DNA of 64,000 nucleotides from positions 62,001 through 126,000 of the forward strand of contig MGPE01000015.1 of assembly GCA_001797335.1 (NCBI GenBank), given 5' to 3'. Below are positions 1 through 64,000 of the stretch, piece by piece. The notes under the pieces are model-generated. The model was not told the origin of the DNA, searched no databases, and was given only the letters and a program-made list of their open reading frames with translations. How positions within the stretch are numbered: the first letter of the stretch is position 1; every line of letters starts with the position of its first letter. Position numbers and translations under genes: made by a program. This stretch comes from Deltaproteobacteria bacterium GWA2_38_16 (GTDB taxonomy: Bacteria > Bdellovibrionota > JACOXK01 > 2-02-FULL-40-11).

Positions 1-25
1 ATGACGTCGTCATGATTCCTTATTA

Positions 26-2281
26 TTATAATTTAGCAAAATAATTCATCGCAGAGCCAGCCTTAAACCACCCAATTTGCTCTGCTGTTAGAGAATGCGC
101 TAATTGAATTCGTTCTCTTTTTTTATCGTCAGAATGATAGATTTCGCAGTCTACTTGAGACCCCGGTTTTAAATTTTTCAAATTAAAAAGAGAAATAAAA
201 TCCCGACTTCTTATTTTTTCATAATCTTCTTTATGCACAAACGTTAAGGGTAAAATTCCTTGTTTTTTAAGATTGGTTTCATGAATGCGCGCAAAACTTT
301 TTACAATAACCGTTTTACACCCCAAGTACCGAGGGGACATGGCTGCATGTTCCCGACTAGAACCTTCCCCATAATTTTCATCTCCAATCACAACCCATCC
401 CAATTTATGAGAACGATATTCACGGGCAATGCCACTTAAGGGCTGATTTTTTTCTGTGTTATTAATGTTAATACCCGTCCCTGGATCTGTCGTAAATTCA
501 TTTTGTGCTCCGATAAACATATTGTCTGAGATTTTGTCCAGATGCCCTCGATATTTTAGCCACGGACCTGCGGGAGAAATATGATCTGTCGTACATTTGC
601 CCTTCGCTTTTAAGAGTACCGGAAGTTCTGTAAAATCTGCTCCATCCCATTCTTCAAAGGGTTTTAAAAGTTGAAGACGTTCACTTTTAGGGCTTACCAC
701 AATTTCAATAGGCTCGTCTTTATCTGGAGGAGCAAAATAATTCACCGCTTTATCGGAAAAACCTTTTTCCGGGACTTCTTCAGAAATAGCCGGAGGGTTA
801 AATTCTTGTAACGGATTAAAAGCCAAGCTTCCTCCAAAACTCATCGCCATCACAATCTCTGGGCTCGCAATAAAAGCCAAGGTTTCAGGATTTCCATCAT
901 TCCGTCTAGGGAAATTTCGATTAAAGGAGGTTAAGATAGAATTACTTTTTCCCTTTTGCATATCGTCTCTTTTCCATTGCCCAATACACGGCCCACACGC
1001 ATTAGCAAGTACAACCCCTCCCACGGATTCTAAAATATCCACAAAACCATCTCGCTTAATAGTCTCATAAATCATTTCACTGCCCGGGCTAATCAACAGC
1101 TGTGTCTTCACTTTTAGCTTTTTCTTCAAAGCCTGCTTTGCAATATCAACAACTCTGGATAAGTCTTCATAAGAAGAATTCGTACAGCTCCCAATAAGAC
1201 AAGCAGAGAGTTTTTGGGGATAATTATTTTTTTGAGCATCTTGGGCCAACTTTGAAATACTTCTAGCCACATCCGGTGAATGAGGCCCCACTACATGGGG
1301 CTCTAGCTCTGAGAGATTAATTTCAATAATTTTAGAAAAATATTTTTGGGGTTCTTTTTCAACTTCAGCATCTATAACTAAAAGTTCTTCTTTATATTTA
1401 TTTGATAATTTTGCGATATCACTTCTATTTGTTGATTTTAAATAAAGCTCCGTGTGGCTATCGTAGGGGAATATCGAAGTTGTGGCCCCTAGCTCTGCTC
1501 CCATATTGGTAATGGTTGCTTTTCCAGTTGCAGAAATGGAAGTGGTCCCAGGACCAAAATATTCAATAATGCAATTGGTGCCACCTTTCGTTGTAAGAAA
1601 CTCACACACTTTTAAAATAATGTCTTTAGGCGCTGTCCAGCCACTGAGTTTTCCTGTCAGGTGAACTCCAATAAGTCTAGGATTTGCCACTTCAAAATGA
1701 GATCCCGCCATCACTTCTGCCGCATCTGCTCCCCCCACACCAATGGCAATCATTGAAAGTCCGCCCGCATTAGGCGTATGCGAATCAGTCCCAATCACGA
1801 ATCCACCGGGATACGCATATTGCTCTAAAAACACTTGATGAATAATTCCAGATCCAGGTCCCCAAAATCCCATCCCATATTTTGCGGCTGCAGATTTTAA
1901 AAAATCATATACTTCTTTATTCATTTCAATGGCGGCTTGAATATCTTTTCTTGCCCCTTGATAGGCCTGAATTAAATGATCACAGTGTATAGTAGATTTT
2001 ACAGCCGTTTTTTTTCGCCCAGACTGCATAAATTGAAGAATAGCCATTTGAGCCGTGGCATCTTGCATGCACACACGATCAGGCTGAAGCTGTAAAATAG
2101 TTCCAATATCTAAAACTTGGTTTTTGGGATTTGTTAAATGACCAAAGACAACTTTTTCAGCTAACGTAAGAGGACGATTTAAACGTTTTCGAATGGTTTT
2201 AAGATTGTGTTCTATAGTTTCATAGGTTTTTTCAACCAATCCAACAGTGGTTGAAACCGTATCTCTTTTTTCCTTGGCCAT
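26..2281 (-). CDS. acn: Aconitate hydratase, mitochondrial type
   Basis: Isomerises citrate to isocitrate in the TCA cycle; cytoplasmic [4Fe-4S] enzyme. The 751-residue length and sequence fit the mitochondrial-type aconitase family. Cluster ligands are visible as Cys366 (GSCTNSS) and Cys429/Cys432 (ACGPCIGQW). The swivel domain follows, with the GDENYGEGSSREHAA substrate-binding segment. The start is placed at the ATG of MAKEKRD because GGGAG lies 8 bases upstream; an in-frame ATG 16 codons earlier has no such site. It is transcribed away from the thiolase-like genes, with about 110 bases between the two starts. No truncation or frameshift is seen. Confidence 0.96.
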   Translation of the reverse strand: MAKEKRDTVSTTVGLVEKTYETIEHNLKTIRKRLNRPLTLAEKVVFGHLTNPKNQVLDIGTILQLQPDRVCMQDATAQMAILQFMQSGRKKTAVKSTIHCDHLIQAYQGARKDIQAAIEMNKEVYDFLKSAAAKYGMGFWGPGSGIIHQVFLEQYAYPGGFVIGTDSHTPNAGGLSMIAIGVGGADAAEVMAGSHFEVANPRLIGVHLTGKLSGWTAPKDIILKVCEFLTTKGGTNCIIEYFGPGTTSISATGKATITNMGAELGATTSIFPYDSHTELYLKSTNRSDIAKLSNKYKEELLVIDAEVEKEPQKYFSKIIEINLSELEPHVVGPHSPDVARSISKLAQDAQKNNYPQKLSACLIGSCTNSSYEDLSRVVDIAKQALKKKLKVKTQLLISPGSEMIYETIKRDGFVDILESVGGVVLANACGPCIGQWKRDDMQKGKSNSILTSFNRNFPRRNDGNPETLAFIASPEIVMAMSFGGSLAFNPLQEFNPPAISEEVPEKGFSDKAVNYFAPPDKDEPIEIVVSPKSERLQLLKPFEEWDGADFTELPVLLKAKGKCTTDHISPAGPWLKYRGHLDKISDNMFIGAQNEFTTDPGTGININNTEKNQPLSGIAREYRSHKLGWVVIGDENYGEGSSREHAAMSPRYLGCKTVIVKSFARIHETNLKKQGILPLTFVHKEDYEKIRSRDFISLFNLKNLKPGSQVDCEIYHSDDKKRERIQLAHSLTAEQIGWFKAGSAMNYFAKL

Positions 2282-2391
2282 GATTTTGCTCCCTTTTTTG
2301 GTGATAGCATTTTTTGCTTTTATGGACAAGGTTTTCTGTAATCAAAATATTCTTGCATTTGAATCTCAAATGGAGATATGAAATTTTGACT

Positions 2392-3546
2392 ATGGCAGAT
2401 AAAGTTGCAATTATTGGCGTAGGCTATACACCTCCGAGACCCCTCACCCCAGACGTCTCTTATAAAGAAATGACGTATGAGGCTGCGGTTAAAAGTTATC
2501 ATGATGCTAATCTGTCCTCTCACAAAGATATTGATGGTTTTGTTACCTGCGCAGAAGATCTTTTAGAAGGTACGTCCATTTTTGATGAGTACACGCCCGA
2601 TCAACTGGGTGCCGTTCAAAAACCCATGCATACGATTAGTGGCGATGCTCTCTATGGAATTGCTACAGCCTACATGAAAATTAAAACAGGGCTCATGAAT
2701 ATTGTGGTTGTAGAAGCTCACTCTAAAGCTTCTAACATTAAAACCCTCCCTCATATTTTAAATTATGCCGTAGATCCCATTTTAAATCGCCCGCTTAATC
2801 TTCATCCGTATTATATTGCAGGGCTAGAGATGCAAAGCTTTTTAGCTCAAACCAAAACCACACCTGAGCAGTGCGCATCTGTTGTTGTTAAAAATAAAAA
2901 AAATGCTTTGCGCAATGACTTAAGCTGTTTTGGGGCCAATCTTACCCTTCAAGAAGTGTTAAATTCTGCTCAAACATTTTCGCCTCTTACAAAACTTCAA
3001 ACGGTAGATCATGTCGATGGGGCCATTGTTTTTGTCTTGGCATCTGAAAAAACAGCTAAAAAACTTCATAAAAAACCCATTTGGGTTAAAGGATGTGGAT
3101 GGATTTCTGATTCCCCTACCCTAGAAACCAGGAATTGGGATGAATGCGATTATGCCAAGCTCTCCAGCAAAATGGCCTATAAACAAGCTGGGATTAAAAA
3201 TCCCAGAACACAAATCGATTTTTTTGAAGTAGACGATACGTTTTCTTATAAAGAACTTCAGCATCTAGAAGCCATTGGCGTTTATAAAAAAGGCACGGCA
3301 GGAGAAGCATGTCTTAAAGGAGATTTAAATCCCACTGGAAAAACTCCGGTCAATGTTTCTGGAGGAAGTTTAGGAATAGGATCACTTCTGGAAGCCTCTG
3401 GAGGATTTAGAATTTTAGAAATCATAAAACAACTTCGAGGAGAAGCAGGCGTAAGACAGCTTAAGAAAAATAAAACAGCTTTAGCACTGGCGTGGCGTGG
3501 AATTCCCACGGCCTCGGGTGCCTGTGTTATTTTGGCCACGAAATAG
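2392..3546 (+). CDS. Thiolase-like (SCP-x type) protein A, lacking the catalytic Cys/His
   Basis: Thiolase-fold protein of the lipid-transfer/SCP-x branch, first of a four-gene set with a second thiolase-like gene and two DUF35 proteins. The fold signature is clear: N-terminal VAIIGVGYTP, and C-terminal NVSGGSLGIGSLLEASGG. Classical catalytic residues are missing. Where the nucleophilic Cys should sit there is HTISGDALYG; the usual GHP histidine is replaced (GIGS); the usual C-terminal Cys-Gly motif is absent. It may be a structural partner or a C-C lyase like steroid side-chain aldolases of the Ltp2 type, which also work with DUF35 proteins. The start chosen is the ATG of MADKVAII; GGAG lies 16 bases upstream, so a TTG six bases earlier is possible. 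Confidence 0.85.
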   Translation: MADKVAIIGVGYTPPRPLTPDVSYKEMTYEAAVKSYHDANLSSHKDIDGFVTCAEDLLEGTSIFDEYTPDQLGAVQKPMHTISGDALYGIATAYMKIKTGLMNIVVVEAHSKASNIKTLPHILNYAVDPILNRPLNLHPYYIAGLEMQSFLAQTKTTPEQCASVVVKNKKNALRNDLSCFGANLTLQEVLNSAQTFSPLTKLQTVDHVDGAIVFVLASEKTAKKLHKKPIWVKGCGWISDSPTLETRNWDECDYAKLSSKMAYKQAGIKNPRTQIDFFEVDDTFSYKELQHLEAIGVYKKGTAGEACLKGDLNPTGKTPVNVSGGSLGIGSLLEASGGFRILEIIKQLRGEAGVRQLKKNKTALALAWRGIPTASGACVILATK

Positions 3547-3557
3547 GAAGATAATTT

Positions 3558-4724
3558 ATGGGAGTAAAAGGAAAAGTTGCAATCGTCGGAGCGGGACTTA
3601 CAAAATTTGTTCGTCGCGCGCAAGAAACTCCAAAAGAATTGGCCTTTGAAGCAGCCCGAGCGGCTTTAGATTCTGCCGGAATGACTCTAGATGATATTGA
3701 TTGTGTCATTCACGGCACTGCTCCAGATGCTTTTGATGGTCTTCACATGAAAGGTGAGTATTTGCTCGATGGCAGTGGCGGTTGGAAAAAACCTTACATG
3801 AGGGGCTATGTAGGAGGCGGCACAGGAGTGTTTGCGCCCATTCAAGGATGGTATCAATTATCCTCTGGTCTTTTTGAAACCGCCTTGGTGGTTTGCGAAG
3901 AAAAAATGTCTTCTTGCATGCCCCATCCTCAAGGTGCCTTTCTAACCATTTTTGATAATTTAACGGAACGCCCGTTGAAACCCAATTTGCTTTGGATTTT
4001 TGCACTTGAAATGAACCGCTACATGCAAACCTATGGAATTTCGGTTAAAGACATTGCCCATGTATCGGTAAAAAATAAAAATAATGCCCTACTTCACCCA
4101 GCCGCACAATTGGGAAAAGAAATCACGCTAGATGAAGTATTAAATTCAGAAGTTTTGGCCTGGCCTGTTCACCGAGAGATGGTTTCTCCTACCAGTGACG
4201 GAGCCTGTGCTGTTATTTTAGCTACCGAAAAAAGAGCCAAAAAAATTACAAATAAACCCGTGTGGATCAAAGGCGTGGGTTGGAATTTAGATTCCTCTTA
4301 TTGGACCAATCGAGATTTGGCCTATCCACAATACGTTGAAAATGCGGCACGTATGGCCTACAAAATGGCCGGTATTAAAGAACCCAGAAAAGAAATTAAT
4401 ATTGTAGAACCCTACGATCCATTTGCGTATAAAGAACTGCATCACTTAGAAGGACTTTTATTGGCTGACCGTGGCAAAGCCCCACAACTGGCGATCGATG
4501 GAATTTCCTTAAGAACCGGAAATATGCCGGTATGTCCCTCAGGGGGACTTTTAGGGGTAGGAAATCCCATTGCGGCAGCAGGGCTTATGAAAATTTGTGA
4601 ACTCTTTTGGCAATTAAGAGGAGAAGCTGGCCCAAGACAAGTTCCGGGGAAACCCAAAACGGGCCTTGCACAAGCCTGGGGAGATCTGATGCAGGTGGGC
4701 ACGGTCTGTGTCGTTGGCATATAG
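3558..4724 (+). CDS. Thiolase-like (SCP-x type) protein B, lacking the catalytic Cys/His
   Basis: Paralogue of the preceding gene, 388 residues, 11 bases downstream with GGAAG before its ATG. The SCP-x-type fold is indicated by VAIVGAGLTKFVRR at the N-terminus, the SPTSDGACAVILATE segment, and CPSGGLLGVGNPIAAAG near the C-terminus. The catalytic Cys position reads YVGGGTGV and the conserved GHP reads GNP, so canonical thiolysis is unlikely. An EPYDPF motif stands where SCP-x thiolases have a His-containing HDCF-like motif. Presumably it forms a heteromer with protein A and/or the DUF35 proteins that follow. The substrate cannot be told from the sequence. Confidence 0.86.
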   Translation: MGVKGKVAIVGAGLTKFVRRAQETPKELAFEAARAALDSAGMTLDDIDCVIHGTAPDAFDGLHMKGEYLLDGSGGWKKPYMRGYVGGGTGVFAPIQGWYQLSSGLFETALVVCEEKMSSCMPHPQGAFLTIFDNLTERPLKPNLLWIFALEMNRYMQTYGISVKDIAHVSVKNKNNALLHPAAQLGKEITLDEVLNSEVLAWPVHREMVSPTSDGACAVILATEKRAKKITNKPVWIKGVGWNLDSSYWTNRDLAYPQYVENAARMAYKMAGIKEPRKEINIVEPYDPFAYKELHHLEGLLLADRGKAPQLAIDGISLRTGNMPVCPSGGLLGVGNPIAAAGLMKICELFWQLRGEAGPRQVPGKPKTGLAQAWGDLMQVGTVCVVGI

Positions 4725-4736
4725 GGGAGTATAACG

Positions 4737-5228
4737 ATGGAAGTTAAAGGAACAACCATTTCAAAACAAGATATCGAAAGCGGAAAAGTTCTTTTCACGA
4801 AAGGCGATCCCAATGCCCATTACACGTGGGACACCGGCATTGGTATTGGCCGCTATTTAGAGGGTTTAAGAGAAGGAAAAATTTGGGGAACCTATTGTAA
4901 AAAATGTAACAGAACAGTGGTTCCTCCGCGCGTTTTTTGTGAACTGTGTTTTTCTCCCGTAATCGAGTGGAAACAGTTAAAAGACACAGGCATTATTAAC
5001 ACCTTTTCCATTTGCTATGTGAACTGGGATGCCTCTCGGGTAGAAACCCCACATCTTCCAGCGGTGATTGAAATTGATGGCGCTTCGAAAGGCTGCGGGA
5101 TTTTACACGTGTTAGATGAAGTAAACCCAAAAGAAATTCATGTGGGAATGAAAGTAAAAGCCGTGTGGAAGCGACCTGAGGAGAGAACAGGTTCAATTTT
5201 AGATATACAGTATTTTAAACCCTACTAG
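4737..5228 (+). CDS. DUF35 Zn-ribbon/OB-fold acyl-CoA-binding partner A
   Basis: A 163-residue protein with an N-terminal helix, a rubredoxin-like Zn ribbon (C-x2-C-x10-C-x2-C, from YCKKC to FCELC) and a C-terminal OB fold. DUF35 proteins bind CoA or bridge thiolase-like and other enzymes into complexes, as in archaeal thiolase/HMG-CoA synthase and in BbsA/BbsB or ChsH2/Ltp2. It starts 12 bases after thiolase-like B with GGGGAG upstream of the ATG, so it is in the same operon. It resembles the second DUF35 protein downstream. Confidence 0.9.
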   Translation: MEVKGTTISKQDIESGKVLFTKGDPNAHYTWDTGIGIGRYLEGLREGKIWGTYCKKCNRTVVPPRVFCELCFSPVIEWKQLKDTGIINTFSICYVNWDASRVETPHLPAVIEIDGASKGCGILHVLDEVNPKEIHVGMKVKAVWKRPEERTGSILDIQYFKPY

Positions 5229-5234
5229 TTACCC

Positions 5235-5288
5235 GTCATCCTGAGCAAAGCGAAGGATCTAGAGATTCTTCACTTTGTTCAGAATGAC
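5235..5288. repeat. REP-like palindromic repeat, family R1, complete copy
   Basis: Imperfect palindrome whose outer ends read GTCATCCTGAGCAAAGCGAAG and (other side) GTTCAGAATGAC. It lies between the two DUF35 genes. The same sequence recurs in full near 50.2 kb and as halves or fragments near 10.7, 17.2, 17.6 and 31.4 kb. Confidence 0.85.
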
Positions 5289-5304
5289 AAATTAGGAGAA
5301 AAGG

Positions 5305-5781
5305 ATGTCAATCTTAGAACGAAATTTAGAAAATCAAAAAATTAAATCTGTTGCTGGTAGCATGCTGGTTACCAATCTCTACACCGCTGGCATCGGAGGA
5401 GAATTCTTTTTAAGAGCCTTAAAAGACAAGGGAGAAATCGTAGGAAGTCATTGCGAAACCTGTAAAAAAACATTTCTACCGGCTCGTCTTTTTTGCGAGC
5501 GATGTTTAAGTCGCTTGACCCAAACCAAAGCAGCTCCTCAAGAGGGAACCTTAAAAAGTTTTACAAAGGTTTATATAGACTTAGATGGAAAATCTTTAGA
5601 AAAACCAGAGCTCATTGGTTTTGTTACCTTTAAAGGTTTTGAAGGCGGCCTTATTCACAGAATTTTTTCAAAAGATGAAAAGAAGTTAAAAGTAGGCGTA
5701 AAAGTAAAAGCGGTGTTTGAAGCTCCTCAAAAACGAAAAGGCTCCATTTTGGATATCACTCACTTTGAAAGCCAATTATAA
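5305..5781 (+). CDS. DUF35 Zn-ribbon/OB-fold acyl-CoA-binding partner B
   Basis: A 158-residue DUF35 protein. The Zn ribbon is C-x2-C-x10-C-x2-C (HCETC to FCERC), followed by an OB-fold half ending in a KRKGSILDI-type strand shared with the first DUF35 protein. GGAG precedes the ATG. It is separated from its paralogue by a repeat copy, which may weaken operon coupling. Two DUF35 proteins beside two thiolase-like proteins suggest two cognate pairs or one mixed complex. Its 3' end overlaps the convergent small membrane gene by 22 bases. Confidence 0.88.
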   Translation: MSILERNLENQKIKSVAGSMLVTNLYTAGIGGEFFLRALKDKGEIVGSHCETCKKTFLPARLFCERCLSRLTQTKAAPQEGTLKSFTKVYIDLDGKSLEKPELIGFVTFKGFEGGLIHRIFSKDEKKLKVGVKVKAVFEAPQKRKGSILDITHFESQL

Positions 5782-6011
5782 AGCCACCCAAAAACAGCAC
5801 CGCAAAAAAGTCCATCCAAAAAACCCCAAACAAGTCCAATCGCAGATCCTACATAAGTTAAAGCATATCCGGCATAGAAAGGCTTAAAACTTTCTAAAAG
5901 ACCGTTCGAGACTTCCCCTCTCCACACTACCCATACGGTCATTAGAAAAAGAGACGCTCCCCAAAATATTCCGCAGGTTAAGGCAAAGGCTTTGACATTT
6001 AGTTTCATCAT
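5760..6011 (-). CDS. Small membrane protein of the 'bacteriophage holin' family
   Basis: An 83-residue protein with two hydrophobic segments (about 8-28 and 45-78). Its pattern, MKLNVKAFALTCG then GSAIGLVWGFLDG and GWLYNW, is that of a widespread chromosomal family usually annotated as holin. No phage genes are nearby, so a lytic role is doubtful. It overlaps the end of DUF35 gene B tail to tail. Two adjacent ATG codons could start it. Confidence 0.7.
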   Translation of the reverse strand: MMKLNVKAFALTCGIFWGASLFLMTVWVVWRGEVSNGLLESFKPFYAGYALTYVGSAIGLVWGFLDGLFCGAVFGWLYNWLSK

Positions 6012-6037
6012 CTTGAACAGTAGATAAAAAAGGGTAT

Positions 6038-6493
6038 CTATTTAGTCAGATTACACTGTGTGTAATACGTTGTCCCATCTTTTAATTCTACAGTACTTAA
6101 AAGAGACTGATCTTCTTCTTCGGTGTCATCCTTTTTTTGAAAAAGGGCAAGATTGGCAATGACAGATTCTTCATCTTTGGGAACGGCTTGAAGTGTGGGT
6201 ACTAAAATATCATCAAAGTAGGCATTTACGGCTACTTTTTCTTGTTCCAATATTGTTTCTCCTCGGGTGGTTGAAATTCTTATAGACAGTTTCCCTGCTC
6301 CCATAAAAGCGCCATTGGGCTGTTTTTTAAGTTTTACAAGACCGCTGATGGCAACTGCGGGTGCGCCAGGTCGCTGACTTAAGGGTTGACAATCAACAGA
6401 AAGAGAGATGGGTTTTTCTGCGCTATACGCATTTGCTCCGAAAAATAAAAGACTCATAACGAGTGATAAGAGGACACTTTTTTTAATATTCAT
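6038..6493 (-). CDS. Secreted protein of unknown function
   Basis: A 151-residue protein with a clear signal peptide (KKSVLLSLVMSLLFFGANAYSAE) and AAGGAG before the ATG. The mature part is predicted beta-rich, with the acidic stretch KKDDTEEEDQS and two cysteines (residues about 35 and 147) that could form a disulphide. No family is recognised. It is followed on the same strand by the small holin-like gene. Confidence 0.7.
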   Translation of the reverse strand: MNIKKSVLLSLVMSLLFFGANAYSAEKPISLSVDCQPLSQRPGAPAVAISGLVKLKKQPNGAFMGAGKLSIRISTTRGETILEQEKVAVNAYFDDILVPTLQAVPKDEESVIANLALFQKKDDTEEEDQSLLSTVELKDGTTYYTQCNLTK

Positions 6494-6681
6494 ATTACTT
6501 CTCCTTTTTTGGTGGGACTTAGTCCCTTTGAAAAAATTTAATAATTTATATTGTTTACTTAAGCAATGTTTATTTTAGCTCAAAGTCCAAAGGGCTGAAG
6601 AATCTCAGAGTTCATGCTGGTAGTGACACCGTAAAGAGCCGTTATCGCACTTTACTGAACACTTGACTTTTCTTTAAAATA

Positions 6682-6696
6682 AACTACAATGTAGTT
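6682..6696. promoter_or_regulatory. Perfect 15-bp palindrome over the brnTA promoter (probable BrnA operator)
   Basis: AACTACAATGTAGTT is a perfect inverted repeat. It covers a likely -10 (TACAAT, 6685-6690) placed 16 bases from a -35 (TTGACT, 6663-6668), just before the BrnT start at 6700. BrnA antitoxins are ribbon-helix-helix autorepressors, so this is the likely operator. Binding by BrnA is inferred from position. Confidence 0.65.
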
Positions 6697-6699
6697 ACA

Positions 6700-6984
6700 A
6701 TGTTGTTTGAATGGAATCACAAGAAGAATGTTTCAAACGTTAAGAAACACCATATCTCATTCGAGTTAGCAGCAAGTATTTTTGATGATCCCCTCCATCT
6801 TTCGGTTCTAGATGAAAAAAGACATACTGAAGAGAGGTGGATTACTTTGGGACAGTCGGCAACAGGAAAACTATTAGTGATTATACATACGTATAAAGAA
6901 ACCGTAGAGCATGAAGTAATTCGTATTATTTCTGCTCGTGAGGCTACAAAAAAGGAGACAAAACAATATGAAGAAGGAATATGA
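6700..6984 (+). CDS. brnT: BrnT family toxin (type II toxin-antitoxin)
   Basis: A 94-residue RelE-fold ribonuclease toxin. Family features are the FEWNHKKNVSNVKKHHISFELAA opening, the DE-R-E-RW-TLG core, and the C-terminal IRIISAREATKKE. BrnT cleaves RNA and inhibits translation until bound by BrnA. With the predicted -10 ending at 6690, the transcript would begin only a few bases before this ATG, so the mRNA may be leaderless. Overlaps brnA by 17 bases. Confidence 0.9.
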   Translation: MLFEWNHKKNVSNVKKHHISFELAASIFDDPLHLSVLDEKRHTEERWITLGQSATGKLLVIIHTYKETVEHEVIRIISAREATKKETKQYEEGI

Positions 6985-7195
6985 TTTTAAAAGTGCCGTT
7001 CGAGGGAAATTCTATCGATCCAAGAAAGTTCAAAAAACTTTAAGGATTGATAGCGACATTCTTGATTTTTATCAAGAACTGGCAAAAAAAGAAGGCATCC
7101 CCTATCAAACATTGATAAATCTAACCCTTCGTAAGTTTTCAGGAGAAGGTGGGGAATTAGTTATTTCTTCTAAGAAAAAAGCTGTTGGGGAGTGA
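6968..7195 (+). CDS. brnA: BrnA family antitoxin
   Basis: A 75-residue partner of BrnT. The C-terminal ribbon-helix-helix is visible (KTLRIDSDILDFYQELAKKEGIPYQ...NLTLRKF). The start is set at the ATG of MKKEYDFK because AAAGGAG lies about 9 bases upstream, inside the brnT coding end. Expected to neutralise BrnT and repress the operon through the palindrome at 6682-6696. Confidence 0.88.
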   Translation: MKKEYDFKSAVRGKFYRSKKVQKTLRIDSDILDFYQELAKKEGIPYQTLINLTLRKFSGEGGELVISSKKKAVGE

Positions 7196-7240
7196 CATTT
7201 AGTGTTTAAAGGGGAAAGAGCCGTGTTTAATCCTAGATTG

Positions 7241-7263
7241 CCCGGGTCAAGCCCGGGATGACA
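7241..7263. repeat. REP-like palindrome, family R2
   Basis: CCCGGGTCAAGCCCGGGATGACA, a short palindrome with a GGATGACA tail. It is the only structured element recognised in the 238-base gap after brnA. Related copies lie near 33.1, 40.5 and 57.3 kb. Confidence 0.75.
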
Positions 7264-7433
7264 AAGAAAAAATCGCAATGACACGGTGTCGATACCAGCA
7301 TGTTATCAACTCCATAAGTCCTTATCCTATACATCCACTACATTTTTCTTGCCCGGGTTCTTTATTTCACTTACAACTATTTTAGGTGTTGTAAAAAATA
7401 ATAAGGATAAAAAATCATAAGGGGGTATCGCAA

Positions 7434-8021
7434 GTGAAACAAAAAATGTTTGTAGGTATTTTGTTTTTGGTGTGCATGTCTTTTCCTGCGCTGGCCGATC
7501 ATTGGACGTCTTTATCTTGCCAGTGGAATGGAAATAATTACCAGCCCTATGACACTGTTCAAAGGCACTTTGTCGGAAAATTGGGATATGGATTTTCTCA
7601 ACTCGGAAAATGCAATGAGGCCATCTTTGCTTCCTACGAAGGCTTCGTGTGTAACTGGAATGGCAATAATTACCAACCCTATGAAGTCTGGAGAAATCTG
7701 GCCATGGGTAAAGAGGGATATGGTTTTTCAGCTCTCGAAAATTGCAATAAAACCGTCCACTATTCTCACAATGGGCTTTTGTGCCAATGGAATGGGAGTA
7801 ATTATCAGCCTTATTTTACACCCCAAAATCGTCCCGTTGGAAAAGAGGGCTATGGATTTATTGCCTTAGACCGCTGCGTACAATCTGTGCAATATTCTCG
7901 TTTTGATTTGGCCTGTAATTGGGCAGGAGCAAGCTATACCGCTTACGATACCTATACCAATGCCGTTATTGCAGAACGATTTTTAACACTAGAAGCGTGC
8001 AGCCGATATATTCATCCCTAG
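7434..8021 (+). CDS. Secreted four-repeat cysteine protein, unknown function
   Basis: A 195-residue protein: signal peptide (KMFVGILFLVCMSFPALA) then four tandem repeats of about 44 residues. Each repeat carries C-x-W-x-G-x-x-Y-x-x-Y early and GYGF-x-x-L-x-x-C late; the fourth is degenerate. Two cysteines per repeat suggest one disulphide per unit. The start is GTG, supported by GGGGG 8 bases upstream; an ATG three codons later is possible. No known domain recognised. A periplasmic or surface binding protein is plausible. Confidence 0.75.
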   Translation: MKQKMFVGILFLVCMSFPALADHWTSLSCQWNGNNYQPYDTVQRHFVGKLGYGFSQLGKCNEAIFASYEGFVCNWNGNNYQPYEVWRNLAMGKEGYGFSALENCNKTVHYSHNGLLCQWNGSNYQPYFTPQNRPVGKEGYGFIALDRCVQSVQYSRFDLACNWAGASYTAYDTYTNAVIAERFLTLEACSRYIHP

Positions 8022-8022
8022 A

Positions 8023-8439
8023 CTAAAACTGAGCCTTAATATTGGTCTGCACAAAAGAAATAATATCTTGAAGGGAAGCTCCGGGAGTAAATATTTTTTT
8101 AACTCCCAGTTTTTTAAGTTTTGAAAAATCGTCTTCTGGGACAATTCCCCCTAAGATGATGGGAATATTGGAAAGTTTATTTTTTTTAAGAAGTCCATAA
8201 ATTTCTTTAATCAAGGCAAAGTGGGCGCCCGATAAAATAGAGACACAAATCGCATCCACATCTTCTTGAAGGGCAGCCGAGACAATCATTTGTGGAGTTT
8301 GATGAAGTCCTGTATAAATCACTTCCATCCCAGCATCTCTTAAGGCTCTGGCCACAATTTTAATTCCACGATCATGACCATCCAAGCCTGCTTTAGAAAC
8401 CAATAGTCTTAAGGGTCTTTTTATTTCAGTTTTTTTCAT
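8023..8439 (-). CDS. Acyl-CoA mutase small subunit, B12-binding domain
   Basis: A 138-residue cobalamin-binding protein. The base-off/His-on motif is visible: DGHDRG near residue 21 (His is the lower Co ligand), with downstream SILSGAH and LGGIVPEDD. It follows the large subunit with no gap (TAA directly followed by ATG). A separate small subunit of this size is the arrangement of isobutyryl-CoA mutase (IcmA/IcmB) and some archaeal and bacterial methylmalonyl-CoA mutases. Works with the catalytic subunit encoded just upstream in the operon. Confidence 0.93.
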   Translation of the reverse strand: MKKTEIKRPLRLLVSKAGLDGHDRGIKIVARALRDAGMEVIYTGLHQTPQMIVSAALQEDVDAICVSILSGAHFALIKEIYGLLKKNKLSNIPIILGGIVPEDDFSKLKKLGVKKIFTPGASLQDIISFVQTNIKAQF

Positions 8440-10023
8440 TTAAAACTCCGATTGCTCTGTATAGCTACCAAACACTTCTTTCATGCTCAAGCAAATTTCT
8501 CCAACGGTCGCATATTCTCTTACGGCATCCATGACAAGCGGCATTAGATTTTCTTTTCCTTGGCACCCTTTTTTTAAGCGCTGAAGGGCTTTTACAACAT
8601 TTTGTTCATTTCGTTCTTTTTTAATTTTCTTAAGTTCTGTAATTTGTTTTTTTTCGGTTTTTTCATCAATGTAGAGGGTTTCAATGGGTTCTTCATCTTG
8701 CTGAACATATTTATTGACTCCAACAACAATTTTTTCCTGCCGTTCGAGCTGCTGCTGATAATGATAGGATGCACGAGCAATTTCTTTTTGAGGAAATCCT
8801 TTTTCAATAGCGGGAATAATCCCCCCCATGTCATCTATCTTTTGAATCAGATCCAACGCTTCTTTTTCAATTTCATTCGTCAAGCTTTCCACAAAATAAG
8901 AACCTCCCAAAGGATCCATACTATTAATTACGCCAGTTTCTTCAGCAATAATTTGTTGCGTGCGAAGTGCAATCGTAGCCGCAAGCTCTGTGGGAAGAGC
9001 CAACGTTTCATCCATAGAATTGGTATGAAGCGATTGGGTTCCTCCCAACACTCCCGACAACGCTTGAAGAGCCGTTCGCACAATATTGTTATAGGGTTGT
9101 TGGGCAGTTAAGCTGCACCCTGCTGTTTGTGTGTGAAATCTTAAAATCCAAGATCTTGGATTTTTGGCTTTAAATCGCTCCCGCATGATTCTTGCCCACA
9201 TCCGACGAGCCGCTCGGTACTTTGCAATTTCTTCAAAAAAATCACTGTGTGCGTTAAAGAAAAAAGAAAGACGCGGTGCAAATTGATCTACATCAAGCCC
9301 TGCTTCAATCCCTGCTTGGACATACCCAATCCCATCGGCCAAAGTAAAGGCCAGTTCTTGTGCTGCCGTCGATCCGGCTTCTCGAATATGATAGCCTGAA
9401 ATCGAGATCGTATTCCACCGAGGGACATGCTGGGTACAATAGACCATCATGTCTTGAATAATTCGCATCGAAGGGCGTGGTGGATAAATCCACTCTTTTT
9501 GAGCAATATATTCTTTTAAAATATCATTTTGAATCGTCCCCCCTACCTTTTCAAATGACACACCTTGTTTCTCAGCCACCACCAAATACATGGCTAAAAG
9601 CACAATGGCTGGGGAATTAATTGTCATCGACGTGGTTACTTGATCTAAGGGAATCCCTCGAAACAACACTTCCATGTCACGTACGGTATCAATGGCCACG
9701 CCGCACTTGCCCACTTCTCCCAAAGCTCTGGGATCATCGGAATCAATGCCCATAAGAGTAGGCATATCAAATGCAACACTTAAGCCATGTTGGCCGCGTT
9801 CTAATAAGATGTGATATCTTTTATTGGTATCGGTGGCCGTTCCAAATCCAGAAAAAAGACGCATCGTCCAAGGCTTACCTCGATACATATCCTTATGAAT
9901 TCCTCGCGTAAAAGGATATTCTCCAGGACTCCCTAAATCTTTTTCGATATTAAAATTTTTGAGATCTTTTTCAGTATAAAGTTCTTTAATTTCAACATCT
10001 GAAATAGTTGAAAATCGTCGCAT
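8440..10023 (-). CDS. Acyl-CoA mutase large subunit, isobutyryl-CoA-mutase-like
   Basis: A 527-residue TIM-barrel subunit of the B12-dependent methylmalonyl-CoA mutase family. It performs 1,2-rearrangement of a CoA thioester. The residues that read substrate in Propionibacterium methylmalonyl-CoA mutase (Tyr89, Arg207) correspond here to Phe57 (MRLFSGF) and Gln175 (YIAQKEW). That Phe/Gln pair is typical of isobutyryl-CoA mutase, which interconverts isobutyryl- and butyryl-CoA. The start chosen is the ATG of MRRFSTIS, since the reading frame upstream runs into the preceding gene; no strong ribosome site is seen. The MeaB-type chaperone is not in the window. Methylmalonyl-CoA specificity cannot be excluded. 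Confidence 0.88.
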
Positions 10024-10045
10024 GGAACTTATTATGCTGAAGATT

Positions 10046-10582
10046 TTATTTTGAGCAAGTAGATTCTGTATTAACATTAATGAGGGTTCGAATGGATTCT
10101 GCACCATTTAAAGGTTCTGCTGAACGCCCTTCTAAATCTTTAATTTTGGCAAGATCTTCGGCTACGACCACAACCTCCATTTGATCTGGGATCGTAAGGC
10201 TGGGATCTTCGCCATCTTCAGAAACTTTTTTAGCAAGATAGGTAATTTTGACCTGGCGATTTCCAATTTTTTCTGCCTTTGCCGCTTCTAAGTAACAGTA
10301 TCTTAATCCTTCATTATAAGTTGCCAATACATCCTGGTAGCTTTTTGTAAAACTCACCATGGCCATTTCTGAAGACGGAAACTCTTCGATATCCTGAGAA
10401 AAAGAAAAAATGAGGCTAAAAGCATTTTTTGCACACGGATCCTTCATAAAGACGATTCCGTTTTGCTTATCCGACAAGAGCCGAAACTCATCATTGGATA
10501 AAGCACTGTGCATCATGCTCAAACTCAAAATACCCATACTGACAATACTTGCAAAAAATAATTTTTTGTAAGGACACATCAT
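10046..10582 (-). CDS. Secreted protein of unknown function
   Basis: A 178-residue protein with an N-terminal signal peptide ([24 protein letters not shown]). The mature part has three cysteines (in KDPCAK, LRYCYLE and the C-terminal STCSK). No family recognised. It sits 22 bases upstream of the mutase large subunit on the same strand, but a secreted protein is an unlikely functional partner. Two consecutive ATG codons could serve as start. Confidence 0.65.
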
Positions 10583-10734
10583 ATAGAGTACTTCTCGTTT
10601 AGGGACGTTAATTTACCACCAACGTACTGCTTTTAGCCCCTAATTTTATTGTACCCAAAGCAAGAGAAGATTCTACTTTTTTTTTCAAAAAAAAGATTAT
10701 TTTTAGATGAGAAAACGACGAAAAACGTCACTCT

Positions 10735-10761
10735 GTCATTCTGAGCGTCAGCGAAGAATCT
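10735..10761. repeat. R1 repeat fragment overlapping the end of the acyl-CoA dehydrogenase gene
   Basis: GTCATTCTGAGCGTCAGCG then AAGAATCT matches one arm of the R1 palindrome. It covers the last codons and the stop of the dehydrogenase gene (..ILR, stop at 10748-10750). Confidence 0.7.
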
Positions 10762-11890
10762 GTCCTGCAATCACCATGCGCTGAACTTCTGAGGTTCCTT
10801 CATAAATTTCAGTAATTTTGGCATCTCGGAAGAACCGCTCCACGGGATATTCCTTAGAATACCCATACCCTCCATAGACTTGGATGGCATTGGTCGTTAC
10901 TTTCATGGCTGTTTCAGAAGCAAAAAGCTTAGCCATAGCAGCTTCTTTGGTATATCGAAGCCCCCGATCTTCGAGCTCAGTAGCCCGATAAACTAAAAGC
11001 CTCGCCGCATCAATAGTTGTAGCCATATCAGCCAATATCCACTGGATCGCTTGGAATTCTGAAATCGGCTTTCCAAATTGAATCCGTTCTTTAGCGTAAT
11101 TTCTAGCTGCTTCAAAAGCGCCTCTGGCAATTCCCACGGCTTGCGTTCCAATCCCAATACGCCCGCCATCTAACGTATGAAGGGCTACTTTAAACCCTTC
11201 CCCTTCTTCTCCCAACAAATTTTCTTTAGAAACTTTGACATCATTAAAAATAATTTGAGAACAGCCTGATCCTTTAATTCCCATTTTCTTTTCTACTTTT
11301 CCCACCTCCACACCCTGGGAATGCATATCCACAATAAAAGCAGAAATTCTTTTTTTAGGATTCGATTTATCTGTCACCGCAAAAACAATGGCCGTATCGG
11401 CCTGGGGGCCATTGGTAATAAAATTTTTGGTACCCGATAAAATGTATTCATCCCCTTTTTTAAGAGCGATGGTTTGTTGATTGCCTGCATCAGACCCCGC
11501 ATTGGGCTCAGATAAACAAAAACACCCCAGCTTTTCTCCCCGCGCAAGAGGCGTTAAAAATGTTTTCTTTTGCCATTCATTGCCAAAGGTTTTAAGAGGC
11601 GTACAGACCAACGAATTATTTACCGATACAATAACAGCCGTAGAGGCACAAACAGCGGCAATTTCTTCTAACACAAGCACATAAGAAAAATAGTCTAGCC
11701 CACTCCCCCCATATTGTTCTGGGACGGCAATGCCCATAAATCCAAGCTCTGCACATTTTTGAATGCCCGATTTTGGAAATTTGGCTTCTCTGTCACATTC
11801 GGCCGCATAAAGAGCCACTTCTTTTTGAGCAAACTCTCTAGCCGTTTGCTGAATCATTTTATGTTCGTCTTTTAATAAAACGTCACTCAT
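10748..11890 (-). CDS. Acyl-CoA dehydrogenase, short-chain type
   Basis: A 380-residue FAD enzyme that oxidises an acyl-CoA to the 2-enoyl-CoA and passes electrons to EtfAB. Family segments are the FCLSEPNAGSDAG FAD/substrate region, VYGGYGYSKEYPVER, and IYEGTSEVQR with the catalytic Glu. The short-chain/branched-chain subgroup is likely by overall pattern; exact chain length is unknown. It lies near the mutase and, in a separate operon, the rest of beta-oxidation. The last codons fall inside an R1 repeat fragment. Confidence 0.94.
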   Translation of the reverse strand: MSDVLLKDEHKMIQQTAREFAQKEVALYAAECDREAKFPKSGIQKCAELGFMGIAVPEQYGGSGLDYFSYVLVLEEIAAVCASTAVIVSVNNSLVCTPLKTFGNEWQKKTFLTPLARGEKLGCFCLSEPNAGSDAGNQQTIALKKGDEYILSGTKNFITNGPQADTAIVFAVTDKSNPKKRISAFIVDMHSQGVEVGKVEKKMGIKGSGCSQIIFNDVKVSKENLLGEEGEGFKVALHTLDGGRIGIGTQAVGIARGAFEAARNYAKERIQFGKPISEFQAIQWILADMATTIDAARLLVYRATELEDRGLRYTKEAAMAKLFASETAMKVTTNAIQVYGGYGYSKEYPVERFFRDAKITEIYEGTSEVQRMVIAGQILR

Positions 11891-11933
11891 TCAATTTGAC
11901 CTTAGCCAATCCCCCACCCTCTGTCAAAATAAA

Positions 11934-13049
11934 TTACCTCTCATAAAAATCCTCTACCAACGAATAACTCGTGCTACGTCCCCCACCGATATTTTTGGTC
12001 AATATCCCACTCTTTACAAGATCGTCAATGTCACGAGACGCTGTATCCTGCGAACATTTTGTCAGAACAGCCCATTTTGATGAAGTAAGCTTACCTTCGA
12101 AACCATCAAAGATGAGATTAATGATTTTTCGTTGTCGATCATTAAATTTTTTTCCAGAATAAATTTCCCAGAATCGAGCCTTTTTGAGTACGGATGCTAG
12201 AGTTATCTCTGCCCCTTGAAATGCTCGGCCAAGGCATTCTAGAAACCATTCAAGCCAGGGTGTAACATCCAACCCCCCCTTCTGGGTGAACTCTAAAATA
12301 GTGTAATAGGCTTTCCGCTCCAAACAAATCTGAGCCGACATACTATAGAAACGTTGTGAACTATTTTCTGATCTGGCCAAAGCCATGTCTGCAATCGCAC
12401 GAGCAATTCGACCATTGCCATCGTCAAACGGATGAATAGTGACAAACCATAAGTGAGCCAGACCCGCTTTTAAAACCGGATCAATTGGCTTTTTACCGTT
12501 AAACCACGCAAGAAATAGTCGCATTTCCCCATTCAATCGACTTACCTGTGGTGCCTCAAAGTGAACACGTTGCCTTCCGATGGGACCAGATACCACTTGC
12601 ATAGGTCCTTGGGTATCGCTGCGCCAGTTTCCTACACGAATTTTACTCATACCACTACGACCCGTTGGAAACAAAGCACTATGCCAACCAAACAATCGCT
12701 CATTTGTAAGAGGAAGACTGAAATTTTGCGTAGCATCCAACATCATCTGGACGACTCCTTCAACATTGCGATCAGCAGTCGTCAATCCCCCTATATCCAT
12801 GCCAAGACGTCGCGCTAGAGATGAGCGCACCTGTTTTGGATCAAGCCGCTCTCCCTCGAGTTCGCTCGATTTAATCACCTCTTCGGACAATGTTTTAAGC
12901 ACGGCCTCAGTACAAAGTTTAAATCCAAGTCCTTCCATCCGCCCAATCAGCCGTCCTTGGCGATGACGAATATTGGCCAGTGGACCAGTCAGGCGTTCTT
13001 GATCCCAATACAACTCAGGCCATTTTTTATGCTCATAGATATATTTCAC
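11934..13049 (-). CDS. Fic family protein (AMPylase) with winged-helix C-terminus
   Basis: A 371-residue protein: N-terminal Fic_N/DUF4172-like domain (KYIYEHKKWPELYW), inhibitory helix motif SSELEGE (class II, N-terminal), the Fic core HPFDDGNGRIAR, and a C-terminal winged helix-turn-helix. Fic enzymes transfer AMP (or other phosphate groups) to hydroxyl side chains of target proteins. The start is set at GTG 13049, which has GGAG 9 bases upstream. A longer frame from a TTG would run through the operator-like repeats. Likely autoregulated through those sites. Target unknown. Confidence 0.9.
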   Translation of the reverse strand: MKYIYEHKKWPELYWDQERLTGPLANIRHRQGRLIGRMEGLGFKLCTEAVLKTLSEEVIKSSELEGERLDPKQVRSSLARRLGMDIGGLTTADRNVEGVVQMMLDATQNFSLPLTNERLFGWHSALFPTGRSGMSKIRVGNWRSDTQGPMQVVSGPIGRQRVHFEAPQVSRLNGEMRLFLAWFNGKKPIDPVLKAGLAHLWFVTIHPFDDGNGRIARAIADMALARSENSSQRFYSMSAQICLERKAYYTILEFTQKGGLDVTPWLEWFLECLGRAFQGAEITLASVLKKARFWEIYSGKKFNDRQRKIINLIFDGFEGKLTSSKWAVLTKCSQDTASRDIDDLVKSGILTKNIGGGRSTSYSLVEDFYER

Positions 13050-13055
13050 AGGTTT

Positions 13056-13155
13056 AATCTCCGCTATATATAAGGAGATTATGACAGCTATTCTCCGCAA
13101 ATACAAGGATTATTATACGCACATAATGCGGAGATTAAGTAGACTATTCTCCGCA
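13056..13155. promoter_or_regulatory. Cluster of TCTCCGCA half-sites upstream of the Fic gene
   Basis: An inverted pair AATCTCC/GGAGATT (13056-13062, 13074-13080) is followed by TCTCCGCA (13092-13099), TGCGGAGA (13127-13134) and TCTCCGCA (13148-13155). All lie just before the Fic start. The downstream winged-helix domain of this Fic protein is the obvious candidate regulator; binding is inferred. Confidence 0.6.
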
Positions 13156-13204
13156 CATGATGATTTAAATTATGCCTAGGTTCTTGACAACGTCTAAGAG
13201 ATGC

Positions 13205-13250
13205 ACAGGTGGCACGATTGCACATTTATTGTGCAAATAATTTCACCTGT
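13205..13250. promoter_or_regulatory. Nested palindrome in the intergenic region before the 1286-residue protein
   Basis: Outer arms ACAGGTG (13205-13211) and CACCTGT (13244-13250) enclose inner arms TTGCACA (13218-13224) and TGTGCAA (13230-13236). Both pairs are perfect and share nearly the same centre. It could be a double operator or a cruciform/hairpin. No start codon or RNA gene is associated. Confidence 0.5.
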
Positions 13251-13322
13251 AATTACAACAACTTAAAGAATATTTTGAGAAATAACATGAGCTTATGACT
13301 TGGCCTTTGTCTTGCACTAGGC

Positions 13323-16300
13323 ATGTCCCTCATGAGGGGACGAAATTTTGGAATTGGCCTTCTACTCTTTTTCTTCCCTATGGTTGTGTGTTCTCAAGAC
13401 CTGATCCACTCTTTTTTGCCCATTGTTAAAGGCCATTATTTTTATCTCATTGAAACACATGGCTCTCACAAAATTACCATTGATCGTTGGGGAACAGCTC
13501 CTACTTCCACACTTGAATCTCTCTTAAAAGATGTCCGACAAGGTAGATTGTCTAATCCACAACGTTTTTTTCTTACTCGAAATACCAATGGCTTTTATGA
13601 ATTAGATTCACACTCTAAAACACCGGACACCCTTTCTCCTACTTTTGGTTTTACAGAATATAATGGATCTTTATTTATTGCTCATCGTGAAGGGATCGAC
13701 GAAATAGATCTTTCTTCACTCCTAGAGGCAGATGAAAGCAAGGTAATCGATATTAAAAGTTTTAAACCCCTGCCCTTTGCAACAGGTATTGTCTTTTTAA
13801 AATCTGTTTTTAAAAATGACCTCATGATCACCTCTCAATGGGATCCATCTCAAGATTCCTCCACTCTTTCTATTTTTTTAGATGACGATACCAAAATCAA
13901 TGAATGGCAACTTAATTTTCCTCTCTTAAATCTTTCCTTAGAAGCTCTCACTCTGTTTGCAGCCGGAGGAAAAGAAGGCCTTCATATTTTTAATATTGAT
14001 CCTTTAGAATCTTCCATTCATCCCGATTTCATAAAACGTACCGAAACGGTAGCTCCTGAAACCGTAGAAGCTTCAACTCTGACTGGCATTTGGGTCCACA
14101 AAAATTCTATTCATTTTTCTGCAACCCATAACAATTTTTCCTCTACCCTTCATGAAATAAATCTAAATCTCATGATTCAAACTGCGCACACACTTCATCA
14201 GGAAAAAATGAATGATGTCATGAGTACCAGCTTTCAAATGAAGCACAACGCCAAGGCATTTGCCAATGGACTCTTGGCCTCTATTCCGTTTGATGCTGAT
14301 AAGTTGGTCGATGCGTTTGGATTTGATCTAGATCAAGATTTAGATGAACAGCTTGAATTATATAACGTTAAAGATACGTTAACAGAAGAAGAAAAAGCAG
14401 AGCTTAAACATTCTTTTTCGACGTGGAAAGTCACCGGAGAAATTGCTGGTTTTGCTACCCAGCTTGGACTTTTTGCCGGGAAAATGGCTCAAATTCGCTA
14501 TGCAAAAAAAGCACGTATTACCCAAAACGTTCGAGAAATGAATGCCATTCGGTATAATTTTAAACTGGCAGGAGGAACAGCCAGTACTGCTTTCCCTCTG
14601 GCTGAAGGAGCCACCTGGCTAAGACAGTGGAATGAAAAAGAATTGCTTATTGAAAACACGGCTTCTTTTTCACAGCGTCTTTTAGAATTAAAAGCATTGA
14701 AAGCATCAGGCCAAGTGCTTCTTCCTCAAGAACTCATCGGACTCATTGCAGCCACAGAAAAAAGAGGCACCTTTGTAAGACCGCTTGAACGCGTTTTGGT
14801 GTCTTTGAAATTAGCTGATACTCGTCTTCAAAAATTAGAAGCCTGGTCTTTTGGAAAACTTTCCAAATTTTTTAAAATAATGGGAGAAACCGGGGATCTT
14901 TCAAAACTCGTTGATCCAGAAATCATGACCAAATGGAGTCGCTTACAGCGCCTGCAAAGCATGGAACAACTCAGCCTTTTTCAAAAAACAGAACTTCAGT
15001 ATTTAACCATGGATATTAAGGCGGGACTTTTAAAAGGAATTGCACGATCTCAATCTATAGACGTAAATCAACTGGGACTTTCTACCAAAACCAAAGAAGC
15101 GCTCACTTGGCTCTCCTCTAAAGGAGGCATTGTATCTCGTGAAGAATTAGAAGCTTTGTCTTTAGAATCTTCGCGTCTTTCTCAAATTTTAGGAAACTCT
15201 GAAGAGGTGTACCGACTTGAACGCATTTTAGAACTCAATCAAGCAGGCCGGCAACTGACAGACCTTGAAAAATTAGAAAAATTAAAACTTCTTGTTAAAT
15301 CTGGCTGGCAGGGAAATCAAGAAGCCCATCTTTTGTGGGAAAAACCCCAGCTCTTAAATGCCATTGATGGAATTTATGATTTTGAACACATGCAACGTTC
15401 AACCTATATGAACCGACTCTTCCAAAATGGAAAGCTCAAAGAAACGCTGCTCTTTACCGCCTATAGCGATATTGCCAATCTCGCAACGGAAGCCTGGTCT
15501 CGGGAACGAGAAGGAAGACCTTTTTTATCTACCGGATTAGCTCACAATATTATTTGGAATACCTACATTATGTTTCCCATTTTTGGAATCTCTGGATTTA
15601 GGCTTTCTCGCAATGGGAAAATTTTTGTGTTGGTTTTAAATGCAGGAAGTTCTGCCTACATGGCTCAAAAACTTTCAAAATGGGGAGCTGAGACCATGAA
15701 CACCCAATCCTTGATGAGCGAGTGGCATAATGGAAGGCTTACCATGAACGATTTTATTCCTGCCCCTACGATGCCCCTGAGTGAAATCCCGGGATATTTA
15801 ACCCGAGATATTTTTTCTCCCGATCCAACCTATAATGCCGGATGGGCCCTTTTTGATACCTCATGGTGTATGTTTTTATCTACCCCACGCGGCATTGGTG
15901 TAGGCATGCTTTCTCAATATCTTACGAGCCGCCCGGCTCTAGATCGAGAAGTCATGGTGTTGGGAGTCGATGCCTTTGAAGGCTTAAGACAAAGTGTTCG
16001 CATGGCACCTGTTTTTGCCAATGAAACTTTGGGAGCTGTCACCTACCCTCCGATTTATTCTCAATTTTTTGAGGATCGAAGTTTAGAACTTTCCATTCTG
16101 GATGCCAAATTAGAAACCGTAGATTCTTGGCAATCGAATTCCTGGGATCAAAAACCAAAATTAAAACTTTCACTGGCCATCCACTCTTCTACTGCTCCGA
16201 AAGACGTTCATTTTTATTTTTCAGATGGAAAAAAAGAATCATTCATAGAGCTGCCTGCATCTTTATGGAAAGAAATCTATGAACAATATTATGATTTAAG

Positions 16301-17183
16301 TTGGGAACAAGAAATAACGTATGAAGGAACTCCCGAGATGTATCGTATCTCTCATCTTGAGATTTCTAATAGTGATCGCACCGTGGGAAGCAGTTTAAAT
16401 CCTTTTTCAGAAAAATCTCTAGAACATGGAAAAACCCTTTTATTGGAAGATGAACTCACAGCCTTAGTACAAGAAGAAGATCCTTTTTTCCAGGGAGTTT
16501 TAAAAGCACTTCTCTTTTTATCTCAAGAAGCAGGAACCCAGTTTCATCAAGGGAAACGTCATTTTGCTGCGGGGATTGTGTATATGATTGGACAGTATCT
16601 AGAACCCCTCTACACAGATTTTGTTTCTCCCCAAGAATCTCACAGCTTAGATATTGATGCCTTTAAAGAAGCTATTAAAATTACCCATTCGGTTAATTTT
16701 TCAGATATCCCTATCACAAAGGAATTTATCGATCATCTGAGCATGTATTTAGAAAGGCTTGCCTATGAAGCTATCCCCAATAACACCTTGTCTATTCATA
16801 GTACCCTTAGTCACACTCAAGAGAGGCAGTGGCTCAATCAAAATACGACAAAAATTCTGTCGTTGATTTCAGATGATATTTTAAAAGAAACAAAATCTTC
16901 TTGGCTCATTTTAGATGAAGGATCTAAAAATGATTGGTCTACACTGCAACTTTATAAGGGTTATACTTTTGGTCTTTCAAAACTCTATCGGTGGTATGGG
17001 TTTCACTTTAATAACAAAATGCCTTCTCACTTTTTTAACCTCTTAGACGAAATGCGAGATTTTGGGCAGGAGCTTACGGAATCCTGGAGTAGTAGTCTTT
17101 ACTGGTCTGATCATTATTTAGTTCGATTTGCACAAAATTTTACCCAGCTTAATACCCTCCTTCTTGAGGAGTCACAAAAATGA
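13323..17183 (+). CDS. Very large secreted/membrane-associated protein, unknown function
   Basis: A 1286-residue protein with a signal peptide (IGLLLFFFPMVVCSQ). An N-terminal beta-rich part of about 280 residues looks propeller-like. A long alpha-helical middle follows, with a hydrophobic stretch near 380. Two to three hydrophobic segments lie around 740-870 (AHNIIWNTYIMFPIFG; FVLVLNAGSSAYMAQ; MFLSTPRGIGVGML), then a C-terminal domain of about 400 residues. No known family recognised. The next gene overlaps it by 4 bases (ATGA) and shows the same order of parts, so the pair probably works together. No clear ribosome site; an ATG three codons later is an alternative start. Confidence 0.8.
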   Translation: MSLMRGRNFGIGLLLFFFPMVVCSQDLIHSFLPIVKGHYFYLIETHGSHKITIDRWGTAPTSTLESLLKDVRQGRLSNPQRFFLTRNTNGFYELDSHSKTPDTLSPTFGFTEYNGSLFIAHREGIDEIDLSSLLEADESKVIDIKSFKPLPFATGIVFLKSVFKNDLMITSQWDPSQDSSTLSIFLDDDTKINEWQLNFPLLNLSLEALTLFAAGGKEGLHIFNIDPLESSIHPDFIKRTETVAPETVEASTLTGIWVHKNSIHFSATHNNFSSTLHEINLNLMIQTAHTLHQEKMNDVMSTSFQMKHNAKAFANGLLASIPFDADKLVDAFGFDLDQDLDEQLELYNVKDTLTEEEKAELKHSFSTWKVTGEIAGFATQLGLFAGKMAQIRYAKKARITQNVREMNAIRYNFKLAGGTASTAFPLAEGATWLRQWNEKELLIENTASFSQRLLELKALKASGQVLLPQELIGLIAATEKRGTFVRPLERVLVSLKLADTRLQKLEAWSFGKLSKFFKIMGETGDLSKLVDPEIMTKWSRLQRLQSMEQLSLFQKTELQYLTMDIKAGLLKGIARSQSIDVNQLGLSTKTKEALTWLSSKGGIVSREELEALSLESSRLSQILGNSEEVYRLERILELNQAGRQLTDLEKLEKLKLLVKSGWQGNQEAHLLWEKPQLLNAIDGIYDFEHMQRSTYMNRLFQNGKLKETLLFTAYSDIANLATEAWSREREGRPFLSTGLAHNIIWNTYIMFPIFGISGFRLSRNGKIFVLVLNAGSSAYMAQKLSKWGAETMNTQSLMSEWHNGRLTMNDFIPAPTMPLSEIPGYLTRDIFSPDPTYNAGWALFDTSWCMFLSTPRGIGVGMLSQYLTSRPALDREVMVLGVDAFEGLRQSVRMAPVFANETLGAVTYPPIYSQFFEDRSLELSILDAKLETVDSWQSNSWDQKPKLKLSLAIHSSTAPKDVHFYFSDGKKESFIELPASLWKEIYEQYYDLSWEQEITYEGTPEMYRISHLEISNSDRTVGSSLNPFSEKSLEHGKTLLLEDELTALVQEEDPFFQGVLKALLFLSQEAGTQFHQGKRHFAAGIVYMIGQYLEPLYTDFVSPQESHSLDIDAFKEAIKITHSVNFSDIPITKEFIDHLSMYLERLAYEAIPNNTLSIHSTLSHTQERQWLNQNTTKILSLISDDILKETKSSWLILDEGSKNDWSTLQLYKGYTFGLSKLYRWYGFHFNNKMPSHFFNLLDEMRDFGQELTESWSSSLYWSDHYLVRFAQNFTQLNTLLLEESQK

Positions 17184-19234
17184 AGAGATTCTTCACTACG
17201 TTCAGAATGACATTCCTTCTCTGCTTATTCCCTGCATTCGTCTGGGCAGAACAAGATTTTATGCTTTCCAGTTATCAAGAAACCGATACTCAAATTATTT
17301 CAGCGTTAGGATCCAACGGCGTTCGAATAAAAAACAAAGGAAGTGAAGACTATATAATTCTTCATAAAAAAGATAAAGACGCCACGCACTACACCCAAGG
17401 ATTTGAATATAATGATCACCCTGTGTTTTCTTATACAGCAGCACTGCTCCATGAAAATACGTTAATTATTGCCACCCCTCAAAGTGGGATTGATTTTGTT
17501 AATATGAGCGATCTTTCAATTGTAAGCCACATAGAACATCCCAATTTAAGTGCACTCTCCCTTTTACCGTATAACAATAAAACTTATGTAGCAGCGCTTG
17601 AATCGGGGAGAGAGAAAAGCACCCTTTATATTTTCAGTAGTCATCCTGAGCCAGACATCAGTCATCCTGAGCAAAGCGAAGGATCTCTCCTTCTCTACTC
17701 ACGTGAGCTCCCTTATGATGACGTCATGGCTCTCGCCATCACCCAACCCTATACCCTACACTGTGGAGATCATCGGCAGTATATTATTCTTGTGGCTTTG
17801 GGAAGTCCTCTATCCGTGTGGTCTACGGATGATATTTTTTCATCAAGACCCTTCAATTTTATTTCCCACATATTCAATTACCAAAATACTAACCACCTGG
17901 ACTTACATACCTCTTCTGGTACCCAAGATCACATAAGCGACACTGATCACCTCTCTCTTGTCTCAATCCTCGGAGAAGCCAAAAAAATTCCCCTTCGAGA
18001 AGTCTTGTCCCAGGCTTTTTCAAACCGAGATCAGCTCATTGCTGAAACCAAAGAAAAACATGAGCAAGGGATTAAAGAATACGAACAAAGTTCACAGTAC
18101 CTGTGGGTAAAGATGTTTAATATTGTCGATGGAATTCTTCAAGGCATTCCCCTCGACGATGACATGATTCCCACACTCATTAATTCAAAACTCATTGGCA
18201 CCACTCCCAGGCTGATGCTTAAAGACGATTTAAAAAATAGAGGGCTTCTTGAAAACTTTACTCAAGAAGACTATCAACGATTTAGTACCGCATTAAATCG
18301 TCCCCATCATGCGGCCGAGTTCTTATCTACGGCTACTATTATTGCTGCTCCTGTTTTGATCAAAGGACGGCAGTGGTATCGAGGATATCAAGCCGCTAAA
18401 GCACGACAATTAGGCACCATTGGAGAATATACTAGAAATCTTCTTCCTCAGGCAGCCAGAAGTGCTATTCCAGAAGTAGCGGCAGGAGCTGGAAAGGCAT
18501 TGGAACGCCTCTCTCAGGCTGAAGCTCTCTGGACTCGCCCTTTTTATGTAAAGGTCGGCACTAAAACACTGGCTCTCGTAAAACAAGCCTTTAATCTAGA
18601 AACCGTTAAAATGTTTCCAAAAGTTCTTTTGGTGACAAACGCCACATGGGGATTTAGTGAAGTAGCCAACCAAGTTAAAAAACATGGCTGGGAAGCCACT
18701 CAATGGAATTTGGGACAAATGACGTATAATGGCGTTTTTATTAATACCTTGACAGGCGCCATTATGATCATTTCTGCCTATAAGATGAATCAAGTTTGGA
18801 AAACCGTGGCCATCATTGGAACCATTGATGTAATCTCTCCCATCGCTCAAAAAATTGAAAATCGAGCCATTCATCATGATCCCACGAGAGCCTACGATCC
18901 CATGCAACCGACGTTTGATAAAATGTATCTAGCTTTTTTTGCGCTTCCCAAAAGCCAATTGAACTACTACTTTCAACCTAAAGCCGTTAATGCACTTAAA
19001 AATCATGGTGCCCCAGCATGGGTCCATGAATGGGTGGTCCCTATTGGCATGAATACCACCAGTGAATTTTTGGGAAATGGCGGCTATGCGTGGTCTGTCG
19101 AATGGGGAAAAGAACATCTTCACACGTTGGGAGATCCTGGAATTGAAATGGATCAATTTGATCTTCAAGAATTCTTAAATGCAAACATCCAGCTTCCCCC
19201 CATTCTCGAAGAATCCCCCACAGAGAATCAGTAA
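17180..19234 (+). CDS. Large secreted protein, partner/paralogue of the 1286-residue protein
   Basis: A 684-residue protein, translationally coupled to the preceding gene. Signal peptide, then a beta-rich N-terminal part (about 25-240), a helical middle, and hydrophobic segments near 515-555 (YNGVFINTLTGAIMIISAY; TVAIIGTIDVISPIAQ). An HHDP...LAFFALPKS stretch parallels SPDP...MFLSTPRG in the larger protein. Its first codons (FFTTFRMT) are encoded by an R1 repeat half, and a second R1 copy encodes SHPEQSEGS near residue 165. No known domain; function unknown. Confidence 0.78.
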   Translation: MKRFFTTFRMTFLLCLFPAFVWAEQDFMLSSYQETDTQIISALGSNGVRIKNKGSEDYIILHKKDKDATHYTQGFEYNDHPVFSYTAALLHENTLIIATPQSGIDFVNMSDLSIVSHIEHPNLSALSLLPYNNKTYVAALESGREKSTLYIFSSHPEPDISHPEQSEGSLLLYSRELPYDDVMALAITQPYTLHCGDHRQYIILVALGSPLSVWSTDDIFSSRPFNFISHIFNYQNTNHLDLHTSSGTQDHISDTDHLSLVSILGEAKKIPLREVLSQAFSNRDQLIAETKEKHEQGIKEYEQSSQYLWVKMFNIVDGILQGIPLDDDMIPTLINSKLIGTTPRLMLKDDLKNRGLLENFTQEDYQRFSTALNRPHHAAEFLSTATIIAAPVLIKGRQWYRGYQAAKARQLGTIGEYTRNLLPQAARSAIPEVAAGAGKALERLSQAEALWTRPFYVKVGTKTLALVKQAFNLETVKMFPKVLLVTNATWGFSEVANQVKKHGWEATQWNLGQMTYNGVFINTLTGAIMIISAYKMNQVWKTVAIIGTIDVISPIAQKIENRAIHHDPTRAYDPMQPTFDKMYLAFFALPKSQLNYYFQPKAVNALKNHGAPAWVHEWVVPIGMNTTSEFLGNGGYAWSVEWGKEHLHTLGDPGIEMDQFDLQEFLNANIQLPPILEESPTENQ
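17184..17211. repeat. R1 repeat half encoding part of a signal peptide
   Basis: AGAGATTCTTCACTACGTTC then AGAATGAC matches the right arm of the R1 palindrome. It is read in frame as the n-region of the 684-residue secreted protein. Confidence 0.8.
17640..17686. repeat. R1 repeat (one and a half arms) inside a coding region
   Basis: Two GTCATCCTGAG copies, 20 bases apart, the second continuing as CAAAGCGAAGGATCT. They are translated in frame as SSHPEPDISHPEQSEGS within the 684-residue protein. Confidence 0.8.
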
Positions 19235-19252
19235 TAATAGGCCTTTCAAAAC

Positions 19253-19984
19253 TTATTCTACAATAGCCGTCAGCTGTGCAGGAATTATGATTTGAACATA
19301 TACTTTTTCTGCGGAATTTTTCTTGCTCCTTGCCAATACTTTTGAATCTATTTTTACATCATATGTTGGGATCTTCTCACCTTTATCCTCAAGATCTAAT
19401 CTAAGCTGAGCAGATATTTTTTCCAAAATTGCATCTGGATTTCTTGAAAACATCAATTCTGTCATCTTTTTAATAGCAAGAGGATTTGCATCAAAAATAG
19501 CATACCCTTCTTTAAAACCACTCAAGACATCCGTTTGAATATCTATTTCTGGCTCTTCCCCTTCTTCTTTTGATTCTTTTTTAGTGATAATATTTAAAAC
19601 AATCTCTTCATCATTTAAGGCAATTTCATACAACACTTGCTCTTTAATTTTATCTTTTGAAACCTTAAATGCTTTTTTATAAGCCTTTTTCAATGTGTCT
19701 TCAACATTGTGCATCTCTGAATCAGAAAGCGACATGCCCTCGGTATCTATTTTTAGGTCAATAGCATCGGCATCAAATACAATCGTATATTTCCCCATCA
19801 TGCTGTGAAGTTTTTCCACTAAAAGCGGATTTTCCTTTGCCGTTTCTTTTTCAGATTCAATGAAATTTTTTTCTAAATGCTTTTCAATAGCGGGGCTTTG
19901 ATTTTCTGAAGAATTACTTCCACCACAGTTAACCAGTAGAAAAGACGTCATCAATACAAACAAAAATATTTTATAATTTTTCAT
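19253..19984 (-). CDS. Lipoprotein of unknown function
   Basis: A 243-residue protein with a lipoprotein signal peptide (lipobox LVNC, Cys at about residue 20). The mature chain is acidic and rich in Lys/Glu (KESKEEGEEPEIDI). No cysteine besides the lipobox and no known motif is seen. AAAGGAGG precedes the ATG. It converges with the large secreted-protein operon and stands alone. Confidence 0.72.
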   Translation of the reverse strand: MKNYKIFLFVLMTSFLLVNCGGSNSSENQSPAIEKHLEKNFIESEKETAKENPLLVEKLHSMMGKYTIVFDADAIDLKIDTEGMSLSDSEMHNVEDTLKKAYKKAFKVSKDKIKEQVLYEIALNDEEIVLNIITKKESKEEGEEPEIDIQTDVLSGFKEGYAIFDANPLAIKKMTELMFSRNPDAILEKISAQLRLDLEDKGEKIPTYDVKIDSKVLARSKKNSAEKVYVQIIIPAQLTAIVE

Positions 19985-20119
19985 ACATCCTCCTTTAAAG
20001 AGTTTTATTTATATATTTTGACAAACAGGTTTACTCTTGTGCAAAAATAGTGCCGTCTTTATTTAAGCTTAAAGATAATACAAAGGATATCTATCTTTTA
20101 ATCACGGTGACAATTTATG

Positions 20120-20920
20120 TCATTTCCCTAAAAACTTAGGGGGGCGTTTTTGGAGGAAGGCTTTAACGCCTTCTTTTTGATCTTGGGTTTCAAAGGTTTT
20201 AGCGAACGCCTCGCACTCAATTTCAAGCGCATCAGCCATTTCCTTATTATATCCCTCATCAATGGCTTTTTTGGCTTGAGCCAAAGCAACGGGTCCTTTT
20301 GTTAACATAAGCTTTGCTGTTTTCATGGCTTCATTCATGAGTTCTGATGCAGGGAAAACTTTATTTGCAAGACCAATCCGAAGCGCTTCTTGGGCATCAA
20401 TCATTCTTCCTGTAAAAATAAGTTCTTTGGCCATGGCTTTTCCAATAAGACGGGTAAATCGCTGAGTGCCACCAAAACCAGGAATAATTCCTAAATTTAC
20501 TTCGGGTTGGCCAAATCGTGCCGTATCAGATGCATAGATAAAATCGCATGCACAGGCTAATTCACACCCTCCCCCCAAAGCAAATCCATTGACCACTGCA
20601 ATCGTTGGCTGATTTAAACTTTCAAGTTTATTAAAAACACTTTGTCCAAAAGTAGCAAATTGAATGGCATCATTGACCGTCATGGTTTCAAATTGAGAAA
20701 TATCAGCTCCGGCCACAAAAGCTTTATCCCCTCCTCCGGTTAATACCACCACCCGAATCGTTGTACTTTTAGTAATCACATCTAATACAGAAGAAAGTTC
20801 CTGCATTAAATCTTGATTAATGGCATTTAATACTTTGGGTCGATTCAACGTTAGAATGCCAATGCCGTCTTTTTCTTCAAAGGTTATATTACGATAACTG
20901 CTTGTCTGATTTATACTCAT
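20120..20920 (-). CDS. Enoyl-CoA hydratase (crotonase)
   Basis: A 266-residue crotonase-fold enzyme that hydrates 2-enoyl-CoA to 3-hydroxyacyl-CoA. The oxyanion-hole segment is FVAGADISQF. Both catalytic glutamates are present, in GGGCELACACDF and QPEVNLGIIPGFGG. The start is the ATG of MSINQTSS, with GGGAGG 8 bases upstream, inside the end of the dehydrogenase gene (32-base overlap). Last gene of a four-gene beta-oxidation operon. Confidence 0.95.
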   Translation of the reverse strand: MSINQTSSYRNITFEEKDGIGILTLNRPKVLNAINQDLMQELSSVLDVITKSTTIRVVVLTGGGDKAFVAGADISQFETMTVNDAIQFATFGQSVFNKLESLNQPTIAVVNGFALGGGCELACACDFIYASDTARFGQPEVNLGIIPGFGGTQRFTRLIGKAMAKELIFTGRMIDAQEALRIGLANKVFPASELMNEAMKTAKLMLTKGPVALAQAKKAIDEGYNKEMADALEIECEAFAKTFETQDQKEGVKAFLQKRPPKFLGK

Positions 20921-21761
20921 AGAATCCCCTCCCTGATTTTCGTCCATAAAATCCAGCTTCTACATATTTTTTAAGAAGTGGACAGGGACGGTATTTAGAA
21001 TCTCCTGTATCACGATACATCACTTCCATAATAGCCTGTGCTGTATCAAGCCCCACATAATCTAACAACTCAAATGGCCCCATGGGAAAATTGCATCCCA
21101 ATTTCATGGCCGTATCAATATCTTCAACTGTGGCCAATCCCTCTTGAAGCGCAAACACAGCTTCATTAAGCATAGGAACTAAAATACGATTGACAACAAA
21201 GGCAGGCGCATCTTTGGCTTCGATAAATGTTTTCCCCATTTTTTGAGCTACTTCTCGAACCGTTTTAAACGTGTCGTCTGAAGTCCTTAAACCCCGAATC
21301 CCTTCTACGAGTTTCATGAGCGGTACAGGATTCATAAAATGCATTCCTGCTATTTTATCCGGACGTTTCGTAGCTGCTCCCACACGCGTAATAGAAATAG
21401 AAGAAGTGTTAGAAACTAAAATGGCCTCTTTTTTACACACTTCATCTAATTTTTTAAAAAGATCGAGCTTAATTTCTACATTTTCACTGGCTGCTTCAAT
21501 GACAAAATCACACACTTTAAAATCAGAAATCTCGGTTGTGGATTTAATTTTTTTTAAGATATCTGATTTTTGGACATCCGTTATTTTCCCCTTTTGAACA
21601 AAACGAAGTAAACTTTCTGTAATAGCCAGCATTCCTTTTTCTAATCTTTTTTGATCCACATCTAAAAGCAACACATCAAAACCAAAGCTCGCAGCCACCT
21701 GAGCAATCCCATTTCCCATAATGCCTGCTCCAATCACCCCCACAGTCTTAATTATCGGCAT
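20889..21761 (-). CDS. hbd: 3-hydroxybutyryl-CoA dehydrogenase
   Basis: A 290-residue NAD(P)-dependent enzyme oxidising (S)-3-hydroxyacyl-CoA. The Rossmann motif is GAGIMGNGIAQVAA at the N-terminus; the catalytic His lies in GMHFMNPVPLMKLVE and the Asn in VNRILVPMLNEA. Overlaps the upstream fadJ-like gene by 14 bases. Along with the stand-alone crotonase it duplicates activities of FadJ, which suggests chain-length division of labour. Confidence 0.95.
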   Translation of the reverse strand: MPIIKTVGVIGAGIMGNGIAQVAASFGFDVLLLDVDQKRLEKGMLAITESLLRFVQKGKITDVQKSDILKKIKSTTEISDFKVCDFVIEAASENVEIKLDLFKKLDEVCKKEAILVSNTSSISITRVGAATKRPDKIAGMHFMNPVPLMKLVEGIRGLRTSDDTFKTVREVAQKMGKTFIEAKDAPAFVVNRILVPMLNEAVFALQEGLATVEDIDTAMKLGCNFPMGPFELLDYVGLDTAQAIMEVMYRDTGDSKYRPCPLLKKYVEAGFYGRKSGRGFYEYKSDKQLS

Positions 21762-23868
21762 AAATTTTTCCTCCTTGGGCTGCTAAATTTTTAAAATAAG
21801 AAGCAGGCTTAAATCGTTCTCCATAACGACGATGTAAAATATCGAGTTCGCTTACCACTTTTTCAACGCCCAGTTTATGGGCGTATCGCATGAGTCCTCC
21901 TCTAAACGGAGGAAACCCAATTCCAAAAATCATGGCCATATCCAGTTCCCCAGGACTTGCCACAATTTTTTCTTCTAAACACAAGGCCGCTTCATTAATC
22001 ATTTGAAATACCATCCGAGTTTCCCACTCATCAGAAATATATTCTTGTTCCTTGGGTTTAAATCCAATCACTGAATAAATCGCTTTATTTTCAACTCTGC
22101 GCTTTCCTTCTCTTTTATAAAATCCTTTTTGATTTTTATTCCCATAGTAACCGGCCTGAATCACCTGATCTAAAATGGGATGCACTTTCATCCGATCCCC
22201 AAAAGTCTGATGCAATACATGCGCGGCTTTTTGTGCAATATCAATCCCCACGGAGTCTAACAGCGTAAAGGGCCCCATGGGCATTCCAAAATCCAGCATC
22301 ACATCATCGATGATGGAAGGAGCAATCCCTTCTTCTAAAAGATACGCGGCTTCATTCATATAGGGCATTAAAATTCGATTTACCAAAAATCCAGGTTTAT
22401 TTTTCACCACAACAGGAACTTTTCCGAGTTGTTTTGTAAGTTCAACAATGGTTACCACCGTCTGGTCAGAGGTTATCGGATCTACAATAATTTCTACCAA
22501 CGGCATTTTATGAACCGGATTAAAAAAATGCATCCCCACCACTCGGTCTTTATACTGACACTGAGCTGCAATATCTGAAATAGAAAGAGAAGAGGTATTA
22601 GTAGCTAAAATAGCATCTTTAGAAACAGATGATTCCAAAGCTGAAAATAATTTTTGTTTTACCGCTAAGTCTTCCACCACGGCCTCAATAACCAAGTCCA
22701 CCCGTTTAAACCCTCGAAATTCTGTTGTTGGCCCAATAAGAAACATTTTTTGATCTAATTCCCTGCTGGTTAAATGCCTGCGGTCCACGAGTTCTTGATA
22801 CAGTTTTCGACAAACCGCTAATCCTTTTCCCAAAGCCAATTCATTCACATCTTTAAGCCTTACAGAAATATTTTTAAAACTTAAAAGCTGGGCAATCCCG
22901 GCTCCCATGGCCCCCGCACCGATCACAGCGGAATGCTTTATTTTTTGAAGTTTAAGACTTGTATTAGAAGATCCTGTTAATTTTTTAGTGGCTTCTCTTT
23001 GGAAAAAAAGTCCAATTAAATTTTTACAGGTTTCGGTTTCCACCAATAAGCCAAATCCTTCAGATTCTTTTTTAAGACCATCCGTTAGCCCTCGATCAAG
23101 GCATTCATAAATAACATCCAACGCTTTTAGAGGAGCCGGATAGTGCCCTCTGGTTTTTTGTAGAATCGACTCTTTGGCTTTTTTATAAATAAAACTTCGC
23201 CCTAAACGATTTTTTTCTAAAAGAAGATTCAATAAAGAAAATTTAGATTTTTTTCGTTTTTTCCAAAGCCCTTTTTCAATCACTTCGATTGCTCTGGATA
23301 AAAGCAGTTCTTTGGGAACCATTTCATCGACTAACCCTGTTTTTAAACACTTGATAGCAGGCCATACTTTGGCTCCCAAAATCATATCTAAAGCGGGCCT
23401 AAGTCCCACCACTTCTGGAAGACGACAACACCCCCCCATCCCCGGTAAAATTCCCAAAGAAACTTCTGGAAGCCCAAGCTTGGTTTTGTCGCTATTGGTA
23501 GCAATACGATACGTAAATCCCAAGACTAATTCTAACCCACCCCCCAAGCACGCTCCATCAATAGCCGCTACCGTTGGAAAAGGAAGTGACTCAATAAGAG
23601 TTGGTAAACGTTGAGCATGGGCAGATTTTTGAATTCCTTCTTCAACATTTTGAATCGCCAAAATTTCATTAATATCCGCTCCCGCAATAAAAATATCAGG
23701 TTTACTACTGATTAAGATCATGCCTTTTAATAGGGTTTGTTTGGAAAGCTCTTTAACAACTTTTTCTAATTCTTCACCCACAGGAGTAGAAATTTTATTA
23801 ATTTTCTCTCCCTCGAGATCAAAGTTCACAATGGCAATATTATTTTTAGTTTCAACGTGAAACGTCAT
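21748..23868 (-). CDS. fadJ: Bifunctional enoyl-CoA hydratase / 3-hydroxyacyl-CoA dehydrogenase
   Basis: A 706-residue multifunctional beta-oxidation subunit. N-terminal crotonase domain: FIAGADINEI, GGGLELVLG and LPEVSLGILPGMGG keep both glutamates. The dehydrogenase domain from about 310 has GAGAMGAGIAQLLS and VGMHFFNPVHKMPLVE. It pairs with the thiolase encoded immediately upstream (4-base overlap) to form a FadIJ-type complex. Symbol given by domain order and pairing with FadI. Confidence 0.95.
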   Translation of the reverse strand: MTFHVETKNNIAIVNFDLEGEKINKISTPVGEELEKVVKELSKQTLLKGMILISSKPDIFIAGADINEILAIQNVEEGIQKSAHAQRLPTLIESLPFPTVAAIDGACLGGGLELVLGFTYRIATNSDKTKLGLPEVSLGILPGMGGCCRLPEVVGLRPALDMILGAKVWPAIKCLKTGLVDEMVPKELLLSRAIEVIEKGLWKKRKKSKFSLLNLLLEKNRLGRSFIYKKAKESILQKTRGHYPAPLKALDVIYECLDRGLTDGLKKESEGFGLLVETETCKNLIGLFFQREATKKLTGSSNTSLKLQKIKHSAVIGAGAMGAGIAQLLSFKNISVRLKDVNELALGKGLAVCRKLYQELVDRRHLTSRELDQKMFLIGPTTEFRGFKRVDLVIEAVVEDLAVKQKLFSALESSVSKDAILATNTSSLSISDIAAQCQYKDRVVGMHFFNPVHKMPLVEIIVDPITSDQTVVTIVELTKQLGKVPVVVKNKPGFLVNRILMPYMNEAAYLLEEGIAPSIIDDVMLDFGMPMGPFTLLDSVGIDIAQKAAHVLHQTFGDRMKVHPILDQVIQAGYYGNKNQKGFYKREGKRRVENKAIYSVIGFKPKEQEYISDEWETRMVFQMINEAALCLEEKIVASPGELDMAMIFGIGFPPFRGGLMRYAHKLGVEKVVSELDILHRRYGERFKPASYFKNLAAQGGKIYADN

Positions 23869-25157
23869 GACATCTCTCTTTCAATCACCATGGCTCCCCC
23901 CTGTCCTCCTCCAATACAAATAAGTGCTAAGCCATACCGGACAGATCGTCGCTTCATTTCCTTGGCCAACGTTACAACAATCCGAGCGCCACTGGCGCCT
24001 ACGGGATGTCCCAACGCGATGGCCCCGCCATTCACATTTAAAATTTCTGGATTCATTTCTCCTAAGGGTTCAGATTGGCCTAAATAATCTTGGGAAAATT
24101 TTTTGCTCGCACTGGCTTTAAGAACAGCCAGCGTCTGTGCAGCAAAGGCTTCATTAATTTCAATAAGGCCAATGTCTTTTAAGGTAAGATGAGCTCGCTC
24201 TAAGGCTACTTTGGCCGCTGCCACCGGACCAATCCCCATGCGTTTAGGTTCAATGCCAAAAAATCCATAGGACCGAATCGTGGCCAAAGGGGTATAGCCC
24301 AAAGCATAGGCTTTTTCTTTATCCATCACCAAGACGGCCACAGCACCATCGGTAATTTGAGAACTATTTCCCGCCGTCACCGTTCCATATCGGCGATCAA
24401 AAAAAGGTTTTAGTTTCATGAGCTGGCCCATTGTTTGATTTCTGCGAGGGCCATTATCCTCTGTAATCGCTTTAGAATATTTAGGAGGAATATAGACAGA
24501 CGTTATTTCTTCTAAAAACTTCCCTTCATCTTGTGCCTTTAAAACTTTTTGATGACTCTGAAGAGAAAACTGATCTTGCTCTTCCCGAGAAATCCCCCAC
24601 TCCCTAGCCAAGACTTCTGCGGTTTGCCCCATGTTGAGACCACAAAAAGGATCGGTCAATCCTTCCATCAACGCAATCCGAGGCTTTAAATAAGAAAGTT
24701 TAAATTTGGTCAAAGTTAAAAGTTTTTGAAGGGGCGTTTTAGATCTCATGAGTTTATTTAAGAAATCAGCATAAGCCTTTGGAAACATAAGTGGAATATT
24801 ACTCATGGATTCAGTTCCGCCGGCCATAATGACTTTTGCAAATCCCAAAGAAATTTTATCAAACGCTTGAGCAATGGATTCCATTCCAGAAGCACAGTTT
24901 CGTTGAACCGTATAGGCAGGGACAAAGCGCCCAATCCCGGCATTTAAGCTAACGACTCTGGCAATATTGGCAGCCTCGGCGGGTTGGCCGATGTTTCCAA
25001 AAATAGTTTCATCAATCAAAGAAGGATCAAGTTCTGTTTTGGCCAGAAGTTCTGAGACTACAATTCTTCCCAGCTCTTGAGCAGGCAACGTATTAAAATC
25101 TGTCGCCGCTTTAATGAACGGCGTTCTTAATCCATCTATAATAACAGGTGTTGGCAT
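23865..25157 (-). CDS. fadI: Acetyl-CoA acyltransferase (3-ketoacyl-CoA thiolase)
   Basis: A 430-residue thiolase with all classical residues: nucleophile Cys88 (RNCASGMES), His in ALGHPVGASG, and Cys in ICIGGGQGGA. It completes each beta-oxidation round. First gene of the operon fadI-fadJ-hbd-crotonase, in which all the genes overlap. The contrast with the two thiolase-like proteins at 2.4-4.7 kb, which lack these residues, is useful. Confidence 0.95.
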   Translation of the reverse strand: MPTPVIIDGLRTPFIKAATDFNTLPAQELGRIVVSELLAKTELDPSLIDETIFGNIGQPAEAANIARVVSLNAGIGRFVPAYTVQRNCASGMESIAQAFDKISLGFAKVIMAGGTESMSNIPLMFPKAYADFLNKLMRSKTPLQKLLTLTKFKLSYLKPRIALMEGLTDPFCGLNMGQTAEVLAREWGISREEQDQFSLQSHQKVLKAQDEGKFLEEITSVYIPPKYSKAITEDNGPRRNQTMGQLMKLKPFFDRRYGTVTAGNSSQITDGAVAVLVMDKEKAYALGYTPLATIRSYGFFGIEPKRMGIGPVAAAKVALERAHLTLKDIGLIEINEAFAAQTLAVLKASASKKFSQDYLGQSEPLGEMNPEILNVNGGAIALGHPVGASGARIVVTLAKEMKRRSVRYGLALICIGGGQGGAMVIEREMS

Positions 25158-25223
25158 ATGTCAGGCATAACACTTCTTAAAAACAATTTTCAACTTAAAA
25201 AGAATATGCCATAGTGGAGGAAC

Positions 25224-25313
25224 ATGAAAGCCATTTTAGTATATGCAGCCTGCCTTAGCGTCACCGCACTGGCCACCCTTCTTTTTTATTGCTGTCTTAT
25301 AGCTCTTAGATAG
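25224..25313 (+). CDS. Possible 29-residue single-span membrane peptide
   Basis: Small reading frame with GGAGG 3 bases before the ATG. It encodes a hydrophobic helix (ILVYAACLSVTALATLL, then FYCCLIALR). It is divergent from fadI and ends just before the 122-bp repeat. Composition and ribosome site favour a real peptide, but the short spacing and size leave doubt. Function unknown. Confidence 0.4.
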   Translation: MKAILVYAACLSVTALATLLFYCCLIALR

Positions 25314-25323
25314 ATTTTTTTTT

Positions 25324-25445
25324 AGGCTGTTCAAAAAGGTTCAGATGTTAGGCGCCCGAGGAGATGCGACTGAGGCGTACTTAAACGGTACGTTGAAGGA
25401 GAGACGACGAGGGCAACGACACAGATGAGCCTTTTTCAACAGCCT
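25324..25445. repeat. 122-bp imperfect palindromic repeat element
   Basis: The ends read AGGCTGTTCAAAAAGG and (complement of the other end) AGGCTGTTGAAAAAGG. A central GCGTAC/GTACG pair surrounds the axis. This AGGCTGTT...AACAGCCT layout resembles a dispersed non-coding repeat I recall from several deltaproteobacterial and Nitrospirota genomes. No open frame. Confidence 0.7.
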
Positions 25446-25446
25446 A

Positions 25447-26085
25447 TTAATGTAAGACGCGGGTTTTGTGAATACTGACATACATCCCTGAAGAAATAGG
25501 CTCTGTCGCCTTGGCTTCTTTTAAATCTTCATAATGATGCGAAGCAACCACCAAGGTCTGATTTAATCCTTTTTCAGTGCTTGAAAGGCTAAAGTGCATT
25601 TCCTCATCCTCTGGCATATGGCGGCTAAAAAAAAGCTTTAAATCCGTCAGGGTTTTTAAAGATTCATCTTCGTTAATAATTTTTAATTTTATAATTTCAA
25701 TAAGCCGATCGTTGAGATTAACATCAAAAATTCTAATTTTTTCCAGCAATTCCTCTCGCCCAAAAACAAGCCTAAAATGATATTTTTTAATATGGTCATT
25801 ATCTTTTAAATCTTTGCGATATTCTTCTTCCAACTCTGCCCATTTGGGGCGGTCGGTTTGAGGAAGCATATGAAACCACAATTTTTTATCACTATCATGA
25901 TAGAGCAAATTTTTTTCAATATACGATTTCTTTTTGCACTGAGGACACTGGACTTGATTGACTTCGCCGCTTAAAAGCTTTGCTTTTAATTCTTTATTTT
26001 CTGTAACATTAATCGAATCCCAGAGTTTCACTTTGTATTCTCGACCACAAGAACAGGATAACTGGAAGGGGCGATGAATGGACAT
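25447..26085 (-). CDS. CpXC domain protein
   Basis: A 212-residue protein opening with the CpXC zinc-ribbon-like module: FQLSCSCGREY and VQCPQCKKKSYIEKN supply two Cys pairs, followed by the LLYHDSDKKLWFHMLP segment of the family. The C-terminal part (about 90-212) is helical without known motif. The family's function is unknown. It lies 9 bases after efp on the same strand, so it is likely cotranscribed. Confidence 0.85.
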   Translation of the reverse strand: MSIHRPFQLSCSCGREYKVKLWDSINVTENKELKAKLLSGEVNQVQCPQCKKKSYIEKNLLYHDSDKKLWFHMLPQTDRPKWAELEEEYRKDLKDNDHIKKYHFRLVFGREELLEKIRIFDVNLNDRLIEIIKLKIINEDESLKTLTDLKLFFSRHMPEDEEMHFSLSSTEKGLNQTLVVASHHYEDLKEAKATEPISSGMYVSIHKTRVLH

Positions 26086-26094
26086 AAAGGGGGA

Positions 26095-26661
26095 TTACTT
26101 TTTCATCCTTTCAATATACGTACCGGTAGTCGTGTCAACACGTAACACATCTCCTTCATTGATAAACTGAGGAACTTGTACGACAAGGCCTGTTTCTAAG
26201 GTTGCCGGCTTGGTAGAAGCTGTAACGGTGGCCGATTTAAGTCCAGGAACCGTAGAAGAAACTCTTAACGCTACCGAGGAAGGCAGTTCAAGACTAATGG
26301 GTTTTTCTTCATAAAACACCACATGAACCATTTGATTAGATACAAGATATGAAGCCAGTTCTTCAATCGTATCTTTCATCATCGACATTTGTTCATGAGT
26401 TTTTGGATCCATAAAATGAAACTCACCTTGGTCTTCATACAAATATTCCATCTCTCGAAAATCCAAAGAAGCTTTTTCTACCCTATCTTCTGATGAAAAC
26501 CGTTTTTCATATTGGACACCCGTAGAAATGTTTCGTAATTTTGCTTGAATAAATCCGCGAAGATTTCCCGGAGTTTTATGCAGCGCATAGGTCACCCGAA
26601 AAAGTTCTTTGCCTTCTTTAACAATCATTCCTACTCTGAGTTGTGTTGCACTAATCACCAT
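26095..26661 (-). CDS. efp: Elongation factor P
   Basis: A 188-residue three-domain factor that relieves ribosome stalling at polyproline. KOW-like domain I (ATQLRVGMIV...), OB domains II and III (SSVALRVSSTVPGLKS, then VPQFINEGDVLRVDT). The modification loop reads TPGNLRGF, so the position of E. coli Lys34 is Asn. Lysylation by EpmA is therefore not expected. The poly-Pro tail of the cytochrome at 35.4 kb is a candidate client. Confidence 0.94.
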   Translation of the reverse strand: MVISATQLRVGMIVKEGKELFRVTYALHKTPGNLRGFIQAKLRNISTGVQYEKRFSSEDRVEKASLDFREMEYLYEDQGEFHFMDPKTHEQMSMMKDTIEELASYLVSNQMVHVVFYEEKPISLELPSSVALRVSSTVPGLKSATVTASTKPATLETGLVVQVPQFINEGDVLRVDTTTGTYIERMKK

Positions 26662-26678
26662 CTGTATCTCCCTCTATA

Positions 26679-27899
26679 TTAAATGTGTAATCCTTCGTAA
26701 AGGAACTTTTCTTTATCTTGAAAACGATTGGGATGCAAGGATGTAGCATTAATCGTTTGGTAATGTCCATCTAAAATAAGTTCTGCCATGGAAAGCCCAA
26801 CCCCATAAGACTGCATAGCCCCCCGCCCTGTAAAGGAATGGGCTTCATAAATAGAATAGGTTTTATCGACGCATCCCATGATCCCACTTAAATCGGGCGT
26901 TACAGAATAAAGTCCTGCCCATCCCGTTCGATGTTTTAAGGCCTGTGCTTTACTCATGCGGTGAGCCAAACGTGGCCAAATTTCTGTTTCAAAAAATAAA
27001 TCCCCATCATATTTAAAATTATATCCTGAAGACTCATGCGGAGTCGCGTAGCCTGCTAAAATATGATCTGCCTCGGCATGAAAATAAACACCACTCGTAT
27101 CTACAATCATTCCATAAGAAGAAAGATTCAGTTCATGACAATCAAAAATACTAATTTGACGTCGAATAGGTTTACAATCCAAAGCATGCCCATAGAGCTT
27201 GGCTAATTTTACTGCCCAGGAACCGGCTGCATTCACCAAGAGTTGAGTACTTATTTTGATTTTAGGATAATCTGTGGGCATCTCTTTTCCACTTAAGATG
27301 TGAAAGACGTCCTCTTTTGTAACCTGATCATAGACAATCTCTAAAGAATGATCCCCCTTCTTCATGATTTCTTTCACAAAAGCTCTATCAATAAACACCA
27401 CTCCAGCTTCTTTGGCCTGACTTCTAAAGAATTGCTTTAAAAGATTAGGATTAAAAATCCCATCTTTGGGTGAAAACGTGGCTCCTTCAATATCTTCAGT
27501 TCGATCAATAAAGGGAAACCGCCTTGAAACTTCTTTGGGAGAGAGCTCTTCGATTTCGAGATGTTGGCATTTAAAATCTACCACATGGCTTTGATAGGTC
27601 TGCCACCCTTTTTTATCGTAAAGCCACAAATATCCTTTTTGCCTAAATCCAAATAAAGAGGGATTCGACGCTAAAAATTCAATCGTACTTTTTGAAAGCT
27701 CAATATTAATGTCGTGGCACCATTCCATTCGGGCACCACCTGCATTCAGTTCAGAAGCAGAGTAAGTACCCTCAAAGTCTAAATCTAAAAGTGCAATCTT
27801 TATATTTTTCTTCGATTTTTTTTGAGTCAGATGATAGGCAATACTGCTTCCAATAAGCCCCGCCCCAACAATCACGATATCAAACTTTTGAGAAGTCAT
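26679..27899 (-). CDS. FAD-dependent oxidoreductase, DAO family
   Basis: A 406-residue amine/amino-acid oxidoreductase-type flavoprotein. The dinucleotide-binding motif is IVGAGLIGSSIAYHL at the N-terminus. The C-terminal part has RTGWAGLYSVTPDLSGIMG and HSFTGRGAMQSYGVG, typical of sarcosine/glycine oxidase-like enzymes. The substrate is unknown. Start chosen at the ATG of MTSQKFD; an upstream TTG frame is less likely. Divergent from nuoB, with about 66 bases between. Confidence 0.88.
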   Translation of the reverse strand: MTSQKFDIVIVGAGLIGSSIAYHLTQKKSKKNIKIALLDLDFEGTYSASELNAGGARMEWCHDINIELSKSTIEFLASNPSLFGFRQKGYLWLYDKKGWQTYQSHVVDFKCQHLEIEELSPKEVSRRFPFIDRTEDIEGATFSPKDGIFNPNLLKQFFRSQAKEAGVVFIDRAFVKEIMKKGDHSLEIVYDQVTKEDVFHILSGKEMPTDYPKIKISTQLLVNAAGSWAVKLAKLYGHALDCKPIRRQISIFDCHELNLSSYGMIVDTSGVYFHAEADHILAGYATPHESSGYNFKYDGDLFFETEIWPRLAHRMSKAQALKHRTGWAGLYSVTPDLSGIMGCVDKTYSIYEAHSFTGRGAMQSYGVGLSMAELILDGHYQTINATSLHPNRFQDKEKFLYEGLHI

Positions 27900-27965
27900 T
27901 TTCTTTTTACGATGTAGCAAAATTCTCTTGATTTAACAAGATGAGATTGCTACATCGAAAGAGAG

Positions 27966-28439
27966 ATGACAAGTCCTTTAGAAGATATTCTAAGCCAAAA
28001 CGTTTTAATTACCACAGTGGACAAAGTAGCCAATTGGGCTCGTGAATCAGCCTTGTGGCCATTCACCTTTGGACTTGCCTGCTGCGCCATTGAAATGATG
28101 GCGGTTGGATCTCCTCGATATGACTTAGATCGATTTGGAGCGGGCGTGTTTAGAGCTACCCCACGTCAAGCCGATCTCATGATTGTGGCAGGAACCGTTA
28201 CATTAAAAATGGCCGAATGTATTAAACGCCTGTATGACCAAATGGCTGAACCCCGGTATGTGATTTCCATGGGAAGCTGTGCCACGCATGGAGGACCTTA
28301 CTGGCAATATGGATACCATGTTCTAAAAGGGGTCGACCGCGTCATTCCGGTAGATATCTATACCCCAGGGTGCCCTCCCAGACCGGAAGCATTGATTGAG
28401 GGCATTTTAAAACTACAAGAAAAAATTAGAACGGCATAA
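27966..28439 (+). CDS. nuoB: NADH-quinone oxidoreductase subunit B (copy 1)
   Basis: A 157-residue Q-module subunit carrying cluster N2. The ligands are visible: tandem Cys in ACCAIEMM, Cys in GSCATHGG and Cys in PGCPPRPE. First of a B-C-D-I set on one strand; genes abut or overlap. nuoA is not found just upstream, where the FAD oxidoreductase gene lies instead. A second nuoB lies at 37.7 kb. Confidence 0.95.
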
Positions 28440-28442
28440 GCG

Positions 28443-28931
28443 ATGCTTACCCCCACCATTCATGAAAAACTAACACAAAAATTTGAAAACGCTATTTTGC
28501 CATTGAAAGAACTTCCTCCGGGATCTCACTCAGATCCTTTTATTGCGGTTAACTCCTCCAAACTGCATTCTGTGTTAAAATATTTAAAAGAAGATTCTGA
28601 TCTTTTATTTGATAATCTAATTTGTATCAGCGGAGTAGATTATCCAGACCGTATTGAAGTAGTGTATCATCTTTTTTCGTATAAACACCTTCATAAAGTC
28701 GTCATCAAATCCCTGCTTTCCGACAAAACAAAACCTGTTTTAGAAAGCACCTGTGATCTTTGGAAAGCAGCCAACTGGCTTGAGCGAGAAGTGTTTGACA
28801 TTATGGGTGTGCATTTTAATAACCACCCAGACTTAAGAAGAATTTTACTTCCCGAGGATTGGGAAGGCCATCCTTTAAGAAAAGATTATAAAACACAGGA
28901 ATTTTGGCATGGAATTAAGGTAGGAATGTAA
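28443..28931 (+). CDS. nuoC: NADH-quinone oxidoreductase subunit C
   Basis: A 162-residue 30-kDa-type subunit of the peripheral arm. The ERE-x-FDIMGVHFNNHPDLRRILLPEDWEGHPLRKDY signature is complete (central residues about 115-150). Starts 3 bases after nuoB and overlaps nuoD by one base. Confidence 0.95.
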   Translation: MLTPTIHEKLTQKFENAILPLKELPPGSHSDPFIAVNSSKLHSVLKYLKEDSDLLFDNLICISGVDYPDRIEVVYHLFSYKHLHKVVIKSLLSDKTKPVLESTCDLWKAANWLEREVFDIMGVHFNNHPDLRRILLPEDWEGHPLRKDYKTQEFWHGIKVGM

Positions 28932-30046
28932 TGGCTGAACTACAAACACAAGAACTCACCATTAACATGGGCCCACAACATCCCTCCACACATGGGGTAC
29001 TGCGCATAGAACTCGTCACTGATGGTGAAATCTGTGTCAAAGCCATTCCCCACATTGGATATCTGCATCGATGTTTTGAAAAACATGCCGAAAATGTGGA
29101 TTACATGGGAGTTATGCCCTTTGTTGATCGGCTAGATTATGTTGCTTCCATGAATAATGACATGACCTATGCCATGACCGTTGAAAAACTCTTAGGAGTC
29201 GAAGTCCCAAAACGTGCAGAATATATTCGGGTCATCATGGTGGAACTCAATCGCATTGCCAGTCACCTGTTGGCCGTTGGAACCTACGGATTAGATATTG
29301 GGACTTTTACTCCTTTTATGTGGGCTTTTAGAGATCGGGAGAAAATCTTAGATATTTTTGAAATGGCTTCGGGTGCGAGACTTCTTTATAATTATTTGTG
29401 GATCGGCGGCGTTTGGATGGATCTAACCCCCGGGATCGAAGAAAAAATTCAAGAATTTTGCGACTATTTTGAACCTAAAATAGACGAACTTGATACTATT
29501 TTATCCTACAATCAAATTTTTATTAACCGAACCAAAAATGTAGGGGTCATTCCTTTAGATTTGGCCATTAGCTACGGTCTCACAGGCCCCAATTTAAGAG
29601 GTTCTGGACTCAAATGGGATTTAAGAAAAAATGAACCTTATTCTATTTATCCAGAACTTGAATTTGATATTCCTGTGGGCACTGGAGAACAAGGCACCGT
29701 TGGAGATTGTTGGGATCGATACATGGTTCGCATGCGAGAAATGCGAGAAAGTTTAAAAATAGTTCGACAGGCATTAAAGAAAATTCCCGAAGGACCTTTT
29801 CGAGCCAAAATGCAACGCGTTAAACCCGCTCCCGGAGAATCCTATGTCAGAACAGAAAATCCCAGAGGAGAATTGGGTTTTTATATTGTGAGCGACGGAG
29901 GATTAAAGCCCTATCGCGTAAAAGGAAAATCTTCCTGCTTTACTTCCATTAGCTGTTTAGATGACCTTTGTCACGGAGCCATGATTGCCGATGTGGTGGC
30001 CATCATTGGAAGCCTTGATATTGTGCTAGGAGAAGTGGACCGATAA
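28931..30046 (+). CDS. nuoD: NADH-quinone oxidoreductase subunit D
   Basis: A 371-residue 49-kDa-type subunit that forms the quinone site with NuoB. The GPQHPSTHGVLR motif (quinone-head His) is at the N-terminus, GYLHRCFEKHAE and the C-terminal DVVAIIGSLDIVLGEVDR end are present. Separate from nuoC rather than fused. Confidence 0.96.
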   Translation: MAELQTQELTINMGPQHPSTHGVLRIELVTDGEICVKAIPHIGYLHRCFEKHAENVDYMGVMPFVDRLDYVASMNNDMTYAMTVEKLLGVEVPKRAEYIRVIMVELNRIASHLLAVGTYGLDIGTFTPFMWAFRDREKILDIFEMASGARLLYNYLWIGGVWMDLTPGIEEKIQEFCDYFEPKIDELDTILSYNQIFINRTKNVGVIPLDLAISYGLTGPNLRGSGLKWDLRKNEPYSIYPELEFDIPVGTGEQGTVGDCWDRYMVRMREMRESLKIVRQALKKIPEGPFRAKMQRVKPAPGESYVRTENPRGELGFYIVSDGGLKPYRVKGKSSCFTSISCLDDLCHGAMIADVVAIIGSLDIVLGEVDR

Positions 30047-30526
30047 ATGAAATCCTATTTTTTAGATATTTATACCGGGCTACTCTCTATCTTTAAAGGA
30101 ATGCTCCTCACCTTAAAAGTAGCATTCCAACGAAAAGCAACTATTCAATACCCTTTTGTAAAACGAGAGCTTCCTTCTCGCACGCGAGGCCGCCTGAACT
30201 GTAATATTAAAGATTGTATTGGGTGTAAACTCTGTGCAGTGGCTTGTCCTGTCGATTGTATTTATATTACAACTGTAAAACGCGAGCCTCCGGAAGAAAT
30301 CCCTTTAACCTCTCCAGAATCGGGCGCTAAGCAACGAAAATTTCATCTCCCACAATTTGATATTAATTTTACTCTGTGCTGTTGGTGTGGCCTTTGTACG
30401 GTGGTCTGTCCCACAGAGTGCCTCACGATGACCAAAGAATATGAATTTTCGGTTACCAACCAAAAAGAACTTGTCTGGCAATTCGGAGACAATCAAAGAG
30501 TAGGACCTAAAGAAAGCACATCATGA
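30047..30526 (+). CDS. nuoI: NADH-quinone oxidoreductase subunit I
   Basis: A 159-residue ferredoxin-type subunit for clusters N6a/N6b. Two motifs: CIGCKLCAVACPVDC and CCWCGLCTVVCPTEC. It follows nuoD directly; the usual nuoH between them is absent, and no E, F, G or J-N genes are in the window. The remaining complex I genes must lie elsewhere. Confidence 0.93.
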   Translation: MKSYFLDIYTGLLSIFKGMLLTLKVAFQRKATIQYPFVKRELPSRTRGRLNCNIKDCIGCKLCAVACPVDCIYITTVKREPPEEIPLTSPESGAKQRKFHLPQFDINFTLCCWCGLCTVVCPTECLTMTKEYEFSVTNQKELVWQFGDNQRVGPKESTS

Positions 30527-32430
30527 CACTTCGTTCCCTTTTGGTATTGTTTATCACCATCGGTGGATTAAGCTTAGGATTTTCTTTTTACTATCGTCTT
30601 TATCGATATCTTCGTCTGGGAAAAAATGAAAACCGCTTTGACCATCTTCTAGAGAGAAGCAAGATATTTTTCATTAACGTCATCGGCCAGAAAAAAATGT
30701 TTAAAGATAAAAAACCAGGGCTTGGGCATGCCTTTGTTTTTTGGGGATTTTGCATCATTACAATTGGCACTCTTGAAATGATTTTAAATGGTATTGTTCC
30801 TTCTTTTTCTTTGGAATTTATTGGACATGTCCCCTACCTCATCTTTTTTTATCTTCAAAATATTTTTTATATTTTGGTTCTTTTAAGCATTGCCTTCTTC
30901 TTCTATCGACGACTCGTCATCAAACCCAAACGGATGGAAGTTTTAAGTACACATTCTGCTTGGGATGCTTATTTTATTTTAAGCCTCATTAGTATTTTAA
31001 TGATCACGGCTATCCTTTATAATGCGTTTTCAAATTTTTATATTCGAGAACTCTCTTGGTGGATCCACCTTCTTACTGTTTTAGGATTTTTTTGCTATCT
31101 CCCTTTTTCAAAACACTTGCATGTGGTGGCTGCTGCTCCAAATGTTTTTTTTACAACACTCACTCCTCGAGGCAGACTTAAAAAAATAGACTTAACCGAT
31201 GAAACCCAAACCAGTTTTGGGGTCAATAAATTAGAAGATTTTACTTGGAAGCAGCTTCTAGATTCTTATGCCTGTACCGAATGTGGGCGGTGCAATGAAT
31301 TTTGCCCAACGTATAATACGGGGAAACCTCTAAAGCCCAGAAGCCTAATTGTCGATCTTCGTCATCATTTGGAAGCAAAGGGATATTCACTCCGTCATCC
31401 TGAGCGAAGCGAAGGATCTTCCCCCACTAAGATGATTGGAGAGATTTTCTCAGAAGATCTTATTTGGGATTGTACGACCTGTGGCGCTTGTATAGAAGCG
31501 TGTCCTGTCTTTATTGAACACGTTGAAAAAATTGTCGACATGCGAAGAAATTTAGTCCTGATGCAAGGAAAAATGGAGCCCGAAGCCCAGAAAGTATTTA
31601 CCAATTTTGAAAATTATTCAAACCCGTGGGGACTCCCACAATCAAGCCGAGGCGATTGGGCCAAAGAACTGGGCATAAAAACTTTGTCCGAGAACCCTAA
31701 CGTCGAATATCTCTTTTATGTAGGCTGCGCAGGATCTTATGACGCTCGCGCAAAAAAAGTAAGTATGGCTTTTGCCAAACTCCTTTTAAAAGCCAATGTT
31801 AACTTTGGGATTTTAGGAAGCGAAGAAAGATGCAATGGAGAATCCTGCCGGCGCATGGGAAATGAATACCTAGGGCAACAACTTATTTCTGAGAATATAA
31901 AAACACTTCAAAAATATAGTGTGAAAAAAATCTTAGCCACCTGCCCTCATTGCTTTAATACCCTTAAAAATGAATACCCGGATTTTGGTGCCAACTTTGA
32001 AGTCACAAATCACACTGAATTTCTCATGAAACTCATACAAGAAGGAAAATTAAAGGTTCAAAAAGAAGTGCTTCAAAAAATCACCTATCACGATTCTTGT
32101 TATTTGGGGCGATATAATGAAATTTATGACTCTCCCAGAAATATTTTAAAATCAATTGCTAGTGACACAAACGTCATCGAAATGAAACGAATAAAGTCTC
32201 AGGGCTTTTGCTGTGGCGCTGGGGGTGGTCGCATGTGGCTTGAAGAAAAAAGAGGCGATCGCATTAATGTAAATCGTGTTGAAGAAGCCTTAGGTACAGG
32301 AGCCAACGTCATTGCTTCTGCCTGCCCCTTTTGCCTCACCATGGTGGAAGATGGTTTAAAAGCCAAAAATCAAGAAACCACGATCCACGCCCAAGACATC
32401 GCCGAAATCTTAGCTGCTGCGGTTGTATAA
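30523..32430 (+). CDS. Membrane Fe-S oxidoreductase, probable EtfAB:(mena)quinone oxidoreductase
   Basis: A 635-residue protein with about six membrane spans (residues 5-205) carrying conserved His (GLGHAFVFWGF, WWIHLL, SKHLHV) that could bind haem b. Two [4Fe-4S] motifs follow (CTECGRC at 252, CTTCGAC at 318), then two HdrD-type CCG domains (GSCYLG...GFCCGAGGGRMW). This order fits the EMO family, which re-oxidises electron-transfer flavoprotein for acyl-CoA dehydrogenases. It overlaps nuoI by 4 bases. An R1 repeat encodes LRHPERSEGS (291-300) in the linker between the two ferredoxin motifs. The 3' end overlaps the convergent SCO gene by 21 bases. Confidence 0.85.
   Translation: MTLRSLLVLFITIGGLSLGFSFYYRLYRYLRLGKNENRFDHLLERSKIFFINVIGQKKMFKDKKPGLGHAFVFWGFCIITIGTLEMILNGIVPSFSLEFIGHVPYLIFFYLQNIFYILVLLSIAFFFYRRLVIKPKRMEVLSTHSAWDAYFILSLISILMITAILYNAFSNFYIRELSWWIHLLTVLGFFCYLPFSKHLHVVAAAPNVFFTTLTPRGRLKKIDLTDETQTSFGVNKLEDFTWKQLLDSYACTECGRCNEFCPTYNTGKPLKPRSLIVDLRHHLEAKGYSLRHPERSEGSSPTKMIGEIFSEDLIWDCTTCGACIEACPVFIEHVEKIVDMRRNLVLMQGKMEPEAQKVFTNFENYSNPWGLPQSSRGDWAKELGIKTLSENPNVEYLFYVGCAGSYDARAKKVSMAFAKLLLKANVNFGILGSEERCNGESCRRMGNEYLGQQLISENIKTLQKYSVKKILATCPHCFNTLKNEYPDFGANFEVTNHTEFLMKLIQEGKLKVQKEVLQKITYHDSCYLGRYNEIYDSPRNILKSIASDTNVIEMKRIKSQGFCCGAGGGRMWLEEKRGDRINVNRVEEALGTGANVIASACPFCLTMVEDGLKAKNQETTIHAQDIAEILAAAVV
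31394..31419. repeat. R1 repeat arm inserted in frame in the EtfAB:quinone oxidoreductase gene
   Basis: GTCATCCTGAGCGAAGCGAA then GGATCT. In frame it adds RHPERSEGS between the two [4Fe-4S] motifs. Confidence 0.85.
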
Positions 32431-33162
32431 ATTGATTCTAAAAACAATAAAAGTCAATGCGGCTATAAATCCGAAAAGAAAAAAGAGAAAAATATAAGAA
32501 GTCCATGTCTCTGGAGGCTTATTTCCCTGTGCTCTCTCTAATGCCCTTTTTAATTTTTTAATAGAATAACTGGTTCCATACAGATAAGAAGAAACTTTAT
32601 GGTCTTTACCTAAAATAATAATTAAATTGGGATGGGCAAAACCGCCTTCTTCTAAAGTCATAAACTTAAAATCAAGCGCATTTAAAAAAGGAAATAGATT
32701 TTCTTTTGTTGCACCAACCACTTTCCAAAAAAAAGGAAGCTTTTCTTTTCCTTGAAAGGCTTTTAATGTTTTAGGCGTATCAGCCACATCAAAAGAAAGA
32801 CTTATTACCCCATATTGTTTTTCAAATTCTGGGATATTTAAAATCACTTCTTTTAAACTTTGGGTAATAATGGGGCAGGTATAATAACACTGCGTAAAAA
32901 TAGGACTGATGACCACAGGTTTCCCTAAAAAAGCGTCCAAACGAACACTCTGTCCTCTTTCATCAAAAAAAAGGGTATTGGGTACTTTTTGTCCAATGGT
33001 TTTACTCTCATCCGGAGGTAAAATAACAGTATCCGACATCGCCTTCATCGGAAAAAAGAGCACCATAAAAATAAAGAAAAAACAGATCCCCCGGTCAAGC
33101 CGTGGGATGACAGTCTTATGGTGTAGGCAAAGGGCTTTGAGGCGTAAAACCAGCGGATCCAT
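32410..33162 (-). CDS. SCO1/SenC family copper chaperone for cytochrome oxidase
   Basis: Thioredoxin-fold protein that delivers copper to the CuA site of oxidase subunit II. Copper ligands: FTQCYYTCPII (C-x3-C) and the His in GGFAHPNL. A C-terminal membrane segment is visible (TSYIFLFFLFGFIAALTFIVF). The start is uncertain: the frame is open far into the oxidase gene, and an R2 repeat encodes VIPRLDRGI within the signal/anchor region. The ATG of MDPLVLRL is a compromise; MVLFFPMK further in is an alternative. Last gene of the oxidase operon. Confidence 0.82.
   Translation of the reverse strand: MDPLVLRLKALCLHHKTVIPRLDRGICFFFIFMVLFFPMKAMSDTVILPPDESKTIGQKVPNTLFFDERGQSVRLDAFLGKPVVISPIFTQCYYTCPIITQSLKEVILNIPEFEKQYGVISLSFDVADTPKTLKAFQGKEKLPFFWKVVGATKENLFPFLNALDFKFMTLEEGGFAHPNLIIILGKDHKVSSYLYGTSYSIKKLKRALERAQGNKPPETWTSYIFLFFLFGFIAALTFIVFRINLYNRSS
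33085..33112. repeat. R2 repeat overlapping the N-terminal coding region of the SCO gene
   Basis: GATCCCCCGGTCAAGCCGTG then GGATGACA. It lies just past the end of subunit I and is read as part of the SCO leader (VIPRLDRGI). Confidence 0.8.
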
Positions 33163-34804
33163 AAAAAGTGGCTTGAATAACATCATACAGAGGTAACCCA
33201 TAGGCAATCACAATTAAAACAATGGCAATAATAATCCAGGGTTTAAAATTTTGGACAAAAGAAATATTTTCATCGTAATAGGTTTCAGAGGTAGGAAAAT
33301 ACAAATGGCCTTCCATTTTCTTTTTTGAACATAAAGTAGTGATAAAAACAAAAAAGAAAAAAACCATGGAAAGAGACATAAGCCCCCCTCCCAGAACTGA
33401 CATGTTGCTCCACAGCATTCCGAGCCCACGAAATATATCAGGTTGAGAGGTCATATAAGAAATGCCTAAATTGGTTCTTCTGGGAACTCCATAAATCCCC
33501 GCCACAGACATCCCTATAGAAAACGTTAAAACTCCCACCATCCAAAGATACGGAACCCACATATTTAATTTTGGAAATTGAATTTCTTTCCCTAAAAGTC
33601 TAGCTACCATAAAAAGACTCATCGCAATAAAACTTAAAAAAACAGGCCCTCCCACCGTCGTATGAAAATGTCCAGGAACCCAAGACGTATTATGGATAAC
33701 TGAATTCATTGTATAAGAAGCATTGATGAGCCCTGTAATTCCCCCAAAACTAAAAAGAATAAGACCGGAAATAAAATAAGGGAATAACCACTGCTCGTGG
33801 TTATCTTTATTAAAGTAAGGAAGCTTTGTCCACCATCGCAATAATCCTGTCCCTCCCCTACTTTTAGCGGCATATTCTAAAGAAGCACAGAGAGTAAAAA
33901 AGGTCATAAAACTGGGAATCGCAATTCCAAATGTCAAGACAGTATGAAACCACTTCCAGCTGGATCGAATAGCTGGATCTGTAAATTGGTGATGGAGTCC
34001 CACAGGGGCAGATAAAATAATAAAACACATAAATACAAAACGTCCCGCAAAGTCAGAATATAATTTTCCGCCAGACACTTTGGGGAGCATCACATAAAAC
34101 ATGATATAGGCAGGCAATAACCAAAAATAAACCAAGGGATGCCCAAAAAACCAAAAGAGCGTTCGAGCCAACATAACATTGACCGTAGGCACAAATCCTA
34201 AAGACCAAGGAATAAGCATTACCAAAACTTCATACGCCAAAGGGAGGGTTGCCATGAGCCACACCAAAAAAGTACTAAAAATACCCACAATGGCTAAAGG
34301 CGTTTTTTGATTCGCATTTTCTTTTCGCCAACTTCTATACAGAGGGATCCATGCAAAAAATGCAATCCAGGATCCTATGACCAGAAGTGTGGCCCCGATA
34401 TAAAATAAGGGATGCGCTTTTAAGGGAGGATAAAAGGTATATAAAACAGAGGCCTTTCCAGAAAGAATGGCATAAGAGGCCAAGAGTGTTCCCAAAACCA
34501 TAAGCCCACCAGAAATCCAAGAGAACAGAAGATGGGGTGTTTTTTTAAGATAAAAAAGAATGAGTGCATGTCCAAATGCCACAGCAAAAAAAGTGGTAAA
34601 TACAATGGCATTTACAACTCCATGCAACGTTAATCCTTGATAATAATCCAGCCCTAAAAAAGAGGTCGATTGAATCACGCCTGCCCGATACAAAACCTGA
34701 ATAAACCCATGATAAATACCCAAAACCAATAATAGAATAGGAAAAAGAAGTTCTATCAAAATGAGCCGGCGAAAACTTTTTTCAATTTTCATCTTTTCCA
34801 TCAT
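33116..34804 (-). CDS. cbaA: Cytochrome c oxidase subunit I, ba3 (B) type
   Basis: Haem-copper oxidase of about 562 residues and 13 spans. Low-spin haem ligand in TLHGVVNA. CuB ligands in FGHPLVYFWLLP (His-Tyr pair of the cross-link) and GLHHQFTDP. High-spin and low-spin haem His in PGHFHTTVGGP. Short CuA partner and a IIa-like peptide support the ba3 class, which has high oxygen affinity. Start is the ATG that overlaps the subunit II stop (ATGA). Confidence 0.93.
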   Translation of the reverse strand: MMEKMKIEKSFRRLILIELLFPILLLVLGIYHGFIQVLYRAGVIQSTSFLGLDYYQGLTLHGVVNAIVFTTFFAVAFGHALILFYLKKTPHLLFSWISGGLMVLGTLLASYAILSGKASVLYTFYPPLKAHPLFYIGATLLVIGSWIAFFAWIPLYRSWRKENANQKTPLAIVGIFSTFLVWLMATLPLAYEVLVMLIPWSLGFVPTVNVMLARTLFWFFGHPLVYFWLLPAYIMFYVMLPKVSGGKLYSDFAGRFVFMCFIILSAPVGLHHQFTDPAIRSSWKWFHTVLTFGIAIPSFMTFFTLCASLEYAAKSRGGTGLLRWWTKLPYFNKDNHEQWLFPYFISGLILFSFGGITGLINASYTMNSVIHNTSWVPGHFHTTVGGPVFLSFIAMSLFMVARLLGKEIQFPKLNMWVPYLWMVGVLTFSIGMSVAGIYGVPRRTNLGISYMTSQPDIFRGLGMLWSNMSVLGGGLMSLSMVFFFFVFITTLCSKKKMEGHLYFPTSETYYDENISFVQNFKPWIIIAIVLIVIAYGLPLYDVIQATFYGSAGFTPQSPLPTP

Positions 34805-35238
34805 TTCACCATAATTTTTGCAGACATCATCTGATGCCCCATACCGCAATACTCATGACACAAAATGGAATATTCCCCCGCTTTTAAAAATTTTTTTTGA
34901 ATATAGTTTACCGTCCCAGGAACTGCCATGAGATTAACATTCGTACCTAAAATATGAAATCCATGAATGACATCTAAGCTTGTCACATAAAAATCAATTG
35001 TCGCTCCAACCGGCACCTCTACGACAGCGGGATCGAAATTCCACATACGAGCCACATATTGGATCTCATATTTATCCTCTGTGTGCTTAATCACTTTTCC
35101 TGTTTTAAAAGGTTCTACGGAAGTAATACAAGTAGGCAATAAAATATTAAGTTCTCGCACGGCATAAATCATCCCTATAAAAAAAAGAATCAGAAGAATA
35201 CTTGAACAAAAGACAATAATTTTTTCAGCTTTCGGCAT
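34801..35238 (-). CDS. cbaB: Cytochrome c oxidase subunit II, ba3 type (CuA)
   Basis: A 145-residue protein with one N-terminal span (IIVFCSSILLILFFIGMIYAV) and a cupredoxin domain. CuA ligands: HGFHILG, and CHEYCGMGHQMM. The short length and single span are those of ba3-type enzymes. The start at MPKAEKI has GGGG 6 bases upstream; the longer frame is rejected because it covers the preceding small gene. Confidence 0.92.
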   Translation of the reverse strand: MPKAEKIIVFCSSILLILFFIGMIYAVRELNILLPTCITSVEPFKTGKVIKHTEDKYEIQYVARMWNFDPAVVEVPVGATIDFYVTSLDVIHGFHILGTNVNLMAVPGTVNYIQKKFLKAGEYSILCHEYCGMGHQMMSAKIMVK

Positions 35239-35246
35239 CGAAACCC

Positions 35247-35366
35247 CTATCCTCGGAAAGCCATAATGCGATACAACACGCACCAAACAACGACGTAAAT
35301 AGCTACTAAAACAAAAAAAGAAGCAATCGCCCCTTTTGGAAAGAATTTGTTGTTATTGTTGATCAC
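35247..35366 (-). CDS. cbaD: ba3-oxidase subunit IIa-like peptide, 39 residues
   Basis: Too short for usual gene calls. The frame runs from GTG to a TAG 8 bases before cbaB and encodes an N-terminal FFPKGAIASFFVLVAIYVV span ending in RIMAFRG. It resembles Thermus ba3 subunit IIa, a 34-residue single helix with a KPKGALA...FFARG frame. It occupies the first position of the oxidase operon. The GTG start has no strong ribosome site, which is the main doubt. Confidence 0.7.
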   Translation of the reverse strand: MINNNNKFFPKGAIASFFVLVAIYVVVWCVLYRIMAFRG

Positions 35367-35442
35367 GAACGCACCATAGCACTCATGAAGAATATTTCTT
35401 AATGACTTAAGTCAGCTTTCTACCGAAAATAGTGGAAGGATG

Positions 35443-35931
35443 TTATTCCCATGGAGGAGGTGGTGGTGGAGGAGTCCCTCCCCCAGCTAAATCCCAATGA
35501 CAAACAGCACACATGAGCCCTTTATAGGGAGTTTCACCCTCTCGGTAATTATATCTAAAAAGCTTTTCCATATTAGCACTATGGGGATTGTGACAGGAGG
35601 CACAGCTAAATTCTTTTTCAGGATGTAGGGGATCTTTTTCTAAACTAGGAGGATGCTCATCCGTGAAGTGATCTATACTTCCTTGAGACGGCATATCATC
35701 ATGGCAAGACAGGCAAAGGTCATTTATTTTTTTAGAAAGACGAGCAGGATTTTCAGTCGTGGCATTATGGGACACATGGCAAAAAGTACATTTTTTACTA
35801 ATACTTCCATGAGTGTACTTTTTTTGTAACTTTGTGGCATGGCAATATGCACACCACTCATTATCGTCTTGAGCTTGGGCACCATACAAAGGCCCAAGAA
35901 CTAAAAACAGTATGAATATTATTTTTTTCAT
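35443..35931 (-). CDS. Periplasmic pentahaem cytochrome c with polyproline tail
   Basis: A 162-residue protein: signal peptide (IIFILFLVLGPLYGAQA), five CXXCH sites (CAYCH, CTFCH, CLSCH, CASCH, CAVCH) in a doubled-CXXCH/NrfB-like arrangement, and a C-terminus of GGGT plus seven prolines and WE. Overlaps the preceding cytochrome gene by 4 bases. The polyproline end may need EF-P for translation. Likely an electron carrier near the oxidase operon; partner unknown. Confidence 0.9.
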   Translation of the reverse strand: MKKIIFILFLVLGPLYGAQAQDDNEWCAYCHATKLQKKYTHGSISKKCTFCHVSHNATTENPARLSKKINDLCLSCHDDMPSQGSIDHFTDEHPPSLEKDPLHPEKEFSCASCHNPHSANMEKLFRYNYREGETPYKGLMCAVCHWDLAGGGTPPPPPPPWE

Positions 35932-36479
35932 TTAACGTGACAATCTCCACATTTTTGCGGAGCTTTGGGATTACCTGAATCTTTATGGCACTTCCAACAA
36001 AGCACATGGGCTTTGTCTTTAATGGATTCAGTATCATTAAAAAATTTTGTAAACCCAGCTTCACCATGACATAGATCACATCTCCCTTTAGAGATATAAG
36101 CCTCCCCAGCTACATGCATTTCATGATTAAACGAAACATTTCCTTTCGGATTTGTAAAAACAAAATGCTCTGGCTCTGAAGCTTGAGACCCTGGCAGCGT
36201 ACCGGCATTAATCTCAGCAATATTGCTCTTACCGTCAGCATCCGAATCCAGTTCTTCGATAGATTTAAAATCAAGTTTCTTTTCTTTAACGGCCAGCCCA
36301 TAGCTATTTAAAAAATCTTTTACAATGGGCATATGGCACGTGGCACACCCATTGAGTTTTGTTGCGCTCACCGTAGGATAGGCAGCAACAAAGGCTGTTT
36401 GATAACTGGGAGTGGCTTGAAGAATTGAATAGCTTCCAAACAAAAAGACAAACACAAAGATACGGGATATGTTTTTCAT
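35928..36479 (-). CDS. Periplasmic tetrahaem cytochrome c
   Basis: A 183-residue protein with a signal peptide and four CXXCH sites (CATCH, CDLCH, CWKCH, CGDCH). A DSDADGKSN stretch near residue 80 resembles a calcium-binding thrombospondin type 3 loop. The C-terminal part (from about 100) has the cytochrome c7/c3-like pattern FNHEMHV...GRCDLCH. First gene of a two-cytochrome operon. A TTGACA-like -35 lies about 50 bases upstream. Confidence 0.88.
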   Translation of the reverse strand: MKNISRIFVFVFLFGSYSILQATPSYQTAFVAAYPTVSATKLNGCATCHMPIVKDFLNSYGLAVKEKKLDFKSIEELDSDADGKSNIAEINAGTLPGSQASEPEHFVFTNPKGNVSFNHEMHVAGEAYISKGRCDLCHGEAGFTKFFNDTESIKDKAHVLCWKCHKDSGNPKAPQKCGDCHVK

Positions 36480-36537
36480 CGAAAAACCTCCTTATGACAA
36501 TGCATATAAGAGGCGTAAGGTTTTATGTCAATGCAAA

Positions 36538-37308
36538 TTACGATTTATTAATTTTGAAGGAATTAGATTCTGGAATAATACGAGAAAGATTATGTGCAAC
36601 TTCACGAAATGTTTTAGAAACGACAGAGGTTGAATCTGATACCACAATAGGAGTTCCACTATCTCCACTTTTTCGAATATCCGCCACCAAAGGAATGGCT
36701 CCTAAAAAAGGAACTTGCCAAAGGCTTGCTGCTTTTTCGCCTCCGCCAGATCCAAAAATATCTGAATCCATATTTTCAACCACTCCTAAAAGAGGAATTT
36801 TAACTTTTCGAAACATTTCAACAGCCCGTTTTACATCGACCAGCGCTACTTCCTGGGGAGTTGTCACCACCACAGCACCTGTTAAAGGAATAAGCTGGCT
36901 TAAAGAAAGCTGCGCATCGCCTGTCCCCGGAGGAAGATCTACAATTAAATAATCTAAATCGCCCCACTCCACTTTAGACAAAAATTCATCTAAAATTTTA
37001 TGGATCATCGGGCCTCGCCAAATAATGGCTTGGTTGTCATCTGCAATAAATCCAATAGACATGGTTTTAATACCATGCGCTTCTAAAGGAATAATTTTTC
37101 CGGTATCATTAAATTTTGGTTTTTGTCCCTGAAGTCCCATCATGATGGGAATAGACGGGCCATAAATGTCGGCATCTAACAGTCCAACTTTAGAACCTTC
37201 TTGATGCAATGCTAGGGCTAGGTTTACTGCAACCGTTGACTTTCCAACTCCCCCTTTTCCACTCCCTACCGCAATGACATTTTTAAGATTGGAATTATCC
37301 GCAGCCAC
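36538..37308 (-). CDS. Mrp/ApbC-type P-loop ATPase without the CxxC motif
   Basis: A 256-residue NBP35/Mrp-family protein for Fe-S cluster transfer. Deviant Walker A GSGKGGVGKS, then DADIYGPSIP and DLPPGTGDAQL. The usual C-terminal CxxC that holds the bridging cluster is missing: the chain goes VVENMDSDIFGSGGGEKAA without the cysteine insert. The start is set at GTG 37308, with GGAG 8 bases upstream and a 14-base overlap with the IscA-like gene. The frame stays open further upstream through the IscA tail. Confidence 0.85.
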   Translation of the reverse strand: MAADNSNLKNVIAVGSGKGGVGKSTVAVNLALALHQEGSKVGLLDADIYGPSIPIMMGLQGQKPKFNDTGKIIPLEAHGIKTMSIGFIADDNQAIIWRGPMIHKILDEFLSKVEWGDLDYLIVDLPPGTGDAQLSLSQLIPLTGAVVVTTPQEVALVDVKRAVEMFRKVKIPLLGVVENMDSDIFGSGGGEKAASLWQVPFLGAIPLVADIRKSGDSGTPIVVSDSTSVVSKTFREVAHNLSRIIPESNSFKINKS

Positions 37309-37714
37309 AACCACCGCTCCCACACCCACCACCACTGGTGCTCCCACCATGGCTATGCCCATGTTCACTTTCGCTCCCACTGCTGCATCCACATCCACTT
37401 CCACATCCCCCTCCTTGACTTGCATTGGGATTTGAAATTTTAAATCCAGATCCGTTGGGTCCATCAATAAAATCTAAAGTAGCTCCGGTGACAAGCCCTA
37501 AAGATTCTGAATCAATAAAAACCTTTAATCCAAAAGCATCACACACCGTATCGCCTTCAGACGATTTTTCCTCTAGTCCCAGTTGATATTGAGGACCAGA
37601 GCATCCAGACCCTGCAACTCGAATTCGAAGGCCATATCCGGATTTATTTTCCGAATCACTGATGGCTTTAATTTTAGTGGCTGCTGCTTTAGTTATTTCA
37701 AATACATTTCCCAT
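37295..37714 (-). CDS. IscA/HesB-type Fe-S carrier with Gly/Cys/His-rich tail
   Basis: A 139-residue A-type carrier. The conserved Cys in GSGCSGPQY and the C-terminal pair in GCGSGCGC are present after SGFKISNPNA. An unusual tail of about 30 residues follows, rich in Gly, Cys, Ser and His (EHGHSHGG), which could bind metal. AAAGGAG precedes the ATG of MGNVFEI. Lies between nuoB copy 2 and the Mrp-like gene, so it probably matures complex I or related clusters. Confidence 0.88.
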   Translation of the reverse strand: MGNVFEITKAAATKIKAISDSENKSGYGLRIRVAGSGCSGPQYQLGLEEKSSEGDTVCDAFGLKVFIDSESLGLVTGATLDFIDGPNGSGFKISNPNASQGGGCGSGCGCSSGSESEHGHSHGGSTSGGGCGSGGCGCG

Positions 37715-37730
37715 TGTTTTTCTCCTTTCT

Positions 37731-38216
37731 TTAATGAACGTTAAAAACTCTCGTTTTTTCAATTTTCTCTTGTATCTTCATGATGCCTTGAATCACTGCT
37801 TCCGGCGTTGGCGGACATCCAGGCACATAAACATCTACTGGAATAATGTCATGAATCCCTTGTTTCACATGATAGGATCTATAAAATCCTCCCGAACTGG
37901 CGCACACACCCATGGAAAGAACCCACTTGGGCTCTAACATCTGATCATAAATTTTCTTAAGCACAGGAGCCATTTTTTCTGTGATGGTTCCTGCCACCAC
38001 CAAAAGATCAGACTGCCGGGGAGAAAAACGCACTACTTCCGCTCCAAAGCGAGAGGCATCATAATGAGATCCTAAAACCGCCATGTATTCAATCCCACAA
38101 CAGGCTGTCCCAAACGGCAATGGCCACAGAGAATTCTTTCGGGCCCACTTAATAAAAAATTCAGCTTTTGTCGTTAGAAAGCTATCTATAAATTGATGAA
38201 GTCCCACAGCACTCAA
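37731..38216 (-). CDS. nuoB: NADH-quinone oxidoreductase subunit B (copy 2)
   Basis: A 161-residue NuoB paralogue with all cluster N2 cysteines ([24 protein letters not shown]). It differs clearly from copy 1 in the region between motifs. It heads an operon with IscA-like and Mrp-like genes instead of other nuo genes. It may belong to a second complex I, whose other genes lie elsewhere, or be an alternative subunit. Confidence 0.93.
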
Positions 38217-38274
38217 AAACCTACCAAATAGTATATATTAAGTCAAACATTCCTCCATCCGATAAGATACCTGT

Positions 38275-39903
38275 ATGGGAAATCTAACCTGGATTACGCT
38301 TTTTGGGGGACTTTGCATCCTTATTTTTGGATTAAATCTCACCCGAGATCACCTGCAAAAAATTGCCGGGGATCGTCTCCGAAGCGTCTTAGCCAAACTA
38401 ACAGAACACAGACTTCTGGCTTTTCTAACCGGTTTTTTGATGACTTTGGTACTCCAAAGTAGCTCAGCTGCCATTGCCATGATTGCAGGATTTGCCGCGT
38501 CAGCCCTTCTCACTCTCACCCAAGCCATGGTTTTAATTTTAGGAGCAGATCTGGGGACTACGATTATTGTCCAGCTCTTGGCATTTCACCTAGCCGACTA
38601 TTCGCTTTTATTCATTATGCTGGGATTTATAGGTATTACGATTTTAAAAAATCAAAAACAAGCGTACGGATATTTTTTATTGGGAATTGGATTTATTTTT
38701 CTAGGCATGTGGCAAATGAGCACCGCATCTGCTCACTTTCAAAATTCTGAAATTTTGAAACTCGCCCTTGAGCTTCTCAAAGACTATCCCCTTGTCTCTC
38801 TCTTCATTGCAGCTGTCTTAACAGCACTTCTTCAAAGCAGTGCTGCTTCTATTGGGATTATGCTTTCTTTAGCACATTCTCATATCTTACCTATTTCTCA
38901 AGCCATCCCTCTCATTATTGGAGCCAACATTGGCGGATGTGCTCTTCCGATGATCGTTTCTTTCAAATTGGGGGATCGAGGGAGGCAGGTCGCTATTGCT
39001 CATGTGCTGTTAAAAGTATTGGGCGCCATTCTTATTCTTCCCTTTCTTTCTTCTTTCGAAAATCTGGTAGTACACACCTCCACAAGCGAAGCCCGTCAAA
39101 TCGCGAATGCTCATTTTTTATTTAATGCACTCATGGCTTTTATTTTTACCCCTCTTACCCACATCGGTGCCAGTATCATCCAAAAATTGTACCCTCTAAA
39201 ACCAGAGCCCGAAGCCTTTCGCCCTAAATATTTAGACCCTCAGGTACTCACCACCCCTTCTTTTGCCTTTGGGCAGGCTACCCGAGAAGTCATTCGTATG
39301 GCTGAAATTGTTCAAGAAATGCTTGAAAAATCAATGCTGGTTTTTCGAAAAAACGATCTCATTTTACACTCTCAAATTGAAAAATTAGAAGAAAAATCAG
39401 ACATTCTCTACCGAGAAATTAAAAAATATTTAATTCAACTTTCCCAACAACCCCTTTCTTCTCAACAAGCTAATCAACAATCGGAACTGGTTATTTTAAC
39501 CTGCGATCTAGAAAATGTGGGAGATGTTATTGTAAAATCTATTTTACCGCTGGCCAAAATAAAAATTCAAAAGAAACTTTATTTTTCAGATGAAGGGTTT
39601 AAAGAAATCAGAGAGTTTCATGAGCAGGTGATGCAAAATTTTCAACTGACCATTTCTGCCTTTACCAATCAAAATGTAGATCTCTACCGACAAGTCATTA
39701 AAAACAAAGATCAAATGCTCACCACAGAACTCGAACTTAGGGAAAACCATCTTATTCGACTAAGGCATGGTGTTAAAGAAGCTCTAGATACAAGCTCCAT
39801 TCACATAGAACTCTTAAGCTACTTTGGACGGGTCAATGCTTTTACCAGCAATATTGCCTATCAGATTTCACAAAAAGAAAATACGAATAACCACAAACAA
39901 TAA
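38275..39903 (+). CDS. Na/Pi cotransporter family protein with PhoU-like domain
   Basis: A 542-residue type II sodium-phosphate cotransporter. Two inverted transport repeats carry the QSSS motif (LQSSSAAIAMIAGFA near 62) and its mate QSSAASIGIMLSLA (near 185). Eight or nine spans lie in residues 1-305; a cytoplasmic helical PhoU-like domain (about 340-535) follows. Divergent from nuoB copy 2. No regulatory site recognised. Confidence 0.92.
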   Translation: MGNLTWITLFGGLCILIFGLNLTRDHLQKIAGDRLRSVLAKLTEHRLLAFLTGFLMTLVLQSSSAAIAMIAGFAASALLTLTQAMVLILGADLGTTIIVQLLAFHLADYSLLFIMLGFIGITILKNQKQAYGYFLLGIGFIFLGMWQMSTASAHFQNSEILKLALELLKDYPLVSLFIAAVLTALLQSSAASIGIMLSLAHSHILPISQAIPLIIGANIGGCALPMIVSFKLGDRGRQVAIAHVLLKVLGAILILPFLSSFENLVVHTSTSEARQIANAHFLFNALMAFIFTPLTHIGASIIQKLYPLKPEPEAFRPKYLDPQVLTTPSFAFGQATREVIRMAEIVQEMLEKSMLVFRKNDLILHSQIEKLEEKSDILYREIKKYLIQLSQQPLSSQQANQQSELVILTCDLENVGDVIVKSILPLAKIKIQKKLYFSDEGFKEIREFHEQVMQNFQLTISAFTNQNVDLYRQVIKNKDQMLTTELELRENHLIRLRHGVKEALDTSSIHIELLSYFGRVNAFTSNIAYQISQKENTNNHKQ

Positions 39904-39904
39904 C

Positions 39905-40489
39905 TTAGTTATGTTTCCCAAAATATTGTTTGGAGGCTGTCGGATTTGGCTTCATCGTATCTTTTCCAGGTGTCCAGTTAGCGGGGCAAACTTCTCCCGT
40001 TTTTTTGACTTGTTGAATGGCCGCTAAAACACGAAGCGTTTCATCCACATTTCGGCCAATCCCTAAGTCATGAACAACGCTATATTGAACAACCCCTTCT
40101 GGATTAATGATAAAAAGTCCTCGAAGTGCAATACCAGAATCTAAAAGAACGCCATAATCACGAGCAATATTTTTAGTTAAATCAGAAAGGAGTGGATACC
40201 GAAGTTCTCCCAATCCCCCTTCTTTTCTGGAAGTATTGATCCATGCCAGATGGGTGAAATGGCTATCGACAGAAGCCCCAATCACTTCGGCATTGAGTTC
40301 CTTAAATTTCGAATAGGCATCGCTAAAAGCAATAATTTCAGTGGGACATACAAAGGTAAAATCAAGGGGGTAGAAAAATAAAACTACCCATTTTCCTTTA
40401 TAATCCGAAAGTTTTACCTCTTTAAATTCTTTTCCTACGACGGCCTGGCCTTTAAACTCAGGCGCTGGTTTTTGAACGAGTGTTGACAT
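39905..40489 (-). CDS. Typical 2-Cys peroxiredoxin
   Basis: A 194-residue AhpC/Prx1-type peroxidase for hydrogen peroxide and organic peroxides. Peroxidatic Cys48 in DFTFVCPTE, resolving Cys in GEVCPANW near the C-terminus. The start is the ATG of MSTLVQKP with AAGGAGG upstream. Ends 1 base from the end of the convergent transporter gene. Confidence 0.95.
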
Positions 40490-40506
40490 ACAAATCCTCC
40501 TTTTTA

Positions 40507-40532
40507 GATCCCCGATCAAGTCGGGGATGACA
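40507..40532. repeat. REP-like palindrome, family R2
   Basis: GATCCCCGATCAAGTCGGGG then ATGACA. Sits directly upstream of the peroxiredoxin ribosome site. Confidence 0.8.
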
Positions 40533-40588
40533 GAATCATAGGCATTACTTACTTTTTTGTCAAGATTCTTCAGCTCAAAAGTGAGCGT

Positions 40589-40915
40589 TTAAAAATGGAT
40601 AGCACCACAGCCCAACCATGTACATTGCCACACATATCGTTGGAAAAAGGGATGATACACCCATACGGCTTGTGCATACGTATGATCCCATCCCCATCCT
40701 GCCCAATAAACATGATGATGGTAGAGTGAACCAAAAGACCACACCCACGGATAACAAGGGCCAAAATGCCCCATGGGAACCGCTTGTTCAATAGACTGTC
40801 CCTGTGCCTGAGTTTGCGGAACCGCTCTTACTTCTTCGGAAAAAGAACTAAAAGACACCCCTAAAACTACAGTAAAAACAATAAGTAATAGGCTTAATTT
40901 TAAGTATTTATTCAT
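40589..40915 (-). CDS. Small secreted aromatic- and His-rich protein
   Basis: A 108-residue protein with a signal peptide (LKLSLLLIVFTVVLGVSFSSFS) and AAGGAGGG before the ATG. The mature part is full of Trp, Tyr, His and Phe (SLYHHHVYWAGWGWDHTY) and has three cysteines (GPCYP, QCTWLGCG). It may bind metal or haem at the surface. No family recognised. Divergent from the first lipoprotein cytochrome. Confidence 0.65.
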   Translation of the reverse strand: MNKYLKLSLLLIVFTVVLGVSFSSFSEEVRAVPQTQAQGQSIEQAVPMGHFGPCYPWVWSFGSLYHHHVYWAGWGWDHTYAQAVWVYHPFFQRYVWQCTWLGCGAIHF

Positions 40916-40970
40916 AATCCCTCCTTAAATGAGCCTTTTTATAGACCACCTTCCCCTAAAAATCAATATC

Positions 40971-40986
40971 TCTGACCTACATCATA
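40971..40986. promoter_or_regulatory. Degenerate CRP/FNR-family site upstream of octahaem lipoprotein gene
   Basis: TCTGA-CCTACA-TCATA matches the TGTGA-N6-TCACA pattern at 8 of 10 positions. It lies about 40 bases before the start of the octahaem lipoprotein. A perfect version precedes the paralogous gene at 42.4 kb. Confidence 0.45.
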
Positions 40987-41024
40987 AAAAAAAAGTTCCG
41001 ATTGTTTTATATCTGCAGTACACT

Positions 41025-41786
41025 ATGAATATGAGGGGGATCTGTATAATAGGGTTTTTTACGCTGACATTGGTTTTAGGATGCACCAAATCCTCAAAAC
41101 TTCCTCAAAGCGCCATCAACACTCAACAAAATAGATCTCAAAGCGGTGAAGCCGTTTATCCACACTCAGATAAATTTAGAACAACAAAAGCTCATGGACT
41201 TGAATATTTTTCGAATCCAGAAGTCTGTAAGGGATGTCATGGAAAAGAACTCGACGGAGGTAGTGCTGAAGTGGCCTGTAATAGCTGCCATGGAATTTTC
41301 CCTCATACTACCGAATTTAAAACCACCACCACTCATGGAACAGAATATTTCAAAAATAAACTTTCTTGTACTCAATGTCATGGAGTGGATTATAAAGGGG
41401 GAGATTCCAACATTTCGTGTAAAAAATGTCACCCCTATCCTCATGAAGCTAAATGGACACTTCCCACAAATCATGGAGCTACTTATTTAGAAACATCAGA
41501 CACAACAAAAACCTGTGCGAAGTGTCATGGAGAAGAAAATTCTTTAAAAGAAAGACATCCAGAAGAATTTATTTCCTGTGGGACGTGCCATCCCAAGATC
41601 CCTCATGATGAAGATTTTAAATATCCCTCTGATGCAACTGGCGAGCATGCCACCATGGCCAGAACTTATAAAGGCCAATGCACCCTTTGCCACTCAGATT
41701 ATAAACGGCTCATGCCGGAGATGGGAGAAGATGGTTGCTACAGTTGCCACGATCAAGGGAAACTCCCCACCGTCCATTGGGAATAA
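41025..41786 (+). CDS. Octahaem c-type cytochrome lipoprotein
   Basis: Mature lipoprotein (lipobox VLGC) with eight CXXCH sites: CKGCH, CNSCH, CTQCH, CKKCH, CAKCH, CGTCH, CTLCH and CYSCH. The chain is built of short units with a THG or AHG histidine between haem motifs that may serve as distal ligand. The 3' half closely resembles the hexahaem lipoprotein at 42.4 kb. The start is one of two nearby ATGs (41025 or 41031). Likely anchored in the outer or inner membrane facing the periplasm or outside. Confidence 0.9.
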   Translation: MNMRGICIIGFFTLTLVLGCTKSSKLPQSAINTQQNRSQSGEAVYPHSDKFRTTKAHGLEYFSNPEVCKGCHGKELDGGSAEVACNSCHGIFPHTTEFKTTTTHGTEYFKNKLSCTQCHGVDYKGGDSNISCKKCHPYPHEAKWTLPTNHGATYLETSDTTKTCAKCHGEENSLKERHPEEFISCGTCHPKIPHDEDFKYPSDATGEHATMARTYKGQCTLCHSDYKRLMPEMGEDGCYSCHDQGKLPTVHWE

Positions 41787-41795
41787 CCTTAGCCA

Positions 41796-42278
41796 TCAAT
41801 GAGCTGTTAGAGTCACCATTCCCACAGATTTCCAATTTGCCGGAGCTGTATCAAATCCAGCTTTTAACAAGGCTTGAATAACCTCTAGCGTGTCATTTAC
41901 TTTATAAATCGTTCCTTCAAAAGGACTGCCTGAAGTAGAATTGGCCACTGCTACAAAATACCATTTATGCGTCGGCCTTTCTAATTTATAGATTACTGAC
42001 AGCTGTGAAAGTGTTTCCGATCGTGGAATGACATTCATTACTTGTTCTTTGGATTGATAGATTGTCTGCCCCAACACGGGGTTATCCAAATCCAAACGTA
42101 CCAACGTAAAGTTTCCGCCCTCAAACAAAAGGTTCATTTTCCCGGTCATATCTGCCTTATGCATGGGCGTTTGAGGATGGATCATAAAGGGGCCATCATA
42201 CCCCACCACTGTCTCCGAAAACACCTGTGGGACAGCCAAGAAACACACCAATGCGCACAAAATAATTATTTTTTTCAT
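41796..42278 (-). CDS. Secreted protein of unknown function in the cytochrome cluster
   Basis: A 160-residue protein with a signal peptide (IIILCALVCFLAVPQVFS). TAGGAGG precedes its ATG. The mature part begins TVVGYDGPFMIHPQTPMHK and lacks cysteines, haem motifs or known domains. It lies on the opposite strand between two lipoprotein cytochrome genes; role unknown. Confidence 0.72.
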   Translation of the reverse strand: MKKIIILCALVCFLAVPQVFSETVVGYDGPFMIHPQTPMHKADMTGKMNLLFEGGNFTLVRLDLDNPVLGQTIYQSKEQVMNVIPRSETLSQLSVIYKLERPTHKWYFVAVANSTSGSPFEGTIYKVNDTLEVIQALLKAGFDTAPANWKSVGMVTLTAH

Positions 42279-42344
42279 AACGATACCTCCTAATTTCTTC
42301 ATAAGACTTTAAAGCCCTTTCCTTCAATGGAATAACCATAAATT

Positions 42345-42360
42345 TGTGATCTGCGTCACA
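42345..42360. promoter_or_regulatory. CRP/FNR-family binding site (TGTGA-N6-TCACA)
   Basis: TGTGA-TCTGCG-TCACA is a perfect match to the CRP consensus halves. It lies 62 bases before the start of the hexahaem lipoprotein gene, with a -10-like TATGCTATA stretch between. This suggests control of the cytochrome operon by a CRP/FNR-type regulator. Confidence 0.7.
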
Positions 42361-42421
42361 AAAAAAACAATTTTTTTGAAGGCCCGCTTATGCTACTATG
42401 CTATATAGATAACCACAAAAT

Positions 42422-42988
42422 ATGATTAAAAAAATTATCTATTTTGGATGTGGATTTTTTGTTTTATGCATGGTTATTTCATGTACGAAGCCTTCCAAAA
42501 TCCCCAAAATAGGCACCTCTACAGATTCAACAGTGGGGACTGCCGCCATTTTCCCTCATACCGAAGAATTTAAAAGCACTCGCCTTCATGGCAAAGAATT
42601 TTATGGTAGACCCAATCTCTGTAAGGGATGCCATGGAAAAGATTTAGGAGGAGGAAATGTTAAAATTTCATGCCACACCTGCCATACCTCCCCTCATGAA
42701 AAGAAGTGGTCTCTCCCTCAACATCATGGAGTAGAATATGTAAAATCAAAAGAAGCCTGTATGGATTGCCACAGTAAAGATGGTTTTTTATCTTGCGGAA
42801 GCTGTCATCTTGAAATGCCACATGATGCAGAATTTAAAATAAATCATCCTAAAATAGCCAAAGATTATAAAGGGCAATGTACCCGTTGCCATACGGACTA
42901 TAAAAAACTGATGCCAAATACTGAAGGTGGATGTTACACCTCTAAATGCCACTCCGAAGGCACTCTTCCCATCATCAAATGGCGCTAA
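42422..42988 (+). CDS. Hexahaem c-type cytochrome lipoprotein
   Basis: A 188-residue lipoprotein (lipobox MVISC) with five CXXCH sites (CKGCH, CHTCH, CMDCH, CGSCH, CTRCH) and a final CYTSKCH, a CX4CH site. The paralogous octahaem protein has CYSCH at that place, so the last haem site has gained two residues. First gene of the + arm operon that runs through the NrfD gene. Preceded by a CRP/FNR-type site. Confidence 0.9.
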   Translation: MIKKIIYFGCGFFVLCMVISCTKPSKIPKIGTSTDSTVGTAAIFPHTEEFKSTRLHGKEFYGRPNLCKGCHGKDLGGGNVKISCHTCHTSPHEKKWSLPQHHGVEYVKSKEACMDCHSKDGFLSCGSCHLEMPHDAEFKINHPKIAKDYKGQCTRCHTDYKKLMPNTEGGCYTSKCHSEGTLPIIKWR

Positions 42989-44220
42989 CCTTATATAAAA
43001 TTTTATTCTTTTTATATTTCTTAGGAACAATGGGCTTATCTTTTTCTCTTCAAGCTAAAGTTCCTCCGAAAAATAAAGAGCCGATGAATTATGACACTTG
43101 TACTTCGAAGGGATGCCATAGCAATTTAAAACAAAAAAAATATACCCATAACCCCATTGAAGCCAATGGGTGCAATCTCTGCCATAACCCTATTATGGGA
43201 AAACACAAATTTGAATTTACCTCTCCCCCACAAGAAATGTGCATTGTGTGCCACGACAGTCTTGATAAAAGTAAATTTAAAAAAGTAGGAAATTCGATGG
43301 TGATTGAAGAAGAAAGCCAATCTTTTTCAACTCATCGAATCAGCCTTAAAGACTTTCCTCCTCATATCAAAAGAAAAATTTTATCCTGGGGCCTTACTCT
43401 TTACGATCAAGACTTAACGTGCCTGACGTGTCATAATCCCCATAGCTCTGACAAACCCCGCCTGATTCGCCCCTTAAAAAACCAAGAGGATTTTGAAAAA
43501 CCCCTCTGTGTCACGTGCCATGAAGAAAAAACCAAAACTCAAAATCACCCTTTAAAAGAAGACACGTGTTTTCAATGTCACAATTTTCATCAAGGCATGA
43601 TTCAAACCCCTCTCTTAAGAATTGCTAAAAATAGAAGGGATCCCATTTGCCTTCAATGTCATAAAGAAAAAACATCTATTTTTAATACAAAACATGATTA
43701 TTTCTTGTGGACAGATGAACGAAAAAAAGAAGTTTCTGGTTTTTTTGATTACCCCACTCCCACAACAATTCGCTGTGAGCTCTGCCACACGATTCACCAT
43801 ACTAAAGCTCAAGGAAGTTTCCTTTTAACCAGCAAAGTAAGTCAAGAACCTCATAAAGTAATTGCTCTGTGCACAAGCTGCCATCACAACGAAAAAGCAA
43901 AGTCTATTCCTCAAATTAAATATATTTTTAAACATGTCCCCATTTTATTTTCGTCTATTCCTGATCCTAAAACTCGAAAAGAAATTACACTCAAATTTTT
44001 TAGTACTACAGGAAAAAGGATGAGAGGCACTGAAGAACCGTTTGAATTTTCATGTGCCACTTGTCATAATCCCCATGCCTGGGGAAAAGATTATATGCGT
44101 TCTTTTTTCTTAACCAATAGCACTGAAACCATGAAGTTTTGCAGCAGTTGTCATGGGAAAGAAGCCAAAACTCTCTACTCAACCTTTCATGATCATAAAC
44201 CCAAAGAACCCCATGAATAA
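42979..44220 (+). CDS. Undecahaem c-type cytochrome
   Basis: A 413-residue periplasmic protein with a signal peptide (YKILFFLYFLGTMGLSFSLQA), one CX4CH (CTSKGCH) and ten CXXCH sites (CNLCH, CIVCH, CLTCH, CVTCH, CFQCH, CLQCH, CELCH, CTSCH, CATCH, CSSCH). Doubled-CXXCH type spacing with CHNPH repeats. The start is the ATG of MALTLYK, which overlaps the preceding gene by 10 bases. Likely the main electron wire of this arm. Confidence 0.9.
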   Translation: MALTLYKILFFLYFLGTMGLSFSLQAKVPPKNKEPMNYDTCTSKGCHSNLKQKKYTHNPIEANGCNLCHNPIMGKHKFEFTSPPQEMCIVCHDSLDKSKFKKVGNSMVIEEESQSFSTHRISLKDFPPHIKRKILSWGLTLYDQDLTCLTCHNPHSSDKPRLIRPLKNQEDFEKPLCVTCHEEKTKTQNHPLKEDTCFQCHNFHQGMIQTPLLRIAKNRRDPICLQCHKEKTSIFNTKHDYFLWTDERKKEVSGFFDYPTPTTIRCELCHTIHHTKAQGSFLLTSKVSQEPHKVIALCTSCHHNEKAKSIPQIKYIFKHVPILFSSIPDPKTRKEITLKFFSTTGKRMRGTEEPFEFSCATCHNPHAWGKDYMRSFFLTNSTETMKFCSSCHGKEAKTLYSTFHDHKPKEPHE

Positions 44221-44719
44221 CTGTATTATCTTCTTCTTTTTTATTTTCTTTTTGGTAAGCCAGGTTGGGTTCTCTCAAGAAAAAATTCCACCTTTAAAAA
44301 AACGCCCACTCCCTCCGCGTCATAATCAGTGCCATCTATGCCATCTCAAAAAAGATAAATATTTTATTTCCAAAGCCAAACCCACTAGACGCGAACATAC
44401 CGACCGACACCTTCAACATGGAAAACTCAATATTTCTTGCCACCACTGCCATGACATTAATAACTCAAACTACTTAAGATCTTTTAGTCCTGAAGAACCA
44501 GCCAGTTTTGAAAATCCATCTCCTGTGTGCATTCGTTGCCATCGGGAGCGTTATCGGGATTGGAAGAAAGGAATGCATGGAAAACGCATAGGTGGTTGGG
44601 ACCCAAAATTACAAGAATGGTATAGTTGTATAGACTGTCACGATCCGCATTCTGTTAAATTTAAACCCATGAAAGCAGTGCCTCCTCCCAAGAGGCCTCG
44701 CTTTGGAAGGAGTCACTAA
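44213..44719 (+). CDS. Tetrahaem c-type cytochrome with PPPK-PxFGR tail (arm 1)
   Basis: A 168-residue secreted cytochrome: signal peptide of Phe-rich core (IIFFFFIFFLVSQVGFS), four CXXCH (CHLCH, CHHCH, CIRCH, CIDCH). The C-terminus is KAVPPPKRPRFGRSH. The same tail pattern ends the tetrahaem protein of the opposing arm. Overlaps neighbours on both sides (8 bases before, 1 base into nrfD), so it is tightly coupled to the membrane subunit. Confidence 0.9.
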   Translation: MNNCIIFFFFIFFLVSQVGFSQEKIPPLKKRPLPPRHNQCHLCHLKKDKYFISKAKPTRREHTDRHLQHGKLNISCHHCHDINNSNYLRSFSPEEPASFENPSPVCIRCHRERYRDWKKGMHGKRIGGWDPKLQEWYSCIDCHDPHSVKFKPMKAVPPPKRPRFGRSH

Positions 44720-45942
44720 TGGTTTCTTATATTCAATTTTGGATTCGGATGATCCTGTGGGCACTGAAGGGAAACACATCTTATTATTTATGGACAGGAT
44801 TTTTACTCTGCCTCATTGGTTTAGGGGCTAGCCATTATATGGTTCAATTCACCCAAGGGTTTATTGCTACCAACATTTCTCAACAAGTTAGTTGGGGATC
44901 CTATATTGCCAATTTTACCTATCTCGTAGGAGTCGCCGCTGCGGCCGTACTGCTTGTTTTTCCGTCGTATGTCTATCACAACAAAGCCATTAAGGAAGTG
45001 GTACTCTTAGGGGAATTACTTGCTGTTTCTGCTATTCTTATGTGCCTTTTATTTATTGGGGTTGATTTAGGACGTCCTGATCATTTCTGGCATATTATCC
45101 CTGTAATTGGAAAACTCAATTTCCCAACTTCTATTTTGGCCTGGGATGTGGTTGTTTTAAATATTTATCTCGTTTTAAACCTCTATGTGCCTGGCTATCT
45201 CCTTTATAAAAAATATGCAGGAAAACCTCCCACCGATAAAACCTACCTGCCATTTGTGTACGTCTCTATTATCTGGGCCATTAGTATTCACACGGTGACT
45301 GCCTTTTTATACGTCGGTCTCGGAGGACGACCCTATTGGAATGCGGCCATTTTAGCACCTCGATTTTTGGTGAGCGCATTTGCAGGGGGACCTGCCATTT
45401 TAATTTTAATTTTTAAAACGGTTAATTATTTTTCGGAATTTAAAATTCAAGAAGCTGTTTTTGAATATCTGAAAAAAGTATTCCTCTATGCTATGCTGGC
45501 CAACCTTTTTCTACTGGGATGCGAAGTCTATAAGGAATTTTATACACAAAGTCTTCATTTAGCATCGATGAGATATTTATTTTTTGGCTTACATGGACAT
45601 CACATGTTGGTTCCTTATATTTGGTCTGCACTGACGATGGAAGTCATTGCTATTATTATTCTTTTATTTCCAAGATTTAGAAATAATTGGAAATATTTAC
45701 GAGTGGGATGCGTCTTTGCCATTATTGGTATTTGGGTTGAAAAAGGCATGGGCCTTTTAATTCCTGGATTTATCCCTTCTTCTCTGGGCGATATTGTTGA
45801 ATACACCCCTTCTATTCATGAATTTTTTATTTGTCTTGGAATTTGGGCCTGCGGTGCCTTAGCCTATACGGTCATGGCAAAAATTTCTATCGCTATCCAG
45901 CTCGGGCACTTAAAAGAAGAAAATCAAAGGCATCCATTTTAA
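44719..45942 (+). CDS. nrfD: NrfD/PsrC-type membrane quinol oxidoreductase subunit
   Basis: A 407-residue protein with about ten spans. Family signatures are LGRPDHFWH in the first half, APRFLVSAFAGGPA, and EKGMGLLIPGFIPSSLGDIVEYTPS-x2-E, closest in pattern to DsrP/HybB/CbcU types. It moves electrons between the menaquinone pool and the Fe-S subunit encoded head-on from the other strand. Last gene of the + arm; its stop overlaps the Fe-S gene end by 4 bases. Confidence 0.9.
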   Translation: MVSYIQFWIRMILWALKGNTSYYLWTGFLLCLIGLGASHYMVQFTQGFIATNISQQVSWGSYIANFTYLVGVAAAAVLLVFPSYVYHNKAIKEVVLLGELLAVSAILMCLLFIGVDLGRPDHFWHIIPVIGKLNFPTSILAWDVVVLNIYLVLNLYVPGYLLYKKYAGKPPTDKTYLPFVYVSIIWAISIHTVTAFLYVGLGGRPYWNAAILAPRFLVSAFAGGPAILILIFKTVNYFSEFKIQEAVFEYLKKVFLYAMLANLFLLGCEVYKEFYTQSLHLASMRYLFFGLHGHHMLVPYIWSALTMEVIAIIILLFPRFRNNWKYLRVGCVFAIIGIWVEKGMGLLIPGFIPSSLGDIVEYTPSIHEFFICLGIWACGALAYTVMAKISIAIQLGHLKEENQRHPF

Positions 45943-46901
45943 TCATCGAAATAATAAAAGAAACTGGGGACTGTATTCAGTTCTTCTTTTAAGACAAAAG
46001 CTTTTTTATTTCTTAAAATCCGAGAGACTTCACTCTCAGGATCTAAAATATTTCCAAATTTCCTGGCTCCTGTCGGACACGCTTCTAAACAAGCAGGATA
46101 TTGGCCTTTTCGAGTCCGATGTAGACAAAACGTACATTTTTCCATTACCCCTCGTGGCCGAATCCGATTGCTTAAATACCCTTGGTTTGGGTTAATCTCT
46201 TCTTTTTTAATTTCAGGATCTGCTAAATTAAAATGTCTGGCCTCATACGGGCAAGCCACCTGACAATATCGGCATCCAATACACCAGTCATAATCAATGA
46301 CCACAATTCCATCAGGTTCTTTCCAAGTCGCCTGCACCGGGCAGGCTTTAACACAGGGCGGATTATCACACTGCATACACTGAGCCGGAAGATAAAATTT
46401 TCCGTCGTTAGGAACGGATTCTCCCTCGTAATACCGATTGGATTTTTCCAAATTAAAAGATCCACGCTCTAATTCTAAAACTTTAATATATTGAATTTGA
46501 GGACTTCGACTAAGATTATTTTCTTCAACGCACGCTTTCACACAATATCTAGAACCATTACAGGCAGACAAATTTAAACAATAGACAAATTTTACTCCTG
46601 GAATGGGCTGAGGATCAGAGACTTTCACCTCTACGCCATATTTTTTTTTAGTTTCACTTTCAATCCGAGCAAAAACCTTCTCTTTATCCCGAGGAGTCAT
46701 TTCTTTATAATGTTTTTGAAAAAATTTTTCCCAGGTATATCGGTCCGTAATATAAGGAGAGGGATGTAATACTTCTGAAGACGCCTTGGCCACTGCAGCC
46801 ACACCCCCTGTGGCTAGAGCACCTTTTAAAAAAGTACGGCGATTAACAGGCTTTTTTAACCGTTCTTCCAACAGTTTTTTAAGACGATCCGCCCAATCCA
46901 T
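45939..46901 (-). CDS. Four-cluster ferredoxin subunit with Tat signal (PsrB/HybA/CbcT type)
   Basis: A 320-residue periplasmic Fe-S protein. The Tat motif is NRRTFLKGALATGG. Four cluster regions: CLNLSACNGSRYCVKAC, CMQCDNPPCVKAC, CIGCRYCQVAC and CTFCLHRTRKGQYPACLEAC. It would receive or donate electrons between NrfD and the cytochromes. The start at MDWADRL has GGAG 9 bases upstream. Last gene of the - arm, facing nrfD tail to tail. Confidence 0.9.
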   Translation of the reverse strand: MDWADRLKKLLEERLKKPVNRRTFLKGALATGGVAAVAKASSEVLHPSPYITDRYTWEKFFQKHYKEMTPRDKEKVFARIESETKKKYGVEVKVSDPQPIPGVKFVYCLNLSACNGSRYCVKACVEENNLSRSPQIQYIKVLELERGSFNLEKSNRYYEGESVPNDGKFYLPAQCMQCDNPPCVKACPVQATWKEPDGIVVIDYDWCIGCRYCQVACPYEARHFNLADPEIKKEEINPNQGYLSNRIRPRGVMEKCTFCLHRTRKGQYPACLEACPTGARKFGNILDPESEVSRILRNKKAFVLKEELNTVPSFFYYFDD

Positions 46902-46902
46902 A

Positions 46903-47418
46903 CTAGTGTTCTCCTTTCTTCCTCCCAAATTTTGGAACTTTTGGAGGAGGAAATGCTTTCAGTTTTGGAAATTTAGGCATATGCGCTTTATGACAATCTG
47001 TGCAAATAGGTTTTATTTTTTGATTTTTCCAACTTCCTTCCAATCTCCCGTGAAGGCCTTGGTCCCATTCCCCCTTTTTTAATCCATGACATTGCCCACA
47101 AAGCAGAGGCACCTCTTCATACTGAATGGTCTGGCCATCTAAAAGCACAAGGGTATCTGGATTTTTATGCCCATGACACATAAAGCAATCCATCACTTCA
47201 GGCATGTGTTTAAATTCTATATCCTCATGAATACCTAAGCTTTTACGTGAAGTTCTGGGTTTAAGGGTCATGGCACTTAAAGAAGAAGGCTGATGGCAGC
47301 TGCTACAAGGATAAAACTGCATCTTGTCGATAGGAGAATGTGTAACCACGCTTGATTGAGCGTAGCACATAAAACTCACAAGATTCATCAAAAAAATGAT
47401 CTTGATCATTATTTCCAT
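46903..47418 (-). CDS. Tetrahaem c-type cytochrome with PPPK-PxFGR tail (arm 2)
   Basis: A 171-residue secreted cytochrome with four CXXCH (CSSCH, CFMCH, CGQCH, CTDCH). The end KAFPPPKVPKFGRKKGEH mirrors the tail of the + arm protein, so the two are probable paralogues. The start is set at the ATG of MEIMIKI, with GGGAG 8 bases upstream and a 10-base overlap with the preceding gene. Directly precedes the Fe-S subunit (1-base gap). Confidence 0.88.
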   Translation of the reverse strand: MEIMIKIIFLMNLVSFMCYAQSSVVTHSPIDKMQFYPCSSCHQPSSLSAMTLKPRTSRKSLGIHEDIEFKHMPEVMDCFMCHGHKNPDTLVLLDGQTIQYEEVPLLCGQCHGLKKGEWDQGLHGRLEGSWKNQKIKPICTDCHKAHMPKFPKLKAFPPPKVPKFGRKKGEH

Positions 47419-47942
47419 GGATGACACTCCCGGCAATTTTTTCGAAGCATTGGATCTGGATTTTTCTTTATAACCAATCCTTCCGGTAACAGAGGCTCTG
47501 GTTTGCTTATATGAAAGGAAGGGGAAGAAGGAGATTCTACCAAAGCAGCTTTTTCTAAAATAGCCCGATGGGGACGATGACAATCAATGCATAGAGCTTT
47601 CCCCCGATGCTCTACCACACCACTGTGAGGAAATGAATTGTGGCACAGAGCACATCGTCTGGGAATATCCGAATTTAAAACCATCTTTTCTTCTTTCACC
47701 CGATGGCATACTTTACATTCGGGATGTTCACTCAATACGACCGATTTTAAATTTAACTCTTTCCCTCCATGAGGGTCTAAACGCTCTAGCTCTGACTCCT
47801 TTACTTCCGAAACCACGTCATCCCCGCGTGAAACGCGAGAATCTATTTTTTTAATTTTTACTTTTTTACTTTTAGAGAATACCATAGGTGATATCCCCAT
47901 CGCTACACACAAAAAAGTAATCAGAATAACGTATCTCTTCAT
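47409..47942 (-). CDS. Tetrahaem c-type cytochrome
   Basis: A 177-residue secreted protein: signal peptide (RYVILITFLCVAMGISPMVFS), a basic linker and four CXXCH (CKVCH, CALCH, CIDCH, CRECH). The linker contains SRVSRGDDVV, encoded by a GTCATCCCCGCG-type repeat, between the signal peptide and the haem domain. Part of the - arm operon. Confidence 0.88.
   Translation of the reverse strand: MKRYVILITFLCVAMGISPMVFSKSKKVKIKKIDSRVSRGDDVVSEVKESELERLDPHGGKELNLKSVVLSEHPECKVCHRVKEEKMVLNSDIPRRCALCHNSFPHSGVVEHRGKALCIDCHRPHRAILEKAALVESPSSPSFHISKPEPLLPEGLVIKKNPDPMLRKNCRECHPWK
47817..47844. repeat. GTCATCCCCGCG repeat inside a cytochrome gene
   Basis: GTCATCCCCGCGTGAAACGC then GAGAATCT, with CGCGT/ACGCG arms. 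Translated in frame (on the minus strand) as DSRVSRGDD. Confidence 0.75.
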
Positions 47943-47956
47943 CTTAATTCCTCACC

Positions 47957-48241
47957 CTAATTTCCATTGGTCCCATGACACGTGCTACAAGAAGACTCCC
48001 CTTGTGCATCTACGGTTGGCTTTGCACTCGGAAAAAGGGCATGACCTATCCTATCCACTTCATGAATATTTGCCTTTATGTGGCAATAAAAACATTTGGT
48101 TTGACGAAACCCATGGGGATGGTTTTGTTGTGTCAAGGTTAAATCCCAATCCGGAGGAAGATGATAATCTTCATATTTCCTCTCAACTCCGCAGCCAAGC
48201 CACACAACCATCATGCCCATAACCAACATATATTTTTTCAT
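47957..48241 (-). CDS. Dihaem c-type cytochrome lipoprotein
   Basis: A 94-residue lipoprotein (lipobox VWLGC) with two CXXCH (CFYCH, CSTCH). HHPHG-like and GHALFP histidines may be distal ligands. The start is the ATG of MKKYMLV with GGAAGG upstream; it overlaps the preceding gene by 4 bases. Probably a small relay on a membrane surface. Confidence 0.85.
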   Translation of the reverse strand: MKKYMLVMGMMVVWLGCGVERKYEDYHLPPDWDLTLTQQNHPHGFRQTKCFYCHIKANIHEVDRIGHALFPSAKPTVDAQGESSCSTCHGTNGN

Positions 48242-48840
48242 CTCCGCACCTTCCCAAAATGACAATCATAACAAAAACTTCCATTCCGGTGACACGTCGT
48301 ACACGATTGCGGATTTAAACGAGCTTCAATCGAATGGTTTAATCTAAAATTGGCCCGATGCACGTTTGGATTCATCCGATCTAATTTCGTATGACATTGA
48401 TCGCAGGTTTGTTGGGTATGACATTTGGCACATTGATCCCGATCTATTTGAGCCATTTTGCCATGACGCTCTCGCCAAGAAATCAAATGATCTTTAGGTT
48501 TTAATACTTTGGCATTGGTATGACAAATGTTGCATTGATTGGGACGAGGAAAAGAAAGTTTTCCAAAATGACATTGATGGCACACTCCTTTTGGCCCTCT
48601 CGCAAAACTTTCTTCCACAGGACGCCCTAAGGGGCCTTTTTTTTCACTCTTTACTAAAAAATTGTGGCAATCAGTACAAGTAATTCCCAATTCATCAAAC
48701 TTTTTAATGTGATTTTTGTGAGAAAAAAGTGTCTTAAGAGGAAAAATAAGAGAAGATTCCGCCCTCTTTTCTTCTGCCCGAGAAAGAGCTGAAAGAAAAA
48801 AAATTAAAATAAAAATATTAATATAAATAATGCGATACAT
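48238..48840 (-). CDS. Heptahaem c-type cytochrome
   Basis: A 200-residue secreted protein with a signal peptide (IINIFILIFFLSALSRA-like core) and seven CXXCH (CTDCH, CHQCH, CNICH, CAKCH, CDQCH, CTTCH, CYDCH). It directly follows the beta-barrel gene with a 23-base overlap, so it may be the cytochrome seated in or under that barrel. The start is the ATG of MYRIIYI. Confidence 0.87.
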   Translation of the reverse strand: MYRIIYINIFILIFFLSALSRAEEKRAESSLIFPLKTLFSHKNHIKKFDELGITCTDCHNFLVKSEKKGPLGRPVEESFARGPKGVCHQCHFGKLSFPRPNQCNICHTNAKVLKPKDHLISWRERHGKMAQIDRDQCAKCHTQQTCDQCHTKLDRMNPNVHRANFRLNHSIEARLNPQSCTTCHRNGSFCYDCHFGKVRR

Positions 48841-50044
48841 AAGCAATGGCCCTGGCATCTAAATCAAATAAATGGTTTCTTTCTACCTCTGCAAACGTAG
48901 AGACTAATAACCGGGGATACAATCTAAATTCTAATCCACTTCTTCCATGATAAGCCCAGCTATTAATCCGATTAATTTTTTGGGTGTATGCAGCATCCGC
49001 TTCCCACCGAAGCGCTGCCCACCGACTTAAAGAATGTTTAAATACTCCCCCCCCATGTAAAATTTTTCCCCCGTAGGAATGAAGATATTGTGCCGTCGTA
49101 CTCGCACTATAGCGATCTTGGGTCCACGTAAAACTTATCCCTGCCTGCTCTGCTGATTCTCGTTTACTCTGGGAGGTATAGCGAATGCTTTTTCCTGATA
49201 CTTCTGTTTGAAATTCTCGGGTAGGACTCCAAGTAAGTGCTCCATTCCACGTTTTTTGATTGGTGAGTGAAAAGAGACGATATAAAAATTCCCCACTGCC
49301 AGGAGCCAACAAATTTCGTTTCTGGGAAAAATAGCTCACATCCATTCCAATGCTTTCAAAAGGATGAAACACCAAATCACCAATCCCTTGTTCTAAAGAA
49401 TTTTTTTCTAAATTCATTTCTCCTCGAAAAATAAGAGAGGGGGTCCAAAAAATATTGTCCCACGTCTTCATCCAGGAGGCCTGCCCCAAGTGAAGATTAT
49501 CGGTATTGGAGTGATTTAAAAAATATCCTGCTTTCCACTGCGCCCCTAAAAATTCTTGATGAATGGTTCCCCCATAGAGCTGATAATCTAAATCCAGTTT
49601 TCGTCTTTCTATAGATTCCAACGCACCCGCAGCAAGATTGATCCCTCCCGTTGAAGACCAATAGAGGGGGACCTGGATCCCATCAAACGCAGAAAGTTGA
49701 AATGTTTCAGAAAAAAGCTGTCTACCCAGTTGGATACGAGATTTTCGAAAGGGCGCATCTTCAAATCCTTGCGATAAGGGAATAGACCATGTTGCGCTAT
49801 AGACATAAAATTTCCAATAATCTTGAACCACATTGTTATTAACCCCAAAATTTAAAAGAAGTTCGGTAGCCCCCAGAGATTGCGTATAGTTCCAATAAAA
49901 ATAAGCTGGCACATGGCTTTCTTGTTCCGCATCTCGATAAAAACCACTTGAAGCGGTACTTTGAAGACTCACAAAAGCAAAGAGAGAAGGAGAGATAAAA
50001 CTCACCAGAAAACTTAAGAAAATTAAGTATTTAAACTTTTTCAT
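48818..50044 (-). CDS. Outer-membrane beta-barrel protein of a porin-cytochrome module
   Basis: A 408-residue protein: signal peptide (YLIFLSFLVSFISPSLFA), then alternating amphipathic strands rich in Tyr/Trp/Ser through the whole length, and a C-terminus ending SHYLY, an aromatic barrel end. No cysteines, as expected of an outer-membrane barrel. First gene of the - arm, followed by five cytochrome and Fe-S genes. By analogy to Geobacter porin-cytochrome complexes and MtrAB it could sheath a cytochrome; sequence kinship to those porins is not obvious by eye. Confidence 0.8.
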   Translation of the reverse strand: MKKFKYLIFLSFLVSFISPSLFAFVSLQSTASSGFYRDAEQESHVPAYFYWNYTQSLGATELLLNFGVNNNVVQDYWKFYVYSATWSIPLSQGFEDAPFRKSRIQLGRQLFSETFQLSAFDGIQVPLYWSSTGGINLAAGALESIERRKLDLDYQLYGGTIHQEFLGAQWKAGYFLNHSNTDNLHLGQASWMKTWDNIFWTPSLIFRGEMNLEKNSLEQGIGDLVFHPFESIGMDVSYFSQKRNLLAPGSGEFLYRLFSLTNQKTWNGALTWSPTREFQTEVSGKSIRYTSQSKRESAEQAGISFTWTQDRYSASTTAQYLHSYGGKILHGGGVFKHSLSRWAALRWEADAAYTQKINRINSWAYHGRSGLEFRLYPRLLVSTFAEVERNHLFDLDARAIAYVSHYLY

Positions 50045-50173
50045 TAAATTCTGCTAGTCTTATCATATACGTGGGATAAAAAACTGCTTCAAGTCATTTT
50101 TTAATAAAAAAATGAAAAGGGAAAAAACTATTTTACTTTTTCTTTATATTTCTAGTAAGATTCTGAGGATTAA

Positions 50174-50243
50174 GTCATCCTGAGCAAAGCGAAGGATCTC
50201 AGAGATTCTTCACTACGGGGCAAGCCCCTTCGTTCAGAATGAC
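50174..50243. repeat. REP-like palindromic repeat, family R1, extended copy
   Basis: Left arm GTCATCCTGAGCAAAGCGAA then GGATCT; right arm AGAGATTCTTCACTACGG... ending GTTCAGAATGAC, with an extra GGGGCAAGCCCC hairpin in the right arm. Lies directly before the ribosome site of the next gene. Confidence 0.85.
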
Positions 50244-50262
50244 AAAAAAGGAGAAAATTTTT

Positions 50263-50805
50263 ATGAATAAAAATATTATTATCGTCATTCTGGCTTTGAT
50301 TATTGCGGTAGGAGGAATTTTCATTTATAAAAAATGCACCCACCAGGGCTGCCATTTTTTCCATAAAACATCTGCTGTACAGGAACACGCAGGTCAAGAG
50401 CATGCTGGCCAAGAACACCCAGGAGCACCCTCTTCTTCTAAAGAATTTACAGCCAATGAAATTAAATCAACCATGACCTCTTATATTCAAGCACTTTCTC
50501 AAAACCATGGAGGAAGTTTTAAAATCATGGATGAAAAAACAAAACAAGCCCTCACCCTTAAATTTGTTAAAATTCATGATCCTGTTCGAAAAATTGAAGG
50601 AAAAGGATATTTTGCCTGTATTGATTTTGAAGTGGTGGGCACACCGGGGAAACTCTACGATTTAGATTTTTGGCTTAACCCTCAAGCCAATCAATTGGTT
50701 GTCACCGATACAAAGATCCACAAAGAACCAACCCTAGAAAAAGGACAGTGGGTTAAAAAAGAACGTTATACTTTTGTTAACGACAACCCCGTCGAAGTAA
50801 AATAA
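50263..50805 (+). CDS. Membrane-anchored periplasmic protein, unknown, with EHAGQ repeats
   Basis: A 180-residue protein with an N-terminal anchor (IIIVILALIIAVGGIFIY), then CTHQGCH (C-x4-C-H, possibly a single haem c or metal site), three EHAGQ-type repeats, and a C-terminal globular domain (about 55-180) of alternating beta strands. GGAG lies 9 bases before the ATG. Function unknown; location beside the cytochrome cluster is suggestive. Confidence 0.7.
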   Translation: MNKNIIIVILALIIAVGGIFIYKKCTHQGCHFFHKTSAVQEHAGQEHAGQEHPGAPSSSKEFTANEIKSTMTSYIQALSQNHGGSFKIMDEKTKQALTLKFVKIHDPVRKIEGKGYFACIDFEVVGTPGKLYDLDFWLNPQANQLVVTDTKIHKEPTLEKGQWVKKERYTFVNDNPVEVK

Positions 50806-50823
50806 TTAACAATATTAAATTAA

Positions 50824-51951
50824 CTACTCAACATTTTTATCTATAAGATGCCAATACGTTTCAGATAAAACATAATAGGAATCTTTTTTCCCCTGGCCTT
50901 GTCTTTTGATAAATCCTTCTTGAATCCATTTTGTAAGAAGGTCTCTGGCAGTTCTATCTTTGATATGAAAAAGAGAAGAGATATTTTTTGTTCTCACTTG
51001 TGGATGATGAGAAAAATAGGTCAGAACTTTTCTTTGCCTGGGGGTAATAGATTGAAGAAGCTTTATGTTTGCTTTGTTTTCTGGAAAAGAATATTTTTGG
51101 ATTGCTAATAAAGTCTTTTCTTTGATCTCCTCAAACACGATTGCAACTCCTTTTGAAAAGTAATCCAGCCATCGTGTAATGTTTGGGCTGGAATTTTCGT
51201 AATAATGTAAACCTTGACACTCATGAAGTGCGGCATAATACCCTTTAAGATCTTCTGAGTAATAATTTTCCAAGGAGTATAATTGCTTTAAATCATATTT
51301 TTCTCGATAGAGAAGAAATGTTGCCAAGGCTCTTGCCGTACGCCCATTTCCATCCATAAAAGGATGGATGGAAACCAATTGATAATGAGCAATCCCCGCT
51401 TTTAAAATGGGATGAGTGTCATTTTTTTGATTTAACCATTTTACCAATGATTTCATAAGGAGATGGACATCTTTGGATTCTGGAGGAAAATAAACAGCTT
51501 TGTTTGTTTGTGAATCATAGATAGCATTTTGAGCCTCACGATATTGGCCACGCAGCTTTCCTTCCACAATATCTTTCTGAATAAGGCCATGTATTACTTT
51601 AATCCACTGTTCACTGAAAGGAACTCTTGAGTGACACATGCGATATATCCATTCCAGACAGTGGTAATAATTTCTAACTTCTAGTTTATCGATTTGACGA
51701 GCAATAATATCTTTCCCTGTCAAAAGTTCTTTTGTTTGTTTAAGGGTTAAGCGATTTCCTTCAATTTTCGTAGAATAATGGGCCATTTTAAAAGAGGCTT
51801 CCTGACGAAACTCCTTTTCAAGGCTTAGGGGCAGTGTTAAAGTATCAACGATTTCTTTTGCCGCTTCTATCTTACCAAGATATTTGATGATTTGGGGAGT
51901 CATTTGAAAGAGAGGATCATAAGTCATAAATGAAGAGTCCTTGGGTTTCAT
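50824..51951 (-). CDS. Fic family protein (AMPylase) with winged-helix C-terminus (second)
   Basis: A 375-residue Fic protein. The inhibitory helix motif is STKIEGN near residue 55 (class II), the Fic core is HPFMDGNGRTAR (about 195-206), and a winged helix lies at 305-370 (RQRKVLTYFSHHP...GKKDSYYVL). Distinct from the Fic at 12 kb in N-terminal domain and sequence. Direct repeats in front of it suggest autoregulation. No strong ribosome site at the ATG; an ATG eight codons in is possible. Confidence 0.88.
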   Translation of the reverse strand: MKPKDSSFMTYDPLFQMTPQIIKYLGKIEAAKEIVDTLTLPLSLEKEFRQEASFKMAHYSTKIEGNRLTLKQTKELLTGKDIIARQIDKLEVRNYYHCLEWIYRMCHSRVPFSEQWIKVIHGLIQKDIVEGKLRGQYREAQNAIYDSQTNKAVYFPPESKDVHLLMKSLVKWLNQKNDTHPILKAGIAHYQLVSIHPFMDGNGRTARALATFLLYREKYDLKQLYSLENYYSEDLKGYYAALHECQGLHYYENSSPNITRWLDYFSKGVAIVFEEIKEKTLLAIQKYSFPENKANIKLLQSITPRQRKVLTYFSHHPQVRTKNISSLFHIKDRTARDLLTKWIQEGFIKRQGQGKKDSYYVLSETYWHLIDKNVE

Positions 51952-51956
51952 GGTGC

Positions 51957-51990
51957 TTATAAACCGCCGTTAAATAGCCGATAAACCGCC
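51957..51990. promoter_or_regulatory. Phased direct repeats upstream of the second Fic gene
   Basis: ATAAACCGCC occurs at 51959-51968 and 51981-51990, exactly 22 bases apart, with a degenerate TTAAATAGCC between them. A period of 11 bases puts all three on one face of the helix. Likely an operator for the winged-helix domain of the Fic protein. Confidence 0.5.
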
Positions 51991-52067
51991 TTTAGTATAA
52001 CTAAGTTTTATTAGGATAGCCAACATTAAATAAATGAAAAGTAAAAAACGAGGCCACAAAGGTCATT

Positions 52068-52089
52068 TGGTTGCGGGGGTAGGATTTGA
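52068..52089 (-). repeat. Second copy of the tRNA-fMet 3' end, with encoded CCA
   Basis: Read on the minus strand this is TCAAATCCTACCCCCGCAA followed by CCA. The first 19 bases are identical to the 3' end of the tRNA-fMet gene 158 bases away (52229-52247), which lacks CCA. It looks like the original 3' end displaced by an insertion. The 139 bases between contain hairpins (AAAATCGC/GCGATTTT, ACCTGC/GCAGGT) and no gene. Confidence 0.6.
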
Positions 52090-52196
52090 CTTACGGTCAA
52101 AATCGCTTTGCGATTTTGCCTCCAGTCGGGGCTCGCTCGCACCTGCTAAAGCAGGTAGCCGCTCAGCTGCGCCATTCAAATCACCCCTTTTGTCGC

Positions 52197-52217
52197 AAAT
52201 AGTCCACTGGACTATTT
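52197..52217. terminator. Perfect hairpin downstream of tRNA-fMet
   Basis: AAATAGTCCA-C-TGGACTATTT, a 10-bp stem with one base between, 12 bases past the tRNA 3' end. It has no clear run of U after it, so it could be a terminator or processing signal. Confidence 0.4.
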
Positions 52218-52268
52218 ACTTAATAAAATTGCGGGGGTAGGATTTGAACCTACGACCTCCGGGTTATG

Positions 52269-52916
52269 CATACCAACTACAGCTTGCGCTGCCCCTCCTT
52301 CTTAAGAAAGGTTTGTGGTCTGGACTTTCTCTTCACCCCTCATCAGGGTGCCTACCATTAAGTCTCTACACCTTCTTCACTAGTTTTAAACCTAATGAAG
52401 CTTGGCTCGGGATTACCTCGCTACAGGCTTCCCCGAATTTGATAGGAGATCCCACATGGGTTTCCCTACGTGTCGCCCATTGCAGAATTAAATTCCAAGC
52501 GTCTCGGTATTCGGCAGAACGCGGTTTGCGTTGACGTTTTTCCTCTTCTACAAGATGAATTTCACTGCCGTACTCAATGAACACACCTACAGGGAAAACA
52601 TAGAAAATATTCTTACCTGCAATATAAATTACAGCAAAGTCAAAATCAGATGATTGATAAGCTTCTCGAATCATATCTCGTCGATTCGTCTTTGTTCGAC
52701 GATTATCGACAACATAATTCAAAGAGGATTCATCTAACCATGCTGATTTTACCTGAATCTTCACAAGAACTCCCTCCACATCAAAAACCAAATCGTAAGG
52801 AAGTCGATCGCCAACAGGCTTCAGAACTCCCCATCCCCGTTTCAATCCTTGAAGGACGGTTTCTTGTTCAGCTATGTCTCCTTTGAGTTTTGTATCCATA
52901 GTTAATTCTGCGGTTG
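52269..52916 (-). other. Group I intron (IC3-like) in tRNA-fMet, 648 nt
   Basis: Core elements read on the minus strand: P (AAATTCGGGGAAGCCT, 52440-52425), Q (AATCCCGAGCCAAGC, 52414-52400), R (GTGTAGAGACTTAATGG..., 52371-52347) and S (AAGTCCAGACC, 52327-52317). R and S pair as GACTT/AAGTC to form P7. The 5' exon ends in U and the intron ends in G, as group I introns require. P1 is extended by a perfect 10-bp pairing of GCAGAATTAA (52911-52902) with TTAATTCTGC (52491-52482). The endonuclease frame lies in the P1 loop and runs into the core. Confidence 0.88.
52366..52899 (-). CDS. Intron-encoded PD-(D/E)XK homing endonuclease, I-Ssp6803I type
   Basis: A 177-residue protein beginning MDTKLKGDIAEQE. 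The expected catalytic residues are in order: Glu11, Asp36 (LPYDLVF), Gln49 and Lys51 (KIQVKSA), the Q-x-K variant reported for I-Ssp6803I of the Synechocystis tRNA-fMet intron. It would cut intron-less tRNA-fMet genes to spread the intron. The start is 17 bases after the 5' splice site. The last 41 codons overlap the P1 3' strand and the P and Q elements, and the stop lies in R. The frame is intact, so the enzyme may be active. Confidence 0.88.
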   Translation of the reverse strand: MDTKLKGDIAEQETVLQGLKRGWGVLKPVGDRLPYDLVFDVEGVLVKIQVKSAWLDESSLNYVVDNRRTKTNRRDMIREAYQSSDFDFAVIYIAGKNIFYVFPVGVFIEYGSEIHLVEEEKRQRKPRSAEYRDAWNLILQWATRRETHVGSPIKFGEACSEVIPSQASLGLKLVKKV

Positions 52917-53032
52917 AGCCCGACGAGCTACCAGGCTGCTCCACCCCGCGATAATGAAAGAAGTGGTAACACACCCTTCTTTATCCTGTCAATTCAATTG
53001 CCAAACCAATGGAAAAACGCTAAAGCAAAAAT

Positions 53033-54100
53033 ATGCACACTATTTTTTTTACCGGTTTTCCTGGATTTATTGGAAAACAATTGGCTCTAACACTCCTCAA
53101 AAAATATCCTGACGTAAAACTCATATTTCTCGTTCACCCAAGCCAGCTTGATAAAGCCAAAGCTGATTTTAAAGAACTGGGATTTTCTACTCCCCATGAA
53201 ATTATTTCTGGAGACATCACACAATCCAATTTAGGTATGTCACACGATAGTGCCCAAAAAGTTAAAAATGAAACTACCATCGTATTTCATCTGGCCGCCA
53301 TTTATGACCTCACCGTTCCAGAAACGCTTGCCCAAAAAGTCAATGTCTGGGGCACACAAAACATGTTAAACTTTTTTTCTCAGGCTCCCAATCTAAAACG
53401 CTTTAATCACATTTCCACCTGTTATGTTTCGGGAGATCAAAAAGGGCTGATTACTCCCGATAAACTTGAAGAACGCCCCAAAGAAAATTTAATGTTTCAT
53501 AATTTTTATGAATTCACAAAACATGCATCCGAAGTTTTGGTAAAAAATAAGATGAGCGAAATCCCAATTACTATTTTTAGGCCTGCCATCGTCGTTGGAA
53601 ATTCTAAAACAGGCCTTACCGATAAATTTGATGGCCCTTATGTCGTTATGAAATTTCTTCACCAAATTCGTTTTCTCTTAAGGCTGGTTCCTAATCTTGG
53701 ATTTAAAGAATGTGAAGTTAATACGGTTCCTGTCGATTATGCTGTAGATGTCATGGCCACTTTAGCTTTCCAAGAAAAATCCAAAGGTCAAACATATCAA
53801 ATTTGTGATCAACATCCTCCATCGACAGAAGAATTTTTTGGATTCATCGTTCAAACCATTGGAGGCATTACTCCCTTCCAATGTACTTTCTTAAAAAAAA
53901 TCATCCTAAAACTTCTAAGACTCCCCGGGGTTTCTAAAATCACCGGCATCACTTGCCAGCATTTGGACTACTTTATGCACGAAGGGCAATATCGTTCTCC
54001 CAATCTCACCCAAGATCTCGAAGGCTCTGGTATTACGCTTCCTCATTATAAGGATACCTATCCAACGCTTTATAATTACATGAAAAACCATCTTCATTAA
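53033..54100 (+). CDS. Extended SDR / thioester-reductase-like NAD(P)-binding protein
   Basis: A 355-residue Rossmann-fold protein: TGFPGFIGKQL nucleotide motif at the N-terminus, catalytic Tyr159-x3-Lys163 (NFYEFTKHASE), and FRPAIVVGNSKTG, as in NAD_binding_4 (male-sterility/fatty acyl reductase) proteins. Substrate unknown; a lipid or acyl derivative is plausible. The promoter region is shared with the divergent tRNA gene, 82 bases apart. Confidence 0.85.
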   Translation: MHTIFFTGFPGFIGKQLALTLLKKYPDVKLIFLVHPSQLDKAKADFKELGFSTPHEIISGDITQSNLGMSHDSAQKVKNETTIVFHLAAIYDLTVPETLAQKVNVWGTQNMLNFFSQAPNLKRFNHISTCYVSGDQKGLITPDKLEERPKENLMFHNFYEFTKHASEVLVKNKMSEIPITIFRPAIVVGNSKTGLTDKFDGPYVVMKFLHQIRFLLRLVPNLGFKECEVNTVPVDYAVDVMATLAFQEKSKGQTYQICDQHPPSTEEFFGFIVQTIGGITPFQCTFLKKIILKLLRLPGVSKITGITCQHLDYFMHEGQYRSPNLTQDLEGSGITLPHYKDTYPTLYNYMKNHLH

Positions 54101-54214
54101 AATCGCATGAGAAGTTTTTCTTACCGTCGATAAAATTTAGTTGAAGTCTCCTTTTTTTAAAGTATAATTAATAGTGTTAAGTACACTTTCGGCACGTTTA
54201 CAGGAGGTACGTTC

Positions 54215-56509
54215 ATGGACAATCCATCAAGGCTCATTGTTTTGACACTTATGGTTATGGTGTGTGTTTTTTCTGTCGTTCTCATCTTTAAAGGAGAATT
54301 TAGGGAATATAAAGAGCGTGAAGTTGCCAAAGAAAAAATTTCACCTCAAAAACAAGAAGTCGCTAAACAAGAAAACATCCAATGGACGCCTTCTGTGTTG
54401 CCTCCTACACCCATCGACCGCACCCCAGCTGTTATTGCACAAGAAGAAAAAAAATATGAAGAAATACCTGAGGACCCCAGGGAAATTATAAATCGCATGA
54501 CAGATAATGAAGAATTTGAAGTCACTCGCAATGAACGTGGCCAAAAAATTATTGCTAATGATGTTATTGTAGCATTCTCCCGAGGCACTTCTTCATCCGA
54601 AGTAGAAAGCTTAGAAAACAGATATGATATGATTTTAAAATCCTATGATTCAGTTACTGGAACAGCACGCTTTAAAGTTTCTTCACAAAGCGTAGCCCCT
54701 CTTAAAACACTTCAAGAACAAATTCAATCTGAGAATCCTAAAGTAAGATATAGCGAACCCAATTATGTCATGCATGCAGATCTTACTACACTCCCCACTG
54801 AACTTACTCAAATTAATACATCAGGAGGAGGAGAAAATAAATTATGGTTTTTAAATAATTCATCCATAAGAACAATTTTAAGTGGCCGCACATTCCCTTC
54901 TGTAATCGGCGTAGATATTGCCCACGGGCAATTCGCATCTCTTTATTCAGCTCAAAATCCATGTGCACTGATTGCGGTTATTGATTCCGGTTTTGATATC
55001 ACTTATCCAGATCTTCAAGGACGGATTTGGACAAACACTAAAGAAATCAACAACAATAGTATTGATGATGATAACAATGGCTATAAAGATGATTATTATG
55101 GAGTTTCCACTGCATTTGGAGATGGAGATCCCAGAATTTCAATCGGAAATTATCGAACGCAAAGCTTTTCCACACAAGGGCAAACACTCACTAATATTTT
55201 AAATAAAATAATAGAGCTAGGTAATCAATCTGGAACAAATAATGAAGCACATGATCAATATTTCCGCATCCATCTAGATCTTTTTCACGGAACCGCTACT
55301 AGTAGCCTTATTGTCGCAAATGGAAATAATTATGGCCTTGGCACTCAAGGTGTCGGCGTATGCCAAACAGGGAAGGTAATGTTAATTCAATCTGCAAAAT
55401 TAAAACTTGAAAATGGCATCCCTACATTGCTGAGCGCTTCTGAAGCGATTGCAGCAGGTATTCGATATGCTGCGGATCATGGTGCTAAAGTTATTAATGC
55501 AAGCTTAGGAGGCCCGTGGTTTGATGATACAGTTTCAAATCCTACTGCCTTTCCCACAGCAAGATGTACTACATATAATCAAAATACGTTTATGGTCTCA
55601 TCACCTTGTCATATTGTAGATGCTGTACAATATGCTAATTCAAAAGGAGCTATTCTCATTGCCTCTTCTGGAAATGATGGAGCGAATAACGATGCTCTCC
55701 CAAAATTCCCAGCCAATCTTTCTTATGAAACCCCAGCTTTGGATGTCATCGCTGTGGGTGCACATACAGCAGATGGTCACCGATGGAATCAGTCTAACTA
55801 TGGAGAACATTCTGTAACTTTGGTAGCTCCGGGTGAAAATATATTTACCCCTACTCTATCGAGTAACTTTCAAAACCAATTGCCAAGTGGATATACTTTA
55901 AGCTCTCTTTTTGGAAAACTTTTTCCAGGCAACAATAATGTATATCCAGCTTCTCTTTATGTGTATGCTTCTGGAACCTCTGCATCTGCACCCCTCGTTT
56001 CTGCAGGTGCAGCCATGGTATATCAAAGACTCTTAGTTCGGTTCGGATCCGACGCAACAAAAGATTATGCAAAAGCCGTTAAAGATATACTTAAAAATAG
56101 TACTCTGTCATTGTCTTCACTGGGAGCATCCCAAGATGCCATTAATAGCATGGATAAAAAGTCGCAAACAGGAGCTTCCATTTTAGATATTAAAGGAAGT
56201 TTAGAAATGACACAAAGGTACGCTAGCCTAGATACTCTTGATATTGTTGGGAGTAATTTTACAACTACCGGAAGTGGAACTGATAATCCAGTCAGCGATG
56301 GTGGAAGTGGGGGAACAGGTATTACGGCTGGTGGTGATAGTGGAGGAGGCGGTGGTGGGGGTGGATGTGGATATATCGACACGGGCGATCACAACAACAA
56401 TACACCCTCGGGCAATTGGCCGATACTGGTGCTCTATTTTATTCCTTTAGTATTGTGGCTCAGGAAAAGAGCCTTGGTTATGCAACGATGGAGTAACCGC
56501 CGTCGATAA
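54215..56509 (+). CDS. Subtilisin-like S8 serine protease with Gly-Cys C-terminal sorting-type tail
   Basis: A 764-residue exported protease: N-terminal membrane/signal segment (LIVLTLMVMVCVFSVVLIF), propeptide-like domain (about 115-190), and S8 domain with the triad Asp257 (VIDSGFD), His358 (FHGTATS) and Ser589 (ASGTSASAP). The end is a Gly-rich linker with a lone Cys (GGGGCGYI), a hydrophobic segment (WPILVLYFIPLVLWL) and basic residues (RKRALVMQRWSNRRR). That tripartite tail resembles MYXO/JDVT-CTERM type surface-anchoring signals. AGGAGG is 8 bases before the ATG. Confidence 0.93.
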   Translation: MDNPSRLIVLTLMVMVCVFSVVLIFKGEFREYKEREVAKEKISPQKQEVAKQENIQWTPSVLPPTPIDRTPAVIAQEEKKYEEIPEDPREIINRMTDNEEFEVTRNERGQKIIANDVIVAFSRGTSSSEVESLENRYDMILKSYDSVTGTARFKVSSQSVAPLKTLQEQIQSENPKVRYSEPNYVMHADLTTLPTELTQINTSGGGENKLWFLNNSSIRTILSGRTFPSVIGVDIAHGQFASLYSAQNPCALIAVIDSGFDITYPDLQGRIWTNTKEINNNSIDDDNNGYKDDYYGVSTAFGDGDPRISIGNYRTQSFSTQGQTLTNILNKIIELGNQSGTNNEAHDQYFRIHLDLFHGTATSSLIVANGNNYGLGTQGVGVCQTGKVMLIQSAKLKLENGIPTLLSASEAIAAGIRYAADHGAKVINASLGGPWFDDTVSNPTAFPTARCTTYNQNTFMVSSPCHIVDAVQYANSKGAILIASSGNDGANNDALPKFPANLSYETPALDVIAVGAHTADGHRWNQSNYGEHSVTLVAPGENIFTPTLSSNFQNQLPSGYTLSSLFGKLFPGNNNVYPASLYVYASGTSASAPLVSAGAAMVYQRLLVRFGSDATKDYAKAVKDILKNSTLSLSSLGASQDAINSMDKKSQTGASILDIKGSLEMTQRYASLDTLDIVGSNFTTTGSGTDNPVSDGGSGGTGITAGGDSGGGGGGGGCGYIDTGDHNNNTPSGNWPILVLYFIPLVLWLRKRALVMQRWSNRRR

Positions 56510-57221
56510 TAATAGTTTGTCCGTGAATCATTTCTGAAAGATCACTGCAGAGAAATAAAGCTACTTTCGCTACATCTTTGGGCTCTACGAGCCTGCCGGC
56601 AGGAGTTTTTTGTTGAGAGTTTGAAATCAACTGATCTCGATTAGAAAAATGTTTTAACGCATCGGTATCGACTACTCCGGCGGAAATCGCATTGACATTA
56701 ATTTTTTTAGAAGCCAGCTCTTGAGCCAAGTGCCGAACAATGGATTCCAACGCTGCCTTTGATGCTCCCACCAAGGTGTAATTGGGAATAGCCCGCACAG
56801 AACCCAGACTTGAAATTCCAATAATTTTTCCCCCATTTTTCATGAGAGGAACTGCTTTTTGAGCCAATGCCAAAAGAGCCCAGCTATTAATGTCCAATGT
56901 CCAATGCCAATGGTGAAGCGTAAGCTCCATCGGAGGTTTTAATACACCAGAAGCCGCATTACTAACCACAATATCTAAAGCACCCCACTCTTTTTGAATG
57001 ACTTCAAACATGGAAGACACATCTTTTTCATTAGATACATTGCCCTTTAACAGCAAGGGTGGTTTTTTTAAATTTTTTGCAACATCTTCTGCTGCTTTTT
57101 TATTTCGTAAAAAATTAATGGCTACGTCACAGCCGGCTTGAGAGAGTTCTTCTGCAATGGCTCGGCCAATACCGCGTGAACCCCCAGTTACCAACGCTTT
57201 TTTGCCTTTAAGTTCAATCAT
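56478..57221 (-). CDS. fabL: Enoyl-[ACP] reductase, FabL type
   Basis: A 247-residue SDR enzyme for the last step of fatty-acid elongation. The cofactor motif is TGGSRGIGRAIA, and the active site is Tyr148-x6-Lys155 (NYTLVGASK), the Y-x6-K spacing of enoyl-ACP reductases rather than the Y-x3-K of other SDRs. SNAASGVLKPPMEL and DTDALKHFSNRDQLI closely match Bacillus FabL. The start is at MIELKGKK. Its 3' end overlaps the convergent protease gene by 32 bases. Confidence 0.88.
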   Translation of the reverse strand: MIELKGKKALVTGGSRGIGRAIAEELSQAGCDVAINFLRNKKAAEDVAKNLKKPPLLLKGNVSNEKDVSSMFEVIQKEWGALDIVVSNAASGVLKPPMELTLHHWHWTLDINSWALLALAQKAVPLMKNGGKIIGISSLGSVRAIPNYTLVGASKAALESIVRHLAQELASKKINVNAISAGVVDTDALKHFSNRDQLISNSQQKTPAGRLVEPKDVAKVALFLCSDLSEMIHGQTIIIDGGYSIVA

Positions 57222-57242
57222 CAAAAACACCCTAACAAATAA

Positions 57243-57272
57243 AAAAGGGAGATTCAACAGAATCTCCCTTTT
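57243..57272 (-). terminator. Rho-independent terminator after groEL
   Basis: Stem AAAAGGGAGATTC / GAATCTCCCTTTT with a 4-base loop. Read on the minus strand it ends in a run of T. It lies after the groEL stop, beyond the R2 repeat copy, and close to the fabL start. Confidence 0.8.
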
Positions 57273-57275
57273 CCT

Positions 57276-57301
57276 GGATCCCGGATCAAGTCCGGGATGA
57301 C
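57276..57301. repeat. REP-like palindrome, family R2
   Basis: GGATCCCGGATCAAGTCCGG then GATGAC, between the groEL stop and its terminator. Confidence 0.8.
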
Positions 57302-57314
57302 GAATTTTTTCGGC

Positions 57315-59287
<1,973 letters not shown>

Positions 59288-59317
59288 AAGCATTTACCTC
59301 CTTATATATAAGCCGCT

Positions 59318-59345
59318 AATATATGCATATTTTACCGGCTGTCAA
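59318..59345 (-). promoter_or_regulatory. groESL promoter, sigma-70 type
   Basis: On the minus strand TTGACA (59345-59340) and TATATT (59323-59318) are 16 bases apart, about 30 bases before the groES start. A sigma-32 type CCCCAT -10 box is not evident although rpoH is the divergent neighbour. Confidence 0.6.
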
Positions 59346-59398
59346 GGGGGATGAAAAAAAGATGACTTTAAGCAGGTTTAGCCTTATATTACGACGTT

Positions 59399-60256
59399 AT
59401 GGCCAAAAATCATCATCTTCCTAAAGTTATCTCTCCCCCTGAGAAATATATGCAAGAAGTTCTACAATATCCGCTACTTACAAAAGAAGAAGAGATGGGT
59501 CTTGCCGTAAAATGGTTTAAAGATAAAGACCTTGAAGCCGCTCATAAACTGGTTATTTCTAATCTTAGATTTGTCATTAAAATTGCCAATGAATATGCAG
59601 GATACGGATTAAAACTCATGGATATTATCCAAGAAGGAAATATCGGACTCATGCGGGCTGTCAAAACCTATAACCCTTATAAAGACACAAGACTCATTAC
59701 CTATGCCGTGTGGTGGATACGATCCTATATCCATGACTATATTCAAAAAAACTGGAGTGTGGTTAAAATTGGGACTACCCAGGCGCAACGAAAATTATTT
59801 TACCGCCTTCAAAAAGAAAAAGAAGCTTTAGATCAATTAGACATTGAAGGAACCCCTAAACTTTTGGCCCAAAAATTAGGGGTTCGAGAAAAAGATGTGA
59901 TTGAAATGGATCAACGGATGATGCATGGACGAGATGTTTCCTTGGATGCGCCTATTAACAAAGATGATGAAGATAAACACACCCGGATTGATTTTATTGT
60001 AGACCAACAGGGCAATGTCGAGCAAGCACTCTCTGAACACGAAGAAGAAATCAATTTAAAAAACACCATGAATGAGTTTCAAAAAACATTAAAAGACAGA
60101 GATCTTTTTATTTTTAAAAAAAGGCTAATTGCTGAAAAACCCATGACACTTCAAGCCATTGCCGATAAATATAAAATTTCTAAAGAACGGGCCAGACAAC
60201 TGGAAGAAAAAATTAAAAAGAATTTAAAAACCTTTCTGTCGAGTTTATCGAAATAG
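59399..60256 (+). CDS. rpoH: RNA polymerase sigma-32 factor
   Basis: A 285-residue heat-shock sigma factor. Region 2 reads NLRFVIKIANEYAGYGLKLMDIIQEGNIGLMRAV and WWIRSYIHDYIQKNWSVVKIG; the RpoH box TTQAQRKLFYRLQKEKE follows. Region 4 ends KERARQLEEKIKKNLK. Sits divergent from groESL, a natural target, with 111 bases between. Convergent with the next gene, with a 12-base overlap. Confidence 0.95.
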   Translation: MAKNHHLPKVISPPEKYMQEVLQYPLLTKEEEMGLAVKWFKDKDLEAAHKLVISNLRFVIKIANEYAGYGLKLMDIIQEGNIGLMRAVKTYNPYKDTRLITYAVWWIRSYIHDYIQKNWSVVKIGTTQAQRKLFYRLQKEKEALDQLDIEGTPKLLAQKLGVREKDVIEMDQRMMHGRDVSLDAPINKDDEDKHTRIDFIVDQQGNVEQALSEHEEEINLKNTMNEFQKTLKDRDLFIFKKRLIAEKPMTLQAIADKYKISKERARQLEEKIKKNLKTFLSSLSK

Positions 60257-63200
60257 GGACATCAGTAACGGCTCTCGTTGAGACAGAAGATACTGATAGG
60301 CTTGCATTTTTTGAAGTGCTCGCCCCAAAGGTCCATGCCAACCTACCCAGCCGCCAAACCAATGATTAAAAAATTTCTCGGTTCGTATATTAGCCATGAG
60401 CCATACCAATTCATCTCGAGGATAAAGGCGATCTAAATTCTCAGCAAAATAGAACACCTCTAGATTCACCATAACGTCTTTAAACCGATCTTTAAATGCT
60501 AACTCACTAACTTTAGCCACAGGAGATTCTTTTAAAACTAACAGGGCTTCTTCATACAGTTTTAATTGCACAACAAGAAGCTGACGTTCTTGAACCCTTT
60601 TTGTATTATTTTTAAGAACTAATTTTGTCTGATCCCACGTCGCTGCTTTCCCAAAATTCGCCTCATGAAAAGACAGCTGACGCTTTAATAGGAAAATCCA
60701 TTTCTCCACATATTTTTTAAGTTGTGGGACGGTCATCGATCGGTCAACAGCATTTAAATACGCTGCTTTTAATTCCCCCCCTGAAAGCATTAAAAGTTCA
60801 TTGCCCGGTTTAAATGTCCAAAACCGGGTGGGCACAGAAAGTTTTCCCAAAGCAGAGGTAATTCCCACCCTTCGCGTCAAGGGAAGATATTGACTATACA
60901 TACCATATCCAAAATTGAGCATCCCCTTTACAAAAGCAATTTGGATGGGAGCAAAGAGCAAAAAACTCCCCTGAGTAATTCTAAGCTCTAAACGACTTTT
61001 AATGATATCTCGAATTTCTCTTCCTGGATTTTTTGGGTCTTGACTATCGTGGTGCGCCTTTAAGACATCCACCACAGTGGCCGTTTGATCACTCCCCTCT
61101 GATTGCGTATCATACCAATGTTCCAACGCTTCTACCGAATATCCTTCATCCCAAAATAAGCGTTTGGAATCTTGGGCCATCCACCACATGGCAAAGGGAG
61201 CAGCCCCAATACCAAACACTTCAGACACTTTTAAAATACCATGAGGTACGCGTGGCATAAATCGTCCCCCTAACCATCTAGGCAGGCGAGACATAGGACC
61301 CGATAAAAAGGAAAGGCCAATAATGGTTAAAAAACCATAGCCCACCGCATTGTGAAAAGTCCCTTGATGAGAAACCTGCTCTTGAAAAGTATGAATCATG
61401 TCATCGTTAATCTTTGAAAAACCTTGGGAATCAGACACGCGAGAAAACGCTGCATAGCGAAAAAAAGAATTCGCCAGTAAAAATTTCATTCCCTCTTCAG
61501 AATTTAAATCTAACTGGCAAAAACGATCAAGTTCATATTCCACCTTGGTCTTTAAATCCCAAACGGCCCTTTGAACAAGATCTATTAAAATATCCTCAGA
61601 CTCTCGATTGTCTTGGGCCAAAAGAAGTTGTTGATAGAGAGGGGCTTTAGAACCCATATATTTTATTTCTGTATCTAAAATAGGTTCTTGGGCCAAATAG
61701 CGGGCTTTCATAATTTCTTCAAACTGAATTCTTTTTTTAGGGTCCACAAAAAGACTCGCTAAAAATTGATAGTGATCAAGCCCCAAGGTTTGTGCCACTC
61801 TAATCACATCTTTTTTAGTCTGCGCTTCTCCCTCAAATGTCTTTAACCATTCTTGGTATCGATGATAAGCAGCATCATAAGTACTCCCCTCACTGGGGAA
61901 TAATATTTTTTCAATCTCATCAAAGGAATCTTTAGAAAAAGCCTCTCTTAAATCACCAGCAAAAACCAATGTTGCCAATCTAAAATTGTCTGGCGTATCT
62001 TCTACCGGAGAAAGTTTTAACCCATTCTTAAGATCACGAATACGTTGATCTTGCTCAGATATTTTTTTAGACATGTCTAGGGCATGCTCTAAAAGCCGCT
62101 GAGCAGATACTTTTGGATTCATCTGATCAGCGACCATCTGTTCCACTTCTTTTACCTGTTGCGCGGCTGTTTCATGATGCTTCGTAATTTTAGTGGATAG
62201 TTCTAAAAAATCATCTTGATGATCCCGAACTGTTTCTTCAACCAAAGCTAACAATTTCTCTTGGGTATCAGGCATCACCTCTGCACCGGAATCCACCAAA
62301 ATTCTTTCAATCGATACTGATAAAAGAAGTTTCTTGGCTTTTAAAATATTTTGAAAAATATTTTTTTGAGAATATTGTTGAAATACCCAACTTAATCCAT
62401 AACGTGCAAATAAATTTTCCATCGATTGAAGAGTGAATGTTAAATTATGAATAAGCTCCTGAGACATTTCACTGCTCACCTTTTCTAAGACCTCATACTC
62501 CCCTTTCCAAGCAGGAATCATGCCAATGAGTTTTTGAGAAAGAAGATCTGAGGCTAAGACTGGAATCACTATTTCAGGATCACTACTCAATTTCATATAA
62601 AATTGTGCATCTAAAAGAGCTCGACTCGGAACATTTTTTCTTTCTTCTAAAAGGCTAGGAATGCTCAAAGGATGAATGCTAAAATAATGATTTTGGCAGA
62701 ATAAAGGAAGAATAGACACTCGTTGCCCAACAGGAAACCGCTCTCTCATCCACAGACTATCTAGGTGTACCCACCGATTGATGTATAAATCAATGGCGGC
62801 TCTTCTTAAAAGATTCTTCCAGTGTATTTCATCCGGTATTTCTCCCAAAGCTTCTTGCTCAATGTCCATGTCTTCAGAAAGCCTAGGAATAATTTTACTG
62901 CCCACTACATGATAATTTTGACGAGAAACAAATTGGTCAAAATCTTTTTTTCCAATGTCATTTAATTCTAGATTAAAACTATCAAAAAGAGAGAGGTCTT
63001 TATGCTCATCTTTTTCATGAGCCAGAATTTGCATTTTTTTAAATGCTTTCAGAGTTTCTTGAAATTCCCAAAATACTTTTTCTTTCGAAATCAGAGAAAA
63101 TGTTTCTAGTGCTTCACTGTTTTTATCCCAAAATACTCGTTGCTGAACATTTAACTTTCCAAATTTTTTAAAATCTTGGCTAAGACTATTTTCAAATTCA

Positions 63201-63508
63201 GAAATTAAAAAAGAGGAGGAAGCAGATTCCCAATCAATCGCTGGAGTATTTAAAATACGCTGGGCACTATTTTTAAGCCTTTGAAAAGATTCGGCCGTCA
63301 GCTCTTTATTGACTTTGTCTTGAAGCTCAAAAAAGTCATTCAAAATTCTTTCCCGAGAAGAATTTAGAATAACAACTTCGGATTCTTCCTCTTTATCCCC
63401 AAAAATTCCCCTTAAATCATCTTCATTCTCTTTTTCATTGGCTAAGATTTGAGAAATCGGAGAAAGAATAAACGCAAGAATTAAAAACAACGAAAAACAC
63501 TTTTTCAT
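60245..63508 (-). CDS. Very large secreted/membrane-associated protein, unknown function (third)
   Basis: A 1087-residue protein with a signal peptide (FSLFLILAFILSPISQILA), an acidic, mostly helical N-terminal two thirds, then hydrophobic segments (VGYGFLTIIGLSFLSG; VFGIGAAPFAMWWMAQ; GSFLLFAPIQIAFVKGMLN) and a helical C-terminal part. The order of segments and the motifs AMWWMAQ and MYSQYL parallel AYMAQ and GMLSQYL in the 1286-residue protein at 13.3 kb, suggesting a shared architecture. No known family. It starts 1 base after the preceding gene ends. Confidence 0.78.
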   Translation of the reverse strand: MKKCFSLFLILAFILSPISQILANEKENEDDLRGIFGDKEEESEVVILNSSRERILNDFFELQDKVNKELTAESFQRLKNSAQRILNTPAIDWESASSSFLISEFENSLSQDFKKFGKLNVQQRVFWDKNSEALETFSLISKEKVFWEFQETLKAFKKMQILAHEKDEHKDLSLFDSFNLELNDIGKKDFDQFVSRQNYHVVGSKIIPRLSEDMDIEQEALGEIPDEIHWKNLLRRAAIDLYINRWVHLDSLWMRERFPVGQRVSILPLFCQNHYFSIHPLSIPSLLEERKNVPSRALLDAQFYMKLSSDPEIVIPVLASDLLSQKLIGMIPAWKGEYEVLEKVSSEMSQELIHNLTFTLQSMENLFARYGLSWVFQQYSQKNIFQNILKAKKLLLSVSIERILVDSGAEVMPDTQEKLLALVEETVRDHQDDFLELSTKITKHHETAAQQVKEVEQMVADQMNPKVSAQRLLEHALDMSKKISEQDQRIRDLKNGLKLSPVEDTPDNFRLATLVFAGDLREAFSKDSFDEIEKILFPSEGSTYDAAYHRYQEWLKTFEGEAQTKKDVIRVAQTLGLDHYQFLASLFVDPKKRIQFEEIMKARYLAQEPILDTEIKYMGSKAPLYQQLLLAQDNRESEDILIDLVQRAVWDLKTKVEYELDRFCQLDLNSEEGMKFLLANSFFRYAAFSRVSDSQGFSKINDDMIHTFQEQVSHQGTFHNAVGYGFLTIIGLSFLSGPMSRLPRWLGGRFMPRVPHGILKVSEVFGIGAAPFAMWWMAQDSKRLFWDEGYSVEALEHWYDTQSEGSDQTATVVDVLKAHHDSQDPKNPGREIRDIIKSRLELRITQGSFLLFAPIQIAFVKGMLNFGYGMYSQYLPLTRRVGITSALGKLSVPTRFWTFKPGNELLMLSGGELKAAYLNAVDRSMTVPQLKKYVEKWIFLLKRQLSFHEANFGKAATWDQTKLVLKNNTKRVQERQLLVVQLKLYEEALLVLKESPVAKVSELAFKDRFKDVMVNLEVFYFAENLDRLYPRDELVWLMANIRTEKFFNHWFGGWVGWHGPLGRALQKMQAYQYLLSQREPLLMSLFR

Positions 63509-63509
63509 T

Positions 63510-64000
63510 TTATTTTGGCTTCTTCGCCTCACGAAATACTTCTCTTAAAAAGATATCTCGAATGGAAGCCCAGTTTCTCTCACCCAATATTTCACCTTCA
63601 GTTTCCACCATAAAAAGAGCCAAAGCGGTTTTTAAATTTTCATTATTTTCCAAATGCCGCGCATCAACTTCTACCACTCCTTCTAAAGAAGAACGCATCT
63701 CTCTTAAGGCTCGAACAATATCGGGAGCTTCAGACATTCGTTCAATAAAGGAACGACTAAAAAAATCAGCCAAGATTTCTTGATTTGCTTTATCTAAATT
63801 AGAAATCCGTGTTCTCCCAGATTCTGAGCGGACATTGTGCATAACATCTCTTAATGCCCCCAAGAGTCGGCTACTTCTTGCGATGCGAAAACTATACACC
63901 GCTCGCTCATAATAATTCCCTCGACAAAAGTCATTCATCATTTCAAAAGCCAGTGATTTATCTTTAGACATTAAATCTTCAACCAATGATTGCAACACCG
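63510..64000 (-). CDS. 3' part of a gene continuing past the window edge; helical protein, unknown
   Basis: At least 162 residues, the C-terminal end of a gene whose start lies outside. The visible part is helical and charged with many Arg/Glu/Leu, no signal peptide visible, one Cys. Directly upstream of the 1087-residue secreted protein gene in the same operon. Function unknown. Confidence 0.65.
   Translation of the reverse strand, partial: VLQSLVEDLMSKDKSLAFEMMNDFCRGNYYERAVYSFRIARSSRLLGALRDVMHNVRSESGRTRISNLDKANQEILADFFSRSFIERMSEAPDIVRALREMRSSLEGVVEVDARHLENNENLKTALALFMVETEGEILGERNWASIRDIFLREVFREAKKPK

What the first reader, a model, noticed from the sequence alone, without database searches (positions are those of the whole stretch)
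52229..52950. Initiator tRNA split by a group I intron with homing endonuclease, outside the cyanobacteria
Seen: exact tRNA-fMet halves, a 648-nt intervening sequence beginning after U33 and ending in G, P/Q/R/S core elements, and an I-Ssp6803I-type endonuclease with Glu11, Asp36, Gln49, Lys51. Known: this intron/endonuclease pair was described from cyanobacterial tRNA-fMet. Here it sits among genes of a proteobacterium-like genome, which would mean horizontal transfer of the intron.
Basis: partly seen in the sequence, partly recalled or inferred. Interest (0 to 1): 0.9.

Follow-up and report, generated by a model that had tools for sequence, protein, structure and literature searches.

The report
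Homing intron in initiator tRNA
The only initiator-tRNA gene of an uncultured, non-cyanobacterial bacterium is interrupted by a self-splicing-type intron that encodes a DNA-cutting enzyme of the kind first found in the cyanobacterium Synechocystis; the intron is real and almost certainly moves between species, and database searches show the same intron/enzyme pair in at least a dozen bacterial phyla, so it is a new member of a known element rather than a new kind.

Summary
Observation confirmed. Window 52229-52950 (minus strand) is a tRNA-fMet gene (C1xA72 mismatch, CAU) split by a 648-nt group I intron after U33 and ending in G. Rfam Intron_gpI scores 61.8 bits. The intron encodes a 177-aa enzyme, about 67% identical to I-Ssp6803I (2OST), with the PD-(D/E)XK residues intact and dN/dS about 0.17 against its sister copy. 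The enzyme gene lies in the loop of an extended P1 helix. No other tRNA-fMet was found in this genome (estimated 100% complete), so splicing must work.

The host is not cyanobacterial: rpoB groups with 'deltaproteobacterium'-like lineages. Two genera of the same family carry an uninterrupted tRNA-fMet, one with conserved neighbours on both sides.

'Outside the cyanobacteria' is correct but not exceptional: the same insertion with the enzyme inside occurs in 41 other non-cyanobacterial loci from at least a dozen phyla. Trees support horizontal spread but do not place the window inside a cyanobacterial clade.

In passing: directly 3' of this tRNA lies an apparently undescribed ~120-nt structured element that duplicates the tRNA's own 3' end and carries a segment complementary to it. 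I found 45 copies in 14 related genomes, typically 3' of tRNA or tmRNA genes, with strong covariation. That is probably the more novel feature here.

The parts
52917..52950 (-). 5' exon of tRNA-fMet (CGCGGGG...CGGGCU, ends at U33)
   Evidence: sequence, ARAGORN
52269..52916 (-). group I intron, 648 nt, starts C, ends G
52902..52911 (-). P1-extension 5' strand GCAGAAUUAA
   Evidence: pairs perfectly with 52482-52491; equivalent pairing in most relatives
52366..52899 (-). homing endonuclease gene, 177 aa (P0001), PD-(D/E)XK, I-Ssp6803I family; its 3' end overlaps the ribozyme core
   Evidence: dN 0.064 / dS 0.384 against G001 over codons 1-133
52482..52491 (-). P1-extension 3' strand UUAAUUCUGC, inside the enzyme ORF
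52475..52479 (-). internal guide sequence (UGGGC): pairs with G31-C32-U33 (U.G wobble at the splice site) plus intron C1-A2 in P1; could pair with exon-2 CA in P10
   Evidence: read; P10 is inference
52295..52474 (-). catalytic core P2-P9 (Rfam Intron_gpI alignment runs 52295-52495)
52229..52268 (-). 3' exon of tRNA-fMet (CAUAACCC...CCCCCGCAA, no CCA)
52071..52228 (-). separate feature: structured tRNA-3'-end element following tRNA-fMet, ending in an exact 19-nt duplicate of the tRNA 3' end (52071-52089) that keeps CCA and the native 3' flank
   Evidence: models R1 and R2 match 52076-52192

Best explanation
A mobile group I intron of the tRNA-fMet / I-Ssp6803I type. The RNA folds with P1 formed by exon 1 and the internal guide, removes itself from pre-tRNA-fMet after U33, and restores the CUCAUAA anticodon loop. 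The encoded PD-(D/E)XK enzyme cuts intron-less tRNA-fMet genes at the anticodon region, so that repair copies the intron in (homing). It reached an ancestor of this genome and its relative G001 by horizontal transfer from an unidentified donor within a pan-bacterial pool, not demonstrably from a cyanobacterium. Shown here: anatomy, homology, purifying selection on the enzyme, empty site in relatives, no second tRNA-fMet found, cross-phylum spread. Inferred: splicing, cleavage and homing (known for the Synechocystis relative from the literature).
For: Rfam 61.8 bits. Enzyme E 2.6e-64 to 2OST. P1 plus P1 extension bracket the gene in the window and in most relatives folded, with differing sequences. 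No intact tRNA-fMet in the 100%-complete genome: the other CAU tRNAs read as elongator Met and Ile2. Sister copy in G001: 89% identical protein, dN/dS about 0.17. Uninterrupted tRNA-fMet in G002 (neighbours conserved on both sides) and G003 (conserved neighbours on one side). Same insertion point with the enzyme inside in 46 loci counting the window and G001. Strongly supported cross-phylum sister pairs in both trees, e.g. L059 Pseudomonadota with L064 Ktedonobacteria (98/99 and 100/99), and Nitrospirota with Methylomirabilota.
Against: No transcript or biochemical evidence. The 89% enzyme identity to G001 lies within the 73-90% seen for most host proteins, so within this family the intron may be vertically inherited. 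Cross-phylum partners are mostly metagenome bins, so some placements may be binning errors. The backbone of both trees is unresolved.
Confidence: 0.93

Rival explanations
1. The intron was transferred directly from a cyanobacterium into this lineage.
For: The best-studied copies are cyanobacterial; the protein is about 67% identical to the Synechocystis enzyme.
Against: The nearest rows after G001 are Planctomycetota, Nitrospirota and Muproteobacteria for the enzyme and Actinomycetota, Nitrospirota and Methylomirabilota for the intron. The cyanobacterial label needs 4-5 changes on the trees and the window is in no cyanobacterial clade.
Confidence: 0.05
2. Ancient vertical inheritance: the intron was in tRNA-fMet of a common ancestor and lost in most lineages.
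For: Insertion point identical everywhere; the window and G001 share it, and an enzyme-less tRNA-fMet intron occurs in G010 of the same phylum.
Against: The enzyme is found in only 2 of 368 genomes of the phylum, at least 38 of 59 relatives have an uninterrupted site, and the trees cross phyla with support. G010's intron does not group with the window's.
Confidence: 0.03
3. Decayed or domesticated intron: it splices but the enzyme is no longer active, so it is inherited only vertically within this family.
For: Enzyme divergence from G001 is comparable with host genes.
Against: Catalytic residues intact, dN/dS about 0.17, full-length ORF.
Confidence: 0.1

Closest known systems
Synechocystis PCC 6803 tRNA-fMet group I intron with I-Ssp6803I (intron 655 nt, ORF 150 aa; PMC1995217)
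   Same: Same gene, same insertion point after U33 (seen here in L122, S. salina), similar size, homologous enzyme with the same active site, enzyme gene in the P1 loop
   Different: Host lineage; about 33% amino-acid divergence; ORF runs 27 codons further into the ribozyme core (177 vs 150 aa)
Enzyme-less tRNA-fMet introns of Nostocales with the enzyme gene free-standing close by (28 cyanobacterial loci)
   Same: Same intron site and homologous enzyme
   Different: In the window the enzyme is inside the intron
Free-standing I-Ssp6803I-like genes directly upstream of and touching phage tRNA-Met (L046-L049)
   Same: Homologous enzyme next to tRNA-Met
   Different: No intron was detected; 53-62% identity to the window enzyme
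Other bacterial tRNA group I introns (tRNA-Leu(UAA), tRNA-Ile2, tRNA-Arg)
   Same: Anticodon-loop group I introns
   Different: Different tRNA; the four tRNA-Leu introns compared group apart in the tree

Membership tests
Group I introns | Covariance-model match to the catalytic core | tested here: met
   RF00028 61.8 bits, cut-off 50
Group I introns | P1 with U.G wobble at the 5' splice site and terminal G | tested here: met
   U33.G pairing and last base G read from sequence and duplex prediction
Group I introns | Guanosine-initiated self-splicing | not testable with these tools
   needs an RNA assay
Subgroup IC3 | Subgroup-specific peripheral helices | not tested
   only homology to the cyanobacterial tRNA-fMet intron; no subgroup model available
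I-Ssp6803I-type PD-(D/E)XK homing endonucleases | Sequence homology and catalytic E11/D36/Q49/K51 | tested here: met
[quoted passage not shown]
I-Ssp6803I-type PD-(D/E)XK homing endonucleases | Cleaves intron-less tRNA-fMet at the anticodon region | not testable with these tools
   needs purified protein

The most novel reading that the evidence does not exclude
This tRNA-fMet gene is invaded twice. Besides the known intron, its 3' end carries a copy of an undescribed family of tRNA-anchored structured elements: each copy duplicates its host tRNA's 3' end from about T-loop position 56 and carries 8-15 nt complementary to that same end. It may be a small mobile element, or an RNA, that recognises its target by base pairing.
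Probability: 0.55. Interest if true: 0.75.

Novelty: new member of a known kind. Interest (0 to 1): 0.42.

Why it matters
It shows that an essential single-copy gene for starting protein synthesis depends on a selfish ribozyme in a non-cyanobacterial lineage, and that the I-Ssp6803I intron is a cross-phylum element rather than a cyanobacterial speciality. The intron-bearing and intron-less sister genera at one locus make homing and flanking co-conversion directly testable. Standard tRNA finders miss the gene, so 'missing tRNA-fMet' in metagenome bins may often be this intron.

Tried and rejected
Rfam's own placement of P1 (52485-52495) was rejected, because the splice-site P1 lies across the enzyme ORF. 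ARAGORN labels such as Leu(caa), Ser(cga) for several relatives are artefacts of anticodon placement; the flanks are tRNA-fMet. Two rpoB rows (Muproteobacteria, Thermoanaerobaculia) sit on very long branches, probably because the longest ORF picked was not rpoB, and are ignored. No relative in plasmids; only weak phage matches in INPHARED (30-40%). For the side element: no Rfam family covers it even at relaxed threshold (the one sX4 match runs over the neighbouring tRNA and is below its cut-off), nothing in phages, plasmids or viral contigs, none in 349 Pseudomonadota genomes (a search without a positive control). Its ribozyme, integron-attC and retroposon readings were considered and could not be decided.

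Full report
OBSERVATION. On the minus strand, exon 1 (52917-52950) is CGCGGGGUGGAGCAGCCUGGUAGCUCGUCGGGCU, the intron runs 52916 to 52269 (648 nt, ending in G), and exon 2 (52268-52229) is CAUAACCCGGAGGUCGUAGGUUCAAAUCCUACCCCCGCAA. The joined exons have the C1xA72 mismatch and GGG/CCC anticodon stem of a bacterial initiator. A default ARAGORN run finds no tRNA in the window; with long introns allowed it reports tRNA-Met(cat) with a 648-nt intron. Rfam Intron_gpI reaches 61.8 bits against a cut-off of 50.

ENZYME. The ORF 52366-52899 (177 aa, P0001) matches Pfam PDDEXK_5 at 1e-49 and the solved I-Ssp6803I (2OST) at 2.6e-64, at 67% identity. D36, Q49 and K51 are identical in all 82 aligned sequences and E11 in 80 (2OST itself reads Q11, while the Synechocystis salina copy L122 reads E11). 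Between this genome and its relative G001, dN is 0.064 and dS 0.384 over codons 1-133, so the enzyme is under purifying selection.

RNA ANATOMY. The exon/intron junction pairs with an internal guide at 52475-52479: G31-C, C32-G, U33.G, then intron C1-G, A2-U. A 10-bp extension of P1 (52902-52911 with 52482-52491) encloses the enzyme gene, whose 3' part is therefore read in two ways, as codons and as P1/P2/core. Equivalent brackets with different sequences appear in most of the 44 introns tested by duplex prediction. Because exon 2 also begins CA, it could replace intron C1-A2 on the guide in P10 (inference).

HOST. The window is contig C15:62001-126000 of a 2.0-Mb genome estimated 100% complete. 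Its rpoB protein sits inside a supported group with Desulfococcaceae and a 'deltaproteobacterium' RIFCSP genome, apart from Nostoc. That RIFCSP genome belongs to a different, smaller phylum set (46 genomes) than the window's (368 genomes). Genome sizes and contig numbers of the window's phylum suggest Bdellovibrionota, but no named record confirms this. Two genera of the same family, G002 and G003, carry an uninterrupted tRNA-fMet. In G002 window genes flank it on both sides (38275-39903 and 39905-40519 on one side; 54215, 56478, 57315 and 59399 on the other) at 57-83% identity for most. In G003 the conserved neighbours lie on one side. These are the empty sites. The exons next to the insertion differ slightly between the intron-bearing pair (CGGG/CCCG) and the empty ones (CAGG/CCTG), which fits co-conversion but does not prove it. 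No other tRNA-fMet was found: the two other CAU tRNAs (L020, L022) read as Ile2 and elongator Met, and the uninterrupted tRNA-fMet pattern has no match in this genome. If no copy is missing from the assembly, the intron must splice for the cell to live.

SPREAD. A scan of 84,980 species genomes with the enzyme alignment returned 101 relatives, 80 kept. In 44 of them the gene lies inside a tRNA-fMet intron with the same insertion after U33: 3 cyanobacterial, 41 not. By record title the latter come from Nitrospirota, Methylomirabilota, Chlamydiota, Pseudomonadota, Thermodesulfobacteriota, Chloroflexota, Actinomycetota, Elusimicrobiota, Acidobacteriota, Armatimonadota, Bacteroidota, Omnitrophota, Planctomycetota, a RIFCSP deltaproteobacterium and several Patescibacteria. 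With the window and G001 that makes 46. In most cyanobacterial loci the enzyme is free-standing close to an enzyme-less tRNA-fMet intron. Four viral contigs have it free-standing directly upstream of a phage tRNA-Met. In the enzyme tree and the intron-core tree the window pairs with G001 (99/99 and 100/94) and does not nest among cyanobacteria. Several supported sister pairs cross phyla in both trees. Horizontal spread is therefore well supported; a cyanobacterial donor for this copy is not.

KNOWN OR NEW. The Synechocystis intron and enzyme are the prototype (PMC1995217). The tRNAscan-SE 2.0 paper reports 36 genomes whose missing tRNA-fMet or tRNA-Ile2 prediction is due to group I introns, citing cyanobacteria for tRNA-fMet (PMC8450103). 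I found no paper in the held library describing the enzyme-bearing tRNA-fMet intron across many phyla, but most subscription papers are not held. The window copy is a new member of a known kind.

SIDE OBSERVATION. Directly 3' of exon 2 lies a ~158-bp segment ending in an exact 19-nt copy of the tRNA 3' end; that distal copy carries CCA and the native 3' flank, while exon 2 lacks CCA. Similar segments follow tRNA-Ser(tga), tmRNA and tRNA-Arg(tcg) in this genome, each ending in its own host's 3' end, and a fifth follows tRNA-Val(cac). A model from four copies finds 45 matches in 14 of 368 genomes of the phylum, and one more was found in a neighbouring phylum, after tRNA-Gly. Of 30 loci examined, 25 have a tRNA or tmRNA at most about 250 nt upstream, nearly all with a direct repeat of its 3' end (usually 16-22 nt) and a complementary segment near the start of the element. 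The complementary segment fits its own tRNA better than others (mean score 10.5 against 5.6; 0 of 20,000 permutations reach this), and the direct repeat likewise (17.2 against 5.5). The predicted fold shows strong covariation: 93% of cells paired, score 0.667 against at most 0.087 when partners are slid (the alignment was fitted to the structure, which favours it). In G007, three elements follow tRNA-Gly, tRNA-Tyr and a Thr-Trp pair in one cluster. No Rfam family matches it. What it does is open.

Noticed in passing
window 52071-52228 (-); also G000 C14:13665-13782, C8:98148-98264, C2:146058-146174, C8:163415-163531: Undescribed ~120-nt structured element following tRNA/tmRNA genes: duplicates the host tRNA's own 3' end (mostly 16-22 nt, starting in the T-loop) and carries 8-15 nt complementary to it; 45 copies in 14 related genomes, strong covariation, no Rfam family.
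   Followed up: partly
L220 1065-1963 (G007): A tRNA cluster in which tRNA-Gly, tRNA-Tyr and a Thr-Trp pair are each followed by a copy of that element.
   Followed up: partly
L219 5022-7956 (G359): Two copies of the element 2.8 kb apart, both ending in the 3' end of tRNA-Arg(cct), with LysR-like and other ORFs between them; could be the two ends of a larger integrated unit.
   Followed up: no
L034 (G004), L036 (G055): ARAGORN reads group I introns in tRNA-Asn(GUU) genes; the intron cores group together, apart from tRNA-fMet and tRNA-Leu introns.
   Followed up: no
L046-L049 (viral contigs): Free-standing I-Ssp6803I-like gene directly upstream of and touching a phage tRNA-Met; possible intron-less homing at tRNA genes.
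   Followed up: partly
L063-L119 cyanobacterial loci, e.g. L080: In Nostocales and other cyanobacteria the enzyme gene lies outside, close to an enzyme-less tRNA-fMet intron (28 loci).
   Followed up: partly
L173 (G010): Same phylum, other family: tRNA-fMet intron of 235 nt without an enzyme gene, not grouping with the window's intron.
   Followed up: partly
G001:C171 and C8: G001 yields two rpoB stretches (contigs C182 and C8) that pair together beside the window's in the tree; probably a strain mixture in that bin.
   Followed up: no
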